Source: Steroidobacter agaridevorans
GTDB taxonomy: Bacteria; Pseudomonadota; Gammaproteobacteria; Steroidobacterales; Steroidobacteraceae
Reading direction: 5' to 3'
NCBI RefSeq assembly: GCF_009932555.1
Contig: NZ_BLJO01000003.1
Span: 682,001 to 746,000 of the forward strand
DNA: 64,000 nt
Below the pieces are notes generated by a model. That model did no database searches. It was not told the DNA's origin and was given only the letters and a program-made list of their open reading frames with translations. The translations under genes were made by a program, and so were the position numbers. Below are positions 1 through 64,000 of this stretch, piece by piece (position 1 is the stretch's first letter; each line of letters begins with the position of its first letter).

Positions 1-4
1 TCAC

Positions 5-117
5 CTTCCAGGCCGAGGCCGGACGGCCTCGCAAGGCGCAAGCGACCTGGAAGCTGAAGACCGGTGTGGCGTGCCACTCCCGCAGGCAATCTCGCTTGCG
101 ATCTTTCGGAGTGTGTC
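5..117 (+). promoter_or_regulatory. Structured leader module 1 (upstream of the gene at 118)
   Basis: Outer stem CTTCCAGG (5-12) pairs perfectly with CCTGGAAG (46-53). Inside is a hairpin CGAGGCC/GGCCTCG (14-31) with a GGAC loop. A second small hairpin GCAGGC/GCTTGC (82-99, one G-T pair, loop AATCTC) lies just before the ribosome binding site. The layout matches the leaders at 593, 1217 and 1890. The window begins inside or just before this element, so an upstream part may be missing. Candidate radC-type RNA motif or single-stranded promoter; the function is inferred. Confidence 0.55.
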
Positions 118-441
118 ATGAGTCGTCATATCTTCGATGCCGAGGTGCAGGAACAGCCCGTTCGCGTGACGATTGGATACGACCGGCCCACCGCCAAGTT
201 CTATCTGCACATCGGTTGGGTGGATTCCCAAACCGACGAGATCTTGTCCTACGCCTCGGATCTTAGCCTCGCTTACGAACCGTCCGATTTGAGGTCGATT
301 CGCCGATTTCTGGACAAAACCGGGATCGAGTCGCCTGCAGCTGTCTGGGCGGAAGTGTCATTCGATGCGACGAGTAAGGCTGGAAATCGCGTTGTGAAGC
401 ATTCGAGTGACGGCACTATGCGTGAGCTCGCTGCTTGGTGA
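118..441 (+). CDS. Small island protein of unknown function (107 aa)
   Basis: I do not recognise a named domain. The start at 118 is chosen because the second hairpin of the structured leader and a CGGAG ribosome binding site lie immediately before it; a longer reading from 64 would put coding sequence through that hairpin. The protein is soluble with no signal peptide or membrane segment. Visible features are an N-terminal MSRHIFDAEV and IGYDRP stretch and a C-terminal GNRVVKHSSDG stretch, a pattern I recall in short unnamed proteins of proteobacterial integrative elements. It is the leftmost of five plus-strand genes pointing toward the predicted oriT, so it would lie in the leading region and enter a recipient early. 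An accessory or anti-defence role is only inference. Confidence 0.7.
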   Translation: MSRHIFDAEVQEQPVRVTIGYDRPTAKFYLHIGWVDSQTDEILSYASDLSLAYEPSDLRSIRRFLDKTGIESPAAVWAEVSFDATSKAGNRVVKHSSDGTMRELAAW

Positions 442-592
442 CGTGAATCGTCTGAGCGAGAGCATCGGGTACTTCGCTGAACTAGCCGGTGCTCCCCTTC
501 ACACGCATTATTGCGTGGACGCGCTTCGCTTTGTTCTGTTCGCGCATACGGCCTGACCTTGCTGGATGGCCGACCTTGCCTGTTGCGAAGTT

Positions 593-719
593 ACCGACTC
601 CGATTCCACCGACCAAAGAGTCGCGCAGAGGCGCGCCCGCCGCGGACGGCGGCTTCGCTCTTTGGCGTCCGAATCGGAGTCGGTGCCTTATCGCGGGCAA
701 GTTCGCCCGAGAAGGAGAG
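593..719 (+). promoter_or_regulatory. Structured leader module 2 (upstream of the gene at 725)
   Basis: A 14-bp perfect inverted repeat ACCGACTCCGATTC (593-606) / GAATCGGAGTCGGT (671-684) encloses a second stem CCAAAGAG (613-620) / CTCTTTGG (658-665). Within it sit two hairpins, CGCGC/GCGCG (622-635) and CCGCCG/CGGCGG (637-652, loop CGGA), then CTTCG. A separate hairpin CGGGC/GCCCG (694-709) precedes the GAAGGAGAG ribosome binding site. The stem-junction plan is the same as at 1217-1315. Probably a transcribed leader; the regulatory mechanism is unknown. Confidence 0.65.
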
Positions 720-724
720 ATGTC

Positions 725-1081
725 ATGAACGACTCAATGGAGAGCACTGACGCCAACTCGACCGACACAGATGCGATGGCTTCCGCCCCGGTATCTCAAA
801 GGCTCGCGGAATTGGCGAGTCAACTTCGCGAAGCTGGCATCGTGCAGTTGGTCGCGGTCTATGAACGCGAGAACTGCGTGACGACATTCACAGTAACTTG
901 TGTCGATGCTCAGCAGCGCATCGGCTTATCACCATGCCCGATTCTGGTACTTGCTGAGGTGATAAGCATCTACGGGATACTTGTGCGCCAGTACGCTGAG
1001 GAAGGCGACAAGCGAGCGAGGGGACAGTTTGATTGGTATGTCCTTGATAACAAACTCACTCACGAGCACAAGAGCGCGTGA
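725..1081 (+). CDS. Small island protein, DUF6878-like paralogue A (118 aa)
   Basis: The start at 725 follows a strong GAAGGAGAG ribosome binding site; an ATG at 720 is out of frame. The N-terminal 25 residues are Ser/Thr/Asp-rich and probably disordered. The remainder (about 30-115) contains LREAGIVQLVAVYE, a central helix-rich stretch, and the C-terminal block GQFDWYVLDNKLTHEH. That block aligns by eye with GEFEWELVRDQLTHIH in the next gene (1331-1729), so the two are diverged tandem paralogues. From memory both resemble the DUF6878 family of integrative elements, whose function is unknown. It has its own structured leader and probably its own promoter. It lies in the predicted leading region of the element, so a role early after transfer is possible, but that is inference. 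Confidence 0.75.
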   Translation: MNDSMESTDANSTDTDAMASAPVSQRLAELASQLREAGIVQLVAVYERENCVTTFTVTCVDAQQRIGLSPCPILVLAEVISIYGILVRQYAEEGDKRARGQFDWYVLDNKLTHEHKSA

Positions 1082-1216
1082 CGCGACGTTGGGTCGCTGC
1101 GTCTAGGAGCGCGCGGAGCGCAAGGATGCGCTCCAACCCCACGCGGGATAAGCGTACTTCCGAATGTCGAGAGTAGGGAGGATTGCCTGATTGCGCGAAG
1201 ATAGCACGCCGTGCTC

Positions 1217-1326
1217 GCCGCCAAGAGTCGTGCATATGCACGACCGCCGCAGACGGCGGCTCCGCTCTTGACGGCTGCGCGCGCCGAGCTGGATCGAGCG
1301 CGGGCAATCCCGCCCAGGCGGAGAGC
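1217..1326 (+). promoter_or_regulatory. Structured leader module 3 (upstream of the gene at 1331)
   Basis: A three-way-junction layout is visible. The outer stem GCCGCCAAGAG (1217-1227) pairs with CTCTTGACGGC (1265-1275) with one mismatch. Hairpin two is a perfect 16-bp palindrome TCGTGCATATGCACGA (1228-1243). Hairpin three is CCGCCG/CGGCGG (1244-1259) with a CAGA loop, followed by CTCCG. A short hairpin GGGC/GCCC (1302-1315) precedes GGCGGAGAG and the ATG at 1331. The sequence of hairpin three and the stem closing it is nearly the same as in module 2. Confidence 0.65.
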
Positions 1327-1330
1327 GATC

Positions 1331-1729
1331 ATGAGCGACCGAACGAACGGAACCTCGTCAGACGCGCGAGAAGAGCGGTCTCAAACTCCACATTTGTCCC
1401 AAAGGATGCCGGCAGTAGCGGCAGCGCTGCGGCGGTCGAATGTAGCGTATGTGCGGATCGTGTACGACGGTGCTTGGGACACTGGACGAATGAGCGATCC
1501 GCTCTTCTATAGCGAAAATTTAGTACTTTTCAACCCGCTACTCAGCTCGAAAACCTATCGAGCTCTCTCACTATTCTTTCGAGAGCTGCTCGAGACACGC
1601 CACCCGGGCTGGCAAAACGCGGAAGGTTCGCGTGGCGAGTTTGAATGGGAGTTGGTGAGAGATCAGTTGACTCACATCCATGGCTGGCGACACTTCAGCT
1701 ATGACTTCGAAACCGTAGAAGGCTTGTGA
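1331..1729 (+). CDS. Small island protein, DUF6878-like paralogue B (132 aa)
   Basis: The start at 1331 (MSDRTNGTSS) follows GGCGGAGAG. The first 25 residues look disordered. The core begins LRRSNVAYVRIVYDGAWDTGRMSD, continues through a helical segment ending ETRHPGWQNAEGSRGEFEWEL, and closes with DQLTHIHGWRHFSYDFETVEGL. The pattern of a DG.WDTG motif, a GW-N-EGS-GEF stretch and a terminal tyrosine-containing strand is what I recall of DUF6878 proteins, which are common on proteobacterial integrative elements and have no assigned role. It is a paralogue of the gene at 725 and shares its leader type. No catalytic residues are evident. Most likely a small binding protein; function not assigned. 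Confidence 0.75.
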   Translation: MSDRTNGTSSDAREERSQTPHLSQRMPAVAAALRRSNVAYVRIVYDGAWDTGRMSDPLFYSENLVLFNPLLSSKTYRALSLFFRELLETRHPGWQNAEGSRGEFEWELVRDQLTHIHGWRHFSYDFETVEGL

Positions 1730-1889
1730 CCTCTGCTGAGGCGTGGACTTACAGGTCCGCGCCTCAGCGTTAGCTACGCGCGATTCTCGGACTTCCCAGA
1801 CCGGAGTCGATGTCACAGTTCAGATGATCCGGTCCGTCCATCCGAATGCCTGGCGAGCTGATGCGAATTGCCTGCATTCAATGAGTATG

Positions 1890-2022
1890 CCCCACCGTTC
1901 TCGCCGTCAATGCCTGCGCGCGACTGCGTCGTGCTCGCGAGCGCGCTTCGCGCGGCACTGACGGCTGCGCTTCGGTGGGGCGGGTCCTCGATGCAGGCAA
2001 TCCCGCCTGCCCAAGAGGAGAG
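1890..2022 (+). promoter_or_regulatory. Structured leader module 4 (upstream of the radC-like gene)
   Basis: Outer stem CCCCACCG (1890-1897) pairs perfectly with CGGTGGGG (1973-1980). Next inside is GCCGTCAATGCC (1903-1914) against GGCACTGACGGC (1954-1965), 12 bp with one mismatch, enclosing GC-rich hairpins between 1915 and 1953. A perfect small hairpin GCAGGC/GCCTGC (1993-2010, loop AATCCC) sits before AAGAGGAGAG and the ATG at 2027. Its position before a radC-family gene makes this the best candidate for the published radC RNA motif (Weinberg and colleagues), but covariance-model confirmation is needed. Confidence 0.65.
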
Positions 2023-2026
2023 ATCC

Positions 2027-2584
2027 ATGTGTGAGTGCAACGGATCCATCGACAACTCGGCCGGGCACGCATCATCCGGCTCACTGCCTGATCGGGAGCG
2101 GTTTACGACAACCTTATCTGCAAAGCATGGCGGCAGATACGTGAAACTGAGCGATGACGCCGTGATTGCCGTGGCCCTTCGGTTGGCCTCGAAACGTATG
2201 ATTCTGAGTGATCCCATCAACGAGCCGCGCGCGGCTCGAGAGTACCTGCAACTGCGTTTCGGGCGTCTGGAGTATGAAGTCTTTTCCTGTCTATATCTTG
2301 ACGCGAAATGTCGAGTGATTGCCTGCGTTGAGCTATTCCGTGGAACGGTCGACGGCGCCGCGATCCATCCGAGGGAAGTGGTAAAACAAGCGTTGGCATA
2401 CAACGCTACCTCCGTGATCTTTGTTCATAACCATCCAAGCGGCGTCGCTGAGCCGAGTCCGCAAGACAGACTCATTACTCGCCGACTTAAGGAAGCCTTG
2501 GCGCTCATCGACGTGCGAGTCGAGGATCATCTGGTGGTCGGGGACGCAACGATCGAGTCCATGGCTGAGCGCGGGCTCTTGTGA
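2027..2584 (+). CDS. RadC-family JAB/MPN-domain protein (185 aa)
   Basis: A short RadC-type protein containing only the JAB domain without the N-terminal helix-hairpin-helix of chromosomal RadC. Residues about 45-180 form the domain: LDAKCRVIACVELFRGTVDG, HPREVVKQAL, then the metal-binding HNHPSG at 134-139 with a downstream acidic residue in EPSPQD. The family consists of metal-dependent JAMM-fold proteins often found on integrative elements; the old link of radC to DNA repair was withdrawn, and the role here is unproven. The start at 2027 is fixed by AAGAGGAGAG just after the leader hairpin; the longer reading from 1868 would run through the leader. It is located in the predicted leading region with the ParB-like gene downstream. 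Confidence 0.85.
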   Translation: MCECNGSIDNSAGHASSGSLPDRERFTTTLSAKHGGRYVKLSDDAVIAVALRLASKRMILSDPINEPRAAREYLQLRFGRLEYEVFSCLYLDAKCRVIACVELFRGTVDGAAIHPREVVKQALAYNATSVIFVHNHPSGVAEPSPQDRLITRRLKEALALIDVRVEDHLVVGDATIESMAERGLL

Positions 2585-2598
2585 AGCGTCCACATAGG

Positions 2599-2620
2599 AG
2601 GGGGCGAGTTGTCGCTCCCT
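2599..2620 (+). terminator. Possible weak terminator after the radC-like gene
   Basis: A 9-bp stem AGGGGGCGA / TCGCTCCCT with one G-T pair and a GTTG loop lies 14 bases after the stop codon. It is followed by CACTTTG rather than a clean T run, so termination may be partial. Confidence 0.35.
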
Positions 2621-2695
2621 CACTTTGTAGCAAGCTATCGGAGTTGAGAATGGTGTTCTTCGCTGCCGCCTGGCTCCGATCATCGCTGTGTTCAC

Positions 2696-2765
2696 AAAAT
2701 CCGCGCCAGCGCGCAGACGCGCTGCTTCGCCCCGTTGGGGGCACGGATTTTTCCGGTCCCGCCGG
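2696..2765 (+). promoter_or_regulatory. Structured leader module 5 (upstream of the ParB-like gene)
   Basis: Outer stem AAAATCCG (2696-2703) pairs perfectly with CGGATTTT (2744-2751). Inside are hairpin CAGCGC/GCGCTG (2707-2724, loop GCAGAC), then CTTCG, then hairpin CCCC/GGGG (2730-2740). A following hairpin CCGG/CCGG (2753-2765) takes the place of the small GGC/GCC hairpin of modules 1-4. It lies 98 bases before the ATG, farther than the others, so it is a more divergent member of the set. Confidence 0.5.
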
Positions 2766-2863
2766 CATCTCGATCTTTTCGCGCGGTTGAAATCCGGTTT
2801 GCGAGCGGGTGAGCGGGGGTGAAATTTTATCCCCACTCTCACACTCAACACTGGAGATGCACC

Positions 2864-4714
2864 ATGAACAGTTCATTCGAGTCGCGATTGCTTCCGCTGA
2901 ACCGGCTGAAAAAATCACCGAGAAATGTTCGACAGACTCCGCACACTAAACAGCACATCGAAGCGCTGGCGAGAAACATCGATGCATACGGACAGATCCA
3001 CGAGATGACGGTCGAGACGGAGCGGGCTGATGACGGCCAGCCGACCGGCTATTACTTGGTCACTGCTGGTGAAGGGCGGCGGCTGGCGCAGCTACTGCGT
3101 GTGAAATGGAAGCGCATCGTTGAAGACGCGCTGATGCGATGTCAGGTGAACGACGATGCTAGTCCGAGGGGCATTAGCCTCTCGGAGAATGAGTTGTGTG
3201 CCTCGATGCACCCGGCAGATCAGTTCGTGGCGTTCAAGCAGCTCATCGACGATGGTTCCACCATCGAGGACGTGGCAGCGCAGTTTTCAGTAACACCGTC
3301 TGTCGTCCAACGGCGCTTGAAGCTGGCCAATGTGGCTCCGGACTTCATCTCGTTGTATCGGGACGGAAAGGTGACTATGGAGCAACTGATGGCATTTGCA
3401 ATCACGGAGGATCATTCCCGTCAGTGCGAAGTATGGAAGGAGCTGCCGCCGAACCGCAGAACGCCGGAGGATATTCGCGCCGCAGTCACTCTGCAGGAGG
3501 TGCCGATCACAGACCCATTGGCGCGCTTTGTAACGTTGAAGGCGTACGAGAAAGCTGGCGGACCGGTTCGGCGCGATCTATTTTCAGACGAGGACGATAT
3601 CTATCTTGTTGATCGTGCCCTGGTCGAGCGTATCGCCAAGGACAAACTGGACAGGCGCGCGGCAGCGGTGAAGAAGGAGGGTTTCGCTTGGGTGGAGGTA
3701 GATCTCAGCATGGATTGCTCGAAGCGGGCTACCTATGGGCGGGTCCGGACGATATCTCGTGAACCTACCGAGGAGGAGGCTGATCGCCTCCGGCGCGGTC
3801 AAGAGCGTCTTGATGCCATCGAGAAGGAGATCGAAGGCACGGGCGACGAGGAGACGCTGACCTTGTTGCATGCGGAACGGGAGGCGCTCGACGATCAGAT
3901 TGAGGCGGTGGAGGATTCACTGTGTGTGTCCCACCCGGACGATTTGGCTGTCGCCGGTGCGATCATTTCCATTGGAAGCGATGGCAAGGTGATCGTCGAT
4001 CGGAATCGCATCAGACCAGAGGACCGCCGACGGGCGATCACCGCTGCGGCAGACGGACGGGGCGAGACTGACAAGCAGCCGCGCACGCACTCGGCCGCAT
4101 TGACCAGACGCTTGACGGTCTACCGAACCGTGGCGCTTCAAGCTGCCTTGGTGAAGCAGCCCAACACAGCAGTCGTTGCGCTTGTGCACGCTCTTGTTCT
4201 GCGCACCTTCTATGCTCCAGGCGCTCGCGGAGGCAGTTCACTAAGGGTTGACTTAGAACCGCCGGAGCTTGAGCGGGACGCGGATGACGTGGTCCAAACT
4301 CGGGCTCATGCAGATATGCGGGAGCAGTACGATAGGCTGCGCTCGTCTTTGCCGGATGCGGAAGCGCTTTTCGGATGGCTCATGGAGCAGACAGAAGAGA
4401 CGCGGAAGGAGTTGATTGCGTACTGTGTCGCGCGATGCCTGAATGGAGTGCAGTCGGATGATCGGCGCAGTCCCTTTGATGAGGTAGCGAAGGCTGCGAA
4501 TCTCGACATGCGTGACTGGTGGATTCCTACAGCCGACGGGTACTTCGCGAGCCTACCGAAGTGGCGGATCTTGGAGGCTGTCGGGCAAGCCGCTCCGCCG
4601 GAGACAGTGCGCGCAATGGCGCTCCTCAAGAAGGGCAGTCTCGCCAAGTCGGCCGAGGAGAAGCTGTCGGGTAGCGGTTGGCTGCCCGCATTGTTGCGTG
4701 CTCACGTAGCGTAA
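2864..4714 (+). CDS. ParB-like nuclease-domain protein of the mobile element (616 aa)
   Basis: The N-terminal part (about residues 5-110) is a ParB/Srx-type domain: LLPLNRLKKSPRNVR, the IEALARNIDAYGQIH stretch, and VTAGEGRRLAQL, corresponding to the family's GERR box. A helix-turn-helix follows (about 150-185, EDVAAQFSVTPSVVQRRLKLANVAPDF), as in ParB. The C-terminal 400 residues include a charged, probably coiled-coil segment (EEADRLRRGQERLDAIEKEIEG) and a helical domain. Proteins of this long type sit on integrative elements and are not obvious partition proteins; no parA is visible next to it. The start at 2864 follows TGGAGATGCACC. A maintenance, regulatory or nuclease role is possible and I cannot choose between them. 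Predicted to enter the recipient first, nearest oriT. Confidence 0.85.
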   Translation: MNSSFESRLLPLNRLKKSPRNVRQTPHTKQHIEALARNIDAYGQIHEMTVETERADDGQPTGYYLVTAGEGRRLAQLLRVKWKRIVEDALMRCQVNDDASPRGISLSENELCASMHPADQFVAFKQLIDDGSTIEDVAAQFSVTPSVVQRRLKLANVAPDFISLYRDGKVTMEQLMAFAITEDHSRQCEVWKELPPNRRTPEDIRAAVTLQEVPITDPLARFVTLKAYEKAGGPVRRDLFSDEDDIYLVDRALVERIAKDKLDRRAAAVKKEGFAWVEVDLSMDCSKRATYGRVRTISREPTEEEADRLRRGQERLDAIEKEIEGTGDEETLTLLHAEREALDDQIEAVEDSLCVSHPDDLAVAGAIISIGSDGKVIVDRNRIRPEDRRRAITAAADGRGETDKQPRTHSAALTRRLTVYRTVALQAALVKQPNTAVVALVHALVLRTFYAPGARGGSSLRVDLEPPELERDADDVVQTRAHADMREQYDRLRSSLPDAEALFGWLMEQTEETRKELIAYCVARCLNGVQSDDRRSPFDEVAKAANLDMRDWWIPTADGYFASLPKWRILEAVGQAAPPETVRAMALLKKGSLAKSAEEKLSGSGWLPALLRAHVA

Positions 4715-4726
4715 GACAGTGCCCGG

Positions 4727-4752
4727 TGGACGCGGAGTGGAGGCCGCGTCCA
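4727..4752 (+). terminator. Hairpin after the ParB-like gene
   Basis: Perfect 9-bp stem TGGACGCGG (4727-4735) / CCGCGTCCA (4744-4752), 12 bases after the stop codon. There is no T run, so it is either a weak or Rho-assisted terminator or an mRNA 3' stabiliser. Confidence 0.4.
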
Positions 4753-4884
4753 TCGCTTGCCCGCTACCGTGCAAATTTGCAGAACCGCCTTCCGCTACAT
4801 CGATGTGGGCTTAAGCATCTGGATGGTCAGCGCCGCAGCTCTCGGCTGGAGCAAACAATCGACGACAGCACCCAAGGGCCTTTT

Positions 4885-4935
4885 TGCACAAAGAGGTGAA
4901 ATAGGCAGGATAGCCTTTCGGCTGCTCATGGGCCA
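4885..4935 (-). other. Predicted origin of transfer (oriT) with MobP-type nic core
   Basis: Read on the minus strand, this stretch shows inverted repeat AGCC-GAAA-GGCT (4912-4923) followed directly by TATCCTG and CC. TATCCTG|C is the nic core of IncP-like (MOBP) origins (consensus YATCCTG/Y), and a repeat immediately 5' of nic is the usual arrangement. The predicted cut is on the minus strand between the bases paired to 4906 and 4905. The site lies just upstream of the mobC and relaxase genes, where a cognate oriT is expected. With this polarity the bases below 4905 enter the recipient first, and the mob genes last. Confidence 0.7.
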
Positions 4936-4952
4936 CATTCATGTCCCATGAG
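4925..4952 (+). promoter_or_regulatory. Inverted repeat overlapping the mobC start codon
   Basis: CTCATGGG (4925-4932) and CCCATGAG (4945-4952) are perfect 8-bp arms. The right arm contains the mobC ATG (4948-4950). It could be a DNA operator for the ribbon-helix-helix MobC protein, or an RNA hairpin that hides the start codon. No Shine-Dalgarno sequence is visible before this ATG, and no other in-frame start exists back to a TGA at 4897. Confidence 0.55.
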
Positions 4953-5481
4953 TAACACGCGCATCCTTCGCACACGCCTGCCGGCGACGACACATGCAGT
5001 CGTCGAAGCGATCGCGCGTCAGCAGCAGCTCACAGAGTCGGCGTGGTTGAGGCGCCTGATTGAGACGACGCTTCAGTCTTCGGGTGTGGTGCTCGAGGCC
5101 GACTCGAAGGATGAGATGCCGCGCCAGGCGAGATTGATGGTCCGGCTTCTGGCGGACGATCAGGCATTGCTCCACGCCCGTGCCAAGGCCAGGGGAATGC
5201 CAATGGCGACATATGCGTCCCTAGTGATTCGGAGTCATCTGCGAGGCGTAGCTCCACTGCCCAGGGAGGAGCGGTTGTTGCTTACGCAGTCGGTCGGGCA
5301 GCTAAGTTCCATCGGTCGCAACCTCAACCAACTCGCCCGACATGCGAACCAAGGGGGCAGGGTAGTCGGCCCGAGCCGGGAAGATTTGAAGACGCTGTTG
5401 CGTGCATGCGAAGGTCTGAGGAACCACGTCAGGCAATTGATCGACGCCAACCTACGTAGTTGGGAGACTGGCCATGGGTAA
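4948..5481 (+). CDS. mobC: MobC-like relaxosome accessory protein (177 aa)
   Basis: The N-terminal half has the short basic strand-helix-helix layout of ribbon-helix-helix DNA-binding proteins (TRILRTRLPATTHAVVEAIARQQQLTESAWLRRLIE), repeated more loosely at about 50-95 (LMVRLLADDQALLHARAKARGMPMATYASLVIRSHL). The C-terminal block QLSSIGRNLNQLARHANQG is the signature of MobC-type accessory proteins of MOBP relaxases. It would bind oriT and help the relaxase melt the nic region. It overlaps the relaxase start by 8 bases, so the two are translationally coupled. Expression may be controlled by the inverted repeat covering its start codon. Confidence 0.85.
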   Translation: MSNTRILRTRLPATTHAVVEAIARQQQLTESAWLRRLIETTLQSSGVVLEADSKDEMPRQARLMVRLLADDQALLHARAKARGMPMATYASLVIRSHLRGVAPLPREERLLLTQSVGQLSSIGRNLNQLARHANQGGRVVGPSREDLKTLLRACEGLRNHVRQLIDANLRSWETGHG

Positions 5482-6469
5482 GCGCACGGTCGATCTTCGC
5501 AGCCAGAAACCACTCCTGGATATAGCGAGCTACGGCCGGCGTTCACCAGGTCATGGCCGAACCTTCACTCCCGCCGAGCGGGAGCAGATCGGTCGAACAG
5601 TGGCCCGCGTTCCCGAGGTCATGATCAAGGTGACGGGCGGCGGGCGCACCGTGGGCGCCGTGTGGAGACATCTACGTTACATCGATCGGCGCGGCGGGCT
5701 CGAGCTGGAGACGGATGATGGCGAGCGGCTCCACTTGCAGGGAGCTGAGAGGGCACTACTCGAAGATTGGGGGCTTGCGCTACAGGAGCGCGAAGACAAG
5801 GTAGTCTACAGGGGCCTGCCAGGGAGGAAGCCATCGAAGCTGGTACATAACGTGATGTTCTCGATGCCTAAAGGAACGCCGCCAGGCAAGTTGTTGGCCG
5901 CCGTTCGTCACTTCGCCCAGGAGACGTTCGCGCTTCAGCATCGTTACGCGATGGTGCTGCACACGGATCAAGATCATCCCCATGTGCACCTCGTCCTGAA
6001 GGCAGTCAGCGAGCAAGGCACGCGACTGAACATCCGCAAGGACACGTTGCGGCAATGGCGGCGGGATTTCGCAGAGGCACTACGCGCTCAGGGTGTCGCA
6101 GCCAACGCCACGGAGCGCGCGGTGCGAGGCGTGACTCGAACGCATCAGATGGACGGGATCTACCGAGCAATGCGCCGAGGGGAGTCGACTCGTTTCGAGG
6201 AGCGAGTGCAATCTGTGGCGAAGGAGTTGCGTAGTGGGCGGGTCAAGCTGGGTGGCAAGGAAAAACTGCTGCGGACTCGGCGCGACGTTGAGCGAGGGTG
6301 GGCCTTTGTAAGTGAACTGCTAAAGCACGATGGTGAGATCGAACTCGCCAGCCGGGTGCGGCAGTTTGTAAACGAAATGCCGCCGGCTTACGTCGACCGG
6401 GAGTGGATAGCCGTCGACATAGTCCGTCGGCTCAGGAGTTCGACGCCAGACAGGTCGAGAACTCTTTAG
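5474..6469 (+). CDS. MobP-type conjugative relaxase (331 aa)
   Basis: Relaxases nick oriT and stay covalently joined to the 5' end during transfer. The histidine motif HTDQDHPHVH is clear at 163-172, preceded by VMFSMPKGTPPGKL (about 127-140), as in MOBP/VirD2-like enzymes. The likely catalytic tyrosine is in HLRYIDRRG (Y69), inferred from similar relaxases. The rest is basic and helical with no helicase or primase domain, so this is a minimal relaxase of a mobilisable element. No type IV secretion genes are seen in the window; either they lie to the left or the element borrows a helper's apparatus. Its start overlaps mobC. The next gene (HerA) converges on it from the right. Confidence 0.88.
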   Translation: MGKRTVDLRSQKPLLDIASYGRRSPGHGRTFTPAEREQIGRTVARVPEVMIKVTGGGRTVGAVWRHLRYIDRRGGLELETDDGERLHLQGAERALLEDWGLALQEREDKVVYRGLPGRKPSKLVHNVMFSMPKGTPPGKLLAAVRHFAQETFALQHRYAMVLHTDQDHPHVHLVLKAVSEQGTRLNIRKDTLRQWRRDFAEALRAQGVAANATERAVRGVTRTHQMDGIYRAMRRGESTRFEERVQSVAKELRSGRVKLGGKEKLLRTRRDVERGWAFVSELLKHDGEIELASRVRQFVNEMPPAYVDREWIAVDIVRRLRSSTPDRSRTL

Positions 6470-6635
6470 GAAGTGAGTTGTTGGGAGTGTTCGCCTATCG
6501 TGCTTTTGTGGCGAATATCGGTTGGGCACGAGGCCGCAGCCATTGAATACGGGATTATTCGGCGGCAGGCGAAGCTGGCGAGTCTGTTGTCTCGGTGGTG
6601 TCTCACGCTGGGCTTCCTGATTCAATCGATCGCGT

Positions 6636-8498
6636 CTAAGCGCCTTGCTGTTTGGGAACAAGTGCACTGAATTTTCTCGTATCGCTCTGGGGTTTGCCCA
6701 AATCGGGAAGTGGCTTCACATTGATCTTTAGTGGCATCTGGCTGGCAATCCCGCTGAAAATGCAGGTTCCCGTTGGTAGAGTCGGAATGGACTCTTCGGT
6801 TACACGATCGATGTACGACACCGCGCTGGAGATCGTGGCGAGATCGCGTTCATTAAGAAGCCTATGAATGAAGTAGTTGTGCGCCTGAGATGTAATCGTC
6901 GGCGAAATGTCGTTCGGCCTCTGGCTTGATATCGTAACGAAAACTCCGAACTTCCGCCCCTCTTTAATTATTTCCTCGAAAGTTTCGAGCCTGTAATCCT
7001 TCCAGCTCTCAGTCTCACGGAATGAAGCTGTAGAAAGAATGTTGTGCGCCTCATCGATAAGAATGCTCAGCGATTTATCAGGGCCTTCCGTCTTATGTTC
7101 AGCGTATAGTTTCTTTGCGAGTAGCAAAGGCAGTGTCTTCTTCATCTCTAAGTTAAGGTCTGCAAGACCAACAACAACAAAGTTCTTCTGCCAGAATGGG
7201 AGGTCACTTCCGAGATCGAATACTCGATCAATGTCGGCTTTCTTGGCCTTGAGCCTATTGATGACTGGTGCGACATGCTCGTTCTGAGCCCGATTCGCCA
7301 GCACATCAAAGATCAGGTGCAAATATAAAAAGACGATAAGCCTGGAAAGAAGGCTATCGCCAAGTTTGAAATTGGCGACATGATTATAGAGGCGCGTTTC
7401 GAGGATCTTTTCAGGTCTCTGCGCCAAGAACGGCCCGTCGGGCTTGATCCTAAATTCCGATACGGTGTTGTGCCATGCCAAATCCCCGGCCAAGTCCAAA
7501 GGATCGCCATTCTCATCCTCTGCTGGGGGCAAGATCTCGCGCAGGTAGTCCAACAACAAGAATGCCCGAATCTTGTCGCTCATCTGCAGAACATCTCTCA
7601 CTCGATTCCGGATAATGTTCTTCAAGTACGCTTCTGGGTCTCCGTCGTCTGCGTCATGAACCTTCTTGTAGAACCGAATGGCTCGGCTGAGGAATGGCTT
7701 TTGTGTCTTGTCTGTCGCATCCGACAAGATTGATAAAACCTCGATATCCAAGAGCGCGCCCTCTGCCATGGGAAGCTTGTCCGCATTGGCCTCCCGTGTG
7801 GAGAGGCGGTAAACTACCTTGTTCTCAGTGATGCAATGAGCGCTGGTGTATTCGCCATTGAAGTCAAAGAGAAGAAGTTTAATTTTCGTTTCAAACGCCG
7901 CCGGATTCCGTTTCGACAACGTGCCAACAAATTCCTGGTACAGGTACGCAAGCGTATTTGATTTCCCACTGCCAGTGTTCCCGAAGATCGCTATGTGGCT
8001 ATTGAACAAGCCATCAACGGGGAATTCGATGTCGAAATCGTGTCCCTCGATGCTGGCAATGGTTACGGACGGCGAGTCTGCCTCTTTAGTAAGGTTGTGA
8101 ACGAGCCGGATTTTATCGCGAGTTACGATGTATGCCTCGTTTCCGATTAGCGGCAGTTCCTTCGTCCCGCCAGTAAACTTCCCGCGTTCGTCAATATACC
8201 CGGCAAGGGCCACTGTCAGGATTCTCTTGTTTGTATTTACGGCCTCAAAGTTCTCGGCGCCTGTACGGGAATAGTCGTCTTCGATCTTCTCGCCTTCGAC
8301 TCTGCCGATGAGGCTCAGAAATCCCTTGCGGATCTCGACATAGCTGTTCACTGATATGTTTCTGAGGATGTCGCCGTCGAAGAACATGTCTGAAAGATTC
8401 TTGTTCTTGTCGACGAGCACATACACCTTCCGGCCATCTACGCCAGCGACCTCGCCAATCCGTAGAACAGCATCTTGGGTTGGCGTTGTAACATTCAT
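6636..8498 (-). CDS. herA: HerA-family hexameric ATPase of a SIR2-HerA defence pair (620 aa)
   Basis: The N-terminal 110 residues form a HAS-barrel-like beta domain. The Walker A motif GNTGSGKS is at 173-180, Walker B with DEAH (SILIDEAHNIL) near 470, and an arginine-containing ISSQRPNDI stretch follows, as in HerA/FtsK-type translocases. The start overlaps the stop of the SIR2 gene as ATGA, a tight two-gene operon. In SIR2-HerA (Nezha) systems HerA forms a hexamer that assembles SIR2 and provides ATPase and nuclease activities against phage. Unlike chromosomal archaeal HerA there is no NurA next to it. Codons and base composition are clearly more AT-rich than the flanking genes, suggesting separate acquisition. 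Confidence 0.88.
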   Translation of the reverse strand: MNVTTPTQDAVLRIGEVAGVDGRKVYVLVDKNKNLSDMFFDGDILRNISVNSYVEIRKGFLSLIGRVEGEKIEDDYSRTGAENFEAVNTNKRILTVALAGYIDERGKFTGGTKELPLIGNEAYIVTRDKIRLVHNLTKEADSPSVTIASIEGHDFDIEFPVDGLFNSHIAIFGNTGSGKSNTLAYLYQEFVGTLSKRNPAAFETKIKLLLFDFNGEYTSAHCITENKVVYRLSTREANADKLPMAEGALLDIEVLSILSDATDKTQKPFLSRAIRFYKKVHDADDGDPEAYLKNIIRNRVRDVLQMSDKIRAFLLLDYLREILPPAEDENGDPLDLAGDLAWHNTVSEFRIKPDGPFLAQRPEKILETRLYNHVANFKLGDSLLSRLIVFLYLHLIFDVLANRAQNEHVAPVINRLKAKKADIDRVFDLGSDLPFWQKNFVVVGLADLNLEMKKTLPLLLAKKLYAEHKTEGPDKSLSILIDEAHNILSTASFRETESWKDYRLETFEEIIKEGRKFGVFVTISSQRPNDISPTITSQAHNYFIHRLLNERDLATISSAVSYIDRVTEESIPTLPTGTCIFSGIASQMPLKINVKPLPDLGKPQSDTRKFSALVPKQQGA

Positions 8499-9535
8499 TT
8501 CTTTTTCTCGTTGAGCGCCGGGAGCACGCTTCCTAGGATTTCATTGAAGGCTTTGAAGTCGATTTTTCTGCCTGCAGGAGGGGCGATTACTTCGACGTTG
8601 TTGTATCCGTCGAATCGCTTAAGGAATGCCTCTGTGTCTGCGTCGCTGAATGCGAATGCAACAAGTCTCAATGTCGGATTCTTCAGGGCGCGCCGCGTGA
8701 TCCCAAGGATGTGTTCGTCCCCGAAGGAAAACCCAAAGCCAATAAGCAAGGTGCCTTCTCGATCAAGTTCGTTAGCGTAGATCCTGAGTAGTTCGTAGTA
8801 TGTGCTTTCCATCAGCGTTGTTCTGAACTTCTTTGTCTGTGGCAAAACAACAGCGTACTCATCGACGAATTCCCGAACCTTTGCTGGGCTCTTGTCATCG
8901 GGAAGTATGGGCTTTTTCTCAACAGAGAACAGAACGTTGTCGCCGTCCCTCTTCCAGGACAGAGATCCGTGCAGCTTGATGAGATTGATACAAGGGATGT
9001 CGACTTTGTAGTTATATAGGTTTCCTGTACTGGATGTCGTCGTAAAGAATGTGCGCGAGGAGTAGTCAGCACGGCCATTCAAGCTTGGCGTACGACTGAA
9101 CCCATCATTCAGCCGCAGAGATGGATATGAGAGCGATGCCTTTTCGATGAATAAGTCGTAGTTGGTAGTGAAGATCGTCGCTTGCTTGGGCAACAATCTG
9201 GTTCGGCGTTCGCTCAATATCGCCTCTATGATGCCCAGGTATTTGACATAGTGGCCAACGGTTTCAGCGTTCTTTGCGTTCTCGGCGTCGGCGAGCAAAT
9301 CGTTGGTGGGCGTCTGAATCGTGGTCAAAAAGTCATACAATTTCAGATAACCATCATCTTCCTTGTTGCTGTCGAATAGCTTTACGATCTCTTGTTCGAT
9401 CGAGCCTGCGGTTGCAATTGCTGGCCACGAGGCGCCGGACCCGATCATGAAATTGATGTGGCCAGACTGAAATGAGCGCGACAATCCTCTGTGGATGTCG
9501 TCGCTTACCGAGTCTAGTTTTAGTACACGCGCCAT
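8495..9535 (-). CDS. SIR2-domain NADase of a SIR2-HerA defence pair (346 aa)
   Basis: SIR2-fold effector, predicted to cleave NAD+ upon infection and cause abortive defence. Motifs in order: FMIGSGAS (about 29-36, nucleotide loop), IFTTNYDLFIEKA, LIKLHGSLSW with the catalytic histidine, and LIGFGFSFGDEHI near the C terminus, all typical of defence SIR2 proteins. The start at 9535 (MARVLKLDSV) is chosen because GGGGAA sits at proper spacing; the open frame extends to 9607 but would cross the promoter. The stop overlaps the herA start (ATGA). GC is low compared with the island backbone. Promoter elements are visible at 9613-9641. Confidence 0.88.
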   Translation of the reverse strand: MARVLKLDSVSDDIHRGLSRSFQSGHINFMIGSGASWPAIATAGSIEQEIVKLFDSNKEDDGYLKLYDFLTTIQTPTNDLLADAENAKNAETVGHYVKYLGIIEAILSERRTRLLPKQATIFTTNYDLFIEKASLSYPSLRLNDGFSRTPSLNGRADYSSRTFFTTTSSTGNLYNYKVDIPCINLIKLHGSLSWKRDGDNVLFSVEKKPILPDDKSPAKVREFVDEYAVVLPQTKKFRTTLMESTYYELLRIYANELDREGTLLIGFGFSFGDEHILGITRRALKNPTLRLVAFAFSDADTEAFLKRFDGYNNVEVIAPPAGRKIDFKAFNEILGSVLPALNEKKK

Positions 9536-9549
9536 TAGTAATATTTCCC

Positions 9550-9568
9550 CTGTGTGTACGGAACACAG
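9550..9568. promoter_or_regulatory. Small inverted repeat upstream of the SIR2 gene
   Basis: CTGTGT (9550-9555) and ACACAG (9563-9568) form a perfect 6-bp dyad between the predicted promoter and the SIR2 start. It could be an operator. It is short, so confidence is limited. Confidence 0.3.
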
Positions 9569-9612
9569 CTGACCGGTGCGGATCCGTTGTTGCGTGTTTG
9601 GCCGCACGCGCT

Positions 9613-9641
9613 TTTATTCGTTCGAGCTAGCTTATGCGCAA
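9613..9641 (-). promoter_or_regulatory. Candidate promoter of the SIR2-herA operon
   Basis: On the minus strand TTGCGC (9641-9636) and AATAAA (9618-9613) are separated by 17 bases, a reasonable sigma-70 arrangement 78 bases before the SIR2 ATG. A separate TATAAT on the minus strand at 9696-9691 has no good -35 partner. Confidence 0.4.
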
Positions 9642-9721
9642 GTTCTACGAAATCCTAGCGTGCCAGGGGTGATCGCAATGCGCGCTTTGGATTATATCTA
9701 TGGTGGCCTGTCAGGGCTCGA

Positions 9722-10879
9722 TCATTGCAGTAGTTGGGCGAGTTTGGCTTTCAATGCTTGCACGCGCCGGGAGAGTGCTGCGTGCCCTGCGAGCCCTTCG
9801 CTCGCAGCGATCTCAGTCACCGTCTTTCCCATGCGTAGCGCAAGGAATAGTTGGCGCTTTCGAACGTCCAATGCGGCCATGAGGTCTCGGAACAAAACCT
9901 CCCCATATCCTTCGCATTCATCGGTGCTCCACACGGGCGCATCGTCGAGTGTTTCGATGAGTTCTACTTTGAGCTTCGCTCGTTTCGAATAGAAGCTGCG
10001 TTCAAAGTCCTCCTTGATCCAAGAGACGCGCGATGAAAAATCCTCGTGAGCACGCTGGCGCTGGAGAAGCTCAATGACGGGGGTCAGCGACTCCATGATG
10101 CCCGCGCCTTGAATCGCTTCCTCCAATACCGTGTCGCGTTCGCTGTGGTCATTCTCATCCCAGATCGTGCCGCCCATCAGAGGCCGTCTTAGATCGAAGC
10201 AGGCATATTCTTCCGCCGGAATACTTTCCTGGAACTGCTTTCGCAGGTCATCTATTGAGTCCCAGCGTTCGTTGGACTGAACGACCGGAACAAATCCGTT
10301 CTCGCGGCGGTCAAGGGCGATTCGATAGATGCGGTTCATCCAGAATCTGGCATCCCCTGCTAGTAGGCGCAGAGGCGAGGATCTTGAAAAGAACTCTGGC
10401 TTCGTGCGCTTCTGGGGCGCGAGCTTGGACCATATAACGTCAGCGAATGCTTGCTCGACTTTGACCGGGAACGTTGATGGAAGATCGTAGCGGCCAGTGA
10501 GCATGAGTCCCATATTCGCGCGCAAGCGCGTGAGCCCGCTTTCGCGCAGCACTGCATCCGGTAGAAGAGATGCGAGCATCACATGCAGCTCACTGACGCC
10601 CGCGTCAGTCACTGGTGCCAGGATAATGTTGGGATTGGTACGGTGTTCGATGCCGGGCACGCGAGCCGTCACTGCCTCGAACACGTCGCCCGGTCGGATC
10701 TGTCCGGCGGCGTAGTTCTGATTCCATGTATGAAGAGCAACTTGGAGTTTGAACCCTTGCTCAGTGCCGGAGATTCGCGGAGACGGTTCGACGAAGGCAA
10801 TCTCTAGGGGGCCTTGGTCCCAGCGATTCTTCTGAACCACTTCAACCTGTTGCATGAATGCATTGCTTATCGCGCGCAC
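9722..10879 (-). CDS. Unrecognised island protein with C-terminal HTH (385 aa)
   Basis: I do not recognise the family. The GTG start at 10879 is preceded by AAGGGA at good spacing; the ATG at 10855 lacks a binding site. Residues 1-330 show no motif I can name; there are several tryptophans and a mixed alpha/beta appearance, no signal peptide and no membrane helices. The last 50 residues (QLFLALRMGKTVTEIAASEGLAGHAALSRRVQALKAKL) look like a sigma-70 region-4-type helix-turn-helix, so DNA binding is likely. It lies between the SIR2-HerA pair and a divergent accessory gene. The divergent spacer contains three copies of CGCCCGAT, which could be its operators. It may regulate the island or the defence pair; this is inference. 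Confidence 0.75.
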   Translation of the reverse strand: MRAISNAFMQQVEVVQKNRWDQGPLEIAFVEPSPRISGTEQGFKLQVALHTWNQNYAAGQIRPGDVFEAVTARVPGIEHRTNPNIILAPVTDAGVSELHVMLASLLPDAVLRESGLTRLRANMGLMLTGRYDLPSTFPVKVEQAFADVIWSKLAPQKRTKPEFFSRSSPLRLLAGDARFWMNRIYRIALDRRENGFVPVVQSNERWDSIDDLRKQFQESIPAEEYACFDLRRPLMGGTIWDENDHSERDTVLEEAIQGAGIMESLTPVIELLQRQRAHEDFSSRVSWIKEDFERSFYSKRAKLKVELIETLDDAPVWSTDECEGYGEVLFRDLMAALDVRKRQLFLALRMGKTVTEIAASEGLAGHAALSRRVQALKAKLAQLLQ

Positions 10880-10972
10880 GGTTTAGTCCCTTCGGGTGGG
10901 TGACATCTTGTACCGGCACGGCAAACAGTTCTCGTGACACCCGCTATTTTTTTTCAGCCGACATCGACTCCA

Positions 10973-11123
10973 CAGCCCGCAACAACGGGCTGGGATTGCG
11001 CCCGATGTCCCGCGCGGTGGTATAGTTACTGCCGGTTGCCGTCACCTGCCGCATGCGCCCGATAGGGTACGACGAAGACGGTTCCTGACAGTCCGAAGGT
11101 TATCCACATAACTCCATCGGGCG
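10973..11123. promoter_or_regulatory. Divergent regulatory spacer with iterated CGCCCGAT sites
   Basis: The 286-base spacer between the gene starting at 10879 (minus) and the ATG at 11166 (plus) contains CGCCCGAT at 10999-11006 and 11056-11063 and inverted as ATCGGGCG at 11116-11123. A perfect hairpin CAGCCCG/CGGGCTG lies at 10973-10992. A plus-strand TATAGT (11021-11026) with TTGCGC 19 bases upstream is a possible promoter lying between the repeats. The arrangement suggests operator sites around a promoter. Confidence 0.45.
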
Positions 11124-11165
11124 ACCCGCAAAGCATGCGCCGGATAAATGCCCGTCGGAGCTTAT

Positions 11166-11324
11166 ATGGATACTCAGCAATTGAAGATCCTAGCGGCGCG
11201 GCTGCGTCAATTTCTGGCCAAGCGCGGCTATGAACTTAAGCATGGCCATTGCCTCGGCTCACCCATCGTCTCCTGGAACAGCGAGATATCTCGATCGGAG
11301 CCAATGAGTTGCTACGAGTGCTGA
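11166..11324 (+). pseudogene. N-terminal fragment of a disrupted accessory gene
   Basis: The frame from ATG 11166 encodes 52 residues starting MDTQQLKILAARLRQFL, which from memory matches the N terminus of a family of about 450-500-residue island proteins (often labelled glyoxalase-superfamily or plasmid-related protein). After KHGHCL the frame loses similarity and ends at a TGA at 11322. The rest of the family resumes in another frame from 11249. The expected segment between the two (about 35 residues) seems to be missing, so an internal deletion with frameshift is likely. Confidence 0.5.
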
Positions 11325-12598
11325 GCGCGAATTCGACTGTAGCGCCGGCGATTAACGCCCGGATGGTGTGGCCTACGGGGCCTTCTCCAGGCATTTATGT
11401 CGCGCCCTCACAGGGCGCCATCGATGCAGTCATCGAGCGCTACGAGCGCGAGGCACCGGGCGAGATGATGTACTGCGAGGCTGCGGGCGAAAGCGCGCAA
11501 ACTTCTATCGCTTTGGGGGAGCGGGGCATCTTCTCCAACGGTTTGCGCAGGGCACCCAATGGCTCGCTCATCATCCTTGGTCCGATGGACATGACCCAGG
11601 AGAGTTGGGAAGACTGCGCAGCCCGAATACTGTGTTCCTCGAACCTGGTTGACGGCGCCAATCATCGAGTTGTTGTGCTCGCCCGGACGCCGAGCCGGAT
11701 GACGCTTCATGCAGATCTGGCGCTGATGCTGCAACTCGACGAAGCGCCAGGCTATGTCGACCCAACTTTGCGCGGCCGCGTCAGCGAGACTGGTGAGTTC
11801 CTCGAAATGGACCGATTTGTCGAAGGTCCCGTCCGGCCTGTGGCCAGCCCACCCATCGTGCCTATTGTGACCGTCCCGCCCCAGATAGCAGGTATCCTCA
11901 AGCGGGCACTTGCATACCGTCCCTACGGCATGATCATGGTAGGTAGCTGGGGTCTGGGTGAACATCGTCATGCACTGCTCGAGGCTGTGATCCCGCTGAC
12001 TGATGAGGTCGGACCAGTCGCGCGAATCCAGCCTAACTTTCGGGGAGAGTACGGGCGGGGGGATTCCGATCTCTCTGTGCGCTGCCCAGACATCCCAATC
12101 TACCCGTCGATTGAGAGCGCCCTTGCGTTCGGACATCGGCGGATAATCATCGAGCGGCCTGATGCGGGGGGCGCGGCGATGTTGAAAGCTGCCTCCCATG
12201 CGTGCCTACTCGTTGACGCGCCGGCGGAGGATGTCTCGGGTGCTGTCTTACGAACGCTTCCAACGACCCCTCGGGACGGGATCCGTACCCTGGACGTGCT
12301 CACCGCAGTTCTATGCGCCGGTGAAATCGCTGACGTGCAGGGCAGGCATCGAATCTGGGATGCCTATATCGCTCGTGCTGACCTGCCTCCGCACGGCGAC
12401 TCTGAGCGGGACTGGGACTACGTTCAGAACCAGCGTGTGCTTCGATGGGAGGATGCGCTGGAAGATCTTATCGCCCGCGGGATCATCACCCGCGAGGGCG
12501 CAAAGAGCGCACTTGATACGATGGATGTCCGTAAAGTGCTCCGAGCAGATAAGGGGGCGAAGCGTCCACGGCACAATTCCTTGACGCCGAGAGGATAA
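11249..12598 (+). CDS. Large accessory protein, probably N-terminally damaged (449 aa from TTG)
   Basis: The open frame starts at a TTG with no convincing ribosome binding site, inside the shorter MDTQ frame (11166-11324). Early residues RLTHRLLEQRDISIGANELLRVLSA, then MVWPTGPSPGIYVAPSQGAIDAVIERYE, GERGIFSNGLRRAPNGSLIILGPMDMTQESWEDCAARI, and a C-terminal WEDALEDLIARGIITREGAKSAL resemble what I recall of a widespread integrative-element family of unknown function. Family members normally carry the MDTQ-type N terminus in frame. I therefore think this is a frameshifted or internally deleted copy; the C-terminal part could still be made if translation restarts. No catalytic motif is assignable. 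Confidence 0.6.
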   Translation: MPRLTHRLLEQRDISIGANELLRVLSANSTVAPAINARMVWPTGPSPGIYVAPSQGAIDAVIERYEREAPGEMMYCEAAGESAQTSIALGERGIFSNGLRRAPNGSLIILGPMDMTQESWEDCAARILCSSNLVDGANHRVVVLARTPSRMTLHADLALMLQLDEAPGYVDPTLRGRVSETGEFLEMDRFVEGPVRPVASPPIVPIVTVPPQIAGILKRALAYRPYGMIMVGSWGLGEHRHALLEAVIPLTDEVGPVARIQPNFRGEYGRGDSDLSVRCPDIPIYPSIESALAFGHRRIIIERPDAGGAAMLKAASHACLLVDAPAEDVSGAVLRTLPTTPRDGIRTLDVLTAVLCAGEIADVQGRHRIWDAYIARADLPPHGDSERDWDYVQNQRVLRWEDALEDLIARGIITREGAKSALDTMDVRKVLRADKGAKRPRHNSLTPRG

Positions 12599-13115
12599 GA
12601 TCGCTCGGATTCGTGAGTACTGCGCCCCAGTTTTCGCCCCGTGTGCTTTTAACTGTTCACCGGTATCGCTGGTGCCAGCCATGTGGAATCGATGCATTCG
12701 CAGGGTCGAGTCCCATCCGCACGACGAGTCCTTTGTGTGCCCAGTTATTGCCTCAGGTGGTTACGTCACGCCGCGCGGGAGCAACATTTCGCGCGTGCCG
12801 TACGCACGCCGCAGTTCTACTGCGGACAGCGCGTGAGGCACTCCGGTGCTATTCCGTCACTCGCGCACGGATGCGGAGCCCACTATCAAGTTCGTCCCCC
12901 GGGAGCAAAGCGCACAGATGTCTGCTCGCCTGCGACAGAACGCGACAGCCTCGAAAGTGTTGCGGTCTGCGCGACTCCTGCGACTGGATGCGACGAGAGT
13001 TTGAACACGAAGTCGCAAGATACCTGCATTGATTTCTTCGGTTCCGGCGTACACCCTGATTTGGTAATTACACAAAACATCTGTGTGATCCACGGACCAG
13101 TCTGGATGGTGCTGT
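12599..13115. other. 517-base gene-free stretch with clustered TGCGAC repeats
   Basis: No convincing gene is present; frames here lack ribosome binding sites and similarity to anything I know. Visible features: hairpin CCGCAG/CTGCGG near 12810-12830, and a cluster of TGCGAC at 12931, 12979 and 12989 with GCGAC at 12942 and 12971 and an inverted GTCGCA at 13012. The cluster lies upstream of the PrtN-like and integrase genes, so binding sites for a recombination or regulatory protein are possible. Confidence 0.3.
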
Positions 13116-13349
13116 ATGAACAACACATACTTTGGTCTTCTCGCCGAGTTCGGCGAGGCCAATATCCCGCTACAGAAGGTCGCGCCCAAATACTTCGGAC
13201 TGAGTGAGGATGAAGCCCGTCGACGCGCGCCGACGGGCTTGCTTCCATGTCGCGTCTTTCGCCTCGGATCGCAGAAGGCGCCCTGGCTCGTGAGTGCCAC
13301 TGACCTGGCTGAGTTGATCGACAAGCAGCGAGATCGAGCATCACGCTGA
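13116..13349 (+). CDS. PrtN-like pyocin-activator family protein (77 aa)
   Basis: A small DNA-binding protein of the pyocin activator PrtN family. Its features are the N-terminal MNNTYFGLLAEFGEANIPLQ, the KYFGLSEDEARRRAPTGLLP segment forming a helix-turn-helix, and the very conserved FRLGSQKAPWLVSATDLAELID. In integrative elements such proteins sit beside the integrase and probably act like AlpA/Xis-type regulators of excision or integrase expression, rather than controlling pyocins. Here it converges with the integrase gene 8 bases away. No strong Shine-Dalgarno sequence is visible, and the start is the first ATG of the family-like sequence. Confidence 0.85.
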   Translation: MNNTYFGLLAEFGEANIPLQKVAPKYFGLSEDEARRRAPTGLLPCRVFRLGSQKAPWLVSATDLAELIDKQRDRASR

Positions 13350-13357
13350 ATTGCTTC

Positions 13358-14575
13358 TCACTGAGTCACTTGCACTCGCTGCTCCATAGCCTCGAGTTGA
13401 CGGAATATTCGCGCTCTCGACGCGCGAGTGTTTGGTGGGATGAGTTCCGCGGCAGGTGGGCACGGATATGTCGTGATTCTGATGGGTGGACTGATCACCT
13501 CGACTTCTCCCGAAGGCTTTCGGATGACTTGTCTAAGATTTTCGGGTCGCAGTTGCGTATAGCGTTTCAGGTCATCCCAAGAGGAATGTAGAGAGAACAG
13601 CGCCACTTCGTGAATGTCATATCCCAACTCGAAGAGGCGGCTGATTGCTTCATGGCGAAGGTCGTGGAAATGTAGATCCTCGATTCCGAGGATGCGGCAC
13701 GCAGTTGTGAATGCGTCGCTAACGGTGTTGGGGTTGTAAGGAAAGATGTAGCGACCCGGTAGCTGCACTGCCTGGACGATGCCCCATCCCTCCGGGGTGT
13801 ATTTGAACCTCAAGTGATTGCCCAACTTTTCCCGCGGGTGCTTTGCATCTCTCACGAGTCCTGTCTGCCCCGAGGGCTCGTTATCGGCGTGCTCTAACCG
13901 GCAGATTTCGGCTTCGCGTCGAGTGGACGTGATGCCAAACCACATGACCCGCCGCATTGGGACAACGGTACATTTGTGTCGATCGCGGATCTGAAAGTAC
14001 CCGTCGAGCCTCTCCAGCTCTTCGTTTGTAGGCCGCCTTTGCCGACGATTGCTGCGGGCGATTAGACGATGCTTGAGGCAGTACTCGTGAGCTTCGTCCA
14101 CGACATCTAAAGGGATCGGGAGCTGTTGGCCCACCTTGGCTGCGTCAAGCACGATCCGAATCCACACTAGATCGTTTGCGGCGGTGGAGGGGCCGGCGCC
14201 GTTCAGGCGGCGATTCCGAATGTGATTGATAAGAAGGTCGGCCGTGACAGTCAGGGGATCGAGTTGTCCAATCGGATGCCTCTCGAGGAACTCAAGGGCA
14301 GACTGTTTTGAGCGTTGCCAAGGGGAGATCGTCTCGAAGGTTTCGATGTACCAGCGGATGAGAGCGGCGAGGGTACGGGTGCCGCCGGAAATGGCGATTG
14401 TCAGAGCCTTTGGATCCTGTAGTTCGACCTCCCGTGCTTGCGCCCATAGCTTTGCCGCCGCCTTCGTGGAGAAGGTCTTGGACTCCTTGTGGATCAGCTC
14501 CCCATTCCGCGTGAGCCGCAATCGTGCTTGAAAGCTGGGTCCCGACTCCCCCTTTCTTGTTACGATTGTGGCCAT
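13358..14575 (-). CDS. int: Tyrosine recombinase, dusA-targeting integrase (405 aa)
   Basis: Catalyses site-specific integration and excision of the island. The start at 14575 (MATIVTRKGES) follows GGAGGT; the frame continues to 14779 but would extend through the attachment region and dusA. The N-terminal arm-binding-like region contains SKTFSTKAAAKLWAQAREVEL. A core-binding SAM-like domain lies at about 70-160. In the catalytic domain I see the arginine in ITSTRREAEICRLEH, the HDLRHEA box, and LHSSW with the nucleophilic tyrosine in DLKRYTQL. It points away from dusA and lies next to its 5' end, matching the known dusA-associated integrases. Inverted and direct TTGTCCCAA-type repeats cover its 5' leader. 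Confidence 0.92.
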   Translation of the reverse strand: MATIVTRKGESGPSFQARLRLTRNGELIHKESKTFSTKAAAKLWAQAREVELQDPKALTIAISGGTRTLAALIRWYIETFETISPWQRSKQSALEFLERHPIGQLDPLTVTADLLINHIRNRRLNGAGPSTAANDLVWIRIVLDAAKVGQQLPIPLDVVDEAHEYCLKHRLIARSNRRQRRPTNEELERLDGYFQIRDRHKCTVVPMRRVMWFGITSTRREAEICRLEHADNEPSGQTGLVRDAKHPREKLGNHLRFKYTPEGWGIVQAVQLPGRYIFPYNPNTVSDAFTTACRILGIEDLHFHDLRHEAISRLFELGYDIHEVALFSLHSSWDDLKRYTQLRPENLRQVIRKPSGEVEVISPPIRITTYPCPPAAELIPPNTRASRARIFRQLEAMEQRVQVTQ

Positions 14576-14585
14576 GGCGACCTCC

Positions 14586-14627
14586 CAATTGTCCCAAGCC
14601 CATTTGGGGACAAATTTGGGACAATTG
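14586..14627. promoter_or_regulatory. TTGTCCCAA repeats upstream of the integrase, possible arm-type att sites or operator
   Basis: CAATTGTCCCAA (14586-14597) and TTGGGACAATTG (14616-14627) are a perfect 12-bp inverted repeat. Between them TTTGGGGACAA (14603-14613) is a near copy of TTTGGGACAA (14615-14624). Three copies of one half-site therefore lie 11-52 bases from the integrase ATG, close to the integrase-dusA junction. Confidence 0.55.
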
Positions 14628-14639
14628 CCAGCAATAAAT

Positions 14640-14780
14640 GCCCACAAATGTCCGGAAATAGCGCAGAAATGACGGTGTTGGAAAGCAGCGGAAAACCCGG
14701 CGAAATGCTCGGTTTTTCGGCCCTGGAACGGGCAAGACGCATCAGTGTAGCTCCTATGATGGATTACACCGACAGGCACT
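14640..14780. other. Probable island right end (att) at the 5' end of dusA
   Basis: The integrase gene and its repeats stop at about 14,630. The conserved dusA coding sequence (RRISVAPMMDYTDRHCRYF) begins at about 14,730. In dusA-associated islands recombination occurs within the first codons of dusA, which is rebuilt by the element. The exact core cannot be defined because the second copy (left end) is outside the window. Confidence 0.5.
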
Positions 14781-15706
14781 GTCGGTATTTCCTGCGCCTG
14801 CTCAGCCCGAACACTCTCTTATATACAGAGATGCTGACCTCGGCCGCCCTGGTCCGTGGCGATGGCGCGCGGCTGCTCACTTATGACAATGCCGAACACC
14901 CGGTGGCCTTGCAGCTGGGCGGCAGCGATCCGAAGGAGCTGGCGGTGGCGGCGAAGATGGGAGAGGACGCGGGGTACGACGAGGTCAATCTGAACTGCGG
15001 TTGCCCGAGCGATCGCGTGCAGAGCGGGCGCTTCGGTGCTTGTTTGATGGGCGAGCCGTCGCTGGTGGCCGAGTGCGTGAGCGCCATGCGTGCGGTGGTG
15101 AGTGTGCCGGTGACGGTGAAGTGCCGGATCGGGATCGAGCCGATGCCGCAGGCGGCTGACGAGTTCGAGTTCCTGCGCAAGTTCATTGCGACGGTGGCTG
15201 CGGCGGGTTGCGAGGTATTCGTCGTGCATGCTCGCAAGGCAATTCTCAAAGGGCTGAGCCCGAAAGAGAATCGCGAGATTCCGCCGTTGAAGTACGACGT
15301 CGCGGCCGCCTTGATCGCCGAGTTCCCCAATCTCACATTCGTATTGAACGGCGGCATTCGCACGGTCGAAGAAGTGCAGGCTCACTTGCAAACATTCGAC
15401 GGCGTGATGATCGGGCGCGAGGCTTATTCGAATCCGTATCTGTTGGCGCAGCTCGAACAGGCAGTGTTCGATCCAGGCTGGGATTTGCCGGCGCGCGAGC
15501 TGGTGATCCAACAGTACGCGGAGTATGTGCGCACCCGGCTCTTAGAGGGGCATCGGCTGCGTAGCATGGTGAAGCATGTTCAGGGCTTGTACGCCGGGCT
15601 GCCCAGAGTGCGTTCATGGCGCCGCTATCTGTCCGAAGGCGCCGGCCAGCCGACGGCGGGAGCGGAGCTGCTGCTCGACGCTTTGAGGATCGTACAAGCC
15701 GCCTAG
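14705..15706 (+). CDS. dusA: tRNA-dihydrouridine synthase A
   Basis: FMN-dependent reductase that makes dihydrouridine at positions 20/20a of tRNA. The N terminus RRISVAPMMDYTDRHCRYFLRLL is typical of DusA. The catalytic cysteine is in NLNCGCPSDRVQSGRFGACLM; VKCRIGIE, EVFVVHARKAILKGLSPKENREIPPL and FVLNGGIRT form the remaining FMN/TIM-barrel motifs. 333 residues from ATG 14705, a normal length. The open frame extends upstream to 14489 into island DNA, so the start is uncertain; ATG 14669 is an alternative. Neither has a clear Shine-Dalgarno sequence, as expected where the 5' end was replaced by integration. Confidence 0.93.
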   Translation: MLGFSALERARRISVAPMMDYTDRHCRYFLRLLSPNTLLYTEMLTSAALVRGDGARLLTYDNAEHPVALQLGGSDPKELAVAAKMGEDAGYDEVNLNCGCPSDRVQSGRFGACLMGEPSLVAECVSAMRAVVSVPVTVKCRIGIEPMPQAADEFEFLRKFIATVAAAGCEVFVVHARKAILKGLSPKENREIPPLKYDVAAALIAEFPNLTFVLNGGIRTVEEVQAHLQTFDGVMIGREAYSNPYLLAQLEQAVFDPGWDLPARELVIQQYAEYVRTRLLEGHRLRSMVKHVQGLYAGLPRVRSWRRYLSEGAGQPTAGAELLLDALRIVQAA

Positions 15707-15802
15707 CTGCCCCGTCGCAGCAGGCGGGAAGAAAGGAAAGAAAGCGAAGGGAGCAGTCACGGTAGAATTCCCCGAACGGCGAATACAAGAAAGGGGAAGG
15801 AT

Positions 15803-16192
15803 ATGTGGCGATCCGTGGTCATGGCTGCGGCATTGATGCCTGCCATAGCGACGGCGGCGTCCAACAACACCGACGGGGGCTGGCAGCGGGCGGGCGAGGC
15901 GGCACTGGTTGTGGCCGAGCAAGAGCGCGCCGATCGCAATATTCCCTCCATCATGATCGGCATCGTTACGCGTGACGGTCTCGTTTGGTCGGGCGGTGTC
16001 GGTCACGCGGACGCCTCGGGCAAGGTACCGGTCGACGCGAACACCATTTATCGAATCGGCGGGCTCACCCAGGCATTCACTGCTGAGTTAGTGCGCTCGC
16101 TTGTCAATCGTGGCGCGCTCGACCTCGATGCGCCCGTGGGCGAGTGGCGGCAGTATCCGGTGATGAACGTGGATTTCAGCGAGATTCGCTGA
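15803..16192 (+). pseudogene. Truncated, catalytically dead serine hydrolase (beta-lactamase family) remnant
   Basis: 129 residues with a signal peptide (MWRSVVMAAALMPAIATAAS) and the N-terminal part of a class C/EstB-like serine hydrolase: IPSIMIGIVTRDGLVWSGGVGHAD, then IYRIGGLTQAFTAELVRSLVNRGALDLDAPV. Active enzymes have SxxK here (usually SVTK or SMTK). This copy reads GLTQ, so both the serine nucleophile and the lysine are lost, and the frame stops about 40 residues later, where a functional protein continues for 250 or more. It has a plausible GAAGGA binding site. Most likely a decaying gene; a secreted short protein with another role cannot be excluded. Confidence 0.7.
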
Positions 16193-16215
16193 GTAATCAG
16201 CCGGAAGACCCCCGA

Positions 16216-16239
16216 CCCCCTCCCGTGAACGGGAGGGGG
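16216..16239. terminator. Strong GC hairpin between convergent genes
   Basis: Perfect 10-bp stem CCCCCTCCCG (16216-16225) / CGGGAGGGGG (16230-16239) with a TGAA loop. It sits between the remnant gene (plus) and the M28 peptidase (minus) and could serve both strands. No T run follows. Confidence 0.5.
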
Positions 16240-16271
16240 CAGAAGACCGGCTCAGCGATCGAACGGCACCT

Positions 16272-17750
16272 TCAACGATTGAACGGCACCGGCGCCAGCC
16301 GGCCGAAATCACCTTGTTTGGTCGCGGCCAGATAGGCGGCGACGGCGTACGCGGCGACGGTTTGGTCGAGCACCTTGGCGTCGACCTTGGCGAGCGTGTC
16401 GTTCATCGTGTGGTGCACGTCGAAGTACAGGCTGGCATCGAGCACGGGATCCAGCACCGGGACGCCGAGTGAGCGAAGCGGGCCGAGATCCGCGCCACCC
16501 GAGGCGTTGTTGCTGCCGCCTTCGATGGGCAAGGGCTGCATCGCTGCACGCATCTTCTCGATAGCGCCTAGAAATTCGGGCGCCACTTGCGATTCGAGCC
16601 GGATCACCGGGCCGATGCCGGTATCGGCTTCCATCGCCAGCACGTGCTTGGCCTGTTCATCGCCGATCAGTCGCGCATATTCCTTCGCGCCCGACAGGCC
16701 GAACTCCTCGTTCGCAAACAGCACGACGCGAATCGTGCGCGACGGCTTGCGATCGAGACGCGAGATCAAGCGTGCCGCTTCGACGACGATGGCCACGCCG
16801 GCGCCGTCATCGAGGGCGCCCTGGCCCAGGTCCCATGAATCCAGGTGCGCGCCCAACAGCACGATTTCGCCGGCGCGATCCGTGCCGGGGATCTCGCCGA
16901 TGACGTTGGCCGACCAGGCCGGCGGCATTTCGCGGGCCGTCGACTTCAAGCGCAGCCGCAGCTGTTTGTTTGTTTTCAATTGACGCGACAAGGTGTCGGC
17001 ATCGGGATTCGACAACGAGAACGCCGGGATGCGAGGCGCACTCACGTCGTACGTCATGCGGCCGGTGTGGGCGAAGCGCTCGTCCGAGGTGCCGACGGAT
17101 CGGATCACCAGGGCGACCGCGCCGAGATTCCCGGCCGCGCTCGCACCCTGCGTACGATTCTTCACGGTCGTGCCATAGGACGCGCCGTCCTTGGTCCGCT
17201 CCATGCGCTGGTTGATGAAGACGACCTTGTTGCGGATATCGCCGGCCTGCATCGCGGTCAGCGCCTCCAGCGAGGCGACCTCGACCACCTGCGCTTCGAT
17301 GCCTTCCTCGCCGGTGCCGATGCTGCCGCCCAAGGTGGCGGCGACCAGCGGCTGAGCGGCGGGGCCCAGCAGAGTGACTTCGGTCGTGCCCCGGATCCAC
17401 CGGGGGACCAGCACATCCTGGGTGCGCACGCCGGTGAAGCCCAGCTTGCCCAGCCGGTTCATGGCCCAGCGCACCGCCGCCTCATCGCCGGGCGAGCCGG
17501 CGAGCCGCGGACCGACCTCGGTGACCAGCGAGCTGACGTGCTCGTAAGCGGAAGTGCCTTTCAGGGCGCGGTCGCGCAGGGCGCCTGCGGTGGCCAGATC
17601 GGCCTCGCTCCAATCGGCAAGCTGCGTGCCCTGGGCCAGGGTCGGGCCGGCCGAAAGCTGAACGGCGAGGGCCAACAGTGCCAGAAAACTGGCGGCGGAA
17701 CCGGTCCCAACGGGGCGGCGCCGGGCGTGGGGGGGAACCATTTCGAGCAT
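16272..17750 (-). CDS. Secreted M28-family zinc metallopeptidase (492 aa)
   Basis: An N-terminal signal peptide or anchor (about 18-40, ending TLAQG) directs it to the periplasm. A protease-associated (PA) insert at about 135-260 contains VVFINQRMERTKDGASYG. The M28 aminopeptidase domain follows with two-zinc ligands visible: GAHLDSWD, GALDDGAG, the catalytic pair in FANEEFG, EADTG, and HHTMND near the C terminus. It is similar in length to other proteobacterial M28 peptidases with a PA domain. Probably releases amino acids or dipeptides from peptides. It is transcribed alone, divergent from the cyclase gene. Confidence 0.9.
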   Translation of the reverse strand: MLEMVPPHARRRPVGTGSAASFLALLALAVQLSAGPTLAQGTQLADWSEADLATAGALRDRALKGTSAYEHVSSLVTEVGPRLAGSPGDEAAVRWAMNRLGKLGFTGVRTQDVLVPRWIRGTTEVTLLGPAAQPLVAATLGGSIGTGEEGIEAQVVEVASLEALTAMQAGDIRNKVVFINQRMERTKDGASYGTTVKNRTQGASAAGNLGAVALVIRSVGTSDERFAHTGRMTYDVSAPRIPAFSLSNPDADTLSRQLKTNKQLRLRLKSTAREMPPAWSANVIGEIPGTDRAGEIVLLGAHLDSWDLGQGALDDGAGVAIVVEAARLISRLDRKPSRTIRVVLFANEEFGLSGAKEYARLIGDEQAKHVLAMEADTGIGPVIRLESQVAPEFLGAIEKMRAAMQPLPIEGGSNNASGGADLGPLRSLGVPVLDPVLDASLYFDVHHTMNDTLAKVDAKVLDQTVAAYAVAAYLAATKQGDFGRLAPVPFNR

Positions 17751-17937
17751 CCGAACTCCTTTTTTGGCCCTCGCAGCCCGTCAATGTGTAGGGATCCTGC
17801 GGGGTTATGTAGCGTTGTCGTATATACTGCCGTCCGTACCCGGCCGTTCGGGTGCGGGCCGGGAACCTCAAGCGGAACAGCAAGGATACCAATGGGGCGG
17901 CGACGAGGCGGGAGACGACGATGAGCGCCAAGGGGTC

Positions 17938-18852
17938 ATGGGAAAGGACATCGAACTAGCCATTCTGTTTGCCGACGTAGTCGGCAGCACACGAATCTAC
18001 GAAGTCATGGGCGACCTGCGCGCCCGGGATATGGTGCTGACCTGCGTAGAGATCATGCGGGCGGCCACCGAGCAGAATCACGGCACGGTCATCAAGACCA
18101 TCGGCGACGAAATCATGGCGACGTTCCCCACCGCGAACGACGCCATCAACGCCGGCAGCCGCATGCAACATGACATCCGCATTCATGCCGAGCTGAAGGT
18201 CGAGGGCCAGCCCATCGCGATCCGCATCGGCGGCCACTTCGGGCCGGTGGTGCTCGAGAACCGCGACATCTTCGGCGCGGCCGTCCACACCGCCAACCGC
18301 ATGACCAGCCAGGCCAAGGCCGGGCAGATCATGATCACCAGCGCCATGGTCGAGCGGCTGGCGCCCGAATGGCAGTCGGCCGTGCGCCAGATCGACGTTG
18401 CCACCCTCAAGGGCAAGACCAACGAGGACGAGCTGTTCGAGGTGCTGTGGCAGAAGGAAGATGCCACGAGCATGTTGCCCGCCATCGCGCTCGGCGCCAC
18501 CACTGCCGGTCGTGACAAACAACGCTCGCGCCGGCTGCGTTTGCGGTTTCAAGGACAGGAGATCGTCGTCGACGAGAACCGCGCGAACATCGCCATCGGT
18601 CGTGCAGAAGAAAATGACATTGTCGTGAAAGGCAATCTGATTTCACGTCTGCACGCCAAGATCGAGCTGGTCCGCAACAAGTTTCAGCTGGTCGATCAGA
18701 GCACCAACGGCACATTCGTCACCACTCGCGAAGGCGAAGAAGCCTTCGTTCGGCGCGATACGATGCAATTGAAAGGCGAAGGCCTGATCGGCTTCGGCCG
18801 CGTGCCGGAGAATAATTCGTCGCTGACCGTTCGCTACGTCTGCGAAGAATAG
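17938..18852 (+). CDS. Class III nucleotide cyclase fused to an FHA domain (304 aa)
   Basis: The N-terminal half (about 3-165) is a class III adenylate/guanylate cyclase: LFADVVGSTRIYEVMGD with the first metal aspartate, KTIGDEIMATFPT with the second, and later GAAVHTANRMTSQAKAGQI. The C-terminal part (about 215-300) is a forkhead-associated domain: IAIGRAEENDIVV, SRLHAKIEL, DQSTNGTFV, which binds phosphothreonine peptides. This combination links cyclic-nucleotide output to a Ser/Thr kinase signal. The start at 17938 is chosen because a TATACT -10 at 17823-17828 precludes the longer frame; AAGGGG precedes it closely. No transmembrane segment, so cytoplasmic. Confidence 0.88.
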   Translation: MGKDIELAILFADVVGSTRIYEVMGDLRARDMVLTCVEIMRAATEQNHGTVIKTIGDEIMATFPTANDAINAGSRMQHDIRIHAELKVEGQPIAIRIGGHFGPVVLENRDIFGAAVHTANRMTSQAKAGQIMITSAMVERLAPEWQSAVRQIDVATLKGKTNEDELFEVLWQKEDATSMLPAIALGATTAGRDKQRSRRLRLRFQGQEIVVDENRANIAIGRAEENDIVVKGNLISRLHAKIELVRNKFQLVDQSTNGTFVTTREGEEAFVRRDTMQLKGEGLIGFGRVPENNSSLTVRYVCEE

Positions 18853-19032
18853 CGCGACCCCTGGCAGCGGTCAGAGCACAGCTGACCGCGCCGCACGCGC
18901 CATAATCTCACCGTCATAATTCGATTCTGTTACTTGCCGCCGCGGCCGCTCCCGGCTGCCCGCAAGAATTCCTGTCCCGACTTCACATTACGCGCCGGAA
19001 TCGCACCGCTGCGTCGTTCGCCAATCGTTGCA
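18853..19032. other. Gene-free spacer before the Pho array
   Basis: No gene or clear terminator with a T run was found. The spacer leads into the PhoB half-site array at 19033. Confidence 0.3.
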
Positions 19033-19088
19033 TCGTAATGTGACTGTCACATTTCAGTAGCGCATTTGTAAGACGTGCGCTCTAAGGT
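19033..19088 (+). promoter_or_regulatory. PhoB half-site array and -10 of the TonB receptor gene
   Basis: Four seven-base half-sites lie exactly 11 bases apart: TCGTAAT (19033), CTGTCAC (19044), CAGTAGC (19055) and TTGTAAG (19066). The second matches the CTGTCAT/CTGTAAT consensus best. Ten bases after the last comes TAAGGT (19083-19088), the spacing seen for the -10 in the other Pho promoters of this window. Predicted activation by PhoB during phosphate starvation. Confidence 0.55.
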
Positions 19089-19246
19089 TGCGCCTCATAT
19101 GAAAACGGCGGCGCGGCTTGGCTTCAGCATCATCAACATCGTGCCGCCGCCCGACCGGCACTCATATTAATACCGAACCTAGTAGCACCGAGGATCGTTC
19201 CCGCCGGGAACGATCTTCTCGAACAGCGATGGCGAGAGCCCGTTCA

Positions 19247-22200
19247 ATGAAGAAATTCAGCCAGAACCTCATTTCCGCAGCGGTACTGACCTGCCTGGCC
19301 AATGCCGCCGCGGCCGACGACGAACTGGTGCTCCATGTATTCCGCGACGGCGCGCTCGCCACCGACCTGGCGATCTCACTCGACGGCGGCGCGCCGAAGC
19401 CGGTCAGCGCCGGCGGCAGTTTTGTTTTCGATCTCGGCGCCGGTCCTCACAGCGTGCAGGTGCTGGCTTCCGGCCAGCCGGTGCATGTGTTTCGTTTCGA
19501 CGCCGCCGACGGTCAGAACGTAGACATCACCGTCACGCTCGCGGCGAACTCGGAGCCGGCGGTCGCGATCGATTCGTATGCAAAGAATCAAGTCGCCGCC
19601 GAGCGCAGCGGCGCGGCGGCTGGTTCTCTCAGTGGCGTTGTGACTTTGAACGGCACGCCCCTCGATCACGCCACGGTCGCGGTTCGCAATGCACGTGCAT
19701 TGGCGACCACCGACGCGAACGGCCGTTACACGCTGGAACTGCCTCGCGGCTCTTATGAGATCGTGGTGAGTCACCCGATGATCACGGGCGGGCCGCTCCG
19801 TCAAAACGTGCGAGTCGTCAGCGGCATCAACGGCCAGCAGAACCTGGCGTTCGCCGGCGAAGGCGCGGCGGCGGTGAATGTCGTGCCCGCCGACGTGGAA
19901 CAAGTCGTCGTCGTGAGCCAGCGCGAACGCGGCGAGACGGAGCAGGCGGCAGCGAACATCGTCGACATCATCGATGCCGAGGCCTTGGCGCGCGCCGGTG
20001 GTTCGGACGTCGCTGCTTCAGTCGTGCGCGTGCCGAGCATCACGATCCAGGAAGATCGCTATGTCTTCATCCGCGGCCTCGGCGATCGTTACGTCTCGAC
20101 GACGCTCAACGGCGCCACCATGCCCAGCACCGATCCGTCGAAGCGCACGGTGCCGCTCGATTTGTTTCCGACCAACATGGTCTCGCAGCTGGATGTGAGA
20201 AAGACCTTCACGGCCAACATGCCGGGCGAGAGCACCGGCGGCAACCTGGTCATCAACACTCGCACGTTCCCGAATCAGCCCGGCGGCTCGGTGAGCGCAT
20301 CGATCGGCTACAACTCCGATCTCACCGGCGACAAGGTCAACTCCGATCCGATCAGCGGCGACTTCGACTTCTTCGGCATCGACGACGGCAGCCGCCAGGA
20401 GGATGGCTTGCTGCCGCTGATCTCGGACGCGATGAATCGCACCGACCTGTCGGCCAACACGATTCGCAAGTTGCAGCAGGCCGGCGGCCTGCTCATCAAG
20501 GACAATCTCGATCCGACGACCACGACCGCCGGGCCGAAGGGCACGCTGAATCTCAACTACGGCGACACCTTGGGCATCGGCGACTCGGAGCTGGGTTATT
20601 TCGCGGCCGCCAATTTCACCAACGGCTGGTCGCAGCGCACGGACGGCATCTCGCGCACCTACGGCAGCGGCGGCGACCTGCTCGATGACTTCAAGTTCGA
20701 AGAGCACAGCAACAACGCAGATATGAGCGGACTGCTGTCGCTGGGCTTGAGCATCGGCGATCACAGCTTCGCGTCGAATTCGCTGTTGTCGCGTTCGACC
20801 GAGAGCTCGGTGCGCGTCTCCGACGGTTTCGACGGCGACGAGTTGGTGCCGTCCTATCGTTACAGCATGGAATGGGTCGAGCGCATGTTCATCGCGCAGC
20901 AGTTCAGCGGCCAGCACAGCCTCGGCAATCTGCTGGCGAAGTGGCAGGTGACCGCAAGCCGCGCCGAGCGCGAATCGCCGGATCGTCGTGAAGTGCGCTA
21001 TGACCTGCGCACTGGCGATGACGTCGATCCGGTCACGGGTCAGATCACCGACGGCGCCGGCAGCGGTACGGGCATCTACAACCTGAAGACACCTGACCTG
21101 CTGCGTCGCTACGACGACCTGACCGACGACAACCTGGATGTGTCGACCGACTGGAGCTATGAGTTCGACAACTCGACGCTGTCAGCCGGTCTGCAAGGAA
21201 TCACCCGCGAGCGCGAATCCGAATCGCGCAGCTACGGCTTCCGTGGCGCCGAGAGCAATGCACCGAACCTGAGCGTCGGCGATGTCATCAACATCGATAC
21301 CATCACGGGCAATCCCTCGACCGGTTATGCCTTCGAAGACAAGACGCTGGCCAGCGATTCTTACGAAGCCGAGCTCGATCTGTATGCCGGCTATGTGAGC
21401 TACGACTATAAGTTCAGCAATTTCCAGATCGTGGGCGGCGGACGCTACGAGCAGTTCAAACAGACGACCGATACATTCAGTCTGTCCGGCGCCGAGGAGG
21501 CGGTGCGCTCGGAGATCGACGAAGGAAATTTCCTGCCGTCGCTGTCGTTCAACTGGTTCGTGAGCGACAAGAGCCAGCTGCGCGCCACCGCGGCTCGCAC
21601 CGTCGCGCGGCCGGATTTCAAGGAAACATCGAACGCCACGTTCTACGACAACGAGTTCGACTTCCGCGTGCGCGGCAATCCGCTGCTGAAGATTTCGGAG
21701 GTCGATAACTACGACCTGCGCTTCGAGCAGTATTGGAACGATGCCGATAACGCCAGCATCGCGCTGTTCTACAAGGATTTGAAGGATCCGATCGAGCGGG
21801 TCGCGGTGAGCGCCTCGGGCACCGCGGGCAACACCCGTACGTTCCAGAACTCGGATGCGGCGACGATCTACGGCGTTGAACTCGATGGCCGCAAAGAGTT
21901 CGGGCTCAACGCTGCGTACACGCATACTTTGTTCGTAGCGGTCAACGCGAGCTATATCGAATCCGATGTGGATCTCGCCAACGGTCAGTCGCGCAAGCTG
22001 CAGGGTCAGCCCGATTACACGGCCAACCTGATCCTCGGCTACGACAACATCGGCACGCGCCAGCAGTACACGCTGCTGCTCAACCAGAACGGCGAGTCCA
22101 TCCAGGACGTGGGCATCCAGGGCAATCCGGACATCATCGAAGAGCCGCGCCTGAGCCTGAATTTCAACTATCGCTACGAGGTCTTCGACGACTTCGTGCT

Positions 22201-22318
22201 CAAGTTCAAAGCCATCAATCTGCTGGACTCGGATGTCGAGTTCACGCAGGGCGGCAAGATCTTCCAGAGCTACCGCCGCGGCGCGGAGTTCGAAGCCGGT
22301 TTCGATTGGAAGTTCTGA
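19247..22318 (+). CDS. TonB-dependent outer-membrane receptor with N-terminal carboxypeptidase-like domain (1023 aa)
   Basis: The signal peptide MKKFSQNLISAAVLTCLANAAAA supports the start at 19247. Residues about 25-120 form a small beta domain, followed by a carboxypeptidase-regulatory-like domain (SGVVTLNGTPLDHATVAVRN...TTDANGRYTLELPRGSYEI). The TonB plug domain includes VPSITIQEDRYVFIRGLGDRYVSTTLNGATMPSTDP; the long beta barrel ends with the aromatic signature FEAGFDWKF. It imports a substrate larger than porin limits with TonB energy. Together with the lipoprotein 53 bases downstream and the PhoB array upstream it is probably a phosphate-starvation uptake system, perhaps for organic phosphate; the substrate is inferred. 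Confidence 0.9.
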   Translation: MKKFSQNLISAAVLTCLANAAAADDELVLHVFRDGALATDLAISLDGGAPKPVSAGGSFVFDLGAGPHSVQVLASGQPVHVFRFDAADGQNVDITVTLAANSEPAVAIDSYAKNQVAAERSGAAAGSLSGVVTLNGTPLDHATVAVRNARALATTDANGRYTLELPRGSYEIVVSHPMITGGPLRQNVRVVSGINGQQNLAFAGEGAAAVNVVPADVEQVVVVSQRERGETEQAAANIVDIIDAEALARAGGSDVAASVVRVPSITIQEDRYVFIRGLGDRYVSTTLNGATMPSTDPSKRTVPLDLFPTNMVSQLDVRKTFTANMPGESTGGNLVINTRTFPNQPGGSVSASIGYNSDLTGDKVNSDPISGDFDFFGIDDGSRQEDGLLPLISDAMNRTDLSANTIRKLQQAGGLLIKDNLDPTTTTAGPKGTLNLNYGDTLGIGDSELGYFAAANFTNGWSQRTDGISRTYGSGGDLLDDFKFEEHSNNADMSGLLSLGLSIGDHSFASNSLLSRSTESSVRVSDGFDGDELVPSYRYSMEWVERMFIAQQFSGQHSLGNLLAKWQVTASRAERESPDRREVRYDLRTGDDVDPVTGQITDGAGSGTGIYNLKTPDLLRRYDDLTDDNLDVSTDWSYEFDNSTLSAGLQGITRERESESRSYGFRGAESNAPNLSVGDVINIDTITGNPSTGYAFEDKTLASDSYEAELDLYAGYVSYDYKFSNFQIVGGGRYEQFKQTTDTFSLSGAEEAVRSEIDEGNFLPSLSFNWFVSDKSQLRATAARTVARPDFKETSNATFYDNEFDFRVRGNPLLKISEVDNYDLRFEQYWNDADNASIALFYKDLKDPIERVAVSASGTAGNTRTFQNSDAATIYGVELDGRKEFGLNAAYTHTLFVAVNASYIESDVDLANGQSRKLQGQPDYTANLILGYDNIGTRQQYTLLLNQNGESIQDVGIQGNPDIIEEPRLSLNFNYRYEVFDDFVLKFKAINLLDSDVEFTQGGKIFQSYRRGAEFEAGFDWKF

Positions 22319-22371
22319 TCCAAAGCAGGTCGTTGCGACAGCAACCGTATATTCAAGTTAGAGGAGTCATC

Positions 22372-23823
22372 ATGCGTTCGAATAAGTTGGTCCTGGTCGC
22401 GGCGGCGGTTGCCAGCGCCTTGGGGCTGTCCGCCTGCTCGGATGGCGATCGTAGTTCGTTGACGATCGAAGGCGACACCATCAACGAGGCGCCAAACAAT
22501 CCGACCAACCCCGGCAACGGCGTTTCCACCTGCCCGAGCTTCGCTACGGCGCGCCCGCAGACCTCCACTGGCACGAACGTCTGCCAGCTGCCGTCGACCA
22601 TCTCGGCGAGCACCGTGCTCACCGCCAACACGATCTGGTACATCGCCGATCGCGTGACGGTCGGCAATGGCAACGGCGAAATGGGCGTGAACGCGGGTAC
22701 GCTCGCCAACGGCCTGACCGTGCAAAACGTCACGCTGACGATCGAAGCCGGCACGCAGATCAAGGCGCAGGTGGGCACGTTCGCCAACATCATCATCACC
22801 CGTGGCTCGAAGATCATGGCCGAAGGCACCGCCGCGGCGCCGATCGTTTTCAGCTCGGAGGACGATAACTACGACGGCACCGGCGAATGGGGCGGCTTGA
22901 TCCTCCATGGCTATGCTCAGCACAACAACATGGAGTGCAATACGGACCCCACCAAGGGATGTAACGTCGATTCCGAGGGCGAGTCGGGCTTCGCCGGCGG
23001 CAAGAACAACGCGGACAACAGCGGCGTGCTGAAGTATGTGGTCGTCGCTGAAGGCGGCTATGCGTTCGCGCCGGGCAACGAGATCAACGGCATCTCGTTC
23101 GTCGGCGTCGGTTCGGGCACGACGGTCGATTACGTGCAAGTCCACAACAACAAGGACGACGCCATCGAGATGTACGGCGGCACGGTGAACATGAAGCACC
23201 TGGTGTTGACGAACAACCTCGACGACACGATCGACTGGGACGAGGGCTACCAGGGCAACATCCAGTACGTCATCGTCAATCAGGCGGGTGACAACACGGA
23301 CGGCAATGCCGTCGAGGCTGACACCGACGGCAGCACGACCAGCCCCATGCTGTCGAAGCCGACGCTGGCCAACTTCACGTTCCTGGTGAACACGATCGAC
23401 GCGAACGCGACTGCGTTGAACCTCAAGGCTCGCACCGGCGGCTTCTTCCACAACGGCATCATTACGCTGCGCCCGAGCAGCGCCGTGACAAGCTGCGTGC
23501 TGGTGAGCGGCAGCGGGGCGCAGGCCAACCGCAACGTTTCGTTGTACTTCGATAACGTCATCGTCAACTGCGGCCCGTTCGGCGATGCGGTGCTGAATCA
23601 GACCACGGTGTTCGCCGTCGATCCGGCGCTGGCCGCGAACTACACCACAGCGGTGGCGCAGGCCACCCTCGGCGCGAACTACGACTGGACCGCGTTCAAG
23701 GGTGCTCACTCGGAAAGCGCTGCGGACACCACGTTCCTCGAAGCGAACAACTTCCTGGGCGCGGTGAACCCGAACGGCTCGAACCTGTGGTACCAGGGTT
23801 GGACGCTGCCGGGCTCGCTGTAA
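22372..23823 (+). CDS. Putative beta-helix lipoprotein paired with the TonB receptor (483 aa)
   Basis: A lipoprotein signal with lipobox LGLSAC (cysteine about residue 20) anchors it to a membrane. After a low-complexity Asn/Pro linker, the protein is rich in short repeating strands such as LTIEAGTQIKAQ, IIITRGSKIMAEG, WGGLILHGYA, LKYVVVAEGG, MKHLVLTNN and IQYVIVNQAG, the look of a right-handed beta-helix. No enzyme motif is recognised. It starts after GAGGAG 53 bases behind the TonB receptor and ends at a strong terminator, so the two form an operon. Likely a surface or periplasmic partner that captures or processes the substrate; function otherwise unknown. Confidence 0.8.
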   Translation: MRSNKLVLVAAAVASALGLSACSDGDRSSLTIEGDTINEAPNNPTNPGNGVSTCPSFATARPQTSTGTNVCQLPSTISASTVLTANTIWYIADRVTVGNGNGEMGVNAGTLANGLTVQNVTLTIEAGTQIKAQVGTFANIIITRGSKIMAEGTAAAPIVFSSEDDNYDGTGEWGGLILHGYAQHNNMECNTDPTKGCNVDSEGESGFAGGKNNADNSGVLKYVVVAEGGYAFAPGNEINGISFVGVGSGTTVDYVQVHNNKDDAIEMYGGTVNMKHLVLTNNLDDTIDWDEGYQGNIQYVIVNQAGDNTDGNAVEADTDGSTTSPMLSKPTLANFTFLVNTIDANATALNLKARTGGFFHNGIITLRPSSAVTSCVLVSGSGAQANRNVSLYFDNVIVNCGPFGDAVLNQTTVFAVDPALAANYTTAVAQATLGANYDWTAFKGAHSESAADTTFLEANNFLGAVNPNGSNLWYQGWTLPGSL

Positions 23824-23850
23824 TCAGCGCCTGAGTCGAGGCAATCGCAG

Positions 23851-23884
23851 GGCCGGATTCCTTCTGGGAGTCCGGCCTTTTTTC
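23851..23884 (+). terminator. Rho-independent terminator of the TonB receptor operon
   Basis: Stem GGCCGGA (23851-23857) / TCCGGCC (23871-23877) followed by seven T residues, 28 bases after the lipoprotein stop. Confidence 0.85.
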
Positions 23885-23901
23885 GCCCGTCTTCAGCAAA
23901 T

Positions 23902-23933
23902 AAAAAAGCGGCGGCACCGTGAGGCGCCGCCGC
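23902..23933 (-). terminator. Rho-independent terminator of pckG
   Basis: Stem AGCGGCGGC / GCCGCCGCT (23907-23933), which on the minus strand is followed by a run of six T residues. Located 23 bases after the pckG stop. Confidence 0.8.
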
Positions 23934-23955
23934 TTTGTTTCATCTGCTCGAGTTT

Positions 23956-25716
23956 TTACGCGGCGTTCGACGCTTCCAATCGCTTCGCCACGCCCTTCAA
24001 CTCTTCACGCAGCTGACTCGGCACGCGGCTGCCGTACTCATCCAGGTACTTGCCGATCGCATCGATTTCCTGGCGCCAGGCGGCGGGGTCGATGGACAGC
24101 AAGGTCTCGAGCGTGGACGCATCCATGTTGAGCCCGCTCACGTCCAGGTCCTGCTTGCGAGGCACGAGGCCGATCGGAGTTTCGATCGCTTCGGCTCGGC
24201 CGTCGCAGCGGTCGGCGATCCACTTCAGCACGCGCAGGTTCTCGCCGAAGCCGGGCCACATGAACTTGCCGTTGCGGTCCTGGCGGAACCAGTTGACGTG
24301 GAAGATCTTCGGCAGCTTGCTGGCGTTCTTGCCGCTGCCGAGCTTGAGCCAATGGCCGAAGTAATCGGCGAAGTTGTAGCCGGCGAAAGGCTTCATCGCC
24401 ATCGAGTCACGACGCACGACGCCCATCTGGCCAACGGCCGCGGCGGTCGTCTCGGAGGCCATGCCCGCGCCGACAAGCACGCCATGTGCCCAGTTGCGCG
24501 CTTCATAAACCAGCGGGGCAACTTCGCGACGACGGCCACCGAACAGGATCGCGGAAATCGGCACGCCTTCCGGCGCGTCCGCGAGCGTGGAGTAAATGGG
24601 GTTCTGCTTCGCCGAAACGGTGAAACGTGAGTTCGGATGAGCAGCGGGGCCATTGCCGGTGTACGGCTTGCCTTGCCAATCGAGTGCCGGCTTGCCGGTC
24701 TCGAGCCCTTCCCACCAGGGCTGATTGTCTTCGGTCACCGCGACATTGGTGAAAATCGTGTCGCGCTGGATCATGTCGTAGGCGTTGCAGTTGGTCTTGC
24801 GGTTCGTGCCCGGCACGACACCGAAGTAACCCGATTCGGGATTGATCGCGCGCAACTGACCTTCGTCATCGACATGCAGCCAGCTGATGTCGTCGCCCAG
24901 CGTCCAGATCTTCCAGCCGGGCATCGAGTTCGGCGGAACGAGCATGGCCAGATTGGTCTTGCCGCAGGCGGACGGGAAGGCCGCAGCGACGTAATGGGTC
25001 TTGCCTTCGGGGCTCTGCAGGCCCATGAGCAGCATGTGCTCGGCGAGCCAGCCTTCTTCGCGCGCCTGGAAGCTGGCGATGCGCAGTGCGTGACACTTCT
25101 TGCCGAGCAGCGCGTTGCCGCCGTAGCCCGAGCCCACGCTCTTGATGGTGAGCTCTTCGGGGAAGTGCATGATGAAACGGCGGTCGGGATTCAGATCGCC
25201 GATCGAGTGCAGGCCCTTCACATACTTGTCTTCGCGCTCGATGCGCTTCAGCGCGGCGTCGCCCATGCGAGTCATCATGCGCATGTTGACGACGACATAC
25301 GGGCTGTCGCTGATCTCGACGCCGCAGCGGGCGAACGGCGAATCGATCGGGCCCATGCAGTACGGGATCACGTACATGGTCCGGCCCTTCATCGCGCCGG
25401 CGAACAGGTTGTCGACCTTGCGATGGGCTTCGATGGGATCCATCCAGTGATTGTTCGGGCCCGCATCCTCCTTATTGCGCGTGCAGACGTACGTCAGATG
25501 CTCGACGCGCGCCACGTCGGAAGGGTGAGAGCGGTGCAGATAACAATTGGGATGGGTGTCCTGGTTGAGCTTGATAAGATCGCCGCTCTTGAGCATCGCT
25601 TCGATCAATGCGCTGTTCTCGGCATCCGACCCGTTGCACCAGTGGATCGAATCCGGCTGGGTGAGGCGGGCGACATCCTCCACCCAGCGTTTGAGCGATG
25701 CATTAGACGTGGTCAT
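23956..25716 (-). CDS. pckG: Phosphoenolpyruvate carboxykinase (GTP)
   Basis: Converts oxaloacetate plus GTP to PEP and CO2 in gluconeogenesis. 586 residues, normal for the GTP class. Seen motifs: GPNNHWMDP, the YVIPYCMGP and GVEISDSPYVV stretches, RRFIMHFPEE, GSGYGGNALLGKKCHALRIAS, and the GTP-class P loop FPSACGKTNLAML, followed by GDDISWLHVDDEG with metal ligands. The ATP-type P loop is absent, so the cofactor assignment is firm. It is a single gene with its own terminator. The presence of the GTP enzyme in a proteobacterium is characteristic of the Xanthomonadales-like side of Gammaproteobacteria. Confidence 0.95.
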   Translation of the reverse strand: MTTSNASLKRWVEDVARLTQPDSIHWCNGSDAENSALIEAMLKSGDLIKLNQDTHPNCYLHRSHPSDVARVEHLTYVCTRNKEDAGPNNHWMDPIEAHRKVDNLFAGAMKGRTMYVIPYCMGPIDSPFARCGVEISDSPYVVVNMRMMTRMGDAALKRIEREDKYVKGLHSIGDLNPDRRFIMHFPEELTIKSVGSGYGGNALLGKKCHALRIASFQAREEGWLAEHMLLMGLQSPEGKTHYVAAAFPSACGKTNLAMLVPPNSMPGWKIWTLGDDISWLHVDDEGQLRAINPESGYFGVVPGTNRKTNCNAYDMIQRDTIFTNVAVTEDNQPWWEGLETGKPALDWQGKPYTGNGPAAHPNSRFTVSAKQNPIYSTLADAPEGVPISAILFGGRRREVAPLVYEARNWAHGVLVGAGMASETTAAAVGQMGVVRRDSMAMKPFAGYNFADYFGHWLKLGSGKNASKLPKIFHVNWFRQDRNGKFMWPGFGENLRVLKWIADRCDGRAEAIETPIGLVPRKQDLDVSGLNMDASTLETLLSIDPAAWRQEIDAIGKYLDEYGSRVPSQLREELKGVAKRLEASNAA

Positions 25717-25860
25717 TAGAGCGGCAACCTCGCGACTTCATGAAAACTCATAGATGTATTAGTGCCAGTGATTATACCCAGCGTCTTCCGCGCTGCATGG
25801 CCTGTCGGGTTTCCGTAACACGTTCGCTCATGGGATAACGCAGGAATATTTCGTATCTTG

Positions 25861-26331
25861 ATGAAATCCCTGGTTTTAGTCTCGGCATGGCTGACAACGT
25901 TCGCCACGCTTGCTGGCGCCACCGAGGCGGTCGAGCTGCGCACTCAGCTGGTCGCCGAGGTTCGCGAGACCACCGGACCCGCTGAGCGCCCGGTCTTTCG
26001 ACTGGTGCCGGCGACCCGGCTTTCGCAAGGTCAGGTCGTCTACTACACCGTCCGAATTACCAACCCAACGCCGGTCTTCGCCAATAAGGTCCAGGTCAGT
26101 CAATTGATACCCGCCAATACCACCTACCTGCCGGGCTCCGCGGCCGGGCCGGGGGCGGAGATCGAGTTCTCGATCGATGGCGGCCAGAGCTTTGGCCGGC
26201 CCGAGAACTTGAAGCAGACTGACGGCACGCGCGCGCCACCGGCGCGTTACACCCACATCCGCTGGACGCTGGAGAACCCGCTGGCGCCAGGAGCCACCGC
26301 GTTGGCTCGGTTCAGAGCGACTTTCAACTGA
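25861..26331 (+). CDS. Secreted DUF11-like protein (156 aa)
   Basis: The signal peptide MKSLVLVSAWLTTFATLAGATEA supports ATG 25861. The mature part carries an Ig-like conserved-repeat pattern: VPATRLSQGQVVYYTVRITNPTPVFANKVQVSQLIPANTTYLPGSAAGPG, typical of DUF11 domains found in surface or periplasmic proteins. Only one repeat is present, which is shorter than usual. Its stop overlaps the start of the helicase gene (TGATG), so the two are coupled although their functions look unrelated. The biological role is unknown. Confidence 0.75.
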   Translation: MKSLVLVSAWLTTFATLAGATEAVELRTQLVAEVRETTGPAERPVFRLVPATRLSQGQVVYYTVRITNPTPVFANKVQVSQLIPANTTYLPGSAAGPGAEIEFSIDGGQSFGRPENLKQTDGTRAPPARYTHIRWTLENPLAPGATALARFRATFN

Positions 26332-28325
26332 TGCAGGACTTCGAGGAAATCTTTGGCGCCGAGGGACCGCTGGCGACGGCGATCCCTGGGTTCGCGACGC
26401 GCGATGAGCAGATCGCGATGGCCGAGCACGTGTGGCAGGCGCTGCGCTCGCAGGGCCGGCTCATCGTCGAAGCGGGCACGGGGACGGGCAAGACGTTCGC
26501 GTATCTGGTGCCCGCGTTGCTCTCCGGCCGGCGAGTGATCATCTCCACCGGCACGCGCAATCTGCAGGATCAGTTGTTCCATCGCGATTTGCCGACGGTG
26601 TCGGCGGCGATCGGTCGTCCGGCGCGCGTTGCGCTATTGAAAGGGCGCGCCAATTATCTGTGCGTGCACCGGCTCGAGATGGCCGAGCAGCAAGCCGTCT
26701 CTCGCGGCCTTCGGCGCGAAGTCGCCGTCGCGTTGAATCGGGTGCGCACCTGGGCGCAGGTCACCAAGGAAGGCGATATCTCCGAGCTCACGCAGCTCAG
26801 CGATTCGGATCCGGTGTGGCCGTGGGTGACATCGACACGCGATAACTGTCTCGGGCCCGAGTGCCCATCCTTCGATCGTTGCCACGTCGTCAACGCCCGG
26901 CGCAATGCGCAGGCCGCCGACATCGTGGTCGTGAATCATCATTTGCTGATGGCCGACCTGGTGTTGAAGGAAGAAGGCTTCGGCGATCTGCTGCCGGGCG
27001 CCGACGCGATTGTCATCGACGAGGCTCATCAGCTGCCCGAAGTGGCGGCGAATTTTCTGGGCTTCACGGTTTCGAGTCGTCAGCTGCAGTCGTTGGCGCG
27101 CGATCTCGCCAGCGAATTGTTGCTGGCCGGGCCTCAGCAGGCCGTGTCTGCCGCGTTCTCGCAAACCATCGACCGGCAGCTGATCGATCTGCAGGATTCG
27201 CTCCGCAGCCAGCGCGAGCGCTGCGAATACAAAGACTGGCCTTCGCTCACGATCGAAGGGCTCGCGAGTCTGCGCGCGTCGCTGGACGATCTGACGCAGT
27301 CGCTGGTCGAAGGCTCCAAAGACAACACGGGGTTGGCCAATCTGCGCCGGCGCGCCGCCGATCTGGCGGACCGATTGAACTCGATGATCGAAGAAGAGAG
27401 CAAAGCGACCGTGCCGAGCGTGCGGTGGGCGCAGAGTTCGGGGCAGGGCGTGTCGTTTCATCTGGTGCCGCTCGACGTGGCCGAGCAACTCGGCAAGCTC
27501 GTGCAAGCGAACGCCGCGGCCTGGGTGTGCACGTCAGCGACGCTTGCCATCGGTGAAAGCTTCGATCACTTCATGCAGCGGATTGGCATGCGTGACGCGC
27601 GAACCGCGCGCTACGGCAGTCCGTTCGACTATGAGTCGCAGACACTTTTGTATCTGCCGAAAGGATTGCCGCCGCCATCGTCGCCGCGACACACAGTGAG
27701 TGTCGTCGACGCCGCGTTGCCGGTGTTGCGGGCAAGCGGTGGGCGCGCCTTCATGTTGTTCACGAGTCATCGCGCGCTTCGTGAAGCCGCGGACCTGTTG
27801 TTGGCGCGCTTGGGCCCGGCGTTGCCGTTCCCAGTGCTGGTTCAAGGCGACGCGCCCCGCGAGGCGTTGTTGTCCAGGTTCCGCGAGCGGGGCAATGCCG
27901 TGCTGCTGGGAACGAGCAGTTTTTGGGAAGGTGTCGATGTGAAGGGCGCGGCGCTGTCGGTGGTGATCATCGACAAGCTGCCGTTCGCCGCACCGGACGA
28001 TCCCGTGCTCAAGGCGCGTCTGGACGCCATCGAGCGTCGCGGCGGCAATGCGTTCTTCGAGGAGCAGATCCCGCAAGCGGTGATCACGTTGAAGCAGGGC
28101 GTCGGCCGGTTGATGCGCGACCCGAACGATTTCGGCGTCATCATGCTGTGTGACGAGCGGCTCCGGACCAAGGGCTACGGACGCATTTTCCTGGACAGCC
28201 TGCCGTCCATGCCGCGCACCGGGAATCTGGTCGACGTCCAGCAGTTCCTGTTCGAGCGGTTGAGCGCCATCGGGCTCGCCCCCGATCCCAACGCGATGAA
28301 TCCTTCCGCCGTCATTGATTGGTAA
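26331..28325 (+). CDS. yoaA: ATP-dependent helicase of the YoaA/DinG family (664 aa)
   Basis: An iron-sulfur superfamily 2 helicase (XPD-like, 5'-3') acting on damaged or stalled DNA. Walker A is in VEAGTGTGKTFAYL near residue 50; motif Ia is STGTRNLQDQLF. Four cysteines for a 4Fe-4S cluster are recognisable: LCVHRL and the spaced set in CLGPECPSFDRC. The DEAH box is VIDEAHQLPE near 225, and the C-terminal motifs include GTSSFWEGVDVKG and QGVGRLMRDPNDFGV. No exonuclease domain is present, so it is closer to YoaA than to Gram-positive DinG. Followed 4 bases later by tsaB, an adjacency common in Gammaproteobacteria. Confidence 0.92.
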   Translation: MQDFEEIFGAEGPLATAIPGFATRDEQIAMAEHVWQALRSQGRLIVEAGTGTGKTFAYLVPALLSGRRVIISTGTRNLQDQLFHRDLPTVSAAIGRPARVALLKGRANYLCVHRLEMAEQQAVSRGLRREVAVALNRVRTWAQVTKEGDISELTQLSDSDPVWPWVTSTRDNCLGPECPSFDRCHVVNARRNAQAADIVVVNHHLLMADLVLKEEGFGDLLPGADAIVIDEAHQLPEVAANFLGFTVSSRQLQSLARDLASELLLAGPQQAVSAAFSQTIDRQLIDLQDSLRSQRERCEYKDWPSLTIEGLASLRASLDDLTQSLVEGSKDNTGLANLRRRAADLADRLNSMIEEESKATVPSVRWAQSSGQGVSFHLVPLDVAEQLGKLVQANAAAWVCTSATLAIGESFDHFMQRIGMRDARTARYGSPFDYESQTLLYLPKGLPPPSSPRHTVSVVDAALPVLRASGGRAFMLFTSHRALREAADLLLARLGPALPFPVLVQGDAPREALLSRFRERGNAVLLGTSSFWEGVDVKGAALSVVIIDKLPFAAPDDPVLKARLDAIERRGGNAFFEEQIPQAVITLKQGVGRLMRDPNDFGVIMLCDERLRTKGYGRIFLDSLPSMPRTGNLVDVQQFLFERLSAIGLAPDPNAMNPSAVIDW

Positions 28326-28329
28326 TCTC

Positions 28330-29001
28330 ATGCGTTTGCTTGCAATCGATACGGCCACCGAACGTTGCTCCGTCGCTCTGCGCCTGGACGGCAAAGTGAT
28401 TGAGCGAAGCAGCGAACAGCCGCGGGGCGCGGCCGATCTGGTGTTGCCGATGGTCGACTCGGTGCTGCAGGAAGCGGGTGTGCGCCTCGCCGATCTCGAC
28501 GGCATTGCTTACGGGCGCGGGCCGGGCGCATTCACCGGTGTTCGTATCGGTGTCGGCGTCGTTCAGGGGCTCGCGTTCGGCGTGGGCCTGCAAACCGTGG
28601 GCATCTCGAATCTCGCCGCCGTGGCTCAGCAAGTGGCGCAGCCGGGCGATCGAATTCTGGTGTGCATGGATGCCCGCATGGATCAGGTGTACTGGTCGAG
28701 CTTCGCTCGCGAGCACGGCGCGGACCTGGTCACGCCGCTGTCGGCAGAGCGGGTGGATGCACCAGATGCGGTCGTTGACGGCAACTACACCGTCGTGGCC
28801 GGCACGGGGTTCAAGGCATACCCGAAGCTGCGCGCACGATTGGCCACCGGCGACCGCATCGTTCATGAAGCCGCATTACCCAAGGCCAGCGACATCGCCT
28901 TGCTGGCGGAAGCGGAATTTCGGGCGGGCCGGGCCCGGCCCGCGGCCGAAGCCGAGCCCGTTTACGTGCGCGATCAGGTCGCGCATGTCAAAGGCGCCTG
29001 A
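28330..29001 (+). CDS. tsaB: tRNA t6A modification protein TsaB
   Basis: Partner of TsaD and TsaE in N6-threonylcarbamoyl adenosine formation at position 37 of ANN-decoding tRNAs. ASKHA fold: LLAIDTATERCSVAL at the N terminus, then RGAADLVLPMVDSVL, AYGRGPGAFTGVRIGVGVVQGLAFG, and VCMDARMDQVYW. 223 residues, normal. The start ATG at 28330 follows the helicase stop closely, so the genes are cotranscribed. The C terminus ends with EPVYVRDQVAHVKGA, as in other TsaB proteins. Confidence 0.95.
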   Translation: MRLLAIDTATERCSVALRLDGKVIERSSEQPRGAADLVLPMVDSVLQEAGVRLADLDGIAYGRGPGAFTGVRIGVGVVQGLAFGVGLQTVGISNLAAVAQQVAQPGDRILVCMDARMDQVYWSSFAREHGADLVTPLSAERVDAPDAVVDGNYTVVAGTGFKAYPKLRARLATGDRIVHEAALPKASDIALLAEAEFRAGRARPAAEAEPVYVRDQVAHVKGA

Positions 29002-29093
29002 GGCTCACAGGCCTGTAAGCCGCCTGCAATAAAGCCGGGTAATTCGTGCCTGGGTTCGCAGCTTTGTCATCTATCGGGTGATTTCCTCCAGGC

Positions 29094-29127
29094 GCGTCAT
29101 GCGACTGTAATACTTCATTGCTGTAAT
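29094..29127 (+). promoter_or_regulatory. Pho box and -10 of phoBR
   Basis: GCGTCAT (29094-29100), spacer GCGA, CTGTAAT (29105-29111): a 7-4-7 Pho box. Ten bases later TGTAAT (29122-29127) can serve as the -10. This predicts autoactivation of phoBR, as in other Gammaproteobacteria. Confidence 0.6.
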
Positions 29128-29173
29128 GTGCGCCGTCACCCATGTCATTGAATCAAGGCCACTTCGCTAAGTC

Positions 29174-29869
29174 ATGGCAACCAAGCAAATTCTGATCGTC
29201 GAGGATGAGCGGCCCATCCGCGAGATGATCGCCTTCGGATTGCGACGTAGCGGTTTCGAGGTGAGGGAAGCGGCGGACGTGAGCGCCGCGCGGGCCAGCA
29301 TCGCCGACCAGCGTCCCGATCTGGTGCTGATCGACTGGATGTTGCCCGACATGAGCGGCCTGGAGCTGACCCGCGCGTTGAAACGCGACAAGGAAACCCA
29401 GGAAGTGCCGGTGATCATGCTCACCGCCCGCGCCGAGGAGCAGGACAAGGTCATGGGTCTGGACAGCGGCGCCGACGACTACGTCACCAAGCCGTTTTCC
29501 CCGCGCGAGCTGTTGGCCCGCATCAATGCAGTTTTGCGCAGGTCGACCAATGGCAGCGGCGAAGAGCTGATCGAGGCCGAAGGGCTGGTGCTGGATGCCG
29601 CCGGCCACCGCGTCACCGTGGGCGATCGCACTGTGCAGCTCGGCCCGACCGAATATAGGCTGCTGTCTTTCTTCATGACGCATGCGGAGCGGGTGTACAG
29701 TCGCGCCCAACTCCTCGATCGCGTCTGGGGAGGCAACGTTTATGTGGAAGAACGAACGGTCGATGTGCACATCCGTCGCTTGCGCAAAGCGCTCGAGGCT
29801 TTCAATTACGATCGTTTCATTCAGACCGTGCGAGGCTCGGGATATCGATTCTCAACGCGCGCGGAGTAG
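29174..29869 (+). CDS. phoB: Phosphate regulon response regulator PhoB
   Basis: 231 residues. Receiver domain 1-120: [16 protein letters not shown] with acidic pocket, [17 protein letters not shown] with phospho-acceptor aspartate, [38 protein letters not shown]. OmpR-type winged helix from about 135: [52 protein letters not shown] and RGSGYRF. It binds the Pho boxes found at four promoters in this window when phosphorylated by PhoR. It is the first gene of an operon with phoR (3-base gap). Confidence 0.96.
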
Positions 29870-29872
29870 CCG

Positions 29873-31207
29873 TTGAAGAAAATACTCAGCGCTTTTTCGC
29901 CGTCGGGCTGGCGATCGGTGTCCCGGCTCGGCATCGCGCTGGCAGCCGCGTTCCTGATCGGCCTGATGTTCGGCCGTGTCGCGCTGGCGCTGGCGATCAC
30001 CTTCGGTATCTATTCGATCGTGCAGCTGCGGAACGTGCTGCGCGTGGAGTATTGGCTGCGCCACCGCCGCGTCGAGTCGCCTCCGGACATCAGCGGCGTG
30101 TGGGGAGAAGTCGTGACCATCATCAGCCGCATTTATCGACGCAAGCAGTTTCACCGGGCCCGAGTCACCGGCTTGCTGCGCGAATTTCGCCGCCTCACCA
30201 GCGCGATGCCCGAGGGCGCCGTGCTGCTCGGCCCCGATCATGAAATTCTGTGGTTCAACGGCCGCGCGGGCGACTGGCTGCGGCTGCGGCGCAAGCGCGA
30301 TGTCGGCATCCGCGTCGAGAATCTGGTGCGTCATCCCGCGTTCGTCGATTACTTGAAAACCGGTTATCCGAGCGAAGGCCCGATCGTGCAGGACCTGGAG
30401 ACCGATCGCTGGCTGGCTTTCAACCTCGTGCGCACCGGGACCGCCGAACGGCAGTTGCTGATGGTGCGCGATGTGAGCCAGGAGCAGCAGCTGCAGTCGA
30501 TGCGCAAAGACTTCGTCGCCAATGCATCGCACGAGCTGCGCTCGCCGCTGACCGTCATCAGCGGTTATCTCGACGCGCTAGCCGACGACCAAGAGCTCGA
30601 TCCGGCATGGAATACGCCGGTGCTGGAGATGCGCAGGCAGGCCGACCGCATGCGCACCATCATCAAGGATCTGCTCGAGCTGTCGAAGCTCGAGTCGGGC
30701 GAGCACACACAGGAGGAGAGCGCGGTCGACATGGCCGGCATGCTCGCGCTGTTACGCAAGGAAGTGATGGCGCTCGATGAGCGTCCCCGCAACGTGCGGC
30801 TGAATCTGGAAAGCGATGCGTTGTTGAAAGGCATCGAGTCGGAGCTGCACTCGGTGGCGTCGAACCTGATCACCAACGCCGTCAAGTACACGCCGACGGA
30901 AGGCGAGATGGAGTTGCGCTGGTGGGTCGACGATTCCGGCGCGCATCTGTCGGTCCGCGACACCGGCGTCGGCATCGCCGAAGAGCACATTCCGCGTCTG
31001 ACCGAACGTTTCTATCGGGTCGACCCGGGGCGGGCGCGCAGCATGGGCGGTTCGGGCCTGGGCCTGGCCATCGTCAAACATGCTTTGCAGCGTCACGACG
31101 CCACGCTCGAGATCAAGAGCAAGGAAGGCGTCGGCAGCACCTTCACCTGTCATTTCCCTCGCACTCGCGTGATTCCACGCAGCGCCGGCGTCCTCGCCAC
31201 CGCTTGA
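29873..31207 (+). CDS. phoR: Phosphate regulon sensor histidine kinase PhoR
   Basis: 444 residues from a TTG start 3 bases after phoB. One or two membrane helices near the N terminus (about 18-50), then a PAS domain (SAMPEGAVLLGPDHEILWFNGRAG, about 100-200). The histidine is in the HisKA motif DFVANASHELRSPLTVISGYLDAL. ATP-binding motifs: LITNAVKYTP, SVRDTGVGIAEEHIPRLTERFYRVD, GGSGLGLAIVKHAL. It lacks a large periplasmic sensor; PhoR senses Pi through PstB/PhoU, both encoded downstream. Phosphorylates and dephosphorylates PhoB. Confidence 0.96.
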   Translation: MKKILSAFSPSGWRSVSRLGIALAAAFLIGLMFGRVALALAITFGIYSIVQLRNVLRVEYWLRHRRVESPPDISGVWGEVVTIISRIYRRKQFHRARVTGLLREFRRLTSAMPEGAVLLGPDHEILWFNGRAGDWLRLRRKRDVGIRVENLVRHPAFVDYLKTGYPSEGPIVQDLETDRWLAFNLVRTGTAERQLLMVRDVSQEQQLQSMRKDFVANASHELRSPLTVISGYLDALADDQELDPAWNTPVLEMRRQADRMRTIIKDLLELSKLESGEHTQEESAVDMAGMLALLRKEVMALDERPRNVRLNLESDALLKGIESELHSVASNLITNAVKYTPTEGEMELRWWVDDSGAHLSVRDTGVGIAEEHIPRLTERFYRVDPGRARSMGGSGLGLAIVKHALQRHDATLEIKSKEGVGSTFTCHFPRTRVIPRSAGVLATA

Positions 31208-31328
31208 CTTGTTGCTTCCCAGCCGCGGCCCGGAAAACCGGGCTCGCGTGCTGCTGCCTGGAATATTCCCTCTGTAGGGCCGCAGCTGCGCCCGAATTGT
31301 TGCTGCTTGTAATATTTGACGCCTGTCG

Positions 31329-31346
31329 CCGTAATGCAACTGCAAT
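31329..31346 (+). promoter_or_regulatory. Upstream Pho box of the porin gene
   Basis: CCGTAAT (31329-31335), spacer GCAA, CTGCAAT (31340-31346): 7-4-7 spacing with a weaker match to consensus. It lies 41 bases upstream of the stronger box at 31370. Confidence 0.45.
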
Positions 31347-31369
31347 TTCCGGGCGCCGAATATGGCCTC

Positions 31370-31403
31370 CTGAAACATTACTGTAATAAGTCGGCCGTAT
31401 AAC
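31370..31403 (+). promoter_or_regulatory. Pho box and -10 of the porin gene
   Basis: CTGAAAC (31370-31376), spacer ATTA, CTGTAAT (31381-31387), then 10 bases to TATAAC (31398-31403). This is the canonical PhoB-dependent promoter geometry, 78 bases before the start codon. Confidence 0.65.
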
Positions 31404-31480
31404 GCTCACCGTTAAGTTCACTTGGGGCAATGCCTGCATGTCGCGGGCGTTGTTTTCCCTAACCACGAACGGAGAGCAAT

Positions 31481-32845
31481 GTGAAGAATCTCGTGCTCGC
31501 AGCCGCAGTGGCGACTGCACTGTCCTCGGTGTCCATGGGCGTCCAGGCAGCCAGTCCCAACGAGCTGGCGCAGATCCGTGAGCAGCTCGAAGCGCTCATG
31601 CAGCGAGTCGACAAGCTGGAACAGGAAAACACCGAGCTGAAGTCGGAGAACGAACAGCTCAAGGCCATGGATGAGAAGCTGCAGGCCAACGACGATTATC
31701 TGAAAGGCGAGGCCCGCGGCCTGCGCAAGGAAACGGCGCAGCAGGCAGTCGAAGTCGCCAAGACCAAGGGCGCCGATTGGGCCGGCAAGGTCGCGTTCAC
31801 CGGCGACATGCGTTATCGCTACGAATACATCAGCGATGAAACGTTGAGCAACGTGAGCGGTGTGGGCCTGGTGCCGACGGCGGATCGTTATCGCGATCGC
31901 ATCCGCGCGCGTCTGACTGCGACCGTGAAGGCGACCGACAACATCACCGTGGGTATCGGCATGACGACCGCCGAAGGCAACGATCCACGGTCGGGCAATC
32001 AGAGCCTGAAAGACGTGTTTTCCAAGAAGCCGTTCGATCTCGATCTGGCGTACTTCGATTGGAAGTTCGCCTCGTGGGGCAACCTGATCGGCGGCAAGAT
32101 GAAGCAGCCGTTCGTGAAGCCCGGCCAGAGCCTGTTCTGGGATAACGACATTACGCCGGAAGGCCTGGCGCTCGGTTTCCAGAACGGCATGTTCTTCGGC
32201 ACCGCCTACAACTACTGGCTGATCGAACAGTCCGGCACCGAGAACACCCGCACCGCGGACACTATGTTGCACGGTCTGCAGCTGGGCATGCGTTTGCCGG
32301 TGGGGACGAGCACCCTCATGCTTGCCGCTCATTACTACGATCTGAGCGCGGCCGTCGGTCGTTCGCCGTTCTATAACTCGAACTCGAACAACAACACGAC
32401 GGATACCGCGGGGACCGCTCAAGTGCTGCGTTATGACTACGAAGTCATCAACCTGAGCGCCGAGTTCAACACGCTGCTCGGCGAGCTGCCGTTCTCCGTC
32501 TGGGCGGACGTTGCGGAGAACCAGGACCCATCGGATGAGAACATGGCCTGGGCCGCGGGTGTGCTGTTCGGCAAGGCGTCGAACTATCGCACTTGGGAAC
32601 TGGGCGCCGGCTATCAGAAGATCGAGAAGGATGCACTGTTCGCGCAGCTGATCGACTCCGACTTCGCCGGCGGCTTTTCCGACAACGAAGGTTGGGTGCT
32701 GCGCGCCGCTTACACGCCAGTGCGCAACTGGACGCTCAACACCACGTACTTCTTGAACAAGCGCAACGCCGAAGTGGCCAACAGCCTCGGTCAGGTCGAT
32801 GTCGACTACGATCGTCTGCAGGTCGATTTCAACGTCAAGTTCTGA
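31481..32845 (+). CDS. Putative outer-membrane porin, Pho-regulated (454 aa)
   Basis: GTG start at 31481 after GGAGAG. Signal peptide MKNLVLAAAVATALSSVSMGVQA. Residues 25-85 are a heptad coiled coil (LAQIREQLEALMQRVDKLEQENTELKSENEQLKAM), as in many putative porins. The rest is a beta barrel ending in the C-terminal phenylalanine of VDFNVKF required for BAM recognition. I see FTGDMRYRYEY and IGGKMKQPFVKPGQSLFWDNDI, like putative porin (Porin_5-type) proteins rather than classical OprP with its arginine ladder. With two Pho boxes upstream and phoU downstream, it is most likely a phosphate-starvation porin. Confidence 0.85.
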   Translation: MKNLVLAAAVATALSSVSMGVQAASPNELAQIREQLEALMQRVDKLEQENTELKSENEQLKAMDEKLQANDDYLKGEARGLRKETAQQAVEVAKTKGADWAGKVAFTGDMRYRYEYISDETLSNVSGVGLVPTADRYRDRIRARLTATVKATDNITVGIGMTTAEGNDPRSGNQSLKDVFSKKPFDLDLAYFDWKFASWGNLIGGKMKQPFVKPGQSLFWDNDITPEGLALGFQNGMFFGTAYNYWLIEQSGTENTRTADTMLHGLQLGMRLPVGTSTLMLAAHYYDLSAAVGRSPFYNSNSNNNTTDTAGTAQVLRYDYEVINLSAEFNTLLGELPFSVWADVAENQDPSDENMAWAAGVLFGKASNYRTWELGAGYQKIEKDALFAQLIDSDFAGGFSDNEGWVLRAAYTPVRNWTLNTTYFLNKRNAEVANSLGQVDVDYDRLQVDFNVKF

Positions 32846-32864
32846 TTCGAGCACCCGCCAGGCA

Positions 32865-32900
32865 GGGCGGAGAGCGTGTGGCGCTCTCCGCCCTTTTCTT
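32865..32900 (+). terminator. Rho-independent terminator of the porin gene
   Basis: Stem GGGCGGAGAGCG-type (32865-32876) with CGCTCTCCGCCC (32882-32893), followed by TTTTCTTTT. It lies between porin and phoU. Confidence 0.85.
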
Positions 32901-32946
32901 TTCCCAGTCCGCGGGTTATACAGCCTGCGATCCCAAAGGTGATGTC

Positions 32947-33699
32947 ATGGAAAAGTCCGATCTCTCTCATCACATCCTGAGTCGCTACAACGACGACCTG
33001 GAGCGCGTCCGTACCAACGTGCTGCAAATGGGCGGCTTCGTCGAGGAGCAGCTCAAGCAGGCGGTGACGGCGCTGGTTCAGGGCGACAGCCGCCTGGGCG
33101 AGCAGGTGGCGCGCGGCGACCAGAAAGTGAACGCCATGGAAGTGTCCATCGACGACGACTGCAGCCGGATTCTGGCGACGCGGTCGCCGGCGGCCTCCGA
33201 TCTGCGCTTGATCGTGGCGGTCATCAAGACCATCACCGATCTGGAGCGCATCGGCGACGAAGCGGAGAAGATCGGCTACATCGGCTCCCGCCTGGCGGCG
33301 GTGGAGCGCCCGGCGGATCGCTACCGCGAGATCAAGCATCTGGGCCGGCTGGTCGGCGACATGGTGCATGAAGCGCTCGATGCGTTCGCGCGCCTGGATC
33401 CGGAAGGCGCCGTCGCGATCGCGAAAAAAGATCGCCTGGTGGACGAGGAGTTCGAAGCCATCCAGCGCCAGTGCATCACCTTCATGATGGAAGATCCGCG
33501 CACCATTCGCCGGGCGCTGGATGTGCTGTGGGTGGCCCGTGCGCTCGAGCGCATCGGCGACCACGCGAAGAACGTTTGCGAATACGTGGTCTACATGGTT
33601 CACGGCAAGGACATCCGCCATCTCTCGATGGAAGACGTCGAAAAGCATCTGCAGTCGCGCTCACAGCGCCAGCAGGAATCGCTTCCGCCAGCCCGCTAA
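32947..33699 (+). CDS. phoU: Phosphate signalling protein PhoU (copy 1)
   Basis: 250 residues of two tandem three-helix bundles. Metal-binding signatures are visible: TITDLERIGDEAEKIGYI in the first half and ALERIGDHAKNVCEYVVYM in the second. This is the canonical layout of PhoU, the negative regulator linking the Pst transporter to PhoR. The start at 32947 (MEKSDLSHHILSRYNDDLE) matches the family N terminus. It is separated from the pst operon by dsbB and dapE, and a second phoU (39580) lies at the end of that operon; the two proteins are clearly different. Confidence 0.93.
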   Translation: MEKSDLSHHILSRYNDDLERVRTNVLQMGGFVEEQLKQAVTALVQGDSRLGEQVARGDQKVNAMEVSIDDDCSRILATRSPAASDLRLIVAVIKTITDLERIGDEAEKIGYIGSRLAAVERPADRYREIKHLGRLVGDMVHEALDAFARLDPEGAVAIAKKDRLVDEEFEAIQRQCITFMMEDPRTIRRALDVLWVARALERIGDHAKNVCEYVVYMVHGKDIRHLSMEDVEKHLQSRSQRQQESLPPAR

Positions 33700-33702
33700 T
33701 TC

Positions 33703-34203
33703 ATGCTGACAATCAATCGTCGCGTCGGTAACGCGCTGGGCTTTCTCGCTTGTGCGGCTCTGATGGGGTACGCGCTGTATGCGCAGCACGTGCTCGGGCT
33801 GGAGCCGTGTCCGCTGTGTATTTTTCAGCGTGTCGCGGTGATCGCGGTCGGCGTCTTGTTTCTGATCGCCGCGCTTCACAATCCCGCCTCGAACAAGGGA
33901 GCGCTGGCGTACGGCGTGCTGATCGATCTGGCGACGCTCGTGGGCATCGGCATTTCCGCGCGTCACATCTGGATCCAGGCGCAGCCGCCGGGTTCGGTGG
34001 CTGCCTGCGGCGCGGACTTGAACTATCTGCTGGAAATCATGCCCGTCACGGACGTGATCAACAAAGTGCTGTTCGGCTCGGGCGAGTGCGGCAAGATCGA
34101 CTGGAGCCTGCTCGGTCTGTCCATGCCCTGGTGGGTGCTGATCTCGCTGGTGGCGCTGGGCGCCTGGGCGGCGATCGTCAATATCGCCGCCCGCGCCAAG
34201 TAA
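33703..34203 (+). CDS. dsbB: Disulfide bond formation protein DsbB
   Basis: 166 residues with four transmembrane helices. It reoxidises periplasmic DsbA and passes electrons to quinone. The first redox pair is EPCPLCIFQR (near residues 35-45) after helix one; the second pair is split between AACGADLN and GSGECGKIDW in the second periplasmic loop. The length is normal. It starts 3 bases after phoU and ends directly against the convergent dapE stop. Confidence 0.94.
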   Translation: MLTINRRVGNALGFLACAALMGYALYAQHVLGLEPCPLCIFQRVAVIAVGVLFLIAALHNPASNKGALAYGVLIDLATLVGIGISARHIWIQAQPPGSVAACGADLNYLLEIMPVTDVINKVLFGSGECGKIDWSLLGLSMPWWVLISLVALGAWAAIVNIAARAK

Positions 34204-35349
34204 TTACTTAGCCAGCATCAACTCCATCACCCGCTCATACATCTGCGTGAGCGTGACGATGTCGTCGACCCGCACGTTCTCGTTCACCTTGTGAATGCTG
34301 GCGTTGAGCACGCCGAGCTCGACGACTTGCGCGCCGGTGGGCGCGATGAAGCGGCCGTCTGAGGTGCCGCCGGTGGTGGACAGCTCCGGAGTGCGATTCG
34401 CTTTTTCCTGAATCGCCTGCACCACGGCCTTCGACAGCGCGCCCGGCGCGGTGAAGAAGGGCAGGCCGGAGACAAACCACTCCAGCGTGTAGTTCACCTT
34501 GTGACGGTTCAGGATCTCGGTGATCGTGGACTGCAGTTTCTCGACCGTCTGCTCGGTGGAGAAGCGGATGTTGAAGCGAGCCTTGAGCTCGCCCGGGATC
34601 ACGTTCGGCGCGCCGGTGCCGGCGCTGATGTTCGAGATCTGGAACGTCGTTGGCTGGAAGAACTCGTTGCCTTTGTCCCAGGTGCGTGCCGCGAGCTCGG
34701 CCAACGCCGGCGCCACGGCGTGAACCGGGTTGTCGGCCAGATGGGGATATGCGACGTGCCCCTGGACGCCGTGCACGGTCAGCTTGCCTGACAGCGAGCC
34801 ACGCCGGCCGATCTTGATCACATCGCCCAGTTTGTCGGTGCTGCTCGGCTCGCCGACCACGCAGTAGTCGATCTTCTCGTTGCGCGACTCGAGCACTTCC
34901 ATGACGCGACGGGTGCCGTCGACCGACGGGCCTTCCTCGTCGCTGGTCAGCAGGAAGGCGAGGGTGCCTTTGTGATTGGGGTGCTTGGCGACAAAGCGCT
35001 CGGTGGCGACGACCATGGCGGCAAGGCCGCTCTTCATATCCGCGGCGCCCCGGCCATACAGAATGCCGTCGCGGATGACCGGCTCGAACGGATCGGTGTG
35101 CCACTCTTCCCGCGGACCCGTCGGGACCACGTCGGTGTGTCCGGCGAAGCACAGCAGCGGGCGCTCGGTGCCGTGCAGGGCCCAGATATTCTCGACCGGA
35201 CCGAACGGCATGCGCTCGACGCGGAAGCCCGCGGCCTCGAGGCGCTGCGCGATGATCTGCAGGCAACCCTGATCCTCCGGGCTGACCGAGGGACGACGGA
35301 TGAGTTCCTGGGTCAGGAGCAGAGTCGGGTCGTCGGCGGGCGTGGGCAA
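34204..35349 (-). CDS. dapE: Succinyl-diaminopimelate desuccinylase
   Basis: Zinc-dependent M20 enzyme of the succinylase branch of lysine/diaminopimelate synthesis. Metal ligands and catalytic residues: [44 protein letters not shown], and the C-terminal TGGTSDGRF. The C-terminal half has the dimerisation lid ([25 protein letters not shown]). The TTG at 35349 is preferred as start because AGGAG lies 9 bases before it; a TTG at 35367 has none. dapD and dapC lie 8 kb away on the same strand. Confidence 0.93.
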
Positions 35350-35524
35350 GGGCGTGAACTCCTGCAAGCGAGAGAGCAGCGGTGGGGAAGTGGGCGCGGT
35401 CTTATATCCAGGTGCACCCCGGCTCGCAAGGGGTGTCGCTAAGTCGCTACCCCAAAACGAATTTTCTGCGACCGTGAGCGGCTTGTTACGCCCAGATGAC
35501 GAAATCGGAGCCGAACCGGCCCGG

Positions 35525-35558
35525 CTGTAATACGACTGTCATCGAAGGCCGTCAGACT
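35525..35558 (+). promoter_or_regulatory. Pho box of the pst operon
   Basis: CTGTAAT (35525-35531), spacer ACGA, CTGTCAT (35536-35542) is the best Pho box in the window. Ten bases later CAGACT (35553-35558) occupies the -10 position but matches weakly, which is common at strongly activated promoters. Confidence 0.75.
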
Positions 35559-35619
35559 CCGCGCCAGCTAGCTGATTCACCTGTTTCGGTCCTCTCTCCC
35601 ATAACGAGGGTTCAAATCA

Positions 35620-36624
35620 ATGAAGTTGTGGCACAAGTTGGGCGCGTCGGTCTTCCTGACGGGCTTCGCGGCTGTAGCCGCGCCGCAGTTCGCACACGCG
35701 CAGAGCGTCATCAAGATCGACGGCTCCAGCACCGTGTTCCCGATCGCCGAAGCGGTCGCCGAGGAATTCCAGATCAGCAAGAAGGGCAAGGTTCGCGTCA
35801 CCGTCGGCATCGCCGGCACGGGCGGCGGCTTCAAGCGCTTCTGCCGTGGCGAGACCGACATCTCCAACGCCTCGCGCCCCATCCTGAAGGAAGAGATGGA
35901 AGTCTGCGCCAAGGCCGGCATCAAATATATGGAGCTGCCGGTGGCGTTCGACGCGCTGACCGTCGTGGTCAACCCGCAGAACAACTGGGTCAAGTCGCTG
36001 ACCGCGGCTGACCTGAAGAAGATGTGGGAGCCGGGCGCGCAGGGCCGCGTGACCAAGTGGAACCAGGTGCGTTCCGAATGGCCGGCCCAGCCGCTGATGC
36101 TGTTCGGTCCCGGCGCCGACTCCGGCACGTTCGACTACTTCACCGAAGCCGTGAACGGCAAGGCCAAGGCCAGCCGTGGCGACTACACCGCGAGCGAAGA
36201 CGACAACGTGCTCGTGCAGGGCGTGGAGAACAACAAGAACGCCATCGGCTACTTCGGCTACGCGTACTACATCGCGCACAAGGACAAGATGCGCGCGGTG
36301 CCGATCGTGAATCCGCAGGGCAAGGAAATCGGCCCGAGCATCGCCGCCGTGAACGATGGCAGCTACAACCCGCTGTCGCGTCCGCTCTTCATCTACGTGC
36401 GCGATACCGCCGCCGCCCGCGCCGAAGTCAAGGAGTTCATCAATTTCTACCTGACCGATGGCGCCAAGCTCGCCGAGGAAGTGGGTTATGTCCCGCTGCC
36501 GGCCGAGGCTTACAAGGTGGCGTTGAAACACTTCAACGACAAGAAGCTGGGCACCGTGTTCGGCGGCGTGCCGGAAGTCGGTGTGACCATCGACGCGCTG
36601 CTGGCGCGCGAAGGCAAGCTCTAA
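35620..36624 (+). CDS. pstS: Periplasmic phosphate-binding protein PstS
   Basis: 334 residues with signal peptide ending AHAQS. Captures Pi for the PstCAB transporter. Family motifs: IKIDGSSTVFPIAEAVAEEF, GTGGGFKRFCRGETDISNASRPI, the binding-site GPGADSGTFDYFTE, and a later AIGYFGYAYY. The sequence type is that of the larger PstS group seen in Xanthomonadales-like and cyanobacterial genomes rather than E. coli PstS. A Pho box lies 78 bases upstream. A strong hairpin follows the gene, separating its message from pstC. Confidence 0.94.
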   Translation: MKLWHKLGASVFLTGFAAVAAPQFAHAQSVIKIDGSSTVFPIAEAVAEEFQISKKGKVRVTVGIAGTGGGFKRFCRGETDISNASRPILKEEMEVCAKAGIKYMELPVAFDALTVVVNPQNNWVKSLTAADLKKMWEPGAQGRVTKWNQVRSEWPAQPLMLFGPGADSGTFDYFTEAVNGKAKASRGDYTASEDDNVLVQGVENNKNAIGYFGYAYYIAHKDKMRAVPIVNPQGKEIGPSIAAVNDGSYNPLSRPLFIYVRDTAAARAEVKEFINFYLTDGAKLAEEVGYVPLPAEAYKVALKHFNDKKLGTVFGGVPEVGVTIDALLAREGKL

Positions 36625-36653
36625 TCGGCTTCGATAAATAGGGTAAACCAGCG

Positions 36654-36692
36654 GGCGGAATTCCCGGTGCTCCCCTTGCCGGGAGTTCCGCC
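36654..36692 (+). promoter_or_regulatory. Intercistronic hairpin between pstS and pstC
   Basis: A 14-bp stem (GGCGGAATTCCCGG against CCGGGAGTTCCGCC, one G-T pair) with a short loop and no T run. Such a structure would protect the 3' end of pstS mRNA and lower downstream expression, matching the usual need for more PstS than PstCAB. Confidence 0.55.
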
Positions 36693-36796
36693 ACAGCTGG
36701 AGCTGGGATCAGAGGCGCTGTAACACTACAATGCGCCCTTCGCGGACGGGCCGGTGCACGCACCTGGCGGCGTGACACACGGGCAAGCGGGTATCT

Positions 36797-37729
36797 ATGG
36801 CTTCTACGGCGGCTACAACTTCCAACGATCTGGTTTCGCGCAGCGGCCTGCGCTACCGCAAGATCCGGGACCGCATCGTCGAGACGTTCCTGCTCGCGGC
36901 CGGCCTGGTCGCGGTGTTCACGACCCTGGCCATCGTGGTCATCCTGTTGACCGAATCGGCCGCGTTCTTCGAGCACGTCTCGCTGAAAGACTTCCTCACC
37001 GACACGATGTGGACGCCGCTGTTCGCGGACGCTCACTACGGCATCCTGCCGCTGGTGGCGGGCACGTTGACGACCACGATCGTGGCGCTGATCGTCGCCG
37101 TGCCGGTGGGCACCATCATTGCGATCTACCTGAGCGAGTTCGCGTCGCACCGGCTGCGCGAGACGGTCAAACCGATCCTCGAATTGCTCGGCGCGGTGCC
37201 GACCGTGGTGTACGGCTACTTCGCGCTGACAGCGGTGACGCCGTTGTTACAGATGCTCATGCCCGAGCTGCCGGGCTTCAACATGCTGAGCGCCGGCCTG
37301 GTGATCGGCTTGATGATCGTTCCTTATGTCGCGTCGGTCAGCGAAGACGCGATGCGCGCCGTCCCGCGTTACATGCGCGAAGGCTCGTACGCGATGGGCG
37401 CGACCCGCTTGCAGACGGCGCTCCGTGTCGTTGTGCCGGGCGCGTTCTCCGGCCTTGCGGCCGCGTTCATTCTCGGCATCTCGCGCGCCGTCGGTGAGAC
37501 GATGGTCGTCGCGATCGCCGCCGGCATGCAGCCGAACTTCACCTTCGATCCGCGCGAGCAGGCCGCGACCATCACCGCTTACATCGTGCAGGTCAGCCTG
37601 GGCGATCTGCCCCACGGCAGTATCGGTTATCAGAGTATTTTTGCCGCCGGTCTGGTGCTGATGTTGATCACGCTCATCTTCAACGTGATCGGCTTCTCGC
37701 TGACGCGTAAGTTCCGCGAGGCGTACTGA
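36797..37729 (+). CDS. pstC: Phosphate ABC transporter permease PstC
   Basis: 310 residues with six membrane helices. After a short N-terminal helix (VETFLLAAGLVAVFTTLAIVVILLTES) come the loop, the core permease helices, and the binding-protein-dependent transport motif SEDAMRAVPRYMREGSYAMGATRLQTALRVVVPGAFSG (EAA loop), which contacts PstB. The TonB-independent inner-membrane transporter is completed by PstA, whose ATG overlaps the PstC stop as TGATGG. Confidence 0.94.
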   Translation: MASTAATTSNDLVSRSGLRYRKIRDRIVETFLLAAGLVAVFTTLAIVVILLTESAAFFEHVSLKDFLTDTMWTPLFADAHYGILPLVAGTLTTTIVALIVAVPVGTIIAIYLSEFASHRLRETVKPILELLGAVPTVVYGYFALTAVTPLLQMLMPELPGFNMLSAGLVIGLMIVPYVASVSEDAMRAVPRYMREGSYAMGATRLQTALRVVVPGAFSGLAAAFILGISRAVGETMVVAIAAGMQPNFTFDPREQAATITAYIVQVSLGDLPHGSIGYQSIFAAGLVLMLITLIFNVIGFSLTRKFREAY

Positions 37730-38670
37730 TGGCCACCGCAAACGTTCCGGATTATTTGCACCCGGATTCGATCCGCACCGGCCTGTCGCGGCGGAAGATG
37801 CTCGACCAGGTGTTCGTGATCGTCGGCCTGGTGCTGATGTTCGCCTGTCTGGGCGTGCTGGCCGTGCTGTTCATGAACCTGGTGCTCGACGGCTCGGAGC
37901 GCTTCGGCTGGGACTTCTTCACCAACTTCCCGTCACGCCGCGCCGAGCGCGCCGGCATTCTGGGCGCCTGGGTCGGCACCTCGCTGATTATGCTGGTGAC
38001 TGCGTTCTGCGCGGTGCCGGTCGGCGTGGCCGCGGCGATCTATCTCGAAGAGTACGCGCCGAAGAACTGGTTCACCGCGATCATCGAGATCAACGTGACC
38101 AATCTGGCGGGCGTGCCGTCCATCGTCTACGGCCTGCTGGCGCTGGGCCTGTTCGTGTATCAGTTCGGGCTGGGGCAGAGCATCGCCGCCGCCGGCCTGA
38201 CGCTGGCGCTGCTGATCCTGCCCATCGTCATCGTCGCGACGCGTGAGTCGATCCGCGCCGTGCCGAAGTCGATTCGCGAAGCGGCGTATGGCCTGGGCGC
38301 CACGCGCTGGGAAGTGACCAAGGACCACGTGCTGCCGTACTCCACGGGCGGCATTCTCACCGGCATGATCCTCGGCCTGTCGCGCGCCATCGGCGAGACG
38401 GCGCCCATCATCACCATCGGCGCGCTGAGCTTCATCGCGTTCCTGCCGTCCTCGCCGATCACCAGCGAGTTTCCGTTTATCTCTTTCCAGTGGTTGAACG
38501 ATCCGTTCACGGCCATGCCCATCCAGATGTTCAACTGGGTGTCGCGTCCGGACCAGGCGTTCCAGGCGAACGCGGCTGCGGCCGGCGCTATCCTGCTCGG
38601 CATGACGCTGCTCATGAACGCGGTGGCGATCTGGATCCGCTACCGCTTCCGCAAGAAGATCAATTGGTGA
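37729..38670 (+). CDS. pstA: Phosphate ABC transporter permease PstA
   Basis: 313 residues. Six-helix permease partner of PstC. The EAA motif is ESIRAVPKSIREAAYGLGATRWEVTKDHVLPYSTGGI; GVPSIVYGLLALGLFVYQFGLG is characteristic of PstA. Starts within the PstC stop and is followed by pstB 4 bases later, so translation is coupled through the operon. Confidence 0.94.
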   Translation: MATANVPDYLHPDSIRTGLSRRKMLDQVFVIVGLVLMFACLGVLAVLFMNLVLDGSERFGWDFFTNFPSRRAERAGILGAWVGTSLIMLVTAFCAVPVGVAAAIYLEEYAPKNWFTAIIEINVTNLAGVPSIVYGLLALGLFVYQFGLGQSIAAAGLTLALLILPIVIVATRESIRAVPKSIREAAYGLGATRWEVTKDHVLPYSTGGILTGMILGLSRAIGETAPIITIGALSFIAFLPSSPITSEFPFISFQWLNDPFTAMPIQMFNWVSRPDQAFQANAAAAGAILLGMTLLMNAVAIWIRYRFRKKINW

Positions 38671-38673
38671 CCT

Positions 38674-39567
38674 ATGATCGAGACCACGAGCACACGGGGC
38701 ACCCCGGAGAGCACTTTGCGTAACGAAGAGAATGCGCGCCCGGCCGGAGCCGTGACGCCTCGCGTGAACATCGCGGTGGACGACACTCGTCAGTCGCGTG
38801 CGATCACCAGCGTGAAGGCGCAGGTCGAGAACCTGAATTTCTATTACGGCCAGAACCGCGCGCTGAAGAACCTCTCGATTCCCATTGCGGACAAGCAGGT
38901 CACGGCGCTGATCGGTCCGTCGGGCTGCGGCAAGAGCACGTTCCTGCGTTGTTTCAACCGTATGCACGATCTGCAGCCGGACACGCGCTACGAAGGCAGC
39001 ATCACGCTGCATCCGGACAACATCAATCTGGTCGGTGCCGGCATCGATCCGATCGAAGTGCGCATGCGCATCGGCATGGTGTTCCAGAAGCCGAACCCGT
39101 TCCCCAAGACGATTTTTGAAAATGTGGCCTATGGGCTGCGTCTGCGTGGCGTGCGCAATCGCGCGACGCTCGCCGAGGAAGTGGAGAAGGCGCTGCGTGG
39201 CGCCGCGTTGTGGGATGAAGTGAAAGACCGCTTGCAGGATTCGGCGCTGGCATTGTCCGGCGGCCAGATGCAGCGTCTGTGTATCGCCCGCGCGCTCGCG
39301 ACCACGCCGGAAATCCTGCTGTTCGACGAGCCGACCTCGGCGCTCGATCCGATCGCCACGGCCAAGATCGAGGAGCTGATCTCGACGTTGCGCGATCAGG
39401 TCACGGTGCTGATCGTGACTCACAACATGCAACAGGCGGCGCGTGTCTCCGACTACACCGCCTTCATGTATCTCGGCGAGCTCATCGAATTCGACGAGGC
39501 CGCCAAGATCTTCACCAACCCGAGCAAGAAGGCGACCGAAGACTACATCACCGGTCGTTACGGCTAA
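38674..39567 (+). CDS. pstB: Phosphate import ATP-binding protein PstB
   Basis: 297 residues. Walker [18 protein letters not shown] near residue 90, Q loop [16 protein letters not shown], signature [17 protein letters not shown], Walker [13 protein letters not shown], and the switch histidine in [14 protein letters not shown]. The first 50 residues are a non-conserved extension (a start nearer [17 protein letters not shown] would be the normal PstB N terminus), so the true start might be further downstream. Powers Pi import and relays status to PhoR with PhoU. Confidence 0.95.
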
Positions 39568-39579
39568 CTTTCTATCGCC

Positions 39580-40311
39580 ATGAACATGGGCGGGTCCGAT
39601 CCCGTGGAAGGCCATACCGCCAAGGCATTCGATGCCGCGCTCTCCGATCTGCGCCTGCAGATCGTGGGCATGGGCGGGCTGGTGATCGACCAGGTGTCGG
39701 CCGCCGTGCGTGCGCTGCTCGACGGTGACGCCGCAGTCGCCGACCTGGTGCTGTCCCGGGAAAACAAAGTCAACGAGCTGGAGCGTTTCGTCGATCGCGA
39801 GGCGTTTCGCCTGATCGCGCTTCATCAGCCGATGGCGAGCGATCTGCGCATGGCCAAGGCCGCGTCGCGGATCACGGTCGAGTTGGAGCGCGCCGGCGAC
39901 GAAGCGAAGAAGATCGCGAAGTTCGCCGCCCGCGTCGCCACGGGCGAGCCGCAAGGGCCAGTGCTCGCGGTCGCACGTTTCCTTCGGCACATGGCGGAGC
40001 TGACCACGGGCATGCTTCGCGATGCCGTGCGTTCCCTGGACGAATCGAATGCGGAGATGGCGAGCGCCGTGCGGGCTCGCGATTCGGAGCTCGACGATGA
40101 GTTTGCCGCCGCCCTTCGTCAGATCCTGACGCTGGCCATGCAAGACGCTCGTTTCCTCGGCGCGACGATCGATACCGTGTTCGCACTCAAAGGGCTGGAG
40201 CGCATCGGCGATCATGCCAAGAACATCGCCGAGCAAGTCCTGTTCGTCGCCAGCGGCGAAGACGTAAGACATACAAAGAAAGCCGCCGAAGCCGGCACGC
40301 CCGAGAAATAA
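39580..40311 (+). CDS. phoU: Phosphate signalling protein PhoU (copy 2)
   Basis: 243 residues, last gene of the pst operon, 12 bases after pstB. Two three-helix bundles carry the metal motifs: VELERAGDEAKKIAKFAA and LKGLERIGDHAKNIAEQVLF. The first motif has ERAGDEAKK rather than ERIGDEAE as in copy 1. The protein begins HTAKAFDAALSDLRLQIVGMGGLV. Its operon position makes this the likely partner of PstB/PhoR; copy 1, beside the porin, may have a distinct or backup role. Confidence 0.92.
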   Translation: MNMGGSDPVEGHTAKAFDAALSDLRLQIVGMGGLVIDQVSAAVRALLDGDAAVADLVLSRENKVNELERFVDREAFRLIALHQPMASDLRMAKAASRITVELERAGDEAKKIAKFAARVATGEPQGPVLAVARFLRHMAELTTGMLRDAVRSLDESNAEMASAVRARDSELDDEFAAALRQILTLAMQDARFLGATIDTVFALKGLERIGDHAKNIAEQVLFVASGEDVRHTKKAAEAGTPEK

Positions 40312-40414
40312 TTTCTCACGCTCCGCCGCACGATGGCGGCCGGCCGACTCGACGCAGATTCCCCCAGCGTCGCGACATCGTATGATGCGCCGATCTATCG
40401 GAAGGGGGCCTGCC

Positions 40415-40864
40415 ATGGTTCGTCGCGCGATATCCCTATCGGTCGCCTGTACTGTTTTCGGCTTCGCCGCCGGCATCTACGCGGCCTCCGGACCGCAAAT
40501 GATCGTGACTCCGATCGAGGGCGCTGTGTTCAAGCCCATGGATCCCGCACGGCCGGGGTCTCCAGAGGTCGCCATCCTCCGCGGCGATCCGGCGAATGGA
40601 CCCTCGTCCATGTTGATGAAGTTCGGCAAAGGCGACGGGCGCATGCACGTTCACTCCTCGGACTACGATCTCGTCGTGGTCAAAGGCCAGATGAAACATT
40701 GGCAGCCCGGCGAAACCGCGGCGACCGCCAAGCTGCTCGGTCCGGGCAGCTATTGGTTCCAACCCGGCAATCAGACGCACGTCGACAGTTGTCTCAGCGA
40801 TGAATGCTTGATGTATGTGCAGTGGGGCGGCAAGCAGGATAGTCGCGCGGCGGGAGCGAATTGA
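40415..40864 (+). CDS. Secreted cupin-domain protein (149 aa)
   Basis: The start at 40415 follows GGAAGGGGG with good spacing; the upstream ATG at 40385 lacks one. Signal peptide MVRRAISLSVACTVFGFAAGIYA. The body is a single cupin fold with metal-binding pattern HVHSSDYDLVVVKGQ and a second strand HWQPGETAATAKLLGPGSYWFQPGNQTHVDSC, resembling DUF4437-type cupins. The substrate is unknown. Its stop overlaps the start of the M20 peptidase gene (TGATG), so the two are cotranscribed. Confidence 0.8.
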   Translation: MVRRAISLSVACTVFGFAAGIYAASGPQMIVTPIEGAVFKPMDPARPGSPEVAILRGDPANGPSSMLMKFGKGDGRMHVHSSDYDLVVVKGQMKHWQPGETAATAKLLGPGSYWFQPGNQTHVDSCLSDECLMYVQWGGKQDSRAAGAN

Positions 40865-42402
40865 TGCATCGACTGAACAGCATCGCGGCAGGCCTGTGCG
40901 TTCTGCTGCTGCAGGCGAATGCGTTCGCCGGCTCGCAGGCCACAGCAATCACGGCGGCCACGCAGAAGAACCTCCCGGAGTATCTCGAGCTGCTCAGCCT
41001 GCCGAACGTTGCAGCCGAGCCGAAGGACATCGAGCGCAACGTCGTATTCCTGGAGCAGAGCTTTCAGAAGCGCGGCTTCAAGACCCATCGGCTCGAGAAT
41101 CCCGCCGGGCGGCCCATGCTCCTGGCCGAGTTGGACGGTGCGCGGGCGTCGGTGCCGACGATCCTGTTCTATGCCCACTTCGATGGGCAGCCCATCGTCA
41201 AAGAAGAGTGGGCGCAGAAAGATCCCTTCGAGCCGGTCGTGAAGGAGAGAAACGCGCAGGGCGCGTGGCAAGAGGTGCCGCGGGAGCGATTGTTTGCAAA
41301 GCCGTTCGACCCGGAGCTGCGCGTGTTCGCACGCTCGGCGTCCGACGATAAATCGCCCATCGTCATGCTGCTGACGGCGGTGGATGTACTGCAATCACAG
41401 CGCAAGACACCGGCCATCAACGTCAAAGTGCTGCTCGATTCGGAAGAGGAGATGGGCTCGCCGAGTCTCGCGACCACGGTCAAAGCCCATGCGCAGCTGT
41501 TCAAAGCGGACGCGCTGATCGTGCTCGACGGGCCGCTGCATGGCTCCGGCAAGCCGACGCTGGTGTTCGGCAATCGCGGCATCACGCAGGCGACGCTGAC
41601 CGTATTTGGGCCAACCGCGCCGTTACACAGCGGTCACTTCGGCAACTATGTGCCGAACCCGGCGCTGCGGCTCGCTTCGTTGCTGGCATCGATGAAGGAT
41701 GACGACGGGCGTGTGCGGGTCGAGGGTTATTACGATGGCATCGAGCTCAGCGACGCCGACCGTCAGATTCTCAGAGCGACCGGCGACGATGAGGCCGCGC
41801 TGCTCAAGCGCGCCGGTATTGCGAAAGCCGAGCGCGTCGGTGCGACCTACCAGGAAGCGCTTCAGTATCCATCGCTCAACGTGCGAGGCATGGCCTCGGC
41901 TTCGGTCGGAGCAAAGGCGTCGAACATCGTGCCCAGCGAAGCCGTCGCTGAAATCGACATCCGCACGACACCGGAGACGGACGGCCGCCGCCTGTTCGAG
42001 CTGCTGAAACGTCACATCGAGAAACAGGGCTATCATCTGGTCGACGCGGCGCCGACAAAAGAGCAGCGCGCGAACTACGACAAGCTCGCGATGTTCAAGC
42101 TCGGGAGCGTGGAAGCCGCGGCGCGCGTGCCGATGGATGCGCCGGTCGGGCGCTGGGCGATGACTGCTTTGAAGTCGGCCACTGCGCCGGCGCCGAAGGC
42201 GGAGCCGGTGCGAATCAGGATGATGGGAGGAACGGTGCCGACCGATGTACTGGTCGAGGCGCTGGGACTGCCGTTCTTGCTGGTGCCGACGGTGAACGCC
42301 GATAACAATCAGCACACGTTCGACGAGAACATGCGCCTGGGCAACTTCGTCACCGGCGCCGAGACTGTCTACAGCCTGCTGGTGACGAAGTACCCGAAGT
42401 AG
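40864..42402 (+). CDS. Secreted M20-family metallopeptidase (512 aa)
   Basis: Signal peptide MHRLNSIAAGLCVLLLQANAFAG. M20 dizinc motif set: LFYAHFDGQP, SASDDKSPIV, LLDSEEEMGSPS with catalytic glutamate, VLDGPLHGSGKP, HSGHFGNYVPNP in the dimerisation region, and a C-terminal NNQHTFDENMRL with the last histidine. The domain insert and size resemble carboxypeptidase-like dipeptidases (CNDP/PepV type). Predicted periplasmic peptide hydrolase. Coupled to the cupin gene and convergent with dapD 3 bases away. Confidence 0.9.
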   Translation: MHRLNSIAAGLCVLLLQANAFAGSQATAITAATQKNLPEYLELLSLPNVAAEPKDIERNVVFLEQSFQKRGFKTHRLENPAGRPMLLAELDGARASVPTILFYAHFDGQPIVKEEWAQKDPFEPVVKERNAQGAWQEVPRERLFAKPFDPELRVFARSASDDKSPIVMLLTAVDVLQSQRKTPAINVKVLLDSEEEMGSPSLATTVKAHAQLFKADALIVLDGPLHGSGKPTLVFGNRGITQATLTVFGPTAPLHSGHFGNYVPNPALRLASLLASMKDDDGRVRVEGYYDGIELSDADRQILRATGDDEAALLKRAGIAKAERVGATYQEALQYPSLNVRGMASASVGAKASNIVPSEAVAEIDIRTTPETDGRRLFELLKRHIEKQGYHLVDAAPTKEQRANYDKLAMFKLGSVEAAARVPMDAPVGRWAMTALKSATAPAPKAEPVRIRMMGGTVPTDVLVEALGLPFLLVPTVNADNNQHTFDENMRLGNFVTGAETVYSLLVTKYPK

Positions 42403-42405
42403 GGA

Positions 42406-43224
42406 TCAATCGCGCAGGAGTTCGTTGAGGCTGACTTTGGAGCGCGTCTGCGCATCGACGCGCTTCACGATCACGGCGCAGTACAGGCCGCATTTGCCGG
42501 TCGCCGAAGGCAGCGAGCCGGCAACGACGACCGCGCCGGCGGGCACGCGACCATAGGTGACTTCATCGCGCTCGCGGTCGTAAATCTTGGTGCTGGCGCC
42601 GATGAATACGCCCATCGAGATGACCGCGCCTTCCTCGACGATCACGCCCTCGACGATCTCGGAGCGGGCGCCGATGAAGCAGTTGTCCTCGATGATGGTC
42701 GGGTTGGCCTGCAACGGTTCGAGCACGCCGCCGATACCGGCGCCGCCCGACAGATGCACGTTCTTGCCGATCTGCGCGCACGAACCGACGGTTGCCCACG
42801 TGTCCACCATCGTGCCTTCGCCGACGAAGGCGCCGACGTTGACGTAGGAGGGCATCAGAATCGAATTCGGCGACACGAATGCGCCACGACGGACGATGGC
42901 ATGCGGCACGACGCGCACACCTTCGGCGCGGAAGCGCGCTTCGTCGTAATCGGAGTACTTCAGCGGCACCTTGTCGAAGAACTGGGTGAAGCCGGCTTCC
43001 ATCGGCCGATTGTCATAAAGCCGGAACGACAGCAGCACGGCCTTCTTCAGCCACTGATTGACGACCCATTTGCCGTCGCGCTTTTCGGCGACCCGGGCCT
43101 TGCCGTTGTCGAGCAGCGTCAGAGCTTCTTCGACTGCACCGCGGACATCGGTGGGGGCGTTCTTGGGATTGAACTCGGAGCGACGCTCGAAAGCGGCGTT
43201 GATGATGTTGGCTAGCTCGGTCAT
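42406..43224 (-). CDS. dapD: 2,3,4,5-tetrahydropyridine-2,6-dicarboxylate N-succinyltransferase
   Basis: 272 residues. Acyl-CoA-dependent left-handed beta-helix enzyme that succinylates tetrahydrodipicolinate. Hexapeptide repeats are evident from about residue 105 ([58 protein letters not shown]). The start at 43224 ([18 protein letters not shown]) matches the family; the frame extends 10 codons further but without support. A perfect hairpin separates it from dapC upstream. With dapC and dapE it covers the succinylase branch. Confidence 0.95.
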
Positions 43225-43253
43225 GGCGGAATTGTATCCCAAACCGAGCGCCA

Positions 43254-43275
43254 ACCACTGACTAAAGTCAGTGGT
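43254..43275 (-). promoter_or_regulatory. Perfect hairpin between dapC and dapD
   Basis: ACCACTGAC (43254-43262), loop TAAA, GTCAGTGGT (43267-43275), a perfect 9-bp stem filling most of the 52-base dapC-dapD gap. It has no T run on the minus strand, so an RNA-processing or attenuation role is possible. Confidence 0.4.
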
Positions 43276-43276
43276 G

Positions 43277-44476
43277 TTATTTCCTGCTCTTCACGAACTC
43301 GCGAATGCGTGAGGCGGCTTCGATGCACTCGGGCACCTTCGCGACCAGTGAAATACGCACGCGGCCCCGCCCTGGATTGGTGCCATCGGGCATGGGGCGT
43401 GCGATGTAGCTGCCCGGCAACAGCGTGATGTTCTGCCTCTCGAACAACTCGCGCGTGAAGCGCTCGTCGTTGTCGACCTCGGGCCACAGATAGAACGCGG
43501 CCTCGGGCAATTCGACCGGCATTACCTCGCGCAGGATCGGCAGAACCGCCGCGAACTTCTGGCGGTACAGATTGCGATTCTCGAGCACGTGCGCTTCGTC
43601 GTTCCAAGCCGCGATGCTGGCGAACTGAACCGGCGGCGGCATGGCCGAGCCGTGATACGTGCGATAGAGCAGGAACGGCTTGATCAGCTTGGCGTCGCCG
43701 GCGACGAACCCGGAGCGCAGGCCCGGCACGCTGGAGCGCTTCGACAAGCTGTGAAACACGACGCAGCGTTCGTATGACGTGTTGCCGGCGGCGGCCGCGG
43801 CTTGCAGCAGGCCCGCGGGCGGATTGGCTTCATCGAAATAGATCTCGCTGTAGCACTCGTCGGACGCGACGATGAAGTCGTAGCGCTCCGCGAGCTTCAA
43901 TGCGTGCTGGAGATATTCGATGCTGGCCACCGCGCCGGTGGGATTGCTGGGCGAGCACAGGAACAGAATCTGGCAACGCTTCCAGACATCGGCGGGCACG
44001 GCATCCAGATCGGGCAATGCCGAGTGGGCGGCATCGTTCGGCACGAAGTAGGGCTCGGCGCCCGCGAGCAGCGCCGCGCCTTCATAGATTTGATAGAACG
44101 GATTCGGCATCACCAGCAGCGGCTGCTTGCTCGGATCCGTCATGGCCTGCACGAATGCGAACAGCGCTTCGCGAGTGCCGTTGACCGGCAGGACCATCGA
44201 CTCGGGCGATACAGAGCCGACCGGCAACCGGAAACGACGGGTCAGCCAATTGGCGATCGACTCGCGGAGCTGCGGAATGCCCGCGGTGAGGGGATAGCTG
44301 CCCAGGCCTTCCATGTTGCGCGTGAGCGCGTCGATCACGAACGGCGGCGCGGGGTGTCTCGGCTCGCCGATATACATCGCGATCCAGGAGAGATCGGCGG
44401 GCGGCTGAGCGCCGGCCAGCAGCGTCCGCAGCCGTTCGAAGGGATACGGCTGCAGCTTGTTCAGAGCGGGATTCAT
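43277..44476 (-). CDS. dapC: Succinyldiaminopimelate transaminase
   Basis: 399 residues, class I/II PLP aminotransferase. PLP-binding features: [38 protein letters not shown], and the Schiff-base lysine in [17 protein letters not shown]. Substrate assignment to DapC comes from its immediate neighbour dapD and from family resemblance to proteobacterial DapC. It begins in the stop of glnD (ATGA overlap), so the transcript runs glnD-dapC-dapD. Confidence 0.93.
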
Positions 44477-47175
44477 ACGCGGCGGTCGAGTGTCTCGGTA
44501 ATTCGTTGCGCCAGCTGCTGCTTCGCCTGGGCGCTCAAGGGTCCACCGGCGTCGTCGGTGATGTAGAACACGTCCTCGGCGCGCTCGCCCACGGTCATGA
44601 TCTTCGAGGTGAAGATCTTCACCTCCGAAGCCATGAACACTTTGGCGACTTGCGAGAGCAGGCCAGGCCGGTCGCCGGCGATGATTTCGACGATGGTCCG
44701 GCCGTTCACCGGCTCTTCGCTGAACGTAACCTGCGTCGCGGTCGTGAACATGCGCACCTGGCGAGGGGCGCGACGAGTCACGGTCACAGCAACGTTGTCG
44801 GGCTTCGACAGCGCGTGCGCCAGCTGTTGCTCGATGTCACGAATGCGCGCCGGATCGGTGATCTCCGCGCCGGTATCTTCCAGCACGTGATACACATCGA
44901 GGCTGAAGCCATCGGCGGTCGGCGTGATGCGAGCGTCGACGATGTTCAAGCCGAGCTGGTCGAGCAGGGCAGTGGTGCGAGCGAAGCTGTGCTGAGTCTG
45001 CGGCGTGTATGTCGAAATGCCCGTGCCGCCGCGTCCGGAGAGCTGCTGCACCGACACTAGCGAGCCCTGATCGCCGTTATCGCGCTCCGCCAGCATCTTC
45101 GTGTGCCAGGCGATTTCTTCCGGCGTATGCCGCAGGAAGTAATCGACGGTGAATCGCTGCCACACGGATTGCCGCAGGATTTCGCCGACCCCATTGCGCG
45201 CCGTGAGGTCTTTGGCTCGCGCCTGCGTCTCCGCGATCAACTCATCCTTATCGAGCGGGCTTTCGTGGCCGCGACGCAGGGCCTGGCGCGTGCGCTCGTA
45301 GAACTCGGCGAACAACGACTGTTTCCAGTTGTTCCAGAGCTTCGGATTCGTGCCGCGGACGTCCGCGACCGTCAGCACATACAAATAATCCAGATGCGTC
45401 TGGTCGCCGACGTGCTGGGCGAATTCGTTGATGACCTTCGGATCGGAGATGTCTTTCTTCTGCGCGGTGACCGACAGCACCAGATGGTTGCGCACCAGCC
45501 AGGCGACCAGGCGGGCGTCGTAACGCGACAGGCCCTGCTCGAGACAGAAGGCTTCGGCATCGACCGAGCCGAGATCGGAGTGATCGCCGCCGCGGCCCTT
45601 GGCGATGTCGTGGAAGATCGCAGCCAGATACGCCAGCTCCTGCTTCGGCAGCGACTGCATGATGCGCGACAACGCCGGGAACTCATGATCGTACTTCGGC
45701 ATCGCCAGGCGACGCAGGTTGCTGACGACGAACAGGGTGTGCGCGTCGACCGTGTACGCATGAAACAAATCGTATTGCATGCGGCCGACGATGCGGCCGA
45801 ACGCCGGAATGTAGCGGCCGAGCACGCCGTACAGGTTCATGCGACGCAGCTCGTGCGTCACGCCGACCGGCGCGCTCAGGATTTCGAAGAACAAACGATG
45901 ATTGCGCGGATGCTGGCGGAACTCTTCATCGATCAGCCACAGATGGCGCGTCAGCTGACGGATCGTTTCCGCGCGCACGCCGCGGATCTTCTCGGAGTTC
46001 TGCTCGATGATGACGAACAGCTCCAGCATGGCCGACGGATAACGATCGAACACGTCGTCGGAGGTGACTTCGAGGTAGTCGTTGCGGATCTGGAAGCGTG
46101 CGTTCACCGGCACCGGCGGCACGTTCGGATCGGTGAGGATGGCCTCGCGGAACAGCTGCAACAGCATTTCGTTCAGCAGGCTCACATCCATGGCCGTGCG
46201 GTAGTAACGCTGCATGAACTGTTCGACCGCGAGCGTGTAGGTCGCGTCTTCGTAACCGAACATTTTCGCGAGCCGGATCTGATGATCGAACAGCAAGCGG
46301 TCTTCGCGGCGCGACGTCAGCACGTGCAACGCGAAGCGGACTTTCCACAGGAACGCTTGCGCCGTTTTCAGCTTGCGCAATTCGCTGCGGGTGAGAAAGC
46401 CGTGCTCGACCAGCTCATCGAGCGACTCGGCGCCGAAGTGGCGCTTCGCAACCCAGCCGATGGTTTGAATATCGCGCAGGCCGCCCGGGCTCGATTTCAC
46501 ATTCGGCTCGAGGTTGTACGCGGTGTCGTAATAACGATGGTGACGAGCCGTCTGCTCGGCGACCTTCGCTTCGAAGAAGTCTCGCGTCGGCCACACGCGC
46601 TCGGGCGCGAGCGCGCGGCGCATCGCTTCGAACAACAACTCGGGACCTTGGAGGAGGCGGGCTTCGATCATCGTCGTCGCGACACTGACGTCGGCGGCGC
46701 TTTCGCGCTGGCAGTCGTCGATGGTGCGCACGCTGTGGCCCACTTCCAGGCCGATGTCCCACATGAAGGTGAGGAATTTTTCCAGCGAGCCCTGCCACGG
46801 AGCGGATTCGCTCTTGGGCAGCAGGATCATGATGTCGATGTCGGAACAGAGGTTCAGCTCGCCGCGCCCGTAGCCGCCGACCGCGATCAATGCAACGTCG
46901 CGCACGTGTTCGCCGATGTGCATCGACCACGCGGTTTTCAACAAAGCGTCGACCAGGCGCGCGCGGTCGCGCACCAGGCGCTCGACCGGCTCGTCATCGA
47001 GAAAGCGCTGCTTGAGGCGGTTGTCGCCCTCGGTGAGGGCCGTGCGGAAGGTCGCGACATCTTGCGGATTCGCGGCCAGCTGCGGCTGCATGGCTGCGAG
47101 ATAGTCCCACAACGGATCGCTTGCCTGCGTAGGCGAGGCAAGCTCTTCCAGGTCATCTGGCGTGACGACAGGCAT
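44473..47175 (-). CDS. glnD: Bifunctional PII uridylyltransferase/uridylyl-removing enzyme GlnD
   Basis: 900 residues. Nucleotidyltransferase domain with IAVGGYGRGELNLCSDIDIMILLP (about 100-125), GlnD linker and cap, HD phosphohydrolase domain with IFHDIAKGRGGDHSDLG (about 520), and two C-terminal ACT domains (ISTYTPQTQHSFARTTALLDQLGLNI and GRTIVEIIAGDRPGLLSQVAKVF) for glutamine sensing. Controls PII signalling. Its position between map and dapC is conserved in related Gammaproteobacteria. Confidence 0.96.
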   Translation of the reverse strand: MPVVTPDDLEELASPTQASDPLWDYLAAMQPQLAANPQDVATFRTALTEGDNRLKQRFLDDEPVERLVRDRARLVDALLKTAWSMHIGEHVRDVALIAVGGYGRGELNLCSDIDIMILLPKSESAPWQGSLEKFLTFMWDIGLEVGHSVRTIDDCQRESAADVSVATTMIEARLLQGPELLFEAMRRALAPERVWPTRDFFEAKVAEQTARHHRYYDTAYNLEPNVKSSPGGLRDIQTIGWVAKRHFGAESLDELVEHGFLTRSELRKLKTAQAFLWKVRFALHVLTSRREDRLLFDHQIRLAKMFGYEDATYTLAVEQFMQRYYRTAMDVSLLNEMLLQLFREAILTDPNVPPVPVNARFQIRNDYLEVTSDDVFDRYPSAMLELFVIIEQNSEKIRGVRAETIRQLTRHLWLIDEEFRQHPRNHRLFFEILSAPVGVTHELRRMNLYGVLGRYIPAFGRIVGRMQYDLFHAYTVDAHTLFVVSNLRRLAMPKYDHEFPALSRIMQSLPKQELAYLAAIFHDIAKGRGGDHSDLGSVDAEAFCLEQGLSRYDARLVAWLVRNHLVLSVTAQKKDISDPKVINEFAQHVGDQTHLDYLYVLTVADVRGTNPKLWNNWKQSLFAEFYERTRQALRRGHESPLDKDELIAETQARAKDLTARNGVGEILRQSVWQRFTVDYFLRHTPEEIAWHTKMLAERDNGDQGSLVSVQQLSGRGGTGISTYTPQTQHSFARTTALLDQLGLNIVDARITPTADGFSLDVYHVLEDTGAEITDPARIRDIEQQLAHALSKPDNVAVTVTRRAPRQVRMFTTATQVTFSEEPVNGRTIVEIIAGDRPGLLSQVAKVFMASEVKIFTSKIMTVGERAEDVFYITDDAGGPLSAQAKQQLAQRITETLDRRV

Positions 47176-47215
47176 GGGGACCCGACTAAGAACCGAGAGA
47201 AGGGTGCAATGATAC

Positions 47216-47983
47216 TCAGCGCTGAGCGGCGCCGAGGGTCAGCACTTCGTAGCCGGTGTCGGTCACCAGGACCGTGTGTTCCCATTGTGCGGACAAGGAA
47301 TGATCCTTGGTGATGACGGTCCAGCCGTCGGGCAGCAGCCGCACGTGGCGTTTGCCGGCATTCACCATGGGCTCGACCGTGAAGGTCATGCCGGGAACCA
47401 GCTCTACGCCGCGGCCTCGCTCGCCATAATGCAGCACCTGGGGATCTTCGTGGAAGATTCGACCGATGCCGTGTCCGCAATACTCGCGCACGATCGACAG
47501 GTGTTGCGGCTCCACGAACTGCTGGATGGCTGCACCAAGATCGCCCAGCCGGGCGCCGGGGCGGATCTGGCGGATGCCGGTCCACATGGCTTCGTGGGTG
47601 ATATCGATGAGCCGCTGCGCGGCCGGCGCGATCTTGCCGACTGCGAACATCCGGCTGGTGTCGCCATGCCAGCCGTCTTTGATGACGGTGATGTCCAGAT
47701 TGATGATGTCGCCCTGTTTCAGGCGCTTGTCCGGGCTCGGGATGCCGTGGCAGACCACGTGATTCACCGAGGTGCAGATCGACTTCGGGAAGCCGCGGTA
47801 ATTCAGCGGAGCCGGCACGGCCTTCTGCACATTGACGATGTAGTCGTGGCAGCGGGCATTGAGCTCTTCGGTCGTGACGCCGGGCACGACGTACGGGCCG
47901 ATCATGTCGAGCACGTCCGCGGCCAGTCGACCGGCGACGCGCATCTGTTCCTGTTCGGCGGGAGTTTTGATCGTCACCTGCAT
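47216..47983 (-). CDS. map: Methionine aminopeptidase, type I
   Basis: Removes initiator methionine. Metal ligands in order: NLDITVIKDGWHGDTSRMF (two aspartates), GHGIGRIFHEDP (histidine), TVEPMV (glutamate) and WEHTVLVTDTG (glutamate); the substrate histidine is in NHVVCHGIP. I favour the start at 47983 (MQVTIKTPAEQEQMRVAG), where the family similarity begins. The frame continues to 48070, adding 29 residues without similarity; neither start has a good Shine-Dalgarno sequence. Divergent from rpsB. Confidence 0.94.
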   Translation of the reverse strand: MQVTIKTPAEQEQMRVAGRLAADVLDMIGPYVVPGVTTEELNARCHDYIVNVQKAVPAPLNYRGFPKSICTSVNHVVCHGIPSPDKRLKQGDIINLDITVIKDGWHGDTSRMFAVGKIAPAAQRLIDITHEAMWTGIRQIRPGARLGDLGAAIQQFVEPQHLSIVREYCGHGIGRIFHEDPQVLHYGERGRGVELVPGMTFTVEPMVNAGKRHVRLLPDGWTVITKDHSLSAQWEHTVLVTDTGYEVLTLGAAQR

Positions 47984-48094
47984 GGCATTGGGGGCGGAAG
48001 TCAGGGAGGCCGCGCTTTCTTCGACGCCTGCGACCTTACGGTTTAGCGACTGCAACAGCCCGCGCATCATGGGTTTAGGGCCAGCAGGAAAAAG

Positions 48095-48125
48095 TTGTGA
48101 ACGATCATGGAGTTTATGGTATAAA
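48095..48125 (+). promoter_or_regulatory. Candidate rpsB promoter
   Basis: TTGTGA (48095-48100) and TATAAA (48120-48125) with a 19-base gap, about 150 bases before rpsB. The spacing is longer than ideal. Confidence 0.4.
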
Positions 48126-48190
48126 GCGCGCGTTTTTTTGGCAACGAATCTCTCTCTTTAACCTGAATTCTCACATCTGACCGACACAGG

Positions 48191-48237
48191 TGACGGGGTG
48201 CTCGTACTGAATCCTCCGGGATGAATACGAGTCGTCA
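48191..48237 (+). promoter_or_regulatory. Structured rpsB leader (possible S2 autoregulatory site)
   Basis: Nested stems: TGACG (48191-48195) with CGTCA (48233-48237), CTCGTA (48201-48206) with TACGAG (48226-48231), and ATCC/GGAT (48211-48222) with a TCCG loop. The leader ends 40 bases before the rpsB ATG. rpsB-tsf operons of Gammaproteobacteria are known to be repressed by S2 binding a leader, so this is a reasonable candidate. Confidence 0.5.
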
Positions 48238-48277
48238 GCTGGGGCAGATGGAGGCTCAACCCCTTAGGAGTTTTGCG

Positions 48278-49303
48278 ATGACCAGCGTGTCCATGCGACA
48301 GATGCTGGAAGCGGGCGTTCATTTCGGACACCAAACCCGCTTCTGGAACCCGAAGATGGCCCCTTATATCTTCGGCGAGCGTAACCGAATCCACATCATC
48401 AACCTCGAAAAGACGCTGCCGATGTACAACGACGCAGCGGGCTTCATCCGCCAGGTCGTGGCGGACGGCGGCCGCGTGCTGTTCGTCGGCACCAAGCGTT
48501 CGGCCCGTGAAGCTGTGAAGACTGCCGCGCAGCGCGCCGGCATGCCTTTTGTCAGCCACCGTTGGTTGGGTGGCATGCTCACCAATTTCAAGACCGTGCG
48601 CGGTTCCATCAAGCGTCTGACGACCCTCGATGAGATGGCGACCAACGGCACGCTCGAACAGCACAGCAAGCGCGAGGCCCAGGGCCTGCGTCGCGAGCGC
48701 GAGAAGCTGGAACGCAGCCTGGGCGGCATCAAGGCGATGGAGTCGCTGCCCGACGTGCTGTTCGTGATCGACGTGGGTCACGAGAAGATTGCCATTCACG
48801 AGGCGAAGAAGCTGGGCATCCCGGTCGTCGCCATCGTCGACACCAACTGCACGCCCGATGACGTGGACTACGTCGTGCCGGGCAACGACGACGCCATGCG
48901 CGCCATCTCGTTGTACGCCGAAGGCGTCGCGGATGCGGTGCTGGACGGCCGTTCGGCGCAGCCGGAAGTGCCGGCGGGCGAAGACGAGTTCGTCGAGCTG
49001 GACGAGGAAGGCAAGCCGAAGCCGAAGTCGGCCGGTGCGCCTCCCGCCCGTCGTGAGCGCGGCGGCAAGCCGGCTCAGGTGAAGAAGAAGACCCCGACGC
49101 GCCGTCGCGCTCCCGAGAAGATGGCCGAAGGCCAGGTCGAGGAAGTCGTGGCCGCCGAGGTCGATGACGTCGAAGGCGACGTGTCCCCCGAAGAGTTCAT
49201 GGCGCGCCGTCAGGCGGCGCTCGCCAAGCGCAAGCCGGGCACCACCGGCACGCCTGCGGCTGCTGCCCCCGCTGCGGACGGCGCTGCCAAGCCGACGGAG
49301 TAA
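48278..49303 (+). CDS. rpsB: 30S ribosomal protein S2 with C-terminal extension (341 aa)
   Basis: The start at 48278 follows TTAGGAG. The S2 core (1-235) is normal: [122 protein letters not shown]. Beyond this the protein continues about 100 residues as a charged and low-complexity tail (acidic, then Lys/Arg-rich, then Ala/Pro-rich), which E. coli S2 (241 residues) lacks. The tail is in frame without disruption. Cotranscribed with tsf 7 bases later. Confidence 0.96.
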
Positions 49304-49310
49304 TTGATCC

Positions 49311-50225
49311 ATGGCCGTTACAGCTGAAGCAGTGAAGATCCTGCGCGAGAGAACTGGCGCAGGCATGATGGAATGTAAGAAGGCGCTGGTCGAAGCCAAT
49401 GGCGACCTGGACGCCGCCGCGGAAGCGATGCGCAAGGCCGGTCTGGCCAAGGCCGACAAGAAGGCCTCCCGCGTCGCCGCCGAAGGCGTGATCGTTCTGG
49501 AGCGCTCGGCCGACGGCAAGCGCGCCGCGATCGCCGAAGTGAACTGCGAGACGGATTTCGTCGCGCGCGAGAAGGACTTCCAGAACTTCGCCAGCGCGGT
49601 TGCCAAAGTGGCTCTCGAGCAGCGTCCGGCCGATGTGGCCGCGCTGGGCGAGCAGGCCATTGCGGGCGGCCAGGCGATCGAAGCCAAGTCTATTGAAGAA
49701 TGGCGCCGTGCGTTGATCGCCAAGATCGGCGAGAACATCAGCATCCGTCGTTTCCAGATCGTGGAAGCCCCGGCCGTGGTCGGCGCCTACCTGCACGGCA
49801 CGCGCATCGGCGCGCTGGTCGTGATGAAGTCCGGCGACGAAGCGGTCGCCAAGGACATCGCGATGCACGTGGCCGCCATCAATCCGGCGCGCGTCACGGC
49901 CTCCGAAGTGCCGGCCGACGAAGTCGCCAAGGAGAAGGGCGTGTTCGTCGAGCAGGCCGCGCAGGATCCGAAGAACGCCGGCAAACCGCGCGAATTGCTC
50001 GAGAAGATCGTCGAGGGCAAGGTCCGCAAGTGGCTGAACGAGATCACGCTGATGGGCCAGCCGTTTGTCAAAGACGACAAGCAGACGGTCGAGCAGTACC
50101 TGAAGAAGGCGGGCGGCGAAGTGCTGTCCATCGTGCGTTACGAGGTCGGCGCCGGCATCGAGAAGAAGCAGGAAGATTTCGCCGAGGAAGTGCGCAAGCA
50201 GGTGGAGAGCGCCAAGAAGGCGTAA
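49311..50225 (+). CDS. tsf: Elongation factor Ts
   Basis: 304 residues. Guanine-nucleotide exchange factor for EF-Tu. The N-terminal UBA-like domain VKILRERTGAGMMECKKALVEANGDLDAAAEAMRKAG is followed by the TDFVAR-type contact motif (CETDFVAREKDFQNFA) and the dimerisation core with IAMHVAAINPARVTASEVPADEV. The length is normal for Gammaproteobacteria. A terminator follows. Confidence 0.97.
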   Translation: MAVTAEAVKILRERTGAGMMECKKALVEANGDLDAAAEAMRKAGLAKADKKASRVAAEGVIVLERSADGKRAAIAEVNCETDFVAREKDFQNFASAVAKVALEQRPADVAALGEQAIAGGQAIEAKSIEEWRRALIAKIGENISIRRFQIVEAPAVVGAYLHGTRIGALVVMKSGDEAVAKDIAMHVAAINPARVTASEVPADEVAKEKGVFVEQAAQDPKNAGKPRELLEKIVEGKVRKWLNEITLMGQPFVKDDKQTVEQYLKKAGGEVLSIVRYEVGAGIEKKQEDFAEEVRKQVESAKKA

Positions 50226-50257
50226 CCTCCGGCAAGCTTAAGAAGACATTACGATTT

Positions 50258-50287
50258 GAACCCCGCTACGGCGGGGTTCTTTATAAT
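50258..50287 (+). terminator. tsf terminator merged with a pyrH -10 element
   Basis: Perfect 9-bp stem GAACCCCGC (50258-50266) / GCGGGGTTC (50271-50279), loop TACG, then TTTATAATGG. The T-rich tail contains a consensus TATAAT (50282-50287), so the end of one transcription unit overlaps the -10 of the next promoter. Confidence 0.75.
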
Positions 50288-50331
50288 GGCCCACAGGTTT
50301 ATCTGGGTTTTATCTGAACGCTAAGGTTTTC

Positions 50332-51063
50332 ATGGCAGCCAACCCCGCTCCGAACGGCCTACGTCGCATCCTCCTGAAGCTCTCCGGCGAAGCGCTGATG
50401 GGCGAGGAGGACTACGGCATCGATCCCAAGTTCCTCAAGCGCGTGGCGATGGAGATCCGCGAGGTCATGGGCCTCGGGATGCAGGTGGCCGTGGTGATCG
50501 GCGGCGGCAACATTTTCCGTGGCGCGGGTCTGGCCCGCGCCGGCATGGACCGCGTGACCGGCGACCACATGGGCATGCTGGCGACGGTGATGAACTCGCT
50601 CGCCATGCAGGATGCGATCGAGGCGCTCGGCATGCACGCCCGGGTGATGTCGGCGATCCGCATCAACGAGGTCTGCGAGGAATACATCCGGCGGCGTGCG
50701 GTCCGCCACCTGGAGAAGGGACGGGTGACCATCCTCGCCGCCGGCACCGGCAATCCGTTCTTCACGACCGACACGGCGGCCTCGTTGCGCGCCATCGAGA
50801 TCGAAGCGGATCTGCTGCTCAAGGCGACCAAGGTCAACGGCATCTATGACGACGATCCGATGAAGAATCCGAACGCCACGCGTTATGCGCGCCTCACCTT
50901 CGATAAGGTGCTGATGGATCGTCTCAACGTGATGGACGCCACCGCCATCGTCATGTGCCGCGACAACAACCTGCCGCTGCGCGTATTCGATTTGAACACT
51001 CCCGGCGAGCTGCTGCGCATCGTGCGTGGCGAGGACGTCGGCACGTTGGTCACCAACGGGTAG
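50332..51063 (+). CDS. pyrH: Uridylate kinase
   Basis: 243 residues. Hexameric bacterial UMP kinase of the amino acid kinase fold: [61 protein letters not shown], and [15 protein letters not shown]. Makes UDP for RNA, DNA and sugar precursors. The usual rpsB-tsf-pyrH-frr order is kept. Confidence 0.97.
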
Positions 51064-51077
51064 TCCGGAGAACTCAC

Positions 51078-51635
51078 ATGTTAGAAGACGTAAAAAAGGA
51101 CGCCGTCGAGCGTATGCAGAAATGCGTCGTCGCGTTTCGCAATGAGCTGAAGCGGCTGCGCACCGGCCGCGCGCATCCGAGCCTGCTCGAGCACATTCGC
51201 GTCGAGTATTACGGCAATGAAGTGCCGTTGAATCAGGTCGCGAACGTCGCCTTGGAAGATGCGCGCACCATCACCGTGACGCCGTGGGAGAAGACCATGG
51301 TGGGCGTGATCGAGAAGGCGATCATGAAGTCCGACCTGGGCTTGATGCCGAACACCGCGGGCACCGTGATTCGCGTGCCGATGCCGCCGCTCACCGAAGA
51401 GCGCCGTCGCGATCTCACCAAGGTCGTGCGTCACGAAGCGGAGAACGCGCGCGTCGCGGTTCGCAACGTGCGCCGCGATGTGAACACCGAGATCAAGGAC
51501 ATGCTCAAGGAAAAGCTGCTGTCGCAGGACGACGAGCGCCGCGCCGGCGAAGAAGTGCAGAAGCTCACCGACAAGTACGTTGCCGAGATCGAGCAGGTGC
51601 TGCAGGAAAAAGAAAAAGAGCTGATGCAGATCTGA
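51078..51635 (+). CDS. frr: Ribosome recycling factor
   Basis: 185 residues. Splits post-termination ribosomes with EF-G. Family motifs [43 protein letters not shown], NPxx-like [28 protein letters not shown], and a C-terminal helix. The start at 51078 follows CCGGAG. Confidence 0.97.
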
Positions 51636-51648
51636 TCCGAACCAGCTC

Positions 51649-52386
51649 GTGAAGAATCACACCTCCGGCGGCATTCCGCGGCACATCGCGGTGATCATGG
51701 ATGGCAACGGCCGTTGGGCCGCTGCCCGGGCGTTGCCGCGCACGGCGGGTCATGGCATGGGCGTGCGCACGGTCAAACAGATCGTCGAAGCCTGCGCCGA
51801 GCGCGGCGTCGAAGCGCTCACCTTGTTCGCGTTCTCCAGCGAGAACTGGCAGCGGCCGCGCGAAGAAGTATCGATGCTGATGAACCGGTTCCTCGAAGCG
51901 CTGGATGAGGAGATCGAGAGCTTGCATCGCAACGGTCTGCGGCTGCGTTTCATCGGCAATCTGTCGCAGCTGGCCACGGCGCTGCGCGAGCGGATGGAAG
52001 CGGCAATGCGGCTGACGGCCAACAACCAGGGCATGGCGCTGGTGATCGCGGTCGCCTACGGCGGCCGTTGGGATATCGCGAACGCCACCCGGGAACTTGC
52101 CCGCCGCTGTGCTGCCGGAGAGATACAGAGCGAGGCCATCGACGAGGCGGCGGTCGGCGCCGGTCTGGCGCTGGCGGGGCTGCCGGATCCCGACCTGCTC
52201 ATCCGCACCGGGGGAGAACAGCGCATCAGCAACTTTCTGCTGTGGAATCTCGCCTACACCGAGCTGTATTTCAGCGACACCCTCTGGCCCGACTTCGGGG
52301 CCCGCGAGCTGGACGCGGCGATCGAGCATTTTTCGCGCCGGCAGCGGCGCTTTGGCCTGACGCCGGGCCAAGTGGGGGCGCGCTGA
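51649..52386 (+). CDS. uppS: Undecaprenyl diphosphate synthase (cis-prenyltransferase)
   Basis: 245 residues from a GTG start. Makes the C55 carrier for peptidoglycan and O-antigen synthesis. Catalytic aspartate and P-site in HIAVIMDGNGRWAAAR near residue 15; TLFAFSSENWQRP; RTGGEQRISNFLLWNLAYTELYFSDTLWPDF at the C-terminal part. Overlaps cdsA by one base (TGATG). Confidence 0.95.
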   Translation: MKNHTSGGIPRHIAVIMDGNGRWAAARALPRTAGHGMGVRTVKQIVEACAERGVEALTLFAFSSENWQRPREEVSMLMNRFLEALDEEIESLHRNGLRLRFIGNLSQLATALRERMEAAMRLTANNQGMALVIAVAYGGRWDIANATRELARRCAAGEIQSEAIDEAAVGAGLALAGLPDPDLLIRTGGEQRISNFLLWNLAYTELYFSDTLWPDFGARELDAAIEHFSRRQRRFGLTPGQVGAR

Positions 52387-53180
52387 TGCTTCGCCAGCGG
52401 GTGATTACGGCGCTGGTGCTGGCTCCCTTCGTCATCTTCGTCATTCTCTGGGTTCCCCATCCCATCACCTGCGCCGTGCTGGCGCTGCTGGTGGCGGCGG
52501 GGGCCTGGGAGTGGTCGGCTTTCCCAGGATTCACCCACACTTCGACGCGCCTGGCCTACGTGGCCTTCATTGCGGCGTGCCTGGGCCTGGCCTGGTATGT
52601 CGGGGTCGATAGCGCCGAATCGAGCCTGTTGCTGTATGCCTCGCTCGCCTGGTGGGTACTGGCGCTGCTTTGGATCGGCTTCGCGCCGGCCAGCGTGAAT
52701 CGCGCCACGGCCGCGGTCGCCGGCCTGTTTGCGCTGGTGCCGGTCTGGCTCGCGCTGGTGCGCTTGCATGCGCAAGGTCCGCAATTGATGTTGTTCCTGC
52801 TGCTGCTGGTGGTGGCTGCGGATATAGGCGCATATTTCGCCGGCCGCTCCCTCGGCAAGCACAAGCTGGCGCCGCGGGTCAGCCCGGGCAAGACCTGGGA
52901 AGGCGTGGGCGGCGGCCTGGTGGCTGCTGCGCTGATGGCGGCGTTCGGCGTGTGGTGGTTCAGCATGGACACCGTGCCTTTCATGGCGTTGTGCATCCTG
53001 GTTGCGATCGCTTCAGTGGTCGGAGATCTGACCGAAAGCATGTTCAAGCGTCACGCGGGCCTCAAAGACAGCGGCAATCTGCTGCCCGGCCATGGCGGCG
53101 TGCTCGATCGCGTCGATAGCGTTACCGCCGCGGCGCCCGTATTCCTGATCGGCCTCGAACGGCTGGGGCTACTGCGATGA
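52386..53180 (+). CDS. cdsA: Phosphatidate cytidylyltransferase
   Basis: 264 residues, multispan membrane protein (about eight helices) that makes CDP-diacylglycerol. The signature near the C terminus reads [36 protein letters not shown], with its conserved acidic residues. The start at 52386 overlaps the uppS stop and its stop overlaps the dxr start (TGATGAG). Confidence 0.95.
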
Positions 53181-54385
53181 GCGCGGCACGGATGAGAGTG
53201 GCTGTGCTCGGCTCGACCGGCAGCATCGGCCTGAGCACGCTCGACGTGCTGGCCCGTCATCCCGATCGTTTCGAAGTGTTCGCGCTCAGCGCTCACAACA
53301 ACATTGCGCGGCTGCGTGAGCAATGTCTTGCCCATCGTCCGCAATTTGCGGTGGTGGTCGATCCGGTCGCGGCCGCGAAATTCACTGCGGAATTACACGC
53401 CGCCGGCTGCACGACCCGCGTATTGGTCGGCGAAGCGGCATTGAGCGAAGTTGCCGCTCACGAGCAGGTGGATGCGGTGATGGCTGCGATCGTCGGCGCC
53501 GCCGGTCTGCGTTCCAGCCTGGCCGCCGCGCACGCGGGCAAGCGGATCATGCTCGCGAACAAGGAAGCGCTGGTGATGTCCGGCCCCCTGTTCATGCAAG
53601 CGGTGCGCGAGGGTGGGGCGACGTTGTTGCCGGTGGATAGCGAGCACAACGCGGTGTTCCAGTGTATGAGCGGCCCGGGCGCGACTCAGGCCGGTGTGAC
53701 CCGCGCCGATGTCCGGCGGGTGCTGCTGACCGCTTCGGGCGGACCTTTCTTGCGAACGCCGGTCAGCGCGTTGCGGGCGGTCACGCCTGAACAAGCCTGC
53801 AAGCACCCGCGTTGGGTGATGGGGCGCAAGATCTCGGTGGATTCCGCCACGCTGATGAACAAGGGACTGGAACAGATCGAGGCTTGTTTGCTGTTCGCCT
53901 TGCCGCCGGCGCAGGTCGAGGTGGTCGTGCATCCTCAGAGCATCGTGCACTCGCTGGTCGAATACATCGATGGCTCGATGCTGGCGCAGTTGGGGAATCC
54001 CGACATGCGCACGCCGATCGCACATGCGCTCGGGTGGCCGGAGCGGATCGCCTCCGGTGTAGAATCCCTCGATATTTTGCGGGCCGCGCGGCTGGACTTC
54101 GAAGCTCCCGACGCGACCCGCTTTCCAGCCTTGAAGCTGGCGCGTGCCGCGGCCGAAGCGGGCGGCACCGCTCCGGCGGTATTGAACGCTGCCAACGAAG
54201 TCGCGGTCGAAGCTTTCTTACAGCGCCGGCTGTCATTCCTGGAAATTCCGGAAGTGATCGAGCGCGTGCTGGCGCGTCACCGGACGTTGCCGGCGAGCTC
54301 GCTCGACGATGTGTTGGGCGCGGATGACTGGGCGCGTCGCGAGGCGCAAGCGGCCCTGACGGCGGCCGCGGGAGTGTGTGCATGA
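53177..54385 (+). CDS. dxr: 1-deoxy-D-xylulose 5-phosphate reductoisomerase
   Basis: 402 residues. NADPH-dependent step of the MEP isoprenoid pathway. Rossmann motif [25 protein letters not shown]; metal and substrate residues in [11 protein letters not shown]; the flexible loop [36 protein letters not shown]. Normal length. Feeds the isoprenoid supply used by UppS two genes upstream. Overlaps cdsA and rseP. Confidence 0.97.
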
Positions 54386-55782
54386 TTACCCCAAGCAATC
54401 CGCTGGAATGGCTCATCGCCATCGTCGGATTCATCATCGCCATCGGCATCCTGGTCTCGGTGCACGAGTTCGGCCACTACTGGGTGGCGCGCCGGCTCGG
54501 CATCAAGGTGCTGCGGTTCTCGATCGGTTTCGGCAAGCCGCTGTGGAAGCGCGTCGGCCGCGACCAGGATCGAGTCGAGTACGTGATCGCGGCCATTCCG
54601 CTCGGCGGCTACGTGCGCCTGCTCGATGAGCGCGAAGGCGATGTTCCGGAACACGATTTGCCGCGCGCGTTCACTCGCCAGCCGGTGTGGAAGCGCATTG
54701 CCGTGCTGCTCGCCGGGCCGCTGTTCAACCTGTTTTTCGCGGTGTTTCTGTATTGGATCCTGTTCACCGCGGGCGTGCCGGCGCCGCGGTCCATCGTCGG
54801 CGACGTCGAGCCCAATTCGATCGCCGCGCAAGCCGGCCTGCGGTTCGAGGATCACATCGTCAACGTCGGCGGCCAGCCCACCGATACTTGGGAAGAAGCC
54901 ACGCTCGGCATCATCGACGACCTCACCGATGACGGCCAGATTCACATGCGCGTCCGCGGCGTCGATGGCAGCGAGCGCGACCTGATCCTGAATGCCGGCA
55001 ATCGCAGCCGCGAGCTCACGCAGCCCGACGCGCTCATGCCGGGACTGGGGTTCGATATCTGGCGGCCGAGAGTGCCCGCGGTGATTGCGACCGTGATGGA
55101 CGACAGCGCTGCGGCCCGTGCCGGGCTCAAGGTCGGCGATGAGATCCTGAAGGTGGATCAGCTGCCGGTGGCCGATTTCAGCGAGCTGGTGACGCGGGTC
55201 AAACCGTACCCAGGCCGCGACGTGACGTTGGAGATTCGCCGCGATGGGCAGATCCTGGCGGTGCCGCTGACCATCGGCGAGAGCATGGAGGCTGGTAAGC
55301 TCATCGGACGGATCGGCGTCGGGCCGGAGAACAAGCCGATCAAGACCGGCCGCACCTTCGAGGACATGGTGGCGCTGCAGAAGTACGGCGTGTTCGCCGC
55401 GGTGGGGCAGGCGGCCACGAAGACCTGGGACACCTCGGTGTTCACGTTGCGCATCGTCGGCCGGATCGTGACCGGCAACGTGTCGCTGAAGGCGATTTCC
55501 GGACCGATCAGCATCGCCGAAACGGCCGGCTTCGCGATCCGGCAGGGCTGGCGCTTCTTCCTGGGGATCCTGGCGCTGATCAGTATCAGCCTGGGCGTGC
55601 TGAACCTGTTGCCGATTCCGATCCTGGACGGCGGCCAGATCGTGTATCAGCTCGCGGAACTGGTGAAGGGCAAGCCGGTCTCAGAACGTGCACTCCAGCT
55701 CGGGCACAGCATCGGCATCGCGATGTTGATCCTGATGATGACGCTGGCCTTCTACAACGACATCGTGCGACATCTGAATTAA
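54382..55782 (+). CDS. rseP: Site-2 metalloprotease RseP
   Basis: 466 residues. Intramembrane protease releasing sigma-E from its anti-sigma factor. Zinc motif [13 protein letters not shown] in the first helix; two PDZ domains in the periplasmic part (about 120-290); a second metal motif [12 protein letters not shown]; last helix [20 protein letters not shown] 54382 overlaps the dxr stop (ATGA); a GTG two codons upstream is an alternative. It precedes bamA, whose folding defects trigger the same response. Confidence 0.95.
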
Positions 55783-55861
55783 TGCCGCCCCTGATGCACA
55801 TGATGCAGGGTCGGGGCTACTTGGCGGCAACTCCAAAAGAGAAAATAGGGGCATAGGGCTG

Positions 55862-58321
55862 ATGCGGTTGAAGTCCATCATCCACGCGACTCTCGCGGTC
55901 GCAGCGGCAGGCGTTGTGCCAGGCGTTTGGCCTGGCGTAGCGGTCGCGCAAGTCGCCGCGTCGCAGTCCAGCTTCACGGTCGGCGATATCCGTATCGAAG
56001 GCCTGCAGCGCATTTCCGAAGGCACGGTGTACAACTATCTGCCGGTGAACATCGGCGATCAGATCGACGAGCGCCGCATTCAGGAAGCGCTGCGTGCGAT
56101 GTACAACACCGGCTTCTTCCGCGACGTCGAGATTCGACGCGACGGCGGCACGCTGGTGGTCGCGGTGCTCGAGCGGCCCTCGATCGAGAGCTTCGAGATC
56201 AAGGGCAACAAGGACATCAAGACCGAAGACCTGCAGAAGTCGCTGCGCAACGTCGGTCTCGCCACCGGCAAGACCTTCGATCAGTCGGTGCTCGATGAGG
56301 TGAAGCAGTACCTCACCGATCAATATTTCTCCCGCGGCAAGTACGCGGTGCGGGTCGACACCAAGGTCGAGGAAGTACCGGGCAACAAGGTCAAGCTGAC
56401 CATCGACGTGAACGAGGGCAAGCGCGCCCGCATCCGCCAGATCAACATCGCCGGCAACACGGCGTTCAGCGACGAGGATCTGCGCGAAGAATTCGAGCTG
56501 AACACGCCGAACTGGCTGTCCTGGTACCGGCAGGACGATCGTTACTCGCGCGAATCGCTGTCGGGCGATCTGGAAAAGCTGCGCTCGTACTACATGGACC
56601 GCGGCTACGCGAATTTCCATGTGACCTCGACGCAGGTCGCGATCGCACCCGAGAAGGACGACATCTTCGTCACGGTCAACGTCGACGAAGGCGATGTGTT
56701 CAAGATCTCCGAGATCAAGATGGCCGGCAACATGGTCGTGCCGGAATCGGAGCTGCGCCGCCTGATCTTCTTCAAGCCCGGCGACACCTATTCGCTGCGG
56801 CAGATCACCGCGACCCAGGAGGCGATGAAGCTGCGCCTCGGTATCGACGGCTACGCGTTCGCGACCGTCGATCCGGTGCCGACGCCGAACAACGACACCA
56901 AGGAAATTTCGCTGACCTTCGTCGTCGATCCGAAGAACCGCGTGTATGTTCGCCGTGTGAATTTCAACGGCACCTCGGGTGTGAACGACGAAGTGTTCCG
57001 CCGCGAAATGCGCCAGTTCGAAGGCGCGTATCTGTCGAACGCCGCGGTGGAGCGTTCCAAACAACGTATCCAGCGTCTGCCGTTCATCCAGAAGGTCGAG
57101 GTGGAAACCAACCAGGTGCCGGGCGCGGCCGACCTGGTGGACGTCGATTTCCAGATCGAGGAGGGCTTGCCCGGCCAGTTCGGCGGCGGCATCGGCTACT
57201 CCGAGTCGCAGTCGATCATCCTGAACGGCAATTTCGTGCACTCGAATTTCATGGGCACGGGCAACCGTATCGCCATGGAGATCAACTCCGGCCGCTACGC
57301 CAAGGCGTTCAGCTTCTCGCACACCGACCGCTACACGACCATCGACGAAGTGCAGCGGACCATTTCGGCGGGCTATCGCGACGTCACGCAGTTCACCTCG
57401 GCGACCTCGGACTTCGATACCGAGACGATCACGCTTGGCATCAACTACGACTGGCCGATCACCGAGTATCAATACCTCGGCGTGGGTCTGTCGGCGCAAC
57501 GCGCCGAGCTGGTCACCAGCGAAGGCGGCAGCGCCACGCAGGCCACCGACTGGGTGCGCTCGAACGGCAACGCCAAGACCCGCTGCGTGGAGTTCGTGGT
57601 CGACGGCGCTTGCGACGACAGCTTCGAATACAACTTGTACAGCAGCTCGTTCGACACGCTCGAGCTGAACATGGGCTGGCGTTACGACTCGCGCAACCGC
57701 GCCATCTTCGCGGACCGCGGCGCGCGTCATCGTTTCAATATCGGTTACACGGTGCCGGGCAGCGACGTGGAGTTCTGGACCGCGTCGTACGATTACCTGC
57801 AGTTCCTGCCGATCTGGCGCAGCCTGACGCTGATGATCAATTTCGAGCTGGCTTATGGTGAAGCGCTGGGCGATACCACCGCGCTGCCGCCGTATCGCCA
57901 GTATTTTGGCGGCGGCCCGGACTCGGTGCGCGGTTTCCGCGAAAGCCGCCTGGGTCCCAAGGACAACTTCGGCCGCCCGTACGGCGGCAATATCAAGACC
58001 ATCGCCCAGACCGAGCTGCTGCTGCCGATGCCGGAAAAGTGGCGTAATAGCGCCCGTTTCAGCCTGTTCTACGACATCGGCAACGTGTTCTCGGATCAGA
58101 ACATCAAGTTCTACGGGCCCGATCAGACGACTGAAGTGGACTACGGGTTCAGTTATGATGAGCTCCGGCAGTCCGCCGGTGTGGCCGTGCAATGGCTCGC
58201 CCCGCTGGGCGTGTTCCGGTTCAGCTACGCGGTGCCGCTCAAGAAGGTCAGTGGCGACACCAACGCGCGCTACGGCGACGAAACCGAGGGCTTCCAGTTC
58301 TCGATCGGCCAGGCGTTCTGA
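55862..58321 (+). CDS. bamA: Outer-membrane protein assembly factor BamA
   Basis: 819 residues. Signal peptide ending AVAQVAA. Five POTRA domains follow, the first beginning VGDIRIEGLQRISEGTVYNYLPVNIGD, then repeated motifs such as IESFEIKGNKDIKTEDLQKSL, RQINIAGNTAFSDEDLREEFEL and VYVRRVNFNGTSGVNDEVFRREM. The Omp85 barrel includes the lid-lock motif VRGFRESRLGP and ends in GQAF. Catalyses outer-membrane beta-barrel insertion. Between rseP and skp, as usual. Confidence 0.97.
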   Translation: MRLKSIIHATLAVAAAGVVPGVWPGVAVAQVAASQSSFTVGDIRIEGLQRISEGTVYNYLPVNIGDQIDERRIQEALRAMYNTGFFRDVEIRRDGGTLVVAVLERPSIESFEIKGNKDIKTEDLQKSLRNVGLATGKTFDQSVLDEVKQYLTDQYFSRGKYAVRVDTKVEEVPGNKVKLTIDVNEGKRARIRQINIAGNTAFSDEDLREEFELNTPNWLSWYRQDDRYSRESLSGDLEKLRSYYMDRGYANFHVTSTQVAIAPEKDDIFVTVNVDEGDVFKISEIKMAGNMVVPESELRRLIFFKPGDTYSLRQITATQEAMKLRLGIDGYAFATVDPVPTPNNDTKEISLTFVVDPKNRVYVRRVNFNGTSGVNDEVFRREMRQFEGAYLSNAAVERSKQRIQRLPFIQKVEVETNQVPGAADLVDVDFQIEEGLPGQFGGGIGYSESQSIILNGNFVHSNFMGTGNRIAMEINSGRYAKAFSFSHTDRYTTIDEVQRTISAGYRDVTQFTSATSDFDTETITLGINYDWPITEYQYLGVGLSAQRAELVTSEGGSATQATDWVRSNGNAKTRCVEFVVDGACDDSFEYNLYSSSFDTLELNMGWRYDSRNRAIFADRGARHRFNIGYTVPGSDVEFWTASYDYLQFLPIWRSLTLMINFELAYGEALGDTTALPPYRQYFGGGPDSVRGFRESRLGPKDNFGRPYGGNIKTIAQTELLLPMPEKWRNSARFSLFYDIGNVFSDQNIKFYGPDQTTEVDYGFSYDELRQSAGVAVQWLAPLGVFRFSYAVPLKKVSGDTNARYGDETEGFQFSIGQAF

Positions 58322-58389
58322 CGGTCCGCACGGGCCGGTAGTTAGCTTCTTATTACGATAATTTGGGAATACTTTTTCCGAGGTTGGAT

Positions 58390-58980
58390 ATGGCACGTTT
58401 GAGCATTCCTGCTTTTCTGCTCGCTCCGCTGGCGCTGTCCGTCGCCCTGTTCGCGCCGATCGCCGGCGCCCAGACGCAGCTGAAGATTGCCGTGGTCAAC
58501 GTGCCGCGGCTGCTGGAGGAGGCGCCGCAGGCGAAGTCGGCCATGCAGGCGCTGCAGGATGAGTTCTCGCCGCGTCAGCGCGAGATGGCGGCTCAGCAGA
58601 AAGATCTGAAGGCCAAGGAAGAGAAACTGCAGCGTGACGGCGCGGTGATGGCCGAGAACGAGCGTCGCAATTCCGAGAAGGAGCTGCGCGAAGGTCAGCG
58701 CGACCTGGCTCGCAAGCAGAACGAATATGTCGAAGACCTGAACGTGCGTCGTAACGAAGAGCTGGGCAAGCTGCAGCGCTCGCTGCTGCAGGAAGTGCAG
58801 ACCTACGCGCGGTCTTCGGGCTTCGACCTGGTGGTCGGCGACGGCGTGTTGTTCGTCAACGAGTCGCTCGACATCACTCCGCAGATCCTCACTGCCTTGC
58901 AGGCTCGCGCCAAGACGGGTGGCGGCCCGAAGCCGGCCACGCCTCCGGCGAAGCCCGCGTCGCCGCCGGCGAAGCAGTAA
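58390..58980 (+). CDS. skp: Periplasmic chaperone Skp/OmpH
   Basis: 196 residues. Signal peptide MARLSIPAFLLAPLALSVALFAPIAGAQ. Long charged alpha-helical tentacles (about 55-130, DEFSPRQREMAAQQKDLKAKEEKLQRDG) and a small beta body with DLVVGDGVLFVNESLDIT. The C-terminal Pro/Ala/Lys tail (PATPPAKPASPPAK) is longer than in E. coli. Carries unfolded outer-membrane proteins to BamA. Confidence 0.93.
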   Translation: MARLSIPAFLLAPLALSVALFAPIAGAQTQLKIAVVNVPRLLEEAPQAKSAMQALQDEFSPRQREMAAQQKDLKAKEEKLQRDGAVMAENERRNSEKELREGQRDLARKQNEYVEDLNVRRNEELGKLQRSLLQEVQTYARSSGFDLVVGDGVLFVNESLDITPQILTALQARAKTGGGPKPATPPAKPASPPAKQ

Positions 58981-59048
58981 TCCATGGATAGCTCCATTCA
59001 ATCCGCGCGCAGCCGTTCCGGGCTGCGCCGCTGAGCCGGGCGACGGCG

Positions 59049-60104
59049 ATGTCCGCGCAGCCCGGCCTCAGCCTGGGCGAGATCGCCGTCCGCTTTGGCT
59101 GCATCCTCAAAGGCGATCCTGACCTGCGCGTGTCGCGGGTCGCTGCGCTGGAGAGTGCGGACGCCGCGTCCGTCACGTTTCTGGCGAATCCACGCTATCG
59201 CCGTTATTTGCAGCAGACCAAGGCGGGCGTCGTCGTGCTCGATCCGAAGCTGGCCGATGCCTGCCCGGTGAGCGCACTGCTCGCGAAGAATCCATATGCG
59301 ACCTATGCGCGCATCGCGGCTTTGTTATATCCGCCGCCCGCTGCGCCCCCGGGACGACATGCAACGTCGGTCGTAGATGCGTCGGCGCAGATCGATGCGA
59401 GCGCATCGATCGGTCCGCATGCCGTCATCGGCGCGAATGTGAAAATCGGCGCGCGCACGGCCATCGGGCCGGGCTGCGTCGTCATGGACGATGTCACGAT
59501 CGGAGACGACACGCGGCTCACGGCGAATGTGACTTTGTGTCGCGGCGTGATCGTCGGCGACCGTTGTTTGTTTCATCCGAGCGTCGTGATCGGCGCGGAC
59601 GGCTTCGGTCTCGCACCCGATCAAGGCGAGTGGCTGAAGGTGCCGCAGGTGGGCACGGTGCGCATCGGCAGCGATGTCGAGATCGGCGCCAGCACCACTA
59701 TCGACCGAGGCGCCATCGACGACACCGTCATCGGCGATGGCGTGAAGATGGATAACCAGATCCAGATCGGCCACAACGTGCGCATCGGCGACCACACCGC
59801 GATCGCCGGCTGTGCCGGAATCTCCGGCAGCGCGACCATCGGCAAGCGCTGCATGATCGGCGGCATGGCCGGGGTGGCCGGGCACCTGAGCATCTGCGAC
59901 GACGTCGTGATTACCGGTAAATCCTTCGTGTCGGGCAGCATCCGTAAGCCCGGTTACTACTCGAGCGGGATACCGGTCGACGAAACCTCCCGTTTCCGCA
60001 AAAATGCCGCCCGCTTCCAGCACCTGGACGAGTTCGTCCGCGAGGTCCGCCGGGAGCGGGGCGCGGCCAGCGATGGCGAAGAAACTGATTCGCGTGAGGA
60101 ATAA
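59049..60104 (+). CDS. lpxD: UDP-3-O-(3-hydroxyacyl)glucosamine N-acyltransferase
   Basis: 351 residues. Third lipid A enzyme. N-terminal uridine-binding domain ([35 protein letters not shown]), then left-handed beta-helix hexapeptide repeats ([27 protein letters not shown]). Catalytic histidine in [19 protein letters not shown]. The C-terminal helix [27 protein letters not shown] is typical. Confidence 0.96.
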
Positions 60105-60115
60105 CAAGGCTTCAG

Positions 60116-60607
60116 ATGACCGATAGCACACCAGAGCAAGGCCAGGGCGCCGGCGACGTGTTGAAGATGGACATTCACGAGGTGATGCGCCGCCTGCCGC
60201 ATCGCTATCCGTTCCTGTTGGTGGACCGGGTGCTCGAGTGCGTCTCGGGCAAGCACATCCGCGCGCTCAAGAACGTCACCATCAACGAGCCGTTCTTCCC
60301 CGGCCACTTTCCGCATCGGCCGGTGTTTCCGGGCGTGATCATCCTCGAGGCGCTGGCCCAGACTGCCGGCATCCTCGCGTTCGTGACCGCCGGCGTGTAC
60401 CCGGACGAGCACCGTCAGCTGTACTTCGTCGGCATCGACAAGGCGCGCTTCCGCAAGCCGGTCGAGCCGGGCGATCAATTGATCCTGAAAGCGACGCTGG
60501 AGCGCTCGATCCGCGGCATCTGGAAATTCTCGACGATCGCCGAGGTCGATGGCCAGGAAGCGTGCAGCGCTGAAATGATGGTTGCCCCCGGCGAAACACG
60601 GAAATAA
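60116..60607 (+). CDS. fabZ: 3-hydroxyacyl-ACP dehydratase FabZ
   Basis: 163 residues. Hot-dog-fold dehydratase of fatty acid elongation. Motifs [42 protein letters not shown], with catalytic histidine in PGHFP and glutamate in LEALAQ. Between lpxD and lpxA, as in other Gammaproteobacteria, coordinating acyl chain supply with lipid A. Confidence 0.97.
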
Positions 60608-60619
60608 ACAGCAGTTGCC

Positions 60620-61408
60620 ATGGCTATTCATTCCACAGCGCTGATCGATCCCAGCGCGCAGCTCGCGCCGGATGTGCAAGTTGGCGCGTACACCGTCATC
60701 GGCGCCAATGTCGTCATCGGCGCGGGCACCTGGATCGGGCCGCACGTGGTGATCGACGGCCCGACCACGATCGGCAGCGACAACAAGATTTTTCAGTTCG
60801 CCTCGATCGGCGCCGCGCCGCAGGACCTGAAATACAACAATGAGCCGACCCGGCTCGAAATCGGCGACCGCAACACCTTCCGCGAGAACACCACGATCAA
60901 TCGCGGCACGACCAAGGATCAACTGGTCACGCGCATCGGCAGCGACAATCTGTTCATGACCGGAGCGCACGTCGGCCACGACTGCGTCATCGGCTCGCAC
61001 TGCGTGCTCGCGAACTACGGCACGCTCGGCGGCCACGTGATCATTGGCGACTGGGTGCACATGGGCGGCTTCGCCGGCATCCATCAGTTCTGCCAGGTCG
61101 GCGCGCATGCGTTCATCGCAAACAATACCGCCGTGACCCGCGATGTGCCGCCGTTCGTGATGGCGGTGGGGCGTCCCGCCGAGCCGCACAGCGTGAATTC
61201 GGAAGGACTGAAGCGTCGCGGCTACTCGGCCGAGCAGATCCGAAACATCCGCGATGCCTATCGCATCCTGTATCGCTCGCAACTGAAGCTCATCGAAGCC
61301 ACCGAGCAGATCGAGCAGCGCGCCAAGACCCAGCCCGAGCTGCAGCCGCTGATCGATTTCCTCAACGACTCCACGCCCCGGCGCGAGCGAGTGGGCATCG
61401 TCAGGTAA
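60620..61408 (+). CDS. lpxA: UDP-N-acetylglucosamine acyltransferase
   Basis: 262 residues. First lipid A enzyme. Hexapeptide helix (LIDPSAQLAPDVQVGAYTVIGANVVIGAGTWIGPHVVIDG), with the catalytic histidine in the MTGAHVGHDCVIG region and the substrate loop NRGTTKDQL. The C-terminal helical part includes RRGYSAEQIRNIRDAYRILYRS. Confidence 0.97.
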   Translation: MAIHSTALIDPSAQLAPDVQVGAYTVIGANVVIGAGTWIGPHVVIDGPTTIGSDNKIFQFASIGAAPQDLKYNNEPTRLEIGDRNTFRENTTINRGTTKDQLVTRIGSDNLFMTGAHVGHDCVIGSHCVLANYGTLGGHVIIGDWVHMGGFAGIHQFCQVGAHAFIANNTAVTRDVPPFVMAVGRPAEPHSVNSEGLKRRGYSAEQIRNIRDAYRILYRSQLKLIEATEQIEQRAKTQPELQPLIDFLNDSTPRRERVGIVR

Positions 61409-61417
61409 CAACACTAA

Positions 61418-62605
61418 GTGGCTAACTCCGACGCCGCACCACTGATCGTTCTGGTAGCCGGCGAGGCATCGGGCGACAACCTCGGTGCTCAACTCATCAC
61501 GGCGCTGCGCCAGCGCATTCCGCAGGCTCGCTTCGCCGGCATCGCCGGCTCTCGCATGGTCGCCGCGGGCTGCGAAGCCTGGGAACGGATGGAGAATCTG
61601 TCGGTGATGGGGCTGTTCGAAATCCTTCCCCACCTGCCGAAGCTGCTGCGCATTCGTCGCCAACTGATCGACCGCGTGCTGGCCGAACGGCCGGCGGTTT
61701 ACGTCGGCGTCGATGCGAAGGAATTCAATCTGCGCATCGCACCGCGCTTCAAGGAAGCGGGCATTCCGACGGTGCAATACGTCAGCCCCCAGGTCTGGGC
61801 CTGGCGGCAGGGGCGCGTGCATACGATCGGCCGGGCGGTGGATCTGGTGCTGTGCCTGTTGCCGTTCGAGAAGCCGTTCTACGACTCGCATTCGGTGCAC
61901 GCCGAATTCGTCGGCCATCCGCTCGCCGACGTCGTACCCATGGAGCTGAGCGCCGCGACTGCGCGTTATCAGCTCGCGCTGCCCGAGAAGGGCCAGTATG
62001 TCGCCGTGTTGCCAGGCAGCCGGCAAGGCGAGGTGTCGCGGCTCAGTCCGGACTTCACGCAGACCATGGCGTGGCTGGTTCGTGAGCGGCCGCAATTGCG
62101 CTTCATCGCGGCGCTGGCCAGCGAGCCGGCGCGAAGAATCTTCGAGGAGGCGCTGGAGCGCGCCACTATCGGCACTCCGGCGCTGCTCGATCGGGTCACG
62201 CTGATCAACGGTCATGCGCAGACCGTGATGGCGGCCAGCGACGTCGTGCTGCTCGCTTCAGGCACTGCGACCCTGGAAGCGACCCTGGTGAAGCGCCCGA
62301 TGGTGGTCGCCTATCGTTTAGGGATGCTGACAAGTTTCCTGCTCAAGCATTTGAAACTCTTCAAGGCGCCGTTCTTCTCGCAGCCCAACCTGCTGGCCGG
62401 CCGGGAGCTGGTGCCGGAGTTCTTCAACGCCGAGGTTCGCGCCGACGTGCTCGGTCCCGCGGTGCTTCAGCAATTGGACCGTGCCGATCGCGATGAGCTC
62501 GTGCAAAACTTCGCTACCATTCACGAGACCCTCCGGCGCGACGCCAGTGCGCGTGCGGCGGACGCGATCGTGGACTTGTTGGTGAAGCGTAGGTTGTCGG
62601 TGTAG
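61418..62605 (+). CDS. lpxB: Lipid-A-disaccharide synthase
   Basis: 395 residues from a GTG start 9 bases after lpxA. GT19 glycosyltransferase. N terminus IVLVAGEASGDNLGAQLITALRQRIP; YVGVDAKEFNLRIA; QYVSPQVWAWRQGRVHTIG; LPGSRQGEVSRL; LASGTATLEATLVKRPMVVAYR. Condenses UDP-diacylglucosamine and lipid X. Confidence 0.97.
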   Translation: MANSDAAPLIVLVAGEASGDNLGAQLITALRQRIPQARFAGIAGSRMVAAGCEAWERMENLSVMGLFEILPHLPKLLRIRRQLIDRVLAERPAVYVGVDAKEFNLRIAPRFKEAGIPTVQYVSPQVWAWRQGRVHTIGRAVDLVLCLLPFEKPFYDSHSVHAEFVGHPLADVVPMELSAATARYQLALPEKGQYVAVLPGSRQGEVSRLSPDFTQTMAWLVRERPQLRFIAALASEPARRIFEEALERATIGTPALLDRVTLINGHAQTVMAASDVVLLASGTATLEATLVKRPMVVAYRLGMLTSFLLKHLKLFKAPFFSQPNLLAGRELVPEFFNAEVRADVLGPAVLQQLDRADRDELVQNFATIHETLRRDASARAADAIVDLLVKRRLSV

Positions 62606-62614
62606 AAACAGGCG

Positions 62615-63310
62615 ATGGCAGCATCTCAGCGGGCAGCATCTCAACGGACGATGGCCTTGCCGTTGCAGGCGCCCGGGCTGGTCGCGGGCGTCGATGAGGC
62701 GGGTCGCGGACCGCTTGCGGGACCGGTGGTCGCCGCGGCGGTGATCCTCGATCCGCGCCGTCGTATTCGCGGCATCAAGGATTCCAAGCAGCTCGAGGCC
62801 GAGGAGCGCGAAGAGCTCGCGATCAAGATTCGTGGCGCGGCGCTGTCGTGGTCGGTGGCCTGGGCCGACGTGGAAGAGATCGACTGCCACAACATTCTGC
62901 AGGCAACGCACCTGGCCATGCGCCGTGCGCTCATCGGTTTGCACATTCATCCGGGACACGTGCAGGTCGACGGCAACCTGTGTCCGTCGTTCATCGGGCT
63001 GCCGATGAAGTGCAGCTACGAAGCCATCGTCGATGGCGACGCGCTCAAGACCTGCATCGGCGCGGCCTCGATTCTCGCCAAGGTGGCGCGCGATCGCATG
63101 ATGGTCGAGCTGGATGCGCTCTATCCCGAATACGGATTTGCCGCTCACAAGGGCTACAGCACGCCGCAGCACTACAAGGCGCTGAAGCGCCACGGCCCGA
63201 CGCCGATTCATCGGCGCAGCTTCGAGCCGGTGCGGCTCGCCGGTGAGCGTCGCTTGACGCTGGCCGATATGGGCGAGATGGCGCCCGAAGCTGCCGTGGT
63301 CGAGCTCTAG
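62615..63310 (+). CDS. rnhB: Ribonuclease HII
   Basis: 231 residues. Removes ribonucleotides from DNA. Catalytic acidic residues in [20 protein letters not shown], later VDGNLCPS and [26 protein letters not shown] and [13 protein letters not shown] are conserved. The first 12 codons contain a tandem 15-base near-duplication (GCAGCATCTCAGCGG then GCAGCATCTCAACGG), so the real start may be the ATG at 62651. Confidence 0.94.
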
Positions 63311-63350
63311 TATGAAACAGCGACTCGGGCATCCTGCCACTCGCGCTGTG

Positions 63351-63421
63351 GCGCAGGGAGGAAAAGGCGCGACTTTTCCTCCTGCGCTCGCCGCCTGTGG
63401 CGGCGGGCACATCCCTGTGCC
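63351..63421 (+). promoter_or_regulatory. Three consecutive hairpins between rnhB and dnaE
   Basis: GCGCAGGGAGGAAAA (63351-63365) pairs with TTTTCCTCCTGCGC (63374-63387) with one bulged base. CGCCGCC/GGCGGCG (63389-63405) has a TGT loop. GGCACA/TGTGCC (63406-63421) has a TCCC loop. Together they fill the spacer and may terminate rnhB transcription or structure the dnaE leader. Confidence 0.45.
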
Positions 63422-63480
63422 TAGGGTGGGCACGCGATGAGCTTCATGGTTCGGGACCGGCCGTGGCCGATGGACAGCTA

Positions 63481-64000
63481 GTGTCGTTCGTCCATTTACA
63501 TCTGCACACCGAGTACTCGCTGGTCGACAGCGTGGTGCGCATCACCAGCGAAGGCGAGGGCATCCCTGGCCTGATGGACTCGGTCGCGGCCGCGAAGATG
63601 CCGTCGGTCGCGCTCACCGATCAGAGCAATCTGTTCGCGATGGTGAAGTTCTACAAGGCGGCGCAGTCCGCCGGCGTGAAGCCCATCATCGGCGTCGATC
63701 TGCGCATCCATGAAACCGGCGAGCGCGTGGAGCCGTCCTCGCTGGTGCTGCTGTGTCAGACCCCGGTCGGTTACAACAATCTGTCCAAGCTGGTCAGCAA
63801 GTCCTACCTGGAAGGCCAGAAGAAGGGCGTCGCGACGGTGGATCGCAGCTGGCTCAATCCCGAGGACCTCAAAGGGCTGATCGCGCTGTCCGGCGCGCGT
63901 GAAGGCGATATTGGCCGCGCCATCCTCAATGGCCGTTTCGATGAGGCCAACAGCGCGCTGGATTTCTGGCTGAGCTTGTTCGGCGATCGTTTCTATCTGG
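63481..64000 (+). CDS. dnaE: DNA polymerase III alpha subunit (N-terminal part, cut by the window end)
   Basis: GTG start; the first 173 residues are present. The PHP domain begins MSFVHLHLHTEYSLVDSVVRI and continues with ALTDQSNLFAMVKFYKAAQSAGVKPIIGVDL and LVLLCQTPVGYNNLSKLVSKSYLEGQ, typical of replicative alpha subunits. The adenylate-rich start context is weak and there is no strong Shine-Dalgarno sequence. The gene continues past 64,000. Confidence 0.93.
   Translation, partial: MSFVHLHLHTEYSLVDSVVRITSEGEGIPGLMDSVAAAKMPSVALTDQSNLFAMVKFYKAAQSAGVKPIIGVDLRIHETGERVEPSSLVLLCQTPVGYNNLSKLVSKSYLEGQKKGVATVDRSWLNPEDLKGLIALSGAREGDIGRAILNGRFDEANSALDFWLSLFGDRFYL

Follow-up and report, generated by a model that had tools for sequence, protein, structure and literature searches.

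Covarying structured elements in front of mobile-element genes of Steroidobacter agaridevorans and many other islands: candidate single-stranded-DNA promoters

The window, that is, the whole 64,000-nt stretch of Steroidobacter agaridevorans DNA that was analysed (from contig NZ_BLJO01000003.1, here C3), begins with plus-strand genes of a mobile element, followed by a probable oriT and by genes for an accessory protein and a relaxase (Table 1). Among NCBIfam models the relaxase is nearest to MobP1 (NF041450, E 4.8e-33), below the cut-off of that model. The putative nic core is the only match to YATCCTGY between 4600 and 5200; the whole window has nine such matches, against 5.95 expected by chance.

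Table 1. Features at the left end of the window. Positions are those of the window unless prefixed C3; R1 is the covariance model of the element family.
Feature	Position	Strand	Remarks
E1	1..98 (3' part); whole element C3:681964-682098, reaching 37 nt left of the window		before ORF 118-441
Putative minus-strand promoter of E1	left of the window	-	weak: CTGGAA, 17 nt, CAGACT (by eye)
ORF	118..441	+	without Pfam match at E<=0.1 or NCBIfam match at E<=0.01
E2	566..709		before ORF 725-1081; R1 50.8 bits, held out of the model
Putative minus-strand promoter of E2	-35 616-611; -10 593-588	-	TTGGTC, 17 nt, TAACTT (by eye)
ORF	725..1081	+	without Pfam match at E<=0.1 or NCBIfam match at E<=0.01
E3	1173..1316		before ORF 1331-1729; R1 96.6 bits, in training set
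Putative minus-strand promoter of E3	-35 1224-1219; -10 1203-1198	-	TTGGCG, 15 nt, TATCTT
P0 3' strand of E3, GCGCGGGCAATCCCGCCC	1298..1315	+	alternatively small hairpin beside Shine-Dalgarno sequence; predicted mRNA 5' end region
ORF, DUF6878	1331..1729	+	PF21798, E 2.6e-7
E4	1861..2009		before RadC gene 2027-2584; R1 87.5 bits, in training set
Putative minus-strand promoter of E4	-35 1910-1905; -10 1889-1884	-	TTGACG, 15 nt, CATACT
RadC-like JAB protein	2027..2584	+	PF04002, E 1.5e-42
Fifth leader of the initial annotation	2697..2751	+	two small hairpins within AAAATCCG/CGGATTTT stem; not a family member
ParB-like protein, leading region	2864..4714	+	HTH_ParB E 0.0013, NF010406 E 1.3e-12, both below cut-offs
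Probable nic core of oriT, TATCCTGC	4905..4912	-	35 nt before MobC/NikA-like gene
MobC/NikA-like accessory protein	4948..5481	+	PF21983 E 2.2e-10, PF05713 E 2.3e-6
MOBP/VirD2-like relaxase	5474..6469	+	PF03432 E 1.1e-13; NF010437 VirD2 E 6.1e-8

The initial annotation had placed a leader of one common plan before each of five plus-strand genes, one of them of the radC family. For the genes starting at 118, 725, 1331 and 2027 this holds, the last being the radC-family gene, and so does the plan itself: an outer stem, inner hairpins, a CTTCG-like segment and a small GGC-AATCNC-GCC hairpin adjoining the Shine-Dalgarno sequence. As RNA, E1 to E4 fold better than their dinucleotide shuffles (z -7.2, -6.9, -4.5 and -5.4; 0/200 shuffles as good), and the minus strands of all five copies tested from this genome fold as DNA (z -4.6 to -7.8, again 0/200); for E1 the two values are -7.16 and -5.51. 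The annotation had overlooked the outermost stem, P0 (GGCGGGATTGCC...GGCAATCCCGCC). Because one and the same sequence serves as the 3' strand of P0 and as the small hairpin, the two structures are mutually exclusive. The matching 5' strand was located in E3, and the exclusive pairing is kept elsewhere, for example as GGCTTGCC/GGCAAGCC in copy I3.

A covariance model, R1, was built from 21 copies; it includes E3 and E4, while E1, E2 and three copies of a second island in the same genome were held out. In a search of this genome R1 nonetheless found all five held-out copies, with E values of 1.2e-6 (E1), 4.3e-8 (E2), 1.2e-13, 2.1e-9 and 3.5e-9. Besides the three in the second island, there is one further copy just left of the window (C3:680899-681040), missed by the initial annotation, which precedes a DUF932-like gene. 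E1 to E4 belong to a single family, from which the leader proposed for the gene at 2864 is excluded. That leader has no R1 match at E<=0.1 in its own genome and its fold is only somewhat better than chance (z -2.12, 5/200 shuffles as good), and on these grounds we rejected it as a member. It also stops some 110 nt short of the start codon of the ParB-like gene, and no small hairpin was seen, by eye, at the Shine-Dalgarno site.

The idea that one structured element precedes several genes of a mobile element, radC among them, was borne out well beyond this genome, and the element recurs in many islands. In 82 sequences searched, R1 gave 135 matches, which reduced to 100 copies when the better strand was kept (present in 75 of the 82) and to 59 at below 90% identity. 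The elements are about 135-196 nt long, with a three-way junction, and in 86 of the 95 copies that have an ORF behind them the ORF starts 13-25 nt downstream. The genes concerned are radC, DUF932, DUF2958, antirestriction, methylase and SymE-like genes, RadC accounting for 11 of 32 representative downstream proteins. Inspected islands carry 3-5 copies each, and at least two copies occur in 17 of 72 named loci. The named loci derive from 77 stretches found by a 22-mer search pattern, five of which (L057, L063, L090, L120 and L122) have no R1 match; L057 and L120 are labelled as Actinobacteria. The 22-mer had no match in the set of viral contigs scanned. Relatives of the radC copy occur in 278 of 72,556 plasmid records and also in many environmental bacteria. 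Weak further copies (R1 E 0.001 to 0.08), excluded from all counts, stand before DUF932, ParB-like and DUF2958 genes of Tn4371-type elements and, as read by eye, carry TTGACA/G-16-TACGGT or TTGACG-15-CAGACT. Since the copies are related, counts across them are not independent.

The initial annotation had surmised covariation from stems kept while their bases differ, and across islands covariation is indeed present. Among the 21 sequences, changes on both sides were found at 20 of 48 pairs versus 9.7 in shuffles, and the covariation score was 0.193 versus 0.080, a value reached by none of 500 shuffles; the structure being assessed was derived from the same alignment. The published radC RNA motif (RF01754; Weinberg et al. 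2010, PMC2864571), with which the leaders had been linked, turned out to be a different entity, rejected by covariance models in both directions. RF01754 has no match in positions 1-5500 of the window at E<=10, in ten element-bearing loci at E<=5 or in the genome itself (gathering score 40 bits). The model works, as it finds matches of up to 124.8 bits in other genomes of the same order. In the reverse search, R1 gave nothing better than E 0.11 on nine radC-RNA loci. None of the 4227 models of Rfam 15 matched an element copy at its gathering score, the best being a miRNA model with 39.1 bits against a required 124. Integron attC sites were dismissed by eye only.

The arrangement of the islands bears on which strand is the folded one. 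Homologous mobC genes were sought in 78 loci besides the window, and six islands combine them with the elements (the window, L011, L069, L080, L116 and L118, of which L069, L080 and L116 are apparently close relatives). In all six, the template strand of the element genes carries an RP4/VirD2-type nic motif, located between these genes and mobC and some 35 nt ahead of the latter. This placement indicates that the strand transferred first is the template of the element genes.

On that minus strand, TTGACG sits in the P2 duplex of the non-template arm and is followed, after 15 nt, by a hexamer (xAnnnT or TAnnnT) that borders an unpaired internal loop. TTGACG occurs in 51 of 58 copies and xAnnnT in 56 of 57; in the 77 named loci the search pattern itself dictates TTGAC and most of the spacer. 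The hexamers fall short of full consensus, and 15 nt is a short spacer for a sigma70 promoter. Within the 5' linker only A(-11) and T(-7), both outside the 22-mer, are conserved, each in 57 of 58 copies, against 34-67% in the columns between them and in the eleven that follow. The count leaves out E2, which lacks TTG[AG]C; in E1 and E2 xAnnnT appears by eye one nucleotide farther out. Among 34 copies without the 22-mer, a set overlapping the 58 (L016/L080, L017/L069 and L026/L118, for example, share contigs), xAnnnT is at the same place in 31 and TTGAC in 26. The best sigma70-type score on this arm is 12.82 versus 8.66 (sd 0.15) in mononucleotide shuffles of the 58 copies, the share of the -35 and spacer being inflated by the 22-mer; the truncated L121 was omitted. 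The corresponding figures, copies against shuffles, are 8.76/8.11 for the plus 3' arm, 7.06/7.77 for its reverse complement and 8.72/8.98 for the plus 5' arm. We had considered TTGAC of the plus 3' arm as the -35 of the gene, and dropped the idea, as CTGAC takes its place in roughly half of the copies and no -10 follows; the other arm fits. At pair 64/300 the would-be -35 arm has A in 58/58 copies, a base that the 22-mer imposes in the named loci; the opposite base is T in 29 and C in 28, and with C the transferred strand has a T-G wobble at this pair. The loop beside the -10 measures a median of 14 nt on the non-template and 12 nt on the template side, and P0 begins a median of 9 nt past T(-7); together, loop and P0 start have roughly the extent of an open complex.

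Strand-specific tests gave a mixed picture. In 54 of 59 copies the loops are rich in pyrimidines on the mRNA-like strand, and so rich in purines on the transferred one; such pyrimidine-rich loops occur in 2 of 30 cobalamin riboswitches and in 0 of 29 RNase P RNAs. Counts of base pairs give the minus strand no advantage and are neutral or point towards RNA: G-U exceeds A-C by 155 to 77 over all helices (55 and 28 of these from one column each), with 50/19 in P0, 58/11 in P1, 44/12 in P3/P4 and the opposite, 3/35, in P2. For 1x1 mismatches the figures are 50 versus 41, in 24 columns each (RNase P control, 21 versus 11). Folding energy favours the minus strand weakly, in 37 of 59 copies; we do not take it as proof of strand because the plus strand, better in 27 of 29 RNase P RNAs, is so in just 16 of 30 cobalamin controls. 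Around Frpo, a known single-stranded promoter, the transferred strand folds better in 4/4 (Frpo1) and 3/4 (Frpo2) overlapping 300-nt windows. However, the promoter score of Frpo1 and Frpo2 is not above shuffles (11 versus 11.6), and the transferred strand near Frpo is not consistently purine-rich; since Frpo itself fails both, promoter score and loop composition are unvalidated on the reference.

On balance, we lean towards the view that the elements form a family of single-stranded-DNA promoters in the leading region that work like Frpo but belong to an unrelated sequence family. The minus strand would be the first to enter the recipient in conjugation and could fold, judging from its sequence, into a long P0-P1-P2 hairpin with two small capping hairpins. 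The RNA polymerase of the host, carrying the main sigma factor, might bind this hairpin like a double-stranded promoter and find a ready-made bubble from about -11 to +3. Transcription would then start in the 3' linker and pass through P0, which would serve as the downstream duplex, to reach the gene; the resulting short mRNA would have its 5' end close to the GGC-AATCCC-GCC hairpin, the Shine-Dalgarno sequence and the start codon. Synthesis of the complementary strand would abolish the hairpin, leave the -35 and -10 facing the other way and so turn the gene off. With one promoter per gene, RadC, DUF932, DUF2958, antirestriction and methylase proteins could be made fast and transiently on entry.

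The initial annotation had instead read the elements as RNA leaders, of which the covarying element before mobile-element genes stands, while the mRNA as the folded molecule is doubtful, because the conserved unpaired bases, the loop composition and the island orientation favour the transferred strand. A plus-strand cis-regulatory leader (riboswitch, attenuator or protein-binding RNA), with translation switched by the exclusion between P0 and the small hairpin, seems to us unlikely, even though it would accommodate the covariation, the exclusion kept in copies such as I3 and the excess of G-U over A-C everywhere except in P2. The narrow distance to the start codon also fits such a leader. Against it stand the pyrimidine-rich plus-strand loops, the unexplained A(-11)/T(-7) pattern and a Shine-Dalgarno sequence that, by eye, is hidden in neither alternative fold. 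Moreover, promoter signals are scant in the 150 nt upstream of 56 copies (the best scores average 7.96 forward and 7.63 reverse), which also led us to reject a plain 5'-UTR with an upstream promoter.

Orientation and loop composition are equally compatible with a transferred-strand structure that does another job, such as a primer or primosome site (ssi) or a site bound by transferred ParB-like or RadC-type proteins; Frpo, going by the title of a 1997 paper by Masai and Arai, reportedly primes replication too. Priming, however, would not require copies immediately in front of many genes with a tight spacing to their start codons, and promoter-like letters are conserved; we judge this explanation quite improbable. 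More improbable still is ordinary duplex DNA, either a minus-strand promoter for an antisense RNA or a palindromic operator. TTGACG-15-TAnnnT does read leftward in the duplex, but tens of covarying base pairs and two capping hairpins would be unnecessary there, and the transcript would enter variable upstream sequence.

If the promoter reading is true, the trick that Frpo performs in plasmids such as F extends to a large family outside the RNA-motif library searched. Identification of plasmid single-stranded promoters has so far relied chiefly on resemblance to five known Frpo/ssi sequences, with structure-based candidates in a few islands (PMC11541004). Expression from entering single-stranded DNA would then be more widespread in kind, and the immediate production of anti-defence proteins by integrative elements would be explained. 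A at -11 and T at -7 are the bases singled out for testing. A bolder proposition, which we advance only tentatively and would sooner doubt than accept, is that leading regions of Steroidobacter-type, Burkholderiales and Tn4371-type elements are one-per-gene arrays of single-stranded-DNA promoters with a preformed bubble and, in addition, that published 'cis-regulatory RNAs' of conjugative elements, above all radC RNA, are folded transferred-strand DNA rather than RNA. A true single-stranded-promoter family would also provide a clear test of the idea that some orphan 'RNA motifs' are structures of DNA.

Some copies reside in integrative and conjugative elements that, by their gene order, appear to be of the Tn4371 type; in two plasmids the order is integrase-radC-DUF932-ParB-DUF736-DUF2958-...-relaxase. 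A nic site was looked for in Tn4371-type elements and not located, and the main text of the Tn4371 paper (PMC2789088) mentions neither promoter, secondary structure nor DUF932. The STAXI motif (RF01728) is likewise a repeated structure near antirestriction and SSB genes, for which its authors considered single-stranded DNA (PMC2864571). It differs in consisting of pseudoknot repeats and occurring in Enterobacteriales, and RF01728 is absent from the cmscan matches on the window and element loci. The radC RNA occurs in mobile-element settings before such genes, and the elements resemble it in standing upstream of radC and other conjugative-element genes, in lying several close together (four radC RNA copies in genome G555) and in having loops pyrimidine-rich on the mRNA-like strand (9/9 radC RNA copies); consensus and structure are unlike.

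With Frpo/ssi of plasmids F and ColIb-P9 the elements share a place in the leading region, genes directed toward oriT with the transferred strand as template, and a long imperfect hairpin with promoter-like letters within its stem. The gene kinds are similar as well: in the F leading region, DUF932, ParB-like, antirestriction and methylase genes all lie on one strand. Frpo1 and Frpo2 drive early genes of F, according to PMC9849209. In contrast, the elements show no sequence relation to the F leading region (no R1 match at E<=0.01 in the 19.5 kb from 48.0 to 67.5 kb), form three-way junctions, stand several in a row and belong to other hosts, Tn4371-type elements included. What they have in common with Frpo-type promoters is a leading-region site where the transferred strand appears to be the gene template (6/6 islands) and a transferred strand that folds as DNA into a stable imperfect hairpin (5/5 copies of this genome).

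The initial annotation placed five leaders of one plan before consecutive genes at the left end of the window. Four of these (E1-E4 in the table) are indeed copies of one element, and it lacked one copy left of the window and three in a second island of this 8-Mb genome. The fifth gave no match (E<=0.1) to R1, a covariance model built from 21 copies including E3 and E4; in that stretch, between radC and the ParB-like gene, a AAAATCCG...CGGATTTTT stem encloses two hairpins and may be a terminator or belong to some unrelated element. Folds of E1-E4 and of the copy left of the window are 4.5-7.9 sd better than dinucleotide shuffles. R1 retrieves copies held out of its training set and, at E<=0.1, finds only eight places in this genome, its four other matches being the opposite strand of those eight.

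Features of the window and the second island (positions count from the window start unless prefixed with C3, the contig).
Feature	Position	Strand	Setting
Elements E1-E4	<1-98, 566-709, 1173-1316, 1861-2009		
ORF	118-441	+	left end of window
ORF	725-1081	+	left end of window
DUF6878 ORF	1331-1729	+	
Inverted repeat	1735-1768		directly after stop of DUF6878 ORF
RadC ORF	2027-2584	+	behind E4
Fifth leader	2697-2751		between radC and ParB-like gene
ParB-like ORF	2864-4714	+	
TATCCTGC	4905-4912	-	
MobC/NikA-like gene	starts 4948		
MOBP/VirD2-like relaxase gene	starts 5474		
HerA and SIR2 genes	6639-9607	-	just past relaxase
t44 RNA	48152-48260	+	
Window	C3:682001-746000		
Extra element copy	C3:680899-681040		before DUF932-like gene
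Three consecutive element copies	C3:78889-80199		second island, ahead of a pair of small ORFs and a DNA methylase

Read on the plus, mRNA-like strand, the element opens with the 5′ strand of its outermost stem, P0 (GGCGGGATTGCC), followed by a linker of ~14 nt, P1 (ACCACGCCG), an internal loop and P2 (GTCAAGG), which encloses the inner hairpins P3 and P4; on the 3′ side come P2′, P1′, a ~12 nt linker, P0′ (GGCAATCCCGCC), the Shine-Dalgarno sequence and the start codon. The small hairpin previously noted beside the Shine-Dalgarno sequence is P0′ folded on itself instead of pairing in P0, and the two folds are exclusive. The proposal that stems are kept by covariation while bases differ held: among 21 sequences, 20 of 48 pairs vary on both sides, versus 9.7 in shuffles, and the signal is lost when the structure is slid by 1-3 columns. 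Between the first and third second-island copies (I1 and I3), entire stems differ with the adjoining letters unchanged. Second-island copies have a longer interior than others; an inserted near-invariant module, GGCATAAACGGC...CGCCATTTATTCC, encloses a GC-rich hairpin (at L006:960-1010, and correspondingly in I2, I3, L013 and L014). A further conserved stretch, resembling GATCCCTGACGCC...GGGCCTGCGCGC and looking like the 3′ half of an element, lies ~50-100 nt before the element in L065, L092, L097, L114, L123 and other loci.

How widespread is the family? With the own genome counted, a blastn search with one copy was positive for 26 of the 296 genomes from the order, and R1 under strict filters for 6 of the 369 from the class. 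Scanning one genome per species with a 22-mer pattern yielded 77 stretches, by title many from Burkholderiales, Thiobacillus and Steroidobacter relatives, 72 of them with an R1 match. Over 82 sources, 135 R1 matches reduced to 100 best-strand copies, 93 from named loci and 7 from the own genome; 59 of the 100 form a set under 90% identity. A relative of one radC copy occurs in 278 of 72,556 plasmid records, 150 of them labelled Salmonella.

By our own ORF rule, 95 of the 100 copies have an ORF behind them, starting 13-25 nt past the element in 86. Among 32 representative downstream proteins, picked for variety, were 11 RadC (E4 precedes a radC-family gene, as originally stated), 4 DUF2958, 3 DUF932, 3 SymE-like, 2 antirestriction proteins and 1 methylase; the 32 include the DUF932-like protein encoded left of the window, whose NCBIfam TIGR03299 match is under cut-off. 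Other ORFs left of the window resemble, by eye, the type IV secretion proteins VirB10, VirB11 and VirD4. The five plus-strand ORFs at the window's left end all point toward mobC and the relaxase gene, and two annotated plasmids with copies have a Tn4371-type gene order, most genes running in one direction toward the relaxase. Nearby, an inverted repeat (GCTGAGGCGTGGAC/GTCCGCGCCTCAGC, 93% complementary) lacks a T run, and a HerA ATPase (PADLOC HerA, E 3.8e-203) adjoins a SIR2 protein (E 3.8e-112), by sequence a HerA-SIR2-type defence pair.

On the minus strand lies TATCCTGC, which we take to be a nic core as in RP4 and T-DNA borders; no other YATCCTGY falls in 4600-5200, and the 64-kb window has 9 matches in all. 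In the second island, ATATCCTGC lies ahead of mobC, again on the minus strand (L011:3510), and four loci with homologous mobC (L069, L080, L116, L118) have CTATCCTGC ~35 nt before it, opposite the element genes; each holds 1-3 further pattern matches elsewhere. Judged by this motif, the strand entering first is thus the template of the element-bearing genes in 6/6 islands, three of which look closely related.

The initial annotation had pointed to the radC RNA motif, RF01754. That identity was dropped because neither model matches the other's loci: RF01754 has no match in the window's first 5.5 kb (E<=10) or in ten element loci (E<=5), and R1 gives nothing better than E 0.11 on nine loci with radC RNAs. 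RF01754 does match elsewhere in the order, in other genomes. The elements searched have no match to any Rfam family at its threshold; the window's only match at gathering score is a t44 RNA (RF00127, 64.6 bits).

Which strand folds bears on whether the elements act as RNA or as single-stranded DNA. Folding-energy, mismatch and helix-count tests are weak, neutral or RNA-leaning: 1x1 mismatches number 50 G-U versus 41 A-C, and helix counts 155 G-U versus 77 A-C (P0, 50 versus 19; P1, 58 versus 11; P2, 3 versus 35; P3/P4, 44 versus 12), with 55 and 28 of these each from a single column. By loop composition the strands do differ: the unpaired letters of the plus strand comprise T 0.37, C 0.30, G 0.22 and A 0.11, and purines fall below half of them in 54 of 59 copies, versus 0/29 RNase P and 2/30 cobalamin controls; flanks share the lean less strongly, with unpaired purines at 0.51 for gene flanks and 0.46 upstream. 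Purine-rich loops are the rule for RNA; no such rule is established for DNA, and Frpo, the single-stranded-DNA promoter of plasmid F, is inconsistent in this respect. With loops pyrimidine-rich on the plus strand, the strand of RNA-like loop composition is therefore the template strand. Plus-strand loops of radC RNAs are likewise pyrimidine-rich in 9/9. The reverse complement of published radC RNAs (L042, L043, L046, L047, L179-L182) folds better in 7/9, and a structure of single-stranded DNA is possible for them as well.

On a folded transferred strand, the 3′ arm would be the non-template arm. There, TTGACG lies in P2; 15 nt on, 56 of 57 copies carry an xAnnnT hexamer (TAnnnT in 37, TGnTAnnnT in 35). 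The A(-11) and T(-7) columns are kept in 57/58, those between them and the next eleven in only 34-67%, and the 3′ linker consensus has no kept column. Both columns lie outside the search 22-mer, and the 34 copies lacking it retain TTGAC in 26 and xAnnnT in 31. Positions -11 and -7 are gripped by sigma70 in the open complex; in the model they are unpaired, adjoining the weak outer end of P1, and the unpaired loop from them to P0 is about open-bubble size. A promoter reading explains the retention of GTCAA in the 5′ arm and the drift of its partner to CTGAC.

The original interpretation is thus partly supported, and the best explanation, in our estimate somewhat better than even, is a new family of single-stranded-DNA promoters; we lowered that estimate slightly because the G-U/A-C helix counts were weighed fully against it. 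The family, its covariation, the transferred strand (by motif), its fold and its promoter-like letters are shown at the sequence level. In the proposed mechanism, RNA polymerase would recognize the folded transferred strand and start transcription on the element, duplex formation would switch the promoter off, and the small hairpin would play its part close to the 5′ end of a short mRNA.

The family was not recognized in searches of the literature on single-stranded promoters, the radC motif or Tn4371 with these genes, and may have been described earlier. The proposed analogue is Frpo of plasmid F, to which the elements are unrelated by sequence, R1 having no match in the F leading region. Deletion of Frpo removes early expression in recipients (PMC9849209), and the F leading region carries the same kinds of genes as the element-bearing leading regions.
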